Source: a virus
Direction: 5' to 3' (one strand)
Length of the DNA stretch: 22,901 nt
IMG/VR virus record: IMGVR_UViG_3300011114_000477
Coordinates: 1-22,901 of that record
How positions within the stretch are numbered: the stretch's first letter is position 1; each line of letters starts with the position of its first letter. A program made the translations under genes and the position numbers. This document shows, in pieces, positions 1 through 22,901 of the stretch. Under the pieces are notes generated by a model that did no database searches, was not told the origin of the DNA, and saw nothing but the letters and a program-made list of their open reading frames with translations.

Positions 1-790
1 GTCCACTGATGCCGGTGGAAACCGGAAGCCCGGTGCCGTGGGTGGGTGTGCCAGACGACGGCGTGCCAAGCGCGCCGTTGAATGTGATAAACGCTCCCGC
101 CGATCCGACGTTGACGCCCAGCGCCGTGACGACGCCCGAGCCCGTCGTCGTAGTCGCGGGGGCTGCGCCCGCGCCGCCGCCGATGACGATGGCATTGGCC
201 GCGAGCGCGGCGGATGTCGCCCAGGTGGTGCCGCTGCTGAAATACGGGATGCCGCCGCTTGTCCCAGCCACTGTGAGAGCGAGCGTGCCGGAGCTTGTGA
301 TAGGAGAGCCCGCAACGCTAATCAGACCCCCGGTGAAGGACTGCGCGACGCTGGTAACAGTCCCGGTGGAGCCGACATAGGCGACAGTGCCGCCAGCGCC
401 GAAGGCGACGGATGAGCCGTCCGTCCCGGTGAATGTCAGCGTGTTGGATATCGTGGCGGTCTTGCTTGCGCCAAGCGTGAGTATGCCGGTGCCGGTGGTG
501 ATCGTATTGCCGTTGACGGTCGTCGCCACCAGCGCGGAAACTGTGGCATTGCGGCCATAGGAAAGAGCATCGCCGGTCGCAGTCGCAAGCCCAACGCCGG
601 TAACTTTGAACCCACCGAACGGGATGTTAGCGGTAACAGAGGTTTGCCCGTCCTTCGTGATGCACGTTGAAAGGCCAGTCGCGAGGTCAGCCGTGAGAAG
701 GTTGAACGCGGACGAGCTGATGACCGTGCCGGTGATGACGGGTTGCCCGCTGGTGTTTACAACAAACGTGCCGCTGCCATTAAAACTCAT
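1..790 (-). CDS. Tail fibre protein, N-terminal part (cut by window edge)
   Basis: The frame is open from an ATG at 788-790 to the window edge (263 codons, no stop), so the C-terminal, probably receptor-binding, part is missing. The start is backed by GGAG seven bases upstream. The protein begins MSFNGSGTFVVNTSGQPV. Near residue 40 it carries the motif LSTCITKDGQ followed by IPFGGFKVTG, the usual N-terminal signature of many podovirus and prophage tail fibres. Later it has the Gly/Thr/Ser-rich GVNVGSAGAF and GALGTPSSGTPT blocks common in such fibres. It would be the last gene of the late operon seen here, after the two ejection-type proteins, as expected for a P22-like layout. The 5' leader overlaps the promoter of the opposite-strand HNH gene. 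Role as a virion fibre is inferred from motifs and position. Confidence 0.85.
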   Translation of the reverse strand, partial: MSFNGSGTFVVNTSGQPVITGTVISSSAFNLLTADLATGLSTCITKDGQTSVTANIPFGGFKVTGVGLATATGDALSYGRNATVSALVATTVNGNTITTGTGILTLGASKTATISNTLTFTGTDGSSVAFGAGGTVAYVGSTGTVTSVAQSFTGGLISVAGSPITSSGTLALTVAGTSGGIPYFSSGTTWATSAALAANAIVIGGGAGAAPATTTTGSGVVTALGVNVGSAGAFITFNGALGTPSSGTPTHGTGLPVSTGISG

Positions 791-818
791 TTGACAACTC
801 CACTCGGTATGTTATATT
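791..818 (+). promoter_or_regulatory. Sigma70-type promoter for the HNH gene, predicted leaderless
   Basis: A perfect -35 box TTGACA (791-796) and a -10 box TATATT (813-818) are separated by 16 bp. Transcription would start about seven bases after the -10 box, at or next to the A of the ATG at 825. There is no Shine-Dalgarno between the box and the start, so the mRNA is predicted to be leaderless. The -35 box directly abuts the start codon of the opposite-strand tail fibre gene. Not experimentally shown. Confidence 0.6.
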
Positions 819-824
819 GGCGAC

Positions 825-1436
825 ATGCATGAGAGGCATGGGCAGTCCTACACTCGGACCTACCGCATTTGGGTGCAGATGCGGGCGAGGTGCGCAAACC
901 CGAAAACCGTGAATTATGCCCGCTACGGCGGGCGCGGGATTGGGGTCTGTGAGGCGTGGACAGATTTTAAGATTTTCCTCGCGGACATGGGCCATGCCCC
1001 CGGCAGGACGACCATCGACCGCATTGATAATAACGGCCCTTACAGCCCTGAAAACTGCCGTTGGGCGACCCGTAAGGAGCAGTCGAATAATACGTCGCGC
1101 AACCGCTACCTTAAGCATCAGGGGGAAACGCTGACTGTTACGCAATGGGCCGAAAAACTCGGGATCAGTAGTAGCACCGCGTTGGGGCGTTACAAACTTG
1201 GGTGGGACTCTGACAAAATCCTCTCCCCCGATTCCCAGCAAGACTATACGGGCCTTTTCCTTGGCGGCATTAATAGCGCCATAAAGAGGAAGGCAAAGCC
1301 GTTCTGTAAATACGGCCATGAACGAACGCCTGAGAACGTCTATGTGCAGATTAAAGACGGCAAGGAAATTAGAAAATACTGCAAGAAATGCGGGGTCATA
1401 AGGATGGCCGCATGGCGCAAACAGAGGAAATCCTGA
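825..1436 (+). CDS. HNH homing-type endonuclease with HTH and zinc finger
   Basis: 203 aa, opposite in strand to the late genes around it. The N-terminus (HGQSYTRTYRIWVQMRARC) is typical of free-standing phage HNH enzymes, which supports the start at 825. Residues 34-83 hold the conserved core: YGGRGIGVCEAW, then TIDRIDNNGPYSPENCRWAT, including the Asp/Asn-rich catalytic region. Residues about 98-135 (ETLTVTQWAEKLGISSSTAL) look like a helix-turn-helix. The C-terminus has a zinc-binding pattern with Cys161, His165, Cys186 and Cys189. Such proteins nick or cut DNA at specific sites and spread as selfish genes between phage genes. G+C is lower than in the neighbours by hand count (about 53% over 1021-1080), which fits acquisition. 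It has its own promoter and its stop overlaps the next small gene (TGATG). Confidence 0.88.
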   Translation: MHERHGQSYTRTYRIWVQMRARCANPKTVNYARYGGRGIGVCEAWTDFKIFLADMGHAPGRTTIDRIDNNGPYSPENCRWATRKEQSNNTSRNRYLKHQGETLTVTQWAEKLGISSSTALGRYKLGWDSDKILSPDSQQDYTGLFLGGINSAIKRKAKPFCKYGHERTPENVYVQIKDGKEIRKYCKKCGVIRMAAWRKQRKS

Positions 1437-1567
1437 TGGAATCGGATATGACTGGTGCGTACGTTCTTCTGGCCCTAGCGGGCGTTGCGATTGGTAATGC
1501 AATTTGGCGCGCATTAGCGTCCCGCCTGCGAGAGCAGCATTTGAAGCGCGAGATTGCGCGGAGTTGA
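1436..1567 (+). CDS. 43-aa single-pass membrane protein coupled to the HNH gene
   Basis: Its ATG overlaps the HNH stop codon (TGATG) and is preceded by a good Shine-Dalgarno (AGAGGA, about seven bases upstream), so translation looks real although the gene is very short. The product starts MESDMTGAYVLLALAGVAIG. One hydrophobic helix spans roughly residues 8-26. The tail is strongly basic (RALASRLREQHLKREIARS) and would sit in the cytoplasm. The last 54 bp overlap, tail to tail, the end of the ejection-protein gene on the other strand. I do not recognise a family. Its size and topology would allow a small membrane toxin, a holin-like peptide or an accessory factor of the cassette, but nothing in the sequence decides between these. 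Confidence 0.55.
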   Translation: MESDMTGAYVLLALAGVAIGNAIWRALASRLREQHLKREIARS

Positions 1568-3106
1568 ATTTTCCGTTGCAGCCATAGGCTTGCCCGCGCG
1601 CATGAGCGCGGCTGCAAGCTCTGCGTTGTTTCGCGTTATAGCGGAAGCGCCCGATCTGGCTAGGCCTCCAACGCCTGCAACCGTTCCCGCACCGATACCC
1701 GCGCCTATCGCGGCTCCCACAGGCCCGCCTGCAGCCCCTATGGTGGCACCGATGCCGCCGCCTACCCCGGCTCCAAGGCCCGTAGACACCGGACCCGTTG
1801 GTGCCCACTTCCCAAGCCAGCGGAGCGCGTTGCCGAGCGGCCCGCCCTCCGCGACTTTTGCAATCGAATCTCGTTCGGCTTGGGTGAAGGTTTTGGCAAG
1901 GCTCGGGTCTTTGATGAGCTTCGCGTTAAGCCCCTTGAACTGCACCCGAAGGGCTTGCTCAACACCGGAGGCGCTGTAATTTGTGCTGGCGCTATTCTCC
2001 GCAAGGTCGATGAGCTTCTGAATTTCGCGGCCTTTAAACTCCCGCGCCGCAAGGCTCCTAGCTTCTTTTAGAAGTGGGACGGCCACCGCAGGATCGCCAT
2101 TCAGAACATCGGAAGCCTTGAGTCCGTCAAGAAAGTCATCGAGGCCTTCCTTGACCTGCATAGCGCGGCGCAGATCACCGCCGTTTGCGCCGGGCGCGCT
2201 CGCGGTTTCAATAGCGTCGTTGATAACCTGCCGGATTGCGTCGGCATTTTCGAGTGTTACATCGCCCGCTTCGCTTGCGATTGTATCGAGGGCGCTTACT
2301 GCGTTCTTGTGTAGGTCGGCCCGGAGCGGCTTGCTGCCTAGCTTTGCCTGCAGACCACGGCTGAAGTCCTGCCACGCATCTTTTTTAATGACGACGCCAG
2401 AATCTTCTGCGGCTTTGTATGCTGCCGTTTTTGCCTTCGACAAATCTTCCAACGAAGGGGCAGATGATTGCAAGTTGGGCTTAAGCGCAGCCTCTCTCAT
2501 GCCTTGAGCAAGACCGCCAGCAAGCCCGAAGCCTGCTCGTGCATAAGGCTCCCATGACGAGCCCTTGGTAAGTTGGCCGCCAGTTTCGGAGGCGACGGCG
2601 GGAACCGCCACACGCAAAGCGCGAGCCATAAGGCTCCCAGGAGAGACCGCGGCGGGCGCAAATTGCCCAACGGTCCTCGTATACTCGCCCGCCAGGGTTT
2701 GCGGCTCGTAGTACCCGCCGAATGGCTTGGACACGGCGTCATTAAACTGGCCGGAAGTCGGCATAGCCGTTTTGTTCGGTACGGGAGGCCCGTCATAGCC
2801 TGTCGCCTTGTCGAACAGATAATCCGTACCCTGATTGACGAGCGATTGCATGTCTCCAGGAAGCCCGGCCACACCCGCCACGCCTTGGGCAACGCTACCA
2901 GGGAGCGTGCGCAAGGAATCGACAAGACTACTGGGCTTTGGAGGAGCGGCGGCTTCAGGAGCCGGGGCTGTTTCCGATGGCGCTGGCGCTCCCAAATGCG
3001 GATTCTGGCGCATGACTTCGGCCTGCACCTGATCTTGGCTCGCGCCCTCGGGACCGTCGATCCGGTACTTCTTGCCGTCCGGTGCGAGGATTTCATAGGT
3101 GGTCAC
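1514..3106 (-). CDS. Ejection (DNA-transfer) protein with glycine-zipper segment, P22 gp16 position
   Basis: 530 aa, starting with GTG; the GTG overlaps the stop of the upstream gene (GTGA). Residues 3-37 (YEILAPDGKKYRIDGPEG, then a helical stretch ending in NPH) form the short N-terminal domain seen on many phage internal or ejected virion proteins. Residues 443-483 are an almost pure Gly/Ala/Val/Ile stretch (starting GLGAGVGGGIGATIG) with GxxxG spacing, well suited to insert in a membrane. The middle is Ala-rich and helical. Together with its place just before the tail fibre, this fits an ejected protein that helps carry DNA across the envelope, as gp16 does in P22. Homology to P22 gp16 itself is not claimed. 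The 3' end overlaps the 43-aa plus-strand gene by 54 bp. Confidence 0.7.
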   Translation of the reverse strand: MTTYEILAPDGKKYRIDGPEGASQDQVQAEVMRQNPHLGAPAPSETAPAPEAAAPPKPSSLVDSLRTLPGSVAQGVAGVAGLPGDMQSLVNQGTDYLFDKATGYDGPPVPNKTAMPTSGQFNDAVSKPFGGYYEPQTLAGEYTRTVGQFAPAAVSPGSLMARALRVAVPAVASETGGQLTKGSSWEPYARAGFGLAGGLAQGMREAALKPNLQSSAPSLEDLSKAKTAAYKAAEDSGVVIKKDAWQDFSRGLQAKLGSKPLRADLHKNAVSALDTIASEAGDVTLENADAIRQVINDAIETASAPGANGGDLRRAMQVKEGLDDFLDGLKASDVLNGDPAVAVPLLKEARSLAAREFKGREIQKLIDLAENSASTNYSASGVEQALRVQFKGLNAKLIKDPSLAKTFTQAERDSIAKVAEGGPLGNALRWLGKWAPTGPVSTGLGAGVGGGIGATIGAAGGPVGAAIGAGIGAGTVAGVGGLARSGASAITRNNAELAAALMRAGKPMAATENSTPRNLALQMLLSQAGR

Positions 3107-4614
3107 GGCTTAACCACCGTAGCGGCTCCCCACCCGGACGCAGGCGGTGGCGCGGCCCCGCCGAACTTCGGCTTGTAGTTGGCGCCCACTCCGAACAAGT
3201 CCCACACGGCCTTGCGCGACACGTCCACGCTGTGATTGAGAACGCCGCCCATCTTCTCCGTCGCGGACTTAACCGCCGCCGTGAGACCCTTGGCGCCCCC
3301 GCTGGAAAGGCCATTCATAATCACTTGCTCGGCTTCTTTGCGGTCTGCCTCCGTGATGCCGTTTCCGCTTCGGCCCTGAAGGGCCGCGTTGTAAGCCGCA
3401 AGCTCGGCGCGAAGCTGGTTAAGCTGGAAGCGATAGTTCTGAACGTCGGGGTCGTTCGTTTCGCCGCCCGCGAACATCTTGGCGACATTTGCCAGCCGGA
3501 CCTTGTTGCCCGCGACTTTATCAGCAATGGGCGCGAGATTTTCGAGGGTGCCGTTAAGCTCGCCCTCCATGATCTTCGTCTGGTTAACGCGCTTGATGTT
3601 GGCGGTAAGCGTGTCGTTATAGGCTTCGTACTGGCTTGCGAGGACGGCGGAATCCACCCCATTTTTATTCGCGAAATTCTCAGCGGCCTTGAAGGCGGCG
3701 TTTCGCGAGGCCGCATCACGCGGGATTTTACTGGCTTGCCCCGTGAGCGCGTAGAAGCCGGGCAGTGAGAGCCCCGTCTGCGCGAGGATGCTACCGCTTT
3801 CCGGGTCTGTCGCCGTCGGAGCATCGGGGGTCGCGGCGGTCGCATCGGCCTTGTCGCGAGCGCGTGCAATCGCCTCTTGCTGGCCGACATAGCCGGGAAT
3901 GGGTGTCCATTTCCCATCCTCGCCCTTTTCCAAGCCACCCGCGATCTGCGAATTTCTTGGTGCGGGAGGCGCCGCCTCGTTTTTGTAAACTTGGACAGGC
4001 TGTCCGTCTGGGCCAGTCTTTACCCCTGCCGCGCCCGGCGCGTACACTTGCACCTTATTCGCGTCCTGAAGCGCTTGGCGTCTGCGCTCCGCTTCGTCCT
4101 GCACCTGGGACAGCCGCCCCTCGATGCCGAATTGCTGAAGCTCCGGGAAGCGCGAACCGGCGGCGGCCTCATAAGCGCCTTGAACCGATGGCGCGCGGGA
4201 GAATTTCTGACCGCCCAATGCGCCGGCCAATGCCTCCGGGGATGCCTGCTCACCCGTTGGTGATGCCAGCAATCCCGCCATGGCGTGCTCGCCCATTTCG
4301 GGGGTGCCGTAGCCTTGAAGGGCGCGTGCGATTTTCGCCATGTCGCCGGAACGCTCGGAGGATTCCGCCTCGTTGAGCCTGAGTGCTTCGGCGGTGTTTT
4401 CCTTCTCGCGGCGCTTGGCGTTGTATGCGTCAAGCATTTTGGCGATGCCGGAGAGCGGGGAGATTTGGCCCTCGAAGCCTCCCACATTGGTCGTCTCGAT
4501 AGGCTCGCGCGCCTGCTGCGCCAATATTTCGGCGAGCTTCTGCTGGCGTTCTACCTCCGCCCGTTGCGCGGCGTAGGGGTTGGCGTAGTTGAAATTGACG
4601 TATTGGTTTGCCAT
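3103..4614 (-). CDS. Putative internal virion / ejection protein, P22 gp20 position
   Basis: 503 aa, ATG start, four bases after the upstream stop codon; its TGA overlaps the next gene's GTG. The sequence is rich in Ala, Gln, Glu and Lys. Helical segments likely to form coiled coils lie at about residues 14-36 (AQRAEVERQQKLAEILAQQA) and in the region of DEAERRRQALQDANK. A Pro/Ala-rich linker follows in the middle, and the C-terminal tail is Pro/Gly-rich (KFGGAAPPPASGWG). There is no signal peptide and no catalytic motif. Composition, length and position between the repeat protein and the gp16-like protein match the second ejection protein of P22-type phages. This is positional inference, not a recognised domain. 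Confidence 0.6.
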   Translation of the reverse strand: MANQYVNFNYANPYAAQRAEVERQQKLAEILAQQAREPIETTNVGGFEGQISPLSGIAKMLDAYNAKRREKENTAEALRLNEAESSERSGDMAKIARALQGYGTPEMGEHAMAGLLASPTGEQASPEALAGALGGQKFSRAPSVQGAYEAAAGSRFPELQQFGIEGRLSQVQDEAERRRQALQDANKVQVYAPGAAGVKTGPDGQPVQVYKNEAAPPAPRNSQIAGGLEKGEDGKWTPIPGYVGQQEAIARARDKADATAATPDAPTATDPESGSILAQTGLSLPGFYALTGQASKIPRDAASRNAAFKAAENFANKNGVDSAVLASQYEAYNDTLTANIKRVNQTKIMEGELNGTLENLAPIADKVAGNKVRLANVAKMFAGGETNDPDVQNYRFQLNQLRAELAAYNAALQGRSGNGITEADRKEAEQVIMNGLSSGGAKGLTAAVKSATEKMGGVLNHSVDVSRKAVWDLFGVGANYKPKFGGAAPPPASGWGAATVVKP

Positions 4615-4618
4615 CAGG

Positions 4619-7600
4619 TCACCACTTCATCCCCATCGCGGAAGAACCGAGCCCGAAAATGCCCTGCATCAAAGCGTTTGAGTTGGCCGATTGCGCTTTA
4701 TACATATCCATCGCGTTTTGCCCTTGGGCCTGCGCCGCCTGGAATACAGGAGCGGCGTCTACGTTCTGGCCCTGGTAGCCCTGGAACTGCGGCAGTTGGA
4801 TTTGCGAGCCCGACATGAGGGCAGCGATTTCGTTCAGCGGCTGGTTTCTGAGCGCGAGTTGCTGCGCAAGCGATTGGGCAATGGATTGATTGCCGAATTG
4901 CGCGGCCTGAAGGTTCTGGTTGAACCCCTGGCCTAGCGCGGCATTGTAAGCGCCCGCCGAAGTAACCCCCTGCCCGAAGTTCTGCGCAACGCTCGCATTG
5001 GCCGCCTGCTGCGCTGCTTGGCCCTGACCGAAGTTCTGCGCGATGGCTGAATTAAGCGCCTGGTTTGCGATCTGGCCCTGGCTGAAATTCTGGCCGATGG
5101 CCTGGTTGTTCGCCGCATTGGCCGCTTGGCCCTGACCGAAGTTCAGACCGATAGCTCGATTGTAAGCATCGTTCGCGGCCTGACCTTGCCCAAAATTCTG
5201 ACCGATGGCGGCGTTCTGGGCGGCAGACTGTTGCTGACCCTGTCCGAAGTTTTGACCCAGGGCCGAGTTTTGTAATTGCTGGGCCACCTGGCCTTGGCCG
5301 AAATTCTGCGAGATGGCGCGGTTGTAGGCGTCGTTCGCGTTTTGGCCCTGCGCGAAATTCTGACCCATCGCGGAATTGGCGATCTGCTGCGCGGCTTGGC
5401 CTTGCGAGAAATTCTGGCCGACCGCCGCATTGGCCGCCGATGACTGCTGCTGGCCTTGGCCGAAATTCTGCGCGGCGGCGGCGTTTTGAGCAGCCTGGAT
5501 CGCGGCGGCTTGGCTGTAGTTCTGTCCAATAGCCCGGTTATAGGCATCATTCGCGGCTTGGCTTTGAGCGAAGTTCTGCCCCGACGCCTGATTTTGCATC
5601 TGTTGGGCGGCTTGGCCTTGGCCGAAATTCTGCGATAGCGCCTGATTGTAGAGCCCGGCATTTTGCATCCCGGCCCCGAACTGCGCCAACTGTGCCGTGT
5701 TGCCGAAATTCCCAGCCGTGACACCTTGGCCGAAATTCTGGGCAATGGCCGAGTTTCCGGCCTGCTGGTTCTGCATCGCCGCGTTGAAGGCGTCGAGTTG
5801 CGATTGATTGCCGAATTGCGCCTGACCCTGCGCTTGGCCGTATTGCTGGCCCTGGGCGGCGTTCGCTGCGGCCTGCTGGGAAAGCGCCGCCTGCTGGTTT
5901 TGACCGAGCGCACTATTCTGTAGCTGCGCGCCTGTGACGCCTTGGCCGAATTGCTGCGCGCTCGCCTGATTGAACGCCTGCTGCGACGCGATCCCTTGGC
6001 CGAAGTTTTGGCCTATGGCTTGGTTGCCCGCCTGCTGATTTTGCATAGCGGCAAGGAAAGCGTCCTGCTGGGCCTGGTTGCCGAATTGCGCCGCCGATTG
6101 CTGCTGCCCGAAATTCTGCGCCGCCGCCTGATTGGCAAGCTGCTGGCCTTGCACGTTGGCGCCGAAGGATGCGAGTTGCGCCTGATTGCCGAACTGCCCG
6201 CCTTGGATAGCGCGGTTGAAGTTCTGGTCTATCGCCTGATTTCCGGCCTGCTGATTGGTGAGGTCCGCGTTGAAGCCCGCCATCTGCGCTTCGTTGCCGA
6301 ATTGCGCTTGCGCTTGCGCCTGCGAAAATCCTTGAGCGTTCGCGCTGGTGTCGAGCCCGATGCCGTAGAGGGCGGCTTGGGAGAGCAAATCGTTGCGCTG
6401 CTGGCCCGCGTCCGTCATGGCGTTCGTGTAGGCTTCGCCGCCCGCGACAAGCCCTTGGTTCGCGAGCCTCTGACGGAGCGCCGCGTCCTGGCGGTCCAAT
6501 TGAGGTGCCAACCGGGCCATGATCGCGTCTTGGCCCGTCGTCCCGGCATTGACCGGCATTTGAGCCATGCCGTTGGTTCGGATCGAGCTCTCTAGGGTCG
6601 GCCTCGCAACGCCGCCCTGCGAGGTTCCGAAAGAGCCGATCTGTGTTTGCAGCGACGGGCCCGAGACATTCCCCTGGGCCTGCTGATAGGGGCCTAGAGA
6701 GGTCTGATAATTCGGGCTGTTGACCCCGCCTTGCGCCATGCCAAACGCGCCCGCTCCCGGCCCATGATCCACAGGCGTCTGCGCGACATTGCCATCGGCC
6801 TGGCCCATCCCCATGAGATTGGGCGCACCCGCGACGGAACCGAACCCGCCATAACCGGACTGAAGGTTTGGACCGTTAACGCCGCCTTGGGCCTGCCCGT
6901 AGGACGCAAGGGCCGATTGGAGATTAGGCCCTGAGACATTGCCTTGGGCCGACCCATAGGCGTTCCCGCTCGGTCCACCGCCAGCCGCATAGGAGCCAGC
7001 GGAAGGCCCGCCGTCGGCCATGCCGTACAGGCCCATCGAGGGCCCGCCGCCCGCGCTATAATTCGCAGCCGAGGGCCCGCCGTCGGCCATGCCGTAGGCG
7101 CTGCCAGCGGGCCCGCTACCGGCGGAATAGCTGTCCGCCGAAGGCCCGCCGCTTGCAGAGCCATAGGCACCGGCGGATGGACCGCCACCAGCACTGTAAT
7201 TCGCAGCGGAGGGCCCGCCGCCAGCATAACCGTAATCGCCCCCACTCGGGCCAGCGCTGGCCGAGCCATAAGCACCGCCGGACGGACCACCATATGCGGA
7301 GCCATAGGCGCCACCGCTCGGACCTGCATTGGCGGAACCGTAGGCACCGCCGGATGGACCGCCGCTTGCCAAGCCATAGGCGGAAGGGGTTGGGCCGTAA
7401 TTGGGCGCGTAATTCCCCCCGAGAGAGGTCTGCATGTTGGGCAGATTGGGGCTGAAGGGATTGCTGATGACGCTTCGAGCCGTGCCGATCCCCTGGACGC
7501 CCAAGTCGGCCAAGTTCCTGGACACCTGCTGCTGGGAATTAAGTGTGGCCTGCGCGTCGGGCGTGAGCGACTGCGTGACCGTCGGCTGGTCCCCATTCCA

Positions 7601-7744
7601 AGACACCACCTGCGAGCCGAGCGGCCCGTAGACATTAGGGTTACTCATCCTCCCGGAGACGCGCGCGGCATCGACATTCGCAGCGCCTTGAGCGACAGCG
7701 GCACCGGCATAATCAGGGGGAGCGGGAGGGCTTGGAGCACACAT
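4619..7744 (-). CDS. 1041-aa repeat virion protein (Gly/Ser-rich and Gln/Asn/Phe-rich repeats)
   Basis: The N-terminal ~105 residues (MCAPSPPAPPDYAGAA, then SNPNVYGPLGSQ and LTPDAQATL) match a recurrent podovirus virion protein start. Residues 117-268 are about 13 GPSxxxY-type units of 11-12 residues. Residues 398-470 hold a conserved phage core (DRQDAALRQRLANQGLVAGG, then EAYTNAMTDAGQQRND). Residues 473-941 are 27 units in a strict 18-residue register with an aromatic at each register position. The C-terminal ~80 residues are non-repetitive. The gene lies between the GNAT gene and the ejection genes, where P22 carries gp26/gp14/gp7, so a tail, needle or internal core role is likely. The composition (Gln, Asn, Ala, Gly, Phe) is low-complexity and could be prion-like or fibrous. 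Exact function unknown. Confidence 0.8.
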   Translation of the reverse strand: MCAPSPPAPPDYAGAAVAQGAANVDAARVSGRMSNPNVYGPLGSQVVSWNGDQPTVTQSLTPDAQATLNSQQQVSRNLADLGVQGIGTARSVISNPFSPNLPNMQTSLGGNYAPNYGPTPSAYGLASGGPSGGAYGSANAGPSGGAYGSAYGGPSGGAYGSASAGPSGGDYGYAGGGPSAANYSAGGGPSAGAYGSASGGPSADSYSAGSGPAGSAYGMADGGPSAANYSAGGGPSMGLYGMADGGPSAGSYAAGGGPSGNAYGSAQGNVSGPNLQSALASYGQAQGGVNGPNLQSGYGGFGSVAGAPNLMGMGQADGNVAQTPVDHGPGAGAFGMAQGGVNSPNYQTSLGPYQQAQGNVSGPSLQTQIGSFGTSQGGVARPTLESSIRTNGMAQMPVNAGTTGQDAIMARLAPQLDRQDAALRQRLANQGLVAGGEAYTNAMTDAGQQRNDLLSQAALYGIGLDTSANAQGFSQAQAQAQFGNEAQMAGFNADLTNQQAGNQAIDQNFNRAIQGGQFGNQAQLASFGANVQGQQLANQAAAQNFGQQQSAAQFGNQAQQDAFLAAMQNQQAGNQAIGQNFGQGIASQQAFNQASAQQFGQGVTGAQLQNSALGQNQQAALSQQAAANAAQGQQYGQAQGQAQFGNQSQLDAFNAAMQNQQAGNSAIAQNFGQGVTAGNFGNTAQLAQFGAGMQNAGLYNQALSQNFGQGQAAQQMQNQASGQNFAQSQAANDAYNRAIGQNYSQAAAIQAAQNAAAAQNFGQGQQQSSAANAAVGQNFSQGQAAQQIANSAMGQNFAQGQNANDAYNRAISQNFGQGQVAQQLQNSALGQNFGQGQQQSAAQNAAIGQNFGQGQAANDAYNRAIGLNFGQGQAANAANNQAIGQNFSQGQIANQALNSAIAQNFGQGQAAQQAANASVAQNFGQGVTSAGAYNAALGQGFNQNLQAAQFGNQSIAQSLAQQLALRNQPLNEIAALMSGSQIQLPQFQGYQGQNVDAAPVFQAAQAQGQNAMDMYKAQSANSNALMQGIFGLGSSAMGMKW
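4871..6352 (-). repeat. 54-bp coding repeat: strict 18-residue units with periodic aromatic
   Basis: Within the 1041-aa protein, Phe or Tyr recurs every 18 residues from Phe473 to Phe941: 473, 491, 509, 527, 545, 563, 581, 599, then Gln617, Tyr635, 653 and so on to 941. That is 26 aromatics in 27 positions with no insertion or deletion. The typical unit is AIGQNFGQGQAAQQxxNx. In the first third, alternate units (QFGNQAQLxxF) give a 36-residue super-repeat. The DNA copies differ at many third positions, so the units are old or diversified, not freshly duplicated. Confidence 0.9.
6935..7396 (-). repeat. Tandem GPSxxxY coding repeats, 11-12 residues
   Basis: Thirteen units begin with Gly-Pro at residues 117, 129, 141, 153, 165, 177, 188, 200, 211, 223, 234, 246 and 257. 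From 177 onward the spacing alternates 11 and 12, making a 23-residue double unit (GPSAANYSAGG plus GPSAGAYGSASG type). The sequence is silk- or collagen-like in composition and probably extended or fibrous. Confidence 0.9.
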
Positions 7745-7753
7745 GGTTTTTCC

Positions 7754-8215
7754 CTAAAAGGTGTACGTCATTTGAATGGCCGTCTCTTTGAAGCCCATGC
7801 GCTTCCACAACAGCGCGACACGCGGATCCGTGGTGACGCTGACAAAGGCGTGCTTCGCCCCACGCCGCTTTAGTTCTGCAAGCCCCGCGTTCATCAGCAT
7901 CCGGCCCACGCCCTTGCGATGCTTCGAGGTCACGAACACCGCGTCTTCCATGCCGATGAGTTCGCTGTTGTGCATGTCGCTTGTGATGTAGCAATTGGCA
8001 TAGCCAACAGCCTCGCCATCAAGCCGCGCTACAAAATGCAGGAGATACCCGGCGCTCGCGGCCTTGCGGTATTCGTCAAGGCGTGGGCGATAGGGCGGCA
8101 TTTCAATGCCGCACGCCGATTGCCGCGCGACAAGCTCCGAATAGTGCTCGCGATAAATCGGCTCAAGCTCGGAGTAGGTTTCGATAAAATTCTCGATGGC
8201 GACCGTGTAGCTCAT
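7754..8215 (-). CDS. GNAT-family N-acetyltransferase
   Basis: 153 aa; the ATG overlaps the stop of the tail-hub gene (ATGA). The frame is open much further upstream, but that part only mirrors the hub gene, so 8215 is the start. It has the GNAT fold signature. Motif A is at residues 93-108, with the acetyl-CoA pyrophosphate loop HRKGVG (99-104) after a beta strand DAVFV. A motif B-like helix is ALLWKRMGF (134-142). A beta bulge region FVARLDGEAVGYANCY precedes it. It would transfer an acetyl group from acetyl-CoA to an amine; the substrate is unknown. Acetyltransferase genes do turn up inside podovirus structural operons, so it may modify a virion or host protein made at the same time. Co-transcribed with the tail genes. 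Confidence 0.88.
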   Translation of the reverse strand: MSYTVAIENFIETYSELEPIYREHYSELVARQSACGIEMPPYRPRLDEYRKAASAGYLLHFVARLDGEAVGYANCYITSDMHNSELIGMEDAVFVTSKHRKGVGRMLMNAGLAELKRRGAKHAFVSVTTDPRVALLWKRMGFKETAIQMTYTF

Positions 8216-9786
8216 ATCCCGGCCCAACCCTGCTGATAGACGACATCGGTAGAGGCCCATTCGATTTGCAAACCGGAGGACGCGCTTTTCATCTGGACCG
8301 CGCCGCAGTAACCGATGCCGGTTATTCCCTGCCAGTTGTTCGTGATGACGTTCCCCGAGCCCCAGATCGCGGTATCCCAAACGCCGGTATCCCAAAGGCC
8401 ATAGGCAGAGGGCGAAAACGAAAGCGGCGCCGTCGTGTTCGACACATCGAAATCGACATTCATTCCGATGTAGATGCTCGGCACGCCATCGGTGAAGATG
8501 CTCAACCGCGCCCGCGTGAAGTATTTCTTGATGCCGCGCGCCTCGAAGTAGTTGAAGGCTTGGAGGCTGAACGTGTCTATGTTCGTGCCGTTGTCCGCAT
8601 AGGTCGCGTCCCACGCGACGCAGACAACGCCATCGGTGCCGAAGTAGGGCACATCCTGAAAGATCGACCAGCAGTTCGCGGCCCACCCCTGGAACTGGCA
8701 CCAGGATTTAGTGATCGTGTTCATCACATACTGTTCTTGGGTATTCAGCCCCACCGGCACATTCACCCAGAGCGCATTGCGCGCCGGGTAATAGACAAGC
8801 TGCCAGCCCCTCGATGTATAGCCTGTGCCGTAGTTGGAAGTCGCCGCGCTGATGGCGCCCTGGATTTTATCCGAGAGAGCAACACGAGGATCGAGCCGAG
8901 AGCTTTGAAGCGCGGACGCCAAAGGGATAAGTCCGTCCGAAGTCAAGACAAGAAGATCGCCGCCCCATTTCAGGAGGCACCTATTCCCGATGGGCTCTCC
9001 AAGTTGCCACACGCCTATCAGCGCCCACGTGGTTGAGCTTGATGGATCGGTTCCTGCATAGGCGATCAATTCGCCTTGGCTCGTGATGAAAACGAGATTG
9101 TCGTCAACGCCGTAGCCTGCATCAATTGTCCAGGCGTCCAGATCGACGAGGGAGCCGCCCCTGCGCGCAATCGAGCTAAGGTCTAGGACATTCGCGGCGC
9201 CGCCTACTGCGGAGGTCGGAAGATACCAAGCCTTGAGGGTATCCTTCTGGATGAACCAGACGCGATTCTTGAACAGCGTGACATTGGAAAGCGTCGTCGT
9301 CGTCACGCCGGTTATGGCGGGCGTCGAGCCGCTGTCGATAGAGGTCCATGCCGAGCCGTTGTAGAGAAGCGGCTTGTCGGCGCCGTTCACCGCATAGATA
9401 TAACTGCCTCCGGTTGTCGTGACGTTCGAAAATTCCCAATAGGCGTTTGTGAGGCCGGAAACTTCAGCCGCGCCAACGGCGCCAGCCGCCGTCACGTCAT
9501 AAATCGCCAGCGATGGCGTCCCGACGACGGCGAATAATTCTTCGGTGCCGGAGGGTGGCGAATAGCGCAACAGAGATTGCACCTGTCCCGTCATCCCCGT
9601 CGCGTGCTCGGTGTAGCCGCCACGCAGAACGCAATTCGAGACGTTGGGAAACATATTGACCAGTGACACCGCATCGAGCGGGTCCATGTTCGCGATGGAA
9701 TCGCGCGCGTTCCAGCCGCCAACGGGTGCAGGGACCGAGGCGACTTCGGCAGCGGCGCGTTGAACTTGGGTGCGGGTACGCGCCAT
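8212..9786 (-). CDS. Tail hub/nozzle protein, P22 gp10-like position
   Basis: 524 aa, with its start overlapping the previous stop by one base (TGATG). Residues about 18-60 read VPAPVGGWNARDSIANMDPL and NMFPNVSNCVLRGG, a signature seen at the N-terminus of podovirus tail proteins that sit under the gp4-type adaptor. The rest is beta-rich with repeated strand-turn blocks (GSYIYAVNGADKPLLYNG, FKNRVWFIQKDTLKAWYL, GGDLLVLTSDGLIPL), consistent with a beta-propeller or hub. P22 gp10 is 472 aa and plugs the tail after packaging. Length and gene order fit, but the assignment is by position and signature only. Confidence 0.75.
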   Translation of the reverse strand: MARTRTQVQRAAAEVASVPAPVGGWNARDSIANMDPLDAVSLVNMFPNVSNCVLRGGYTEHATGMTGQVQSLLRYSPPSGTEELFAVVGTPSLAIYDVTAAGAVGAAEVSGLTNAYWEFSNVTTTGGSYIYAVNGADKPLLYNGSAWTSIDSGSTPAITGVTTTTLSNVTLFKNRVWFIQKDTLKAWYLPTSAVGGAANVLDLSSIARRGGSLVDLDAWTIDAGYGVDDNLVFITSQGELIAYAGTDPSSSTTWALIGVWQLGEPIGNRCLLKWGGDLLVLTSDGLIPLASALQSSRLDPRVALSDKIQGAISAATSNYGTGYTSRGWQLVYYPARNALWVNVPVGLNTQEQYVMNTITKSWCQFQGWAANCWSIFQDVPYFGTDGVVCVAWDATYADNGTNIDTFSLQAFNYFEARGIKKYFTRARLSIFTDGVPSIYIGMNVDFDVSNTTAPLSFSPSAYGLWDTGVWDTAIWGSGNVITNNWQGITGIGYCGAVQMKSASSGLQIEWASTDVVYQQGWAGI

Positions 9787-10694
9787 CAGGCCGGCCCGAA
9801 GCCGGAATCCGGGATGTTATCCCACCCGATGAGGACAGAGCCCGGCGTCGGAGCAAACGAGAGATTTGCTGCCGACGTGTCCTGCGCCATCGCGGTTTCA
9901 AACTCGGTGATGTAATTTCTGTACATCGCCGTCGTATCGAAGCCCTTGGCCTCGAAATACTTCAGCTTCGTCATGTTGACCATTACGCGGTCGGGATAGA
10001 TGCAGGTGTCCGTATCGACCGTGAAACTCGATTTTGCCACACCAAGAGTTGACGCCGCCCATGCGTTGCTGCGGTATTCGAAGCCGAGAACTTCCGCGCC
10101 GGAATAGCCCGGCCAGATTTGGAAATACGCCCCGAACAGCCGCCAGCGGATGCGCGGCCCCGTGCTGATGAAGCCGGAGAGCAGCCATTCCCATTGCTGG
10201 GCATCTTCCGGCCCCAGCATTTCCCAATGCTTCGACTTGTCCCATTGGGTTCTGGGAACGATGGCGTCGTAATCGCTCGGGAGCGCGTATTTCACCTTCT
10301 GGAAATAAAGCGCCGCCGCCGTTCCGGCCCCCGTGAAGGTCAGCGTTGACGTAACCTGCGTTGCGGAATCCACGCTTGAGATAAACGCCCCGTTCGGGAT
10401 GCCCGTGCCGACGACCATGTAGGTCGTATCGAGACCGGAGGTTGTCGGGATGGCCGTGATCGTGGTGCCGCTCGCGCTCCACGTTCCGGTGGTGGTCAGG
10501 TATTGTGTCGTGAAGATGTAGGGCTTGGTGAGTGCGCGCCAATCGTGCTTGCGCATCAGCTCGTAGCCGCAGGCGTTCATCAGCGCGAGAAGCTGCACAA
10601 CGTCTTGATTGTTGTTCCCCGCGACTGTAGACGGAATTGGAACGCCCAACTCCGCCGTCACCTGCGTCATAAGCTGAAGCATCGTGCTCGACAT
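9786..10694 (-). CDS. Head-tail adaptor / tail tubular protein (gp4-like)
   Basis: 302 aa, GAGG Shine-Dalgarno eight bases before the ATG. The N-terminal helical part (MLQLMTQVTAELGVPIP, then VVQLLALMNACGYELMRKHDW) is typical of podovirus adaptor proteins that bind under the portal. A Thr/Ser-rich inserted beta domain follows (TTQYLTTTGTWSASGTTITA, about residues 63-125). The protein then returns to the conserved part with YALPSDYDAI and the C-terminal FETAMAQD helix. It closes the filled head and joins it to the tail hub encoded immediately downstream, with which it shares a TGATG junction. The inserted beta domain resembles an Ig-like surface domain and may be phage-specific. Confidence 0.75.
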   Translation of the reverse strand: MSSTMLQLMTQVTAELGVPIPSTVAGNNNQDVVQLLALMNACGYELMRKHDWRALTKPYIFTTQYLTTTGTWSASGTTITAIPTTSGLDTTYMVVGTGIPNGAFISSVDSATQVTSTLTFTGAGTAAALYFQKVKYALPSDYDAIVPRTQWDKSKHWEMLGPEDAQQWEWLLSGFISTGPRIRWRLFGAYFQIWPGYSGAEVLGFEYRSNAWAASTLGVAKSSFTVDTDTCIYPDRVMVNMTKLKYFEAKGFDTTAMYRNYITEFETAMAQDTSAANLSFAPTPGSVLIGWDNIPDSGFGPA

Positions 10695-10697
10695 GGA

Positions 10698-11249
10698 TTA
10701 CGCCTCGGCCTCCGCTTCTTTCCTCGGCCTGCCGGGGCCGCGCTTTTCGGGGATCAGCCCTGTGAGTGACGCGACCTGCGCCCTAAGTTCCGCAAGCTCG
10801 TCGCGCATCGCCTGGTTGTCCGCCGATATGGCGCTGCGGTTCTTCGATGCGAGATAGGCCTTGGCCCGCTCGCGAAGCCCGACGCCGCCCATGCCGATAC
10901 GCTGCAACTGGCTGTCTCCAGCGCCGGCCAATTGCTCGACGACCTGGAACTTTAAAATCTGAAGTTCCTCCATCTGGCCTATGGTGAAGATTTCCGGCTC
11001 GTCCTCGTGCCAGGTCTGCAACTTCGTGCCGGGGATCGCGTCGCCCGCGTTCTTCATCTGGTAGTAGAGCCATTGGCGCGGGAAGCGCCGCTTGTGATCT
11101 TCCCGCACCGGCTGGATGACGATGCTGGTGGTGTCGCCGGGCACCGATATCCGCACGAAATCCTTGCCCTGATAAAGCGGGGTGACGTTCGTGTAGAACT
11201 CGACGCTCAACTTGCTGTCGGCGTTTTCGATGTCGCTGTCCAAAGGCAT
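10698..11249 (-). CDS. Conserved phage protein with AT-hook-like C-terminus
   Basis: 183 aa. An ATG further upstream in the same frame (11282) lies inside the previous gene; the ATG at 11249 has TAGGAG five bases before it and is preferred. Residues 10-60 read LSVEFYTNVTPLYQGKDFVR and SIVIQPVREDHKRRFPRQW, which I recall as a conserved podovirus protein of unknown role. The C-terminal tail is a short Ala/Glu-rich coiled segment (NQAMRDELAELRAQVASLTG) and then KRGPGRPRKEAEAEA. GRPRK is an AT-hook core that binds the minor groove of A+T-rich DNA. It lies between small virion genes and the adaptor gene, so a role near the DNA-filled head is possible but not shown. Confidence 0.7.
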   Translation of the reverse strand: MPLDSDIENADSKLSVEFYTNVTPLYQGKDFVRISVPGDTTSIVIQPVREDHKRRFPRQWLYYQMKNAGDAIPGTKLQTWHEDEPEIFTIGQMEELQILKFQVVEQLAGAGDSQLQRIGMGGVGLRERAKAYLASKNRSAISADNQAMRDELAELRAQVASLTGLIPEKRGPGRPRKEAEAEA

Positions 11250-11257
11250 GACTGCTC

Positions 11258-11617
11258 CTATGCGGTGGTGACGGACGCCCACGTTGTTGCGGAAGTCGCG
11301 AAGAGGATGACGGTCTTGGCGGTCGAAACCGAAAGCGAGGACGCGCCCGCATTGATGGTGGAGCTCGCCTTCGGATAGACCGTGATGGTCTGCCCGCTAT
11401 CGTTGCGCAGGCCGATCATCGCGCCGACTTCGGTGGGCGGGAGAATGACGCCGGTGGATGCCGACGACGGGGTGAGCGTGTTCCACACCGCCGATAGCTG
11501 GAGCGCATCGGTGATGGTGGTGCCTGTAGCGACAAGGGCTGTTGCGCCGTCACCACAGATGGATTGGGTCGAGAGGGGCGAGTTGCCCGACGCGAGAACT
11601 CTGGAAGGAATGGGCAT
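11258..11617 (-). CDS. Small beta-rich structural protein (119 aa)
   Basis: ATG at 11617 with AAAGGA eight bases upstream. The sequence is Ser/Thr/Ala-rich with predicted strands and ends SSLSVSTAKTVILFATSATTWASV, a pattern shared with C-terminal domains of phage structural and fibre proteins (glycine- and serine-rich strand, then a hydrophobic strand, then TTWxxV). No catalytic motif, no signal peptide and no membrane helix are visible. It lies in the block of small head-associated genes. A capsid-surface or head-fibre role is the most natural guess; exact function unknown. Confidence 0.65.
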   Translation of the reverse strand: MPIPSRVLASGNSPLSTQSICGDGATALVATGTTITDALQLSAVWNTLTPSSASTGVILPPTEVGAMIGLRNDSGQTITVYPKASSTINAGASSLSVSTAKTVILFATSATTWASVTTA

Positions 11618-11671
11618 AGTCTGGTCCTTTCTTAGGAATAATTGGTTGTCGCAAGTCCACTGGTCGCTAGA

Positions 11672-11700
11672 GATACAGAGGTGAGCGGGTGGCCGATCAA
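11672..11700 (-). promoter_or_regulatory. Weak promoter-like pair in the 93-bp gap after the DUF115 gene
   Basis: On the minus strand TTGATC (11700-11695) and TGTATC (11677-11672) are 17 bp apart. They match the sigma70 boxes at only four and three of six positions. The site is worth noting because the gap at 11618-11710 is the longest non-coding stretch inside the structural operon and follows the A+T-rich insert. May be chance. Confidence 0.2.
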
Positions 11701-11710
11701 CTCAAAGACA

Positions 11711-12517
11711 TCATTGCAAAACATGGTTCAAATCTACTTTGTTTGATCCGATCATTGCCTGGGCTACCGCCGGAAGAAGGCCATAACCGTGGACATGAAT
11801 GATTGTATTCTCAGCGGCCAACTGGACCGCTACGTCTTGAAATTCAACGGCTTGCCGAACCATCCATTTTGCTGCCGAGTATTCTGCGCCGTTCACATTG
11901 TAATTCGCACAGTCATCGTCAGCGTTTTGAGCGTAGGCGTGGGCCATGCCGCTGTGAGAATAGCTGGAGTCCAAGCCGTAAACGTGAATGGTCCTGTAGC
12001 CCATACAAAATGCCACGCTCAGAGCGAGCAGCCCAACAGACGATCCACCGCCGATCACGGCACACGGTTTGTCGCCAATAATGGGCCAAATGCCGGGGAA
12101 AGACGGATGCCAGACGGTTACATCATGGCCTTCTAAGGCTGCAAAAACGATTGGATTGCATTGGGACGCAATTAGATATTTTGTGTCTTTGTGAGGCCGA
12201 ACAAAATAAACATTGCTAGGCTTGGAATCCAAAAGCACAAAATAGTCGGGATTGACACCCGCAATGTTTAAACTGGGGATTGTGTTATTGACGGCAAAAA
12301 CTTTATGTCCAGACCGCTGGTGGGCGGCAATCATGGGGAGCAGCGCCTTCATTGAAGGACCGCCCCCCACAATCACAGCAGTTCCGTCATGCGGCTCAGA
12401 AAGTTGTAACCACGGGAGATCAAGAGCAGCGGCAGCAGTTATGTTGCCGAGGACTTCTTGATCGCCCGTGTTACACACAACGGGAATCATTTCGTCTAGA
12501 TTAGACGGAACAATCAT
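11711..12517 (-). CDS. DUF115 / MptE-like protein, probable moron
   Basis: 268 aa. The frame is open further upstream, but the start is the ATG at 12517, which overlaps the previous stop codon (TAATG). Motifs of the MptE-like/DUF115 family are present: GTAVIVGGGPSM (45-56), FAVNNTIPSL (74-83), NPDYFVLLDSKP (89-100), CAVIGGGSSVGLLAL (152-166) and HVYGLDSSY (178-186). These belong to a nucleotide-binding Rossmann-like fold. Bacterial relatives include the Maf proteins linked to flagellin glycosylation and archaeal pterin pyrophosphokinase. In a phage it may attach or prepare a sugar for a virion or host surface component. Hand-counted G+C is about 40-42% over 12181-12300, against about 75% in part of the capsid gene, a sign of recent transfer. 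The substrate cannot be read from the sequence. Confidence 0.8.
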   Translation of the reverse strand: MIVPSNLDEMIPVVCNTGDQEVLGNITAAAALDLPWLQLSEPHDGTAVIVGGGPSMKALLPMIAAHQRSGHKVFAVNNTIPSLNIAGVNPDYFVLLDSKPSNVYFVRPHKDTKYLIASQCNPIVFAALEGHDVTVWHPSFPGIWPIIGDKPCAVIGGGSSVGLLALSVAFCMGYRTIHVYGLDSSYSHSGMAHAYAQNADDDCANYNVNGAEYSAAKWMVRQAVEFQDVAVQLAAENTIIHVHGYGLLPAVAQAMIGSNKVDLNHVLQ

Positions 12518-13053
12518 TAAGTGATCTGACCTTGCAGATGCGGACGATTGATTGACACAATCAAGGTAGCGGTTGTGGTCGTCACCGTTGCCAGATTGGC
12601 AGAGCGAGCGCCAAGAATCTGCCGACCCGTTGCAGCCGTGGGCATGATGCTGCCAGTCGTTGCCGACTGGTAAACAGGCACACCCGCAGTGACTTGCGTT
12701 GCAGTCTTGTTGATAACTGCCAGCCCGCCGATCTGATACCAACCGAACAAACCAGCAGTACAGGCCGACATAGCCACCGCTACCGGAGTGCCTGTTCCCG
12801 CCGTGTTGGGCGTAAAGGCAGTCTGATAGGTGGTGGCGTTATAAGCGACCAACGTGCCAACCACGGTGCTGGCAACGCCAACAAGCATGATGAACTCACC
12901 TTCGCCGTAGGTCGGGTCGAAGGCGCGGCAAACTTGGCCGAGCGTGTTTGGCGGCGTGGGAATGGCAGACGAGCCATTCGCCATTGTGACGCCCGCGTCG
13001 GTGACCGCGATCTGCAACATGCCGATGCGGGGTTCGTCGAAAGTGTAAGCCAT
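12517..13053 (-). CDS. Capsid decoration-like protein
   Basis: 178 aa, with a strong Shine-Dalgarno (AAGGAG, nine bases upstream). It begins MAYTFDEPRIGMLQIAVTDA and contains CRAFDPTYGEGEFIMLVGVA and FGWYQIGGLAVINKTATQV. The rest is Thr/Ala/Val-rich beta sequence ending in INRPHLQGQIT. I recall this as a conserved protein encoded directly downstream of the major capsid gene in many podoviruses. The position 25 bp after the capsid gene and the all-beta character suggest a head decoration or minor capsid protein. Function is inferred from context. Confidence 0.7.
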   Translation of the reverse strand: MAYTFDEPRIGMLQIAVTDAGVTMANGSSAIPTPPNTLGQVCRAFDPTYGEGEFIMLVGVASTVVGTLVAYNATTYQTAFTPNTAGTGTPVAVAMSACTAGLFGWYQIGGLAVINKTATQVTAGVPVYQSATTGSIMPTAATGRQILGARSANLATVTTTTATLIVSINRPHLQGQIT

Positions 13054-13078
13054 GTTCTTTTTCTCCTTTTGCCGGTCG

Positions 13079-14080
13079 TTACGCGATCAGCACGCCTTGG
13101 AACTCCGACCCGGAACAGGTCAGGTTCCCGGCCCAGCCGATCAGTTTCACGATGGCGTCCTGGTTGACCGACTGACGTTCGCCGCCGATGGGGACGAAGT
13201 TGCGGCTCTTGTGAGGCCGGAACATCAGGTACTTGGTGTTGAGGAACCACATGTGATTGGCCGTCGCAGCCGCGCCGATACCGCCGTCGAGCACCACATC
13301 CGACGCCATGCCGGCGCCGTAATATTTCAGCGATGCGAAGCCCGCGCCGGCCATGGCCGAACCGGAATCCGAAATGCGCTGGATGGACTGCAACGACTGG
13401 AGATAGAACTTGTAGTAGTTGTTGTCGGCGACGATCAGGTCCGGCTTGTCGGTGCCACGGATGAGCTGCACGGCCAGAGCATCCATGTAGGCCTGGATGT
13501 TCGAGGCGGTGACGGCAGCGCCGCCGTTGGTGGTGCCGGAATAGGCTTTGGACTGCCAGAACGTCCACGTCGCGCGGTCGATGCCGCCATACGTGCCGCT
13601 GGTGGGCACATCGGGAACCGCAGCACCGAGGCCGGTGATGTTCTTGCCCGAGTTGCCCGTGCCGTCGAGATAGATGTCCGAGCCGATGCGGTTCATCAGT
13701 TGTGCTTCGGCGACGTTCATGCGGCCATCGAGAAGGTCGATGATCGCTTCCTTCCCCGAGTTCTGGATCATTTCGAGGCCGGAAATCGACACCGCAGATG
13801 CGTACTGCGTGATCGAATACTGCGCCGAGCTGATCGGAGAATTCTGGGAGACGTTCAGCACCTCGTAGCCGCTGTAGCTATTGGTGTTGTTCGTGGTGGT
13901 GTCGTTGTACATGATTTCCTGCAAAATCACGTTACCGCCCGAGAACGTCTTGACGTTGCCGCGATCCTTGATGCGCCGCAGCAGCGCATTGTTGTTGGTC
14001 AGGTTGTCCGCCAGCTCACCCGTGCGACTTTGAATCGTGGTCGCAATGATGTCGCTGATGGAGCTGTTTGCGAAAGCCAT
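13079..14080 (-). CDS. Major capsid protein
   Basis: 333 aa; AGGAG seven bases before the ATG. It follows the scaffold gene directly and is of the usual length for this type of coat protein. Diagnostic segments are IIATTIQSRTGELADNLTNN near the N-terminus, FSGGNVILQEIMYND, the long central helix region EAIIDLLDGRMNVAEAQLMN, and the C-terminal HMWFLNTKYLMFRPHKSRNF plus GGERQSVNQDAIVKLIGWAG. Sequences of this kind are annotated as HK97-fold major capsid proteins in tailed phages. It builds the icosahedral shell around the scaffold. No sign of a protease or a cleaved delta domain is seen; a separate scaffold gene is present instead. Confidence 0.88.
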   Translation of the reverse strand: MAFANSSISDIIATTIQSRTGELADNLTNNNALLRRIKDRGNVKTFSGGNVILQEIMYNDTTTNNTNSYSGYEVLNVSQNSPISSAQYSITQYASAVSISGLEMIQNSGKEAIIDLLDGRMNVAEAQLMNRIGSDIYLDGTGNSGKNITGLGAAVPDVPTSGTYGGIDRATWTFWQSKAYSGTTNGGAAVTASNIQAYMDALAVQLIRGTDKPDLIVADNNYYKFYLQSLQSIQRISDSGSAMAGAGFASLKYYGAGMASDVVLDGGIGAAATANHMWFLNTKYLMFRPHKSRNFVPIGGERQSVNQDAIVKLIGWAGNLTCSGSEFQGVLIA

Positions 14081-14103
14081 TGCAAAACTCCTTCATCAGT
14101 TGA

Positions 14104-15096
14104 TCAAAGGCGCTCGCTCAAACTGTCGAATTGTTCGGCCAGCATGGAGCGCCTATCTTGCGCGTTGGTCGTCGTTGTCTTTCCGGGTGTGGAACTTTTA
14201 ACGCTTACCGCCGCCGCCTTGGCTGCTTTCGCGGCCATGTCCTTCGAAGCGCGACGGTCGGATTCCTGCTTGGCTTGTGTGCCTGCATGAACCTTCTCGT
14301 ACAGCTTCGGATCGAGGCGTACTGCCTTGTCGTATGCGTCGTCTAACGTGGCCGCGACACCGCCCTGTAGGAGCGTAATCATCGTTGGCCGCGCTTCTTC
14401 AAAAAACTCCTTGCCTTTGGAGAAGGTCTCGATCTGCGTCTGTAGACGCTGATTTTCGGCCTGCTCCTGCATCTGTTTCCACGATTGCTGCTCGCCGCGA
14501 ATTTGCGTTATCTCGTTGCGCATCGCGCTCAACATAGGATTCGGCGCTTCGGTCTGAAGCGGCGCTACGTCGGAGAGATTGACGCCGTACTGCTGGGCCA
14601 GTTGCGCGAAATACGCGCGCTTCTGTTCCGGCCCACTCGTGCGCAGAACATGGTCGGCTTGCATGAGGGCGCGGACGGCGTGCGCGGGCTCGACGCCAAG
14701 GCCGCGAATAGTCGGCATATAGGGCTCGATGGCCGCTTGCATCGAATCCGCGAACTTGGCTTTGCCGATGAGGGGCTCGACGCCCTTGCGCATTTCCTCT
14801 TCGCGCTGAAACGCATATTCCTGAAGCTTCGGATCGGCGGTTTTCCATGCCTCGTGGTAATCCGACTTCCAGCTTTGCGGCGGGCGCCTCCAGACGGGCT
14901 CGGCTGCTTCCGGGGTTTCGGTCTGCTCGGGCTGCGCAACCTTGGCGACGAATTTCCCTTTCTCGTCGCGTGCGCGGTCTCCGAGAGGAAGTTCCGGTTC
15001 GGCGGTTTCCGCTTCGGTGAAAGCGGATTCGAGAACATCCCTACGGTCGGGGGCGGCTTCGGTTGTGGTTTCTTCGGCCTTGACTTCGAGCGCCAT
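14104..15096 (-). CDS. Scaffolding protein
   Basis: 330 aa, AGGAG ten bases before the ATG. The sequence is highly charged, Glu/Ala/Lys-rich, mostly helical and without catalytic motifs. The N-terminus is acidic and disordered (ALEVKAEETTTEAAPDRRDV). A conserved middle follows: WRRPPQSWKSDYHEAWKTAD, then a predicted coiled region near NEITQIRGEQQSWKQMQEQA. The C-terminal part is basic and Ala/Lys-rich (SDRRASKDMAAKAAKAAAV), as needed for binding the coat protein. Gene order portal, small gene, scaffold, coat is standard. It guides shell assembly and is later released. Confidence 0.82.
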   Translation of the reverse strand: MALEVKAEETTTEAAPDRRDVLESAFTEAETAEPELPLGDRARDEKGKFVAKVAQPEQTETPEAAEPVWRRPPQSWKSDYHEAWKTADPKLQEYAFQREEEMRKGVEPLIGKAKFADSMQAAIEPYMPTIRGLGVEPAHAVRALMQADHVLRTSGPEQKRAYFAQLAQQYGVNLSDVAPLQTEAPNPMLSAMRNEITQIRGEQQSWKQMQEQAENQRLQTQIETFSKGKEFFEEARPTMITLLQGGVAATLDDAYDKAVRLDPKLYEKVHAGTQAKQESDRRASKDMAAKAAKAAAVSVKSSTPGKTTTTNAQDRRSMLAEQFDSLSERL

Positions 15097-15099
15097 GGG

Positions 15100-15447
15100 T
15101 CAGCCTCTCCTGAGTTCTTTGAGAATCTTGTTCGCCTGCCGGTCGCTCATATCGCCAAGGCGGCGATGCAGCGCTTCGCGGTTCGATACCGTTGGCGGCT
15201 TGGGAGCGCTCTGCATCGTCTCGTTGCCGATCTCGATGCAGTTGTGGCGCTTGAGGTGCTCACGATGCTCGGAGCGGCTCGTAATCATCGAGCCGTCCGC
15301 CATGCTCCGGTAGGCCTCGATGTCCGGGATGATTTGCAGGGTGTCGCCGGGCTCGACGCTGTAACCTACGCGCGTCCACACAAGCTCGCCGTCCTTGTAT
15401 TCGGCCTTCGGACCATGACTGTCGTAGATGGTGCGGGTGCGGCTCAT
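15100..15447 (-). CDS. Conserved 115-aa phage protein between portal and scaffold
   Basis: The ATG at 15447 overlaps the portal stop (ATGA); a longer open frame upstream is only the shadow of the portal gene. The product begins MSRTRTIYDSHGPKAEY and carries DIEAYRSMADGSMITSRSEH followed by REHLKRHNCIEIGNE. That pattern (display or position segment, then a Ser/Arg loop, then H-x-C-x-E-x-GN) is conserved in a family of small podovirus proteins found at this exact location. The C-terminal half is basic (LGDMSDRQANKILKELRRG). Function is not known to me; location suggests head assembly. Four bases separate it from the scaffold start. Confidence 0.75.
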   Translation of the reverse strand: MSRTRTIYDSHGPKAEYKDGELVWTRVGYSVEPGDTLQIIPDIEAYRSMADGSMITSRSEHREHLKRHNCIEIGNETMQSAPKPPTVSNREALHRRLGDMSDRQANKILKELRRG

Positions 15448-17468
15448 TGCTTTGTTTCCGCAGGCTTTGCTTCCGCAGAAATCTCCGCGATGCGAACTTG
15501 CGTCGAGGCTTCGAACTGAACTTTCCAGCGCTCGAAGCGTTCTTCCGCCGCAAGCTCCTGCATTTTCATCTGCGTTTCGTTGCGCTGATCCATTTGAGCC
15601 AGCATGGCTTCGTGCTGCTGCTTCATCATCTGAAGCTGCGCTTCGGCCTTGGCCTCGATTTGCGCGACCTGGATGGTGAGCTGCGCGTCCATCTGCGCTT
15701 CGGCCTGCCGGGCCTTTGCTTCCATCGCGAGCTTTTCCGCTTCCGGGTTCTGTTTGGGTTTCCCGGCGTTGGCCTTCTGGGCTTCCGCGAGCTGCATGAG
15801 GGCCTTGTCGATGGTGCCCTCGATCTGCTTGGCCTGCTTGAAGGCGCCGACGCCGAACTTCACGACATCCATCAGGAGCGGTCCTAATTCTGGGATGGCC
15901 TGGGCTGCGGGAACCGCCTGCTGCATGAAGGTCGAGAACGCCCCCATGAACTCCATGCGGTCTTTCTTGTTCTGGTCCTCGTCGATCTGAACAAGAGAAT
16001 CCGCCGCGACCTCGATGCGGAAATTTCTCAGCGGATTGTCTTGGAGAAGCATCAGGGCCCGGGGCACGATCTTTTGATCGGCGGGAGATAACTGTTCCGC
16101 TGCCGCGTATTTCAGGATGGTCTCGGGCTGAAACTTGCCGCAGATGACTTGGGACTTGAGCTGGAGAAGCCCGCTCGCGAACAGCGCAACATCCGCCTGC
16201 ATGTTGCGGAGACGTAGACCCGCATACTGGCCCTTGAGTTGTTGAGCGGTCGCGGTTTCGGACGCGGCGGATTGGCCCCGGATGATGTCCGAAATCCCGG
16301 TGATCTCGTAAATCTGGCCCTTGATGTCGGATCGCGCCTGGTAGCATTGGAGTAAGGCGCTCGCGAGTATATCGAGGGGAAGAAGGTCGATGCTCCCCGC
16401 CAAGCCACCCTTCTCGGCAAAGGCCGCCCACTTATCGCAGGGGATGAGGGTGTTGTTGTCGCCTTCGGTCAGGAGGCGTTGAAGCGCCGGCTGGCTGGCA
16501 TCGTAGAGGCCGCGCACGCGAAGCGATTTCACGAGCCCGTCGATGCGGTCGGAGAGGATGTCCAGCTCGTTCGCCTGATCCTGATAGAGACAGAAATCCG
16601 GCACTGGAACGAGGGTGTCGCTGGTCGTTGTCGCGTAGAGTGGTTTAGGACACGGGAAAAACCCTTCGAGCCCTAGCGGATCATCGCGTTCATCCAGAAA
16701 CTCGTTTGCGTTCTTCGAGAACCAGTAGGCCTTGCGGGTTGTCTTGTCCCAGTATTCGCAGATTTTCGCCTGGTCGTTTTCTCTTGCGACGTTGCGGGAC
16801 AGCGTTTCGGGGGATTGATCGAAGGCAACCTTTTTGGCTTTTTCCTCGCCGAAGCGTTCGGCCACGGATGCCTTCGTCATATAGACCCAGCGCCAGACGG
16901 CGGGCACCTCTTCCCATGTCCGCGCTACGGTGTGGCCGAAGTCTCGCCAATGGACGTAATCGGTTGGAGCGCACTCATATTCGATTTCTTCCGGAGGCCC
17001 CTCGTCGGAATCCTCGTCCACGTCCTCGGTGATCTGAGCTCCATCGTCGGGGAGGTCTTGCGTTTTGACGTGCGGGTCGTAGCGCACCCAGGAGACACCG
17101 CGGCCTCCGAGGAAACGATCCTCGACGCAATAGCGCATGGATGAGCGGAAATCCGCATAGTGCTCGATCTCGTAATCCAGCGCTCTTTCCAGAAGAAGCG
17201 ATGCAACACGGCCCACCGGATCGTTGTCGGCGAAGCGGCGCGAGACGGACGCTTTGGGAAGCCGCGCATTGACGGCAGGAATGAGGGTTTGGACGTTCGA
17301 CCACAGGATGTTGAACTTCGCGCTTTCGTTCGAAGCCTGTGTACGGTTCTCATCCCGATAGCGCTTGAGTATCTTGGTGACGCGCGCTTCCCACCGCTTG
17401 AACTCATTGTCATAGGCGGCGACAACGCGAAGGCGTTCTCCAATGGGTGTGTCGGGATAATCGGCCAT
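15444..17468 (-). CDS. Portal protein
   Basis: 674 aa, GAGG seven bases before the ATG. The N-terminal helix (YDNEFKRWEARVTKILKRYR) and the following NILWSNVQTLIPAVNARLPK segment are typical of podovirus portals. So are the repeated ASLLLERALDYEI and RSSMRYCVEDRFLGGRGVSW blocks and the clip region near LVPVPDFCLYQDQANELDIL. The region DITGISDIIRG-like (YEITGISDIIRGQSAASETA) marks the stem/wing part. From about residue 570 to the end it is one long Gln/Glu/Ala/Lys coiled coil, which would form the barrel inside the head. P22 gp1 is 725 aa, so the length fits. Twelve copies form the DNA entry ring, receive the terminase and bind the gp4-type adaptor. Confidence 0.87.
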   Translation of the reverse strand: MADYPDTPIGERLRVVAAYDNEFKRWEARVTKILKRYRDENRTQASNESAKFNILWSNVQTLIPAVNARLPKASVSRRFADNDPVGRVASLLLERALDYEIEHYADFRSSMRYCVEDRFLGGRGVSWVRYDPHVKTQDLPDDGAQITEDVDEDSDEGPPEEIEYECAPTDYVHWRDFGHTVARTWEEVPAVWRWVYMTKASVAERFGEEKAKKVAFDQSPETLSRNVARENDQAKICEYWDKTTRKAYWFSKNANEFLDERDDPLGLEGFFPCPKPLYATTTSDTLVPVPDFCLYQDQANELDILSDRIDGLVKSLRVRGLYDASQPALQRLLTEGDNNTLIPCDKWAAFAEKGGLAGSIDLLPLDILASALLQCYQARSDIKGQIYEITGISDIIRGQSAASETATAQQLKGQYAGLRLRNMQADVALFASGLLQLKSQVICGKFQPETILKYAAAEQLSPADQKIVPRALMLLQDNPLRNFRIEVAADSLVQIDEDQNKKDRMEFMGAFSTFMQQAVPAAQAIPELGPLLMDVVKFGVGAFKQAKQIEGTIDKALMQLAEAQKANAGKPKQNPEAEKLAMEAKARQAEAQMDAQLTIQVAQIEAKAEAQLQMMKQQHEAMLAQMDQRNETQMKMQELAAEERFERWKVQFEASTQVRIAEISAEAKPAETKQ

Positions 17469-17477
17469 TTATTGTCC

Positions 17478-17789
17478 TCAGGCCGAGAAGATGCCGATGG
17501 CGACCACGGTAGCCCCGGCGCCGGTGGTGATTTTCCAGGGGCCCGTGACGGCGGATAGGCCGACCTCGATGGTGTAGACGCCCGCTACGAGCCCAACGGC
17601 GCCCGTGAGAAGAACGATGGAGGTGGAACCATCTATGAGGGTGACGGATGCGGTTGCGACAGTAATAACCGAGACGATGAGGCGGTGGACGTAATCGCCT
17701 GCCGCTCCGGTTCCGCCCAATACCTGAGAGGTTTGGGAGACGGCGACGGTCTCATACTGATAACCGTAGCCACGTTCTACGCCGCTCAT
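17478..17789 (-). CDS. Small structural protein (103 aa) after TerL
   Basis: A longer frame starts at 17825, but the ATG at 17789 overlaps the TerL stop (ATGA) and has AGGAG nine bases upstream, so it is the start. It begins MSGVERGYGYQYETVAVSQT. The rest is beta-rich and Gly/Ala/Thr/Val-rich (DYVHRLIVSVITVATASVTL, then AGVYTIEVGLSAVTGPW and TGAGATVVAIGIFSA). No catalytic motif. It lies between terminase and portal, the place of many small head proteins. I do not recognise a named family; a minor capsid or decoration role is possible. Confidence 0.7.
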   Translation of the reverse strand: MSGVERGYGYQYETVAVSQTSQVLGGTGAAGDYVHRLIVSVITVATASVTLIDGSTSIVLLTGAVGLVAGVYTIEVGLSAVTGPWKITTGAGATVVAIGIFSA

Positions 17790-19126
17790 ATCCTGGCTCT
17801 CCTGTGCGTTTTTTTCTCGGCCCACATATCTTCGAGGGTCGCCGTGTTTTGCGGGCCGACGAGAAGGACGGATTCCTTTGGGGCTTGGGTGGTACCCAGA
17901 GGCTCATCGCGCCAGGCAATCGCCAGCATCCGAAATGCATCGGCGCCGTGTGAGGCCCAGTTATGTTTTGGATTCTTGCGGAAGGCCTTGGTGTCTTCGT
18001 CGTATTCGCGCTCGTACTGACGGAGCGCCTCGATGCCTTCCTTGCATTTGGACGCATCGAAATAACAATGCGGCAGCGTCATGCGGGCGGCCTGGATGCC
18101 GTCCTGGACCGAAAGATTTGGGACGATGCGTAAAGCGTGCAGGCCTAGATGAGAGGCCAATTGCTCGACGATGGATTTGCCTTGCGCCGCGAGCGTTTTG
18201 GCTCTTGCATCATGGGGCAGGTGATGAACGCCGTAATTGTAGGGCTTGGAGGAAACGACCGTTGCCAAATCCTCGATATTCGCGCCCGAGACGGAGTAGT
18301 AGTCGATGACGTGGACTTCGCCTCTGACGACCTGAAACCACCAGATCGCGGTGTCGTCCTTGAAGCCCAAATCCCAAGCGGTATGAACAGGGATCGCGTC
18401 GTCGTGGGGGACCGCCGTTATGCGCCCCTGTTCATTCGCCTCGCGCATTTCAATGCCGTAAAACGCGCCAAGGATGGCCGCTTCGAAGCTGCACTCGTAT
18501 TCCTGCTCGAACTGATCGGGCGTGATTTGGGCTCGGACGGCCTCGATCTCACCTTCGGGCAGGATGCCGCTCTGCGATGCTTTCAGTACCAGCGAGAACC
18601 ATTCGGCGGGATTGGCTCTGGCGGTGTCGAAAATGTCCCAGAACTGGTTTTTCCCCTTGGGCGTTCCGGCAAAGACGGCCCAGCCCTGCTTGTCGGAAAG
18701 CGTGGGGCGGATGACGCTACCCCAGACGGACGGGCGAAAATCCCCATATTCGTCCATGAACACGCCATCGAAGCCGAGCCCGCGCATGGCATCGGCGTTA
18801 TCGGCCCCGAACAGGCGAATCCTGGCTCCCGTCACGAGGTCGATCTGCAATTCGGCCTCGTTGGTGGCTTGGCAAATCGGCTCGGAATAGCGTTTCAGAT
18901 AGCCCCAGGCGACGGACTTGGCCTGGGAGCGGAACGGGGCGATATAGCCAAAGAGCGGGGAGACGCTCTTGCACGTCACGGCGGCGCGGATGACATCGTT
19001 AACGGCGGCAACGGTCTTGCCGGCGCGTCTATGGGCCACGAGCGCCGCCCATCTCTGCGTCCGGTCGTGAAACCCCGCAAAAGCGCCCCGAGGGGTGTAG
19101 GGGATGGTGACGATGCGCTCGCCCAT
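17786..19126 (-). CDS. terL: Terminase large subunit (ATPase and nuclease)
   Basis: 446 aa. The ATPase half carries Walker A AHRRAGKT (31-38), Walker B GVFMDEYGDF (121-130, with Asp125-Glu126) and the coupling motif FAGTPKGKNQFW (152-163). The RNase H-like nuclease half shows three acidic sites expected for metal binding: Asp252 in TAWDLGFKDD, Asp306 in LPHDARAK and Asp396 in HGADAFRM. The enzyme docks on the portal, pumps DNA into the head and cuts it. All key residues are present, so it should be active. It starts one base after the TerS stop codon and overlaps the next gene by ATGA. The Shine-Dalgarno is poor, so translation probably depends on TerS read-through coupling. Confidence 0.95.
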   Translation of the reverse strand: MGERIVTIPYTPRGAFAGFHDRTQRWAALVAHRRAGKTVAAVNDVIRAAVTCKSVSPLFGYIAPFRSQAKSVAWGYLKRYSEPICQATNEAELQIDLVTGARIRLFGADNADAMRGLGFDGVFMDEYGDFRPSVWGSVIRPTLSDKQGWAVFAGTPKGKNQFWDIFDTARANPAEWFSLVLKASQSGILPEGEIEAVRAQITPDQFEQEYECSFEAAILGAFYGIEMREANEQGRITAVPHDDAIPVHTAWDLGFKDDTAIWWFQVVRGEVHVIDYYSVSGANIEDLATVVSSKPYNYGVHHLPHDARAKTLAAQGKSIVEQLASHLGLHALRIVPNLSVQDGIQAARMTLPHCYFDASKCKEGIEALRQYEREYDEDTKAFRKNPKHNWASHGADAFRMLAIAWRDEPLGTTQAPKESVLLVGPQNTATLEDMWAEKKTHRRARI

Positions 19127-19127
19127 C

Positions 19128-19460
19128 CTATTTTTTCTTTTCCGGCTCTTGCCACTGAACCGTGATTTTGATCGGCCCAGAGTCCTCGCCCGTCACTTCC
19201 GTGCGGGCCAGACGGGGAACGTGATACTCGACGTAATCGGAGAAGGCCTTCAGCGCCGCCTTGGGGCCATCCCGGAACGCGACCTCATCCAGCCCTTCCT
19301 GAAGCCGCCCCGAGTTCCCATCCACAAACTTGGCGATGGCCTCGCGGGCCTTTGCCACCGGCTTGGACGGGCCGCGCTTACCGGGGGTGGGCCGCGTCTC
19401 TTTCGTCCACGCGGTCGGCGGCGGGTTGTCCTTCGTCCACTTTGGGTTTCCCCGAGCCAA
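19128..19460 (-). CDS. Putative terminase small subunit
   Basis: The frame can be read from a TTG at 19520, but that TTGACA is a good -35 box with a matching -10 box at 19496-19491, so transcription would start near 19484. The first usable start after that is the TTG at 19460, giving 110 aa beginning MARGNPKWTKDNPPP. ARGNPKW followed by a Lys/Arg/Pro stretch (KRGPSKPVAKAREA) resembles the N-terminus of DUF5681-type and other small phage DNA-packaging proteins. Predicted helices follow (AREAIAKFVDGNSGRLQEGL, GPKAALKAFSDYVEYHV). Position directly before TerL is the main argument. The Shine-Dalgarno is weak (CGGGGT). A different small head protein is possible. Confidence 0.55.
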   Translation of the reverse strand: MARGNPKWTKDNPPPTAWTKETRPTPGKRGPSKPVAKAREAIAKFVDGNSGRLQEGLDEVAFRDGPKAALKAFSDYVEYHVPRLARTEVTGEDSGPIKITVQWQEPEKKK

Positions 19461-19490
19461 TGCGCGACCCCGATGCGGTATCCGGTTACC

Positions 19491-19520
19491 GCTATAGGCC
19501 TTGAATGTTGCCGCTGTCAA
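19491..19520 (-). promoter_or_regulatory. Promoter of the late (packaging and virion) operon
   Basis: On the minus strand a perfect -35 box TTGACA (19520-19515), an 18-bp spacer and a -10 box TATAGC (19496-19491; four of six). The start would be near 19484, giving a leader of about 24 bases before the TTG at 19460. It is back-to-back with the rightward promoter; five bases separate the two -35 boxes. Confidence 0.6.
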
Positions 19521-19525
19521 TAATG

Positions 19526-19554
19526 TTGACGGTGGAAGCGCTCGGTCCCATAGT
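19526..19554 (+). promoter_or_regulatory. Rightward promoter, predicted leaderless start at 19562
   Basis: -35 box TTGACG (19526-19531), a 17-bp spacer and a -10 box CATAGT (19549-19554; four of six). The predicted transcription start is at 19561-19562, on or beside the A of the ATG at 19562, and no Shine-Dalgarno is seen. Its -35 box forms an inverted repeat with that of the leftward promoter (TGTCAA, five bases, TTGACG). Confidence 0.5.
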
Positions 19555-19561
19555 TAGCGTT

Positions 19562-19744
19562 ATGGCGAAAGGCATCAACCACGAGAAAGCCAACCGGCGC
19601 CCTTACCTCACCGGCGCGGAGCGCGCCCGCAGCGTCCCTATCCATGGCGGGCCCCATACCAACATCAAACGCGCCCCCGTTCGCGCCATTAACCCAAAAT
19701 CGCCGGAAGGCCGAGCGATAGCCGCACGCATCAATGGCCGGTAA
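19562..19744 (+). CDS. Small basic protein (60 aa), unknown
   Basis: Begins MAKGINHEKANRRPYLTGAE and is strongly basic with many Arg, Pro and Gly, which suggests nucleic-acid binding or a disordered adaptor. A longer frame begins at 19505 but would cover both promoters, so the ATG at 19562 is preferred. There is no Shine-Dalgarno; the start coincides with the expected transcription start, so the mRNA may be leaderless. The end overlaps the next gene by 11 bp (ATGGCCGGTAA). First gene of the rightward unit. Family not recognised. Confidence 0.55.
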   Translation: MAKGINHEKANRRPYLTGAERARSVPIHGGPHTNIKRAPVRAINPKSPEGRAIAARINGR

Positions 19745-20309
19745 GGTCCACGCCTACCCAAGCGCCGCCCAAGTCCGGCGCAACCGTCCCGCGCCATCAA
19801 TCCTCGACCTACGAATTCGCGATCTGTCCCGCCTGCGCGCCGGGCGATACGGCGAGACAATGCCCAACACCCCCGACACGCGCAGGCTCGTTGCCATCAT
19901 CGCGCAGCACATGGCGGCAATGCCGGGGTACAACCCGCTACGAACCATCCCGTCCTGGCTCGAGCTCTACGCGCCCTGGATGACCATAGCTCAGACCGCC
20001 GGAATCTTGGCCGATGCCACAAACCGCCCGAAATTCTGGAAAGCCCACGAACTCGGATGGGCACTCAAACTCACAGATGCCGACCGCGCAAAGCTGCGAA
20101 TCACCACCATCGGCGCCTGCGACATGTCGCCGCAACAGCGGGCAAAACAGCGTAAACTCGTAAAACGCCTCGAACGCCAGAAAAAGCGCCGCCAAGACGG
20201 GGCTAAACCTAGAGCCGAATACCTCGCCAAGTCATTGACCGCAAAGGCACCTTGGCTCGACCAAGGCTTAAGCCGCGCGACCTACTACCGGCGTCTCAAT
20301 CGACCGTGA
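19734..20309 (+). CDS. Putative DNA-binding phage regulator (191 aa)
   Basis: Starts inside the end of the previous gene. An alternative ATG lies at 19861, but the residues before it (IRDLSRLRAGRYGETMPNTP) look like part of the conserved protein, so the longer form is preferred. The middle (IPSWLELYAPWM, then LGWALKLTDADRAKLRITTI) and the basic C-terminus GAKPRAEYLAKSL followed by GLSRATYYRRLNRP match a family I recall from rhizobial phages and prophages. The last segment looks like the recognition helix of a helix-turn-helix, after a very basic linker (RKLVKRLERQKKRRQ). It may control the divergent promoters next to it or act in replication; the sequence does not say which. Its stop codon lies inside a large inverted repeat. 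Confidence 0.75.
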   Translation: MAGKVHAYPSAAQVRRNRPAPSILDLRIRDLSRLRAGRYGETMPNTPDTRRLVAIIAQHMAAMPGYNPLRTIPSWLELYAPWMTIAQTAGILADATNRPKFWKAHELGWALKLTDADRAKLRITTIGACDMSPQQRAKQRKLVKRLERQKKRRQDGAKPRAEYLAKSLTAKAPWLDQGLSRATYYRRLNRP

Positions 20310-20360
20310 GACAAGTCCGTGGCACCCTTTATACTTCGTGGTGTACACGGACCTGTCTCA
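20307..20360. repeat. Large inverted repeat over the stop codon of the 191-aa gene
   Basis: Left arm TGAGACAAGTCCGTGGCACC (20307-20326) pairs with the right arm at 20340-20360, whose reverse complement is TGAGACAGGTCCGTG followed by TACACC. Fourteen of the first 15 positions are identical, and the 13-base loop contains TATACT. In minus-strand RNA the single difference is a G-U pair, so the stem is unbroken; in plus-strand RNA it is an A-C mismatch. The T-run after it is poor (TTTCT), so it is not a textbook terminator. It could be a terminator, an operator or a recombination site. Confidence 0.8.
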
Positions 20361-20393
20361 TTTCTAAAAAATCCAGCCAAAAAAAGTTTGTAC

Positions 20394-20449
20394 GGGGGTG
20401 GCTATAGCCATCGGCACCCCCCCTGTCGGGGTCGGACCGGGGGTGGGGG
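20394..20449 (+). other. G-run block with 12-bp palindrome in the 20310-20727 gap
   Basis: Four G-runs of 4-5 bases lie at 20394-20398, 20428-20431, 20439-20443 and 20445-20449, with a run of seven C at 20417-20423. Between the first two runs is a perfect 12-bp palindrome TGGCTATAGCCA (20399-20410). The block can form a GC hairpin or a G-quadruplex. An A-rich stretch precedes it (20364-20387). The gap has no convincing gene; the only short frame (ATG at 20481, 41 codons) lacks a ribosome-binding site. Confidence 0.6.
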
Positions 20450-20603
20450 TCGAGAAAGCCAGAAAAACAGCGTTTCTCAAATGTTTGATAAGCAGCATTA
20501 TGAGAAATCGCACGATAACCCATTGATATCGCTATGTGTTGCTGAACGTGTGCGAGCGCGTGATCTAGATGTTGTGGTCTGTTACCTCAGGTTGCGAGGC
20601 TTT

Positions 20604-20674
20604 TAGGTGGTTGAGTAGCGCGTCCACAGCGCTCGCGTGCGTGCGTCTGAGCGCTCCATCCCTTGGTCCACCTA
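20604..20674. repeat. Nested hairpin element upstream of the 20728 gene
   Basis: The outer stem TAGGTGG (20604-20610) pairs with CCACCTA (20668-20674). The inner stem AGCGCTC (20628-20634) pairs with GAGCGCT (20649-20655) around a 14-base loop made of GCGT repeats. Both are exact 7-bp pairs and are properly nested. Could be a structured RNA or a protein-binding site. It is not a tRNA: no T-arm or acceptor pairing. Confidence 0.45.
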
Positions 20675-20727
20675 GCCATTCCCACATCATATGTCAGTTC
20701 GTGGATATGTTGGCGATAGCAACCTAG

Positions 20728-21000
20728 TTGTGTAATCTCGGTCTAATGTGGTCAAGGGCTTACAAAGCACGCGTGCGCACCTATTGGGAGACCCCTGAGG
20801 TTCGTCAGTATTTCAAGATGCTTGCGCGCTGGGCTGGGCGTTCTGGGCGTGGTGAGAGCAAGGTCCGAGGCGATGCTGATTATTACTCTCGGATTGGTGC
20901 GAAGGGCCGCGCGTTGCTGATCGCCAATCGTGAGCGTCGGCGGGCTGAGAAGGCTGCTCGCGAGGCTATCGAGGCCGCCAATCCAGCTGCTGATAAATAA
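20728..21000 (+). CDS. Small basic protein (up to 90 aa), unknown
   Basis: The frame opens with TTG at 20728; an in-frame ATG at 20746 (MWSRAYKARVRTYW, 84 aa) is as likely, and neither has a clear Shine-Dalgarno. It is rich in Arg, Lys and Ala. The first half is aromatic (RTYWETPEVRQYFKMLARWA), a short Gly/Arg loop follows, then DYYSRIGAKGRALLIANRER and a helical Ala/Glu/Arg tail. The motif YYxRIGAKG is reminiscent of small phage accessory proteins. Function unknown; the basic character suggests nucleic-acid binding. Confidence 0.6.
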   Translation: MCNLGLMWSRAYKARVRTYWETPEVRQYFKMLARWAGRSGRGESKVRGDADYYSRIGAKGRALLIANRERRRAEKAAREAIEAANPAADK

Positions 21001-21044
21001 TCTCAGGGGGCGTCAAGCCTGCTAAATAAACAGCGGGGCTCCAC

Positions 21045-21266
21045 GTGTTTGAAACAGCGTGCAAAAACAACGCGAGCGCGGAAGACGAAGAGGCGCTCGA
21101 CCAGGAAAACGAAATGCGGGTGCGCGGCGTGGATATGGCCCGCCTGCCGACATTTGGGGGCGAAGAGCCTGCCGATACCAGCGGCGTGTGGTCGTGGTCC
21201 GCCAGCCGCGTGTTGGTTGGCGCGTGCATTAGCGAAATGCAGATCGTGGCGAGGCTAAGCCAATAA
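21045..21266 (+). CDS. Small acidic phage protein (73 aa), unknown
   Basis: GTG start, with only GGGGCT as a poor ribosome-binding site. The product begins MFETACKNNASAEDEEALDQ and continues RVRGVDMARLPTFGGEEPAD followed by TSGVWSWSASRVLVGA. The ordered Pro/Gly/Trp pattern (LPTFGGEEP, SGVWSWS) looks like a folded domain and not a chance frame. The antisense frame over the same bases is Ser/Pro-rich and unlikely. It is followed by a strong hairpin at 21284-21310. Family not recognised. Confidence 0.6.
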   Translation: MFETACKNNASAEDEEALDQENEMRVRGVDMARLPTFGGEEPADTSGVWSWSASRVLVGACISEMQIVARLSQ

Positions 21267-21283
21267 GCCAGGGCTTAGAGAAG

Positions 21284-21310
21284 CGGGCCGGCGTGTTTAG
21301 CGCTGGCCCG
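21284..21310. terminator. Terminator-like hairpin between convergent genes
   Basis: CGGGCCGGCGT (21284-21294) pairs with GCGCTGGCCCG (21300-21310) through 11 pairs, two of them G-U in plus-strand RNA, around a 5-base loop GTTTA. It starts 18 bases after the stop of the plus-strand gene and lies downstream of the minus-strand gene ending at 21672. Neither side has a real T-tract (TCTCCCTCGT rightward, TTCTCTAAG leftward), so it may terminate only weakly or with help. Confidence 0.45.
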
Positions 21311-21366
21311 TCTCCCTCGTAACTCAACCCGAACACGCCCTACGTCGCTCTGACGTGCGCATCCGT

Positions 21367-21662
21367 GCCATTCCTGCCTTAACCTGCCTAGACGCGCCGC
21401 TACTCAACACGCTTTGCCTCGCCTGCCTTAACGCAGCGCGCAAAACTAAGGCTTGCTGAGCCCTGCGATGACTAACCAATCCCGCCTTACACTACAGAGA
21501 CACACCCAAACGGGTCTGCCCATGCGCCTCCAATCCTGCCTACCCCGGCAGCGACTAGCCTCTCATTCCAGCGCTGAGACTGGCCTTTCCCCGCCTGCGT
21601 TGCCTAAACTGGCTTAACCGGGAAAAGCCGAAACAAGCCATTCCTGCCGATCCTGCCTCGCC
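21367..21662 (-). repeat. Degenerate GGCAGG/AGGC motif array (gap 21267-21671)
   Basis: Read on the minus strand this non-coding stretch repeats the theme AGGCAGGxxTGGC. Copies: GGCGAGGCAGGATCGGCAGG (start of 21662-21637), TTAGGCAACGC (21607-21597), TAGGCAGGATTGG (21542-21530), TAAGGCGGGATTGG (21489-21476), GCGTTAAGGCAGGCGAGGCA (start of 21434-21411) and TAGGCAGGTTAAGGCAGG (start of 21390-21367). The 12-mer GGCAGGAATGGC occurs exactly twice, 270 bp apart. No gene is seen on either strand. A related block lies upstream of the next gene, at 22231-22250. Confidence 0.55.
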
Positions 21663-21671
21663 ACCCCGCAC

Positions 21672-22175
21672 CTACTGCGCGCGGGCTTCCGTCGTCTTCT
21701 TGCGCTTCTTCTCGATAGCGTCCTGCGCCGTGCGGACGATCTCGCAAACATCTTCGAGTGAGCGGTAACGCGATTGCCACGCTTCAAGGTCGCGCGACGC
21801 CTGCGCCAGAACTTTCGCCTGCAAATCGGCGCTGCCTTTTACCGCTTGCAAAGTGCGGTAGCTCGTGCCGCCCTTATCGCTGATGGAAATGAACGCAGGT
21901 GCTTGACCGTCTTCGCCGTCATGGTCTTCGACGGTGATGGACCGGATGAGCGTTCGCGCTTGATCGAGGCGGTAGGCGTTGGCGGCGATTTCGTCGGACC
22001 ACTCGAAATGCCGGTGCAGAATGTGCCTCGGATTTTTGGCGGCAGTGACGACAACGGCGGGCGTCAATTCTCCCGCCGCACCGGCAAGAACACTCAGCGC
22101 CTCGCCGATCTTTTGAGGATCGGCTTTGTCGGCACCCTTGATCGTGAGAACTTCTCGGAAAGCGTATTTAGTCAT
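21672..22175 (-). CDS. Conserved phage protein (167 aa), unknown function
   Basis: Two in-frame ATG codons are close together. The first (22181) directly touches AGGA; the second (22175) has AGAAAGGA at a normal six-base spacing and is the better start (MTKYAFREVLTIKGADKADP). The motif AAKNPRHILHRHFEWSDEIA, then AYRLDQARTLIRSI, marks a small family I recall from many phages of Gram-negative hosts. The C-terminal half is helical and charged and ends in a basic tail (AIEKKRKKTTEARAQ). No enzymatic motif is obvious. It is flanked on both sides by the GGCAGG/GGCAAGG motif stretches and follows the partial gene at the window edge, 81 bp away. Confidence 0.8.
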   Translation of the reverse strand: MTKYAFREVLTIKGADKADPQKIGEALSVLAGAAGELTPAVVVTAAKNPRHILHRHFEWSDEIAANAYRLDQARTLIRSITVEDHDGEDGQAPAFISISDKGGTSYRTLQAVKGSADLQAKVLAQASRDLEAWQSRYRSLEDVCEIVRTAQDAIEKKRKKTTEARAQ

Positions 22176-22230
22176 TTTCATTCCTTTCTAATCCAGCCTT
22201 GTAAAGCCGGGCTGTAACTTAACGGGCATC

Positions 22231-22250
22231 GCGTTGCCCAACCTTGCCAA
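22231..22250 (-). repeat. Further copy of the GGCAAGG motif in the 22176-22256 gap
   Basis: On the minus strand TTGGCAAGGTTGGGCAACGC lies in the 81-bp gap between the two conserved genes. It shares GGCAACGC with the copy at 21607-21597 and the GGCA-GG theme with the main array. Confidence 0.4.
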
Positions 22251-22256
22251 TTAGTT

Positions 22257-22901
22257 TTATTCTGCCGCCATTCGATAATTCTCTCCTATCGGTAGCGTGC
22301 CCTTCCCGGCAGCGAAGGATTCCCACTGCCTTTCCTCGTCAGCATTGGCAAGGCGAAAACTGCCGAAAACGCCTCTTCTCTCATTTCTCCACTCCCCAAG
22401 CCCTGATGCCATGCCAGATTCCTGAACCAGAAAAGCGAACGCTTCCGGCGTCAGAATTTCGGGGTTGAATTTCGCACGCAACCGGATGGCCCAGTGCGTG
22501 AATTGCGCCCGATAAGCAAGGCTTGCGACCTTGTTCAAGCCGCTGCCGATCTTGACGGAATCCTCGCGCATCTCCGGGGCGCTGCCCCAAATCCGCACGA
22601 GCGGCATGTCGCAGATCGCGCCGGCCATGGCGGGGCGAACGCGCGTCATTTCGGCTTCGAGAAACAGGGACTGCATCACCGCCGACCGCGCAACGCCGCG
22701 ATCCTTGTGCGCCGATGCAAGGATGCAGTTCTTGATGCCGGTGACGGGAAAGCCGTAGACGCCCTCCGACATTTCGTACAGCGACGAAACAAAGTCGCCT
22801 TGCGGGTCGCGCGCTTCCTTCGCCGCCCTAACCGCCTTGACCTGCTTCGCCAGCATTTCGCGCTTGGCCTTCTCGCTCCATGCGTGCGTGCTGAGCGGCG
22901 T
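22257..22901 (-). CDS. Conserved phage protein, C-terminal part (cut by window edge)
   Basis: The frame is open to the window edge. An ATG lies at 22856, but the 15 codons before it read TPLSTHAWSEKAKRE, which is the conserved part of this family (TPLxxHAWSEKAKREML), so the real start is outside the window. Further motifs are AKEARDPQGDFVSSLY, VYGFPVTGIKNCILASAHKD and the C-terminal ASGLGEWRNERRGVFGSFRL. The last (GxGEWR, then GxFGxF) is a Gly-rich loop also seen in RAMP-like folds, but that is only a resemblance. Proteins of this kind are frequent in phages and their role is unknown to me. It precedes the 167-aa gene in the same direction and is probably co-transcribed with it. Confidence 0.8.
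   Translation of the reverse strand, partial: TPLSTHAWSEKAKREMLAKQVKAVRAAKEARDPQGDFVSSLYEMSEGVYGFPVTGIKNCILASAHKDRGVARSAVMQSLFLEAEMTRVRPAMAGAICDMPLVRIWGSAPEMREDSVKIGSGLNKVASLAYRAQFTHWAIRLRAKFNPEILTPEAFAFLVQESGMASGLGEWRNERRGVFGSFRLANADEERQWESFAAGKGTLPIGENYRMAAE

Follow-up and report, generated by a model that had tools for sequence, protein, structure and literature searches.

The window, which is the whole stretch of DNA analysed here (22,901 bases, an IMG/VR virus record that includes a terminase gene), ends in two neighbouring genes on the minus strand. The first, called vipr below, runs into the contig end, and the second is a vap candidate. A non-coding spacer follows each gene, and both spacers are written in pentamers arranged in blocks. 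In the list, a slash marks the place where the register slips by one base at the end of a block.

22257 to 22901, minus strand: vipr, encoding a predicted RAMP-fold protein; 214 codons are visible and the 5' end is lost at the contig end
22199 to 22248, minus strand: V0, 10 pentamers forming a vrRNA-like block in the spacer that separates vipr from vap, ending with the 4-nt step GGCT/GG
21672 to 22181, minus strand: vap candidate, 169 aa, a predicted winged helix with a 50-residue C-terminal helix
21645 to 21662, minus strand: start of the downstream array, GGCGA (GGCA) GGATC (GGCA)
21600 to 21644, minus strand: V1, 9 pentamers, then the step CGCA/GG
21541 to 21595, minus strand: V2, 11 pentamers, then GGCA/GG; its decoded guide shows a suggestive match to IS1595-type transposase codons
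21487 to 21536, minus strand: V3, 10 pentamers, then GGCG/GG
21428 to 21482, minus strand: V4, 11 pentamers, then GGCA/GG
21389 to 21423, minus strand: V5, 7 pentamers, then GGCA/GG
21330 to 21378, minus strand: V6, the last and less certain block, about eight or more pentamers after a second GGCA (21375 to 21378), from a dynamic-programming parse
21283 to 21311, unstranded: imperfect hairpin CGGGCC...GGCCCG beyond the array, found from sequence and not flagged by the terminator scan

Phase and punctuation of the repeats

A preliminary description of this DNA had noticed a GGCA-GG theme, all in one orientation, in the spacers on either side of the 169-codon gene. The theme is real. GGCAGG occurs six times on the minus strand of 21267 to 21671, where 0.89 copies are expected and none of 500 dinucleotide shuffles reaches six, and is absent from the plus strand of the same region. 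AGGC occurs 13 times on that minus strand (5.0 expected; 0 of 500 dinucleotide shuffles reach 13). The motif had been said to avoid the gene between the spacers, and the gene indeed contains no GGCAGG; the variant GGCAAGG has a single copy, located in the 75-nt spacer between the two genes. The exactly repeated 12-mer is also there (GCCATTCCTGCC, at 21367 and 21637), together with a second, looser 12-mer in four copies in the same region. As described, neither spacer contains a frame of 60 codons or more in the list of open reading frames.

GGCAGG was misread, however, as the theme of the repeat. It is punctuation, since the register slips one base through GGCA/GG at the ends of blocks. What the preliminary description missed is a strict 5-nt rhythm, interrupted by one base at each of these marks. 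At period 5 the Fourier power reaches 2.13 in the spacer downstream of the 169-aa gene, compared with 0.73 in shuffles (z 10.3), and 2.74 between the genes, compared with 0.83 (z 4.8). It lies at background (z about 0) in vipr, vap and two other stretches, and periods 3, 4, 6 and 7 give no signal in either spacer. The phase is strict within the blocks V0 to V5, which hold 10, 9, 11, 10, 11 and 7 pentamers; at the block ends the slip occurs via GGCA (or GGCG, CGCA, GGCT), after which GG follows.

The pentamers share a loose GGY consensus. G predominates at position 1, position 2 holds G or T (48 of 52 units), and position 3 is C or T, with G in only 3 of the 52. Positions 4 and 5 are mixed, A and C being favoured at position 5. 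A matrix trained only on the pentamers of a related viral contig, L003, recognises the window spacers with z 7.0 and 4.4, and the opposite strand with z 0.5. As this locus shows, arrays can be so loosely written that a search for GGY would miss them, while a test based on phase (period 5) detects them.

The blocks abut, and a 3' tail of conserved structure was not found on any of them. Folding of the whole array gives z -2.7, which is not specific. Promoter and terminator scans of the window do no better than shuffles, an Rfam scan of the window yields no match, and a tRNA scan of it finds none. From its sequence, the hairpin beyond the array is a possible transcript end.

A further period-5 peak, near position 6791, sits in the coding repeats of a minus-strand gene at 4619 to 7744 and is not an array. 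This gene encodes a 1041-aa low-complexity protein with GGPSGGAYGS- and NQAIGQNFGQGQ-type repeats.

The two genes and their relatives

The gene at the contig end belongs to phrog_4652, a family of "unknown function". ORF callers start it at an ATG at 22856, giving a 199-codon ORF; this ATG is internal to vipr, and the preliminary description likewise missed that the neighbouring 199-aa frame is open as far as the contig end, position 22901. Relatives have about 25 to 40 additional N-terminal residues compared with the visible window protein. A glycine-rich AGxxxGxGExR motif is conserved across the family, its main G and R residues being invariant, and the visible part of the window protein retains the family-invariant residues.

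Pfam, NCBIfam and PADLOC contain no family for vipr or vap. When the family profile (A1) is compared with the ORFs of the Escherichia phage phiSUSP1, it matches the experimentally tested Vipr, a 195-aa gene, with E=2.2e-37, and the next ORF with 0.23. For the L003 homologue, which is 66% identical to the window protein, AlphaFold gives a model with a pLDDT of 88. This model resembles Csm3/Cas7 RAMPs (Foldseek 6e-5; Z about 10.5 over some 155 residues), and chains of Csm3 and Cas7 fill its list of PDB matches. On this model, the window Vipr is predicted to have a fold like that of the CRISPR Csm3/Cas7 RAMP proteins.

The second gene belongs to phrog_15946, also of "unknown function". Its AlphaFold model has a pLDDT of 94, and its structural matches are winged-helix proteins, all of them weak (the best is MecI, Z 5.7). 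The modelled protein thus somewhat resembles a winged helix extended by a long C-terminal helix, which would fit the DNA-binding vap proteins mentioned in PMC13142463. A profile comparison with Vap1 of phiSUSP1 finds no recognisable homology. Used on its own as a query, the vap protein retrieved no related loci.

Homologues of both genes occur together in Cheoctovirus mycobacteriophages, in Gordonia phages and in a cyanophage, while on two Rhodobacterales plasmids the neighbour of the phrog_4652 gene is not matched by phrog_15946. All of these named phages and plasmids have a pentamer array beside the phrog_4652-type gene. Their 4-nt step is GGCA (GGCG on the plasmids) and comes mostly every 7 to 13 units. 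That other phages have GGCAAGGC-rich spacers next to such genes, as the preliminary description had tentatively suggested, is correct. Among 41 loci from bacterial genomes, a vap homologue adjoins vipr in 35, and a period-5 region is present in 39, nearly always adjoining vipr or vap. The nearest of these by Vipr (71% identity) is locus L131 of a Corticibacterium sp. (NZ_JASCRR010000004.1), which suggests, by sequence similarity, a host among the Hyphomicrobiales for the window virus.

The link between array and gene can also be approached in reverse. A set of 120 viral contigs was fetched solely by the DNA pattern (GGCNN)7GGC and searched with a vipr profile built without them. A vipr homologue is present in 78 of the 120, at a median distance of 59 bp from the array, and in all 78 the array and vipr lie on the same strand. 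As a control, 19 unrelated loci contain no vipr homologue.

A few pattern-fetched contigs that lack vipr are plain microsatellites. Others have variable GGCNN arrays and no vipr detected by the profile (L004, L008, L012, L018, L035 and about 25 others among L004 to L123); possibly these belong to more divergent Vipr types, or the genes lie beyond the fetched DNA. Plasmids of Paracoccus (L128) and Sulfitobacter (L129) combine a phrog_4652 homologue with a divergent accessory gene, and GGCG/GTC replaces GGCA/GG as punctuation. In the mycobacteriophage Donkeykong (L124, NC_051648.1), the annotated gene 48 overlies a vrRNA-like array at 3482 to 3868 and is probably a spurious ORF.

Comparison with VIPR systems and other explanations

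The first description of VIPR dates from 2026 and presents it as a likely precursor of CRISPR whose guide code is gapped. According to that source (PMC13142463), it is a phage-borne relative of CRISPR whose RNAs locate and silence genes of rival genetic elements. A RAMP protein is accompanied by an accessory gene and by vrRNAs of 9 to 16 YNNGG units, which bind DNA through their NN dinucleotides with one base skipped. The carriers are mainly phages and proviruses, and in the SUSP1 and P. fulva clades each vrRNA is described as having a structured 3' tail. The phiSUSP1 locus (KT454805.2) could be found in its sequence, with the 195-aa gene, a 146-aa gene, and arrays of which one is upstream and three are downstream, in agreement with that source.

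The window locus shares the main parts of such a system: a small RAMP-family protein, a conserved accessory neighbour with a predicted winged helix, carriage by a virus, and tandem pentamers. The pentamers conform to a consensus related to GGY/NN (G, G/T, Y, then NN) rather than to GGY/NN itself, because just 28% of the units have a strict GGY. Given the period-5 spacers, the Vipr homologue on the same strand (by profile and RAMP fold) and the linkage of array and vipr in the pattern-fetched contigs, the locus is very probably a VIPR system, in which vipr and a winged-helix vap are accompanied by one vrRNA between the genes and about six in the downstream array, the spacers encoding the vrRNAs. 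VIPR itself is already known, and what the window adds is a loosely written array.

Like the window, phiSUSP1 has vipr, then vap, then a downstream array with several vrRNAs, all on one strand, and its YNNGG pentamers come in blocks of roughly ten. In contrast, its accessory protein is not homologous to the window Vap, its GGY is not loose, its blocks are separated by long tails where the window has a 4-nt GGCA step, and its first guide lies upstream whereas that of the window lies between vipr and vap. The closest relatives by Vipr, L131 and L003, have a vap and the GGCA/GG punctuation and share the window's loose consensus (49% and 45% of their units, respectively, have GG). Their guide dinucleotides differ from those of the window, and vap comes almost directly after vipr, with no array between. 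Cheoctovirus (Donkeykong genes 49 and 50) and the Gordonia phages Ecliptus and UmaThurman pair a phrog_4652-type gene with a homologue of the window's 169-aa gene and have GGCA-punctuated pentamer arrays; these differ from the window in being nearly strict GGY, the array lying upstream of vipr in Donkeykong and between the genes in the Gordonia phages.

If the tested relatives are a guide, the minus strand would be transcribed into short guide RNAs, and Vipr would bind along each pentamer block, perhaps with one subunit per pentamer. The NN dinucleotides would pair with double-stranded DNA, skipping one base per step, and the bound complex would repress genes of rival phages or mobile elements. 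The winged-helix Vap probably assists DNA binding. We propose that one guide stops and another begins at the register break GGCA/GG: the one-base slip would end one Vipr filament and begin another, so that each guide would have about ten units and no tail of its own. The "staggered arrays" mentioned in PMC13142463 may be this tail-less format. The preliminary suggestion of RNA motifs in the minus-strand transcript was right in kind, these being, in the tested relatives, guide RNAs transcribed on the gene strand.

A repeated short motif in non-coding DNA, beside a predicted winged-helix protein, might represent binding sites for a flanking protein, such as iterons, a replication origin or recombination sites. 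Yet two of the five positions vary freely while the phase is strict, the strand agreement with vipr (78 of 78) is nothing that duplex sites need, and the adjoining protein is of the RAMP type, whose fold binds RNA. This makes DNA sites very improbable. The sequence constancy of iterons or origin repeats is likewise absent. The earlier idea of binding sites for a flanking protein survives only as RNA bound by Vipr in the tested relatives, and a recombination or replication element is unsupported. A CRISPR-type array might be considered as well, as might an ordinary tandem repeat with no function, since a RAMP protein adjoins and the units are in tandem. However, there are no long, near-identical repeats with unique spacers, the units being of 5 nt with variable ends; no further cas genes were identified among the window ORFs; and a functionless repeat would not be expected to co-occur with vipr across distant hosts. 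The chance of either is negligible. The verdict "not CRISPR" was literally correct, although the flanking protein is of the CRISPR RAMP type: Vipr shares with the class 1 RAMPs Csm3 and Cas7 its predicted fold and presumably the RNA-guided principle, whereas its guide code is gapped, not contiguous.

A VIPR system might also be present as a remnant, in which a formerly strict GGYNN array is mutating after loss of function. The low share of strict GGY is what decay would produce, and with vipr cut by the contig end its integrity is not fully checkable. This share is 33% in L131 and 36% in L003, and 56 to 94% in the other relatives measured; L002, with a Vipr 62% identical, has a stricter code (66% GGY). 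Against decay, the 5-nt register is unbroken across blocks of 7 to 11 units, the changes are selective at positions 2 and 3, the visible Vipr is intact at its invariant residues, and the same loose rule is found independently in L003 and L131, both with open vipr and vap frames. A decaying array is therefore improbable. Because the substitutions are selective and common to three loci, we read the loose GGY in the window, L131 and L003 as a relaxed consensus rather than decay. A relaxed scaffold would constrain how Vipr reads the RNA backbone.

It may further be, though we put this forward tentatively and consider it somewhat doubtful, that the window, L003 and L131 form a sub-clade of VIPR. 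Its members would combine the relaxed scaffold (G, G/T, Y) with dense, tail-less arrays, the one-base slip at GGCA/GG between guides, and at least one guide directed against an insertion-sequence transposase, not a phage gene.

Decoded guides and possible targets

The guides can be decoded with the 1-nt-skip rule given in PMC13142463. V2 then reads GG AA CA TC GC AA GA TA GC CG TA, which as codons corresponds to G-K/N-H/Q-S-A-K/N-D/E-Y-A-R-Y. Compared with 374 Corticibacterium-family genomes, it has 20 matches at three mismatches or fewer, two of them with two mismatches, while a reversed V2 has 9 in the same genomes. About 14 of the 20 apparently belong to one gene family, with the peptide V/T-K-H-S-A-K-E-Y-A/V-R. 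The transposase matches are in frame, with the skipped base at the wobble position; four were read as ORFs, and one target gene checked in Pfam is an IS1595/ISXO2-type transposase (PF12762).

An exact search of viral contigs with the inner nine dinucleotides of V2 finds seven contigs. In six of them the frame through the transposase motif is open; in the seventh the same motif is interrupted by a stop. Across nine consecutive codons 18 of 18 bases agree. For the entire guide the best score is 20 of 22, and the outermost dinucleotide on each side does not match. Because the inner nine were chosen after the genome matches had been seen, and several guides were tried, the correspondence with IS1595-type transposase codons is suggestive and does not exceed chance once the number of guides is allowed for.

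The KHSAKEYAR motif of IS1595-type transposases (L173 to L176, L185 to L191) is the sole coherent match, and it belongs to guide V2. V0, V3, V4 and the first nine dinucleotides of V2 have no exact 1-nt-skip targets in viral contigs. V4 and V0 give a handful of scattered matches in 317 Corticibacterium-family genomes, near the reversed-pattern control and with no coherent target. No guide has a self-target within the window. The decoded guides of all collected loci, compared with 1.4 Mb of collected DNA, show no clear 1-nt-skip excess over shuffled guides, and none is expected since only 1.4 Mb was compared.

These results suggest a role for phrog_4652 and phrog_15946, the two families of unknown function, which are present in laboratory mycobacteriophages. 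Guides and targets can be tested in such mycobacteriophage carriers.

At the other end of the window, a 203-aa ORF on the plus strand (825 to 1436) opposes the direction of the genes and contains DRIDNNGPYSPENCRWAT. Pfam gives no match for this ORF, which we take to be reminiscent of the HNH homing endonucleases of phages.
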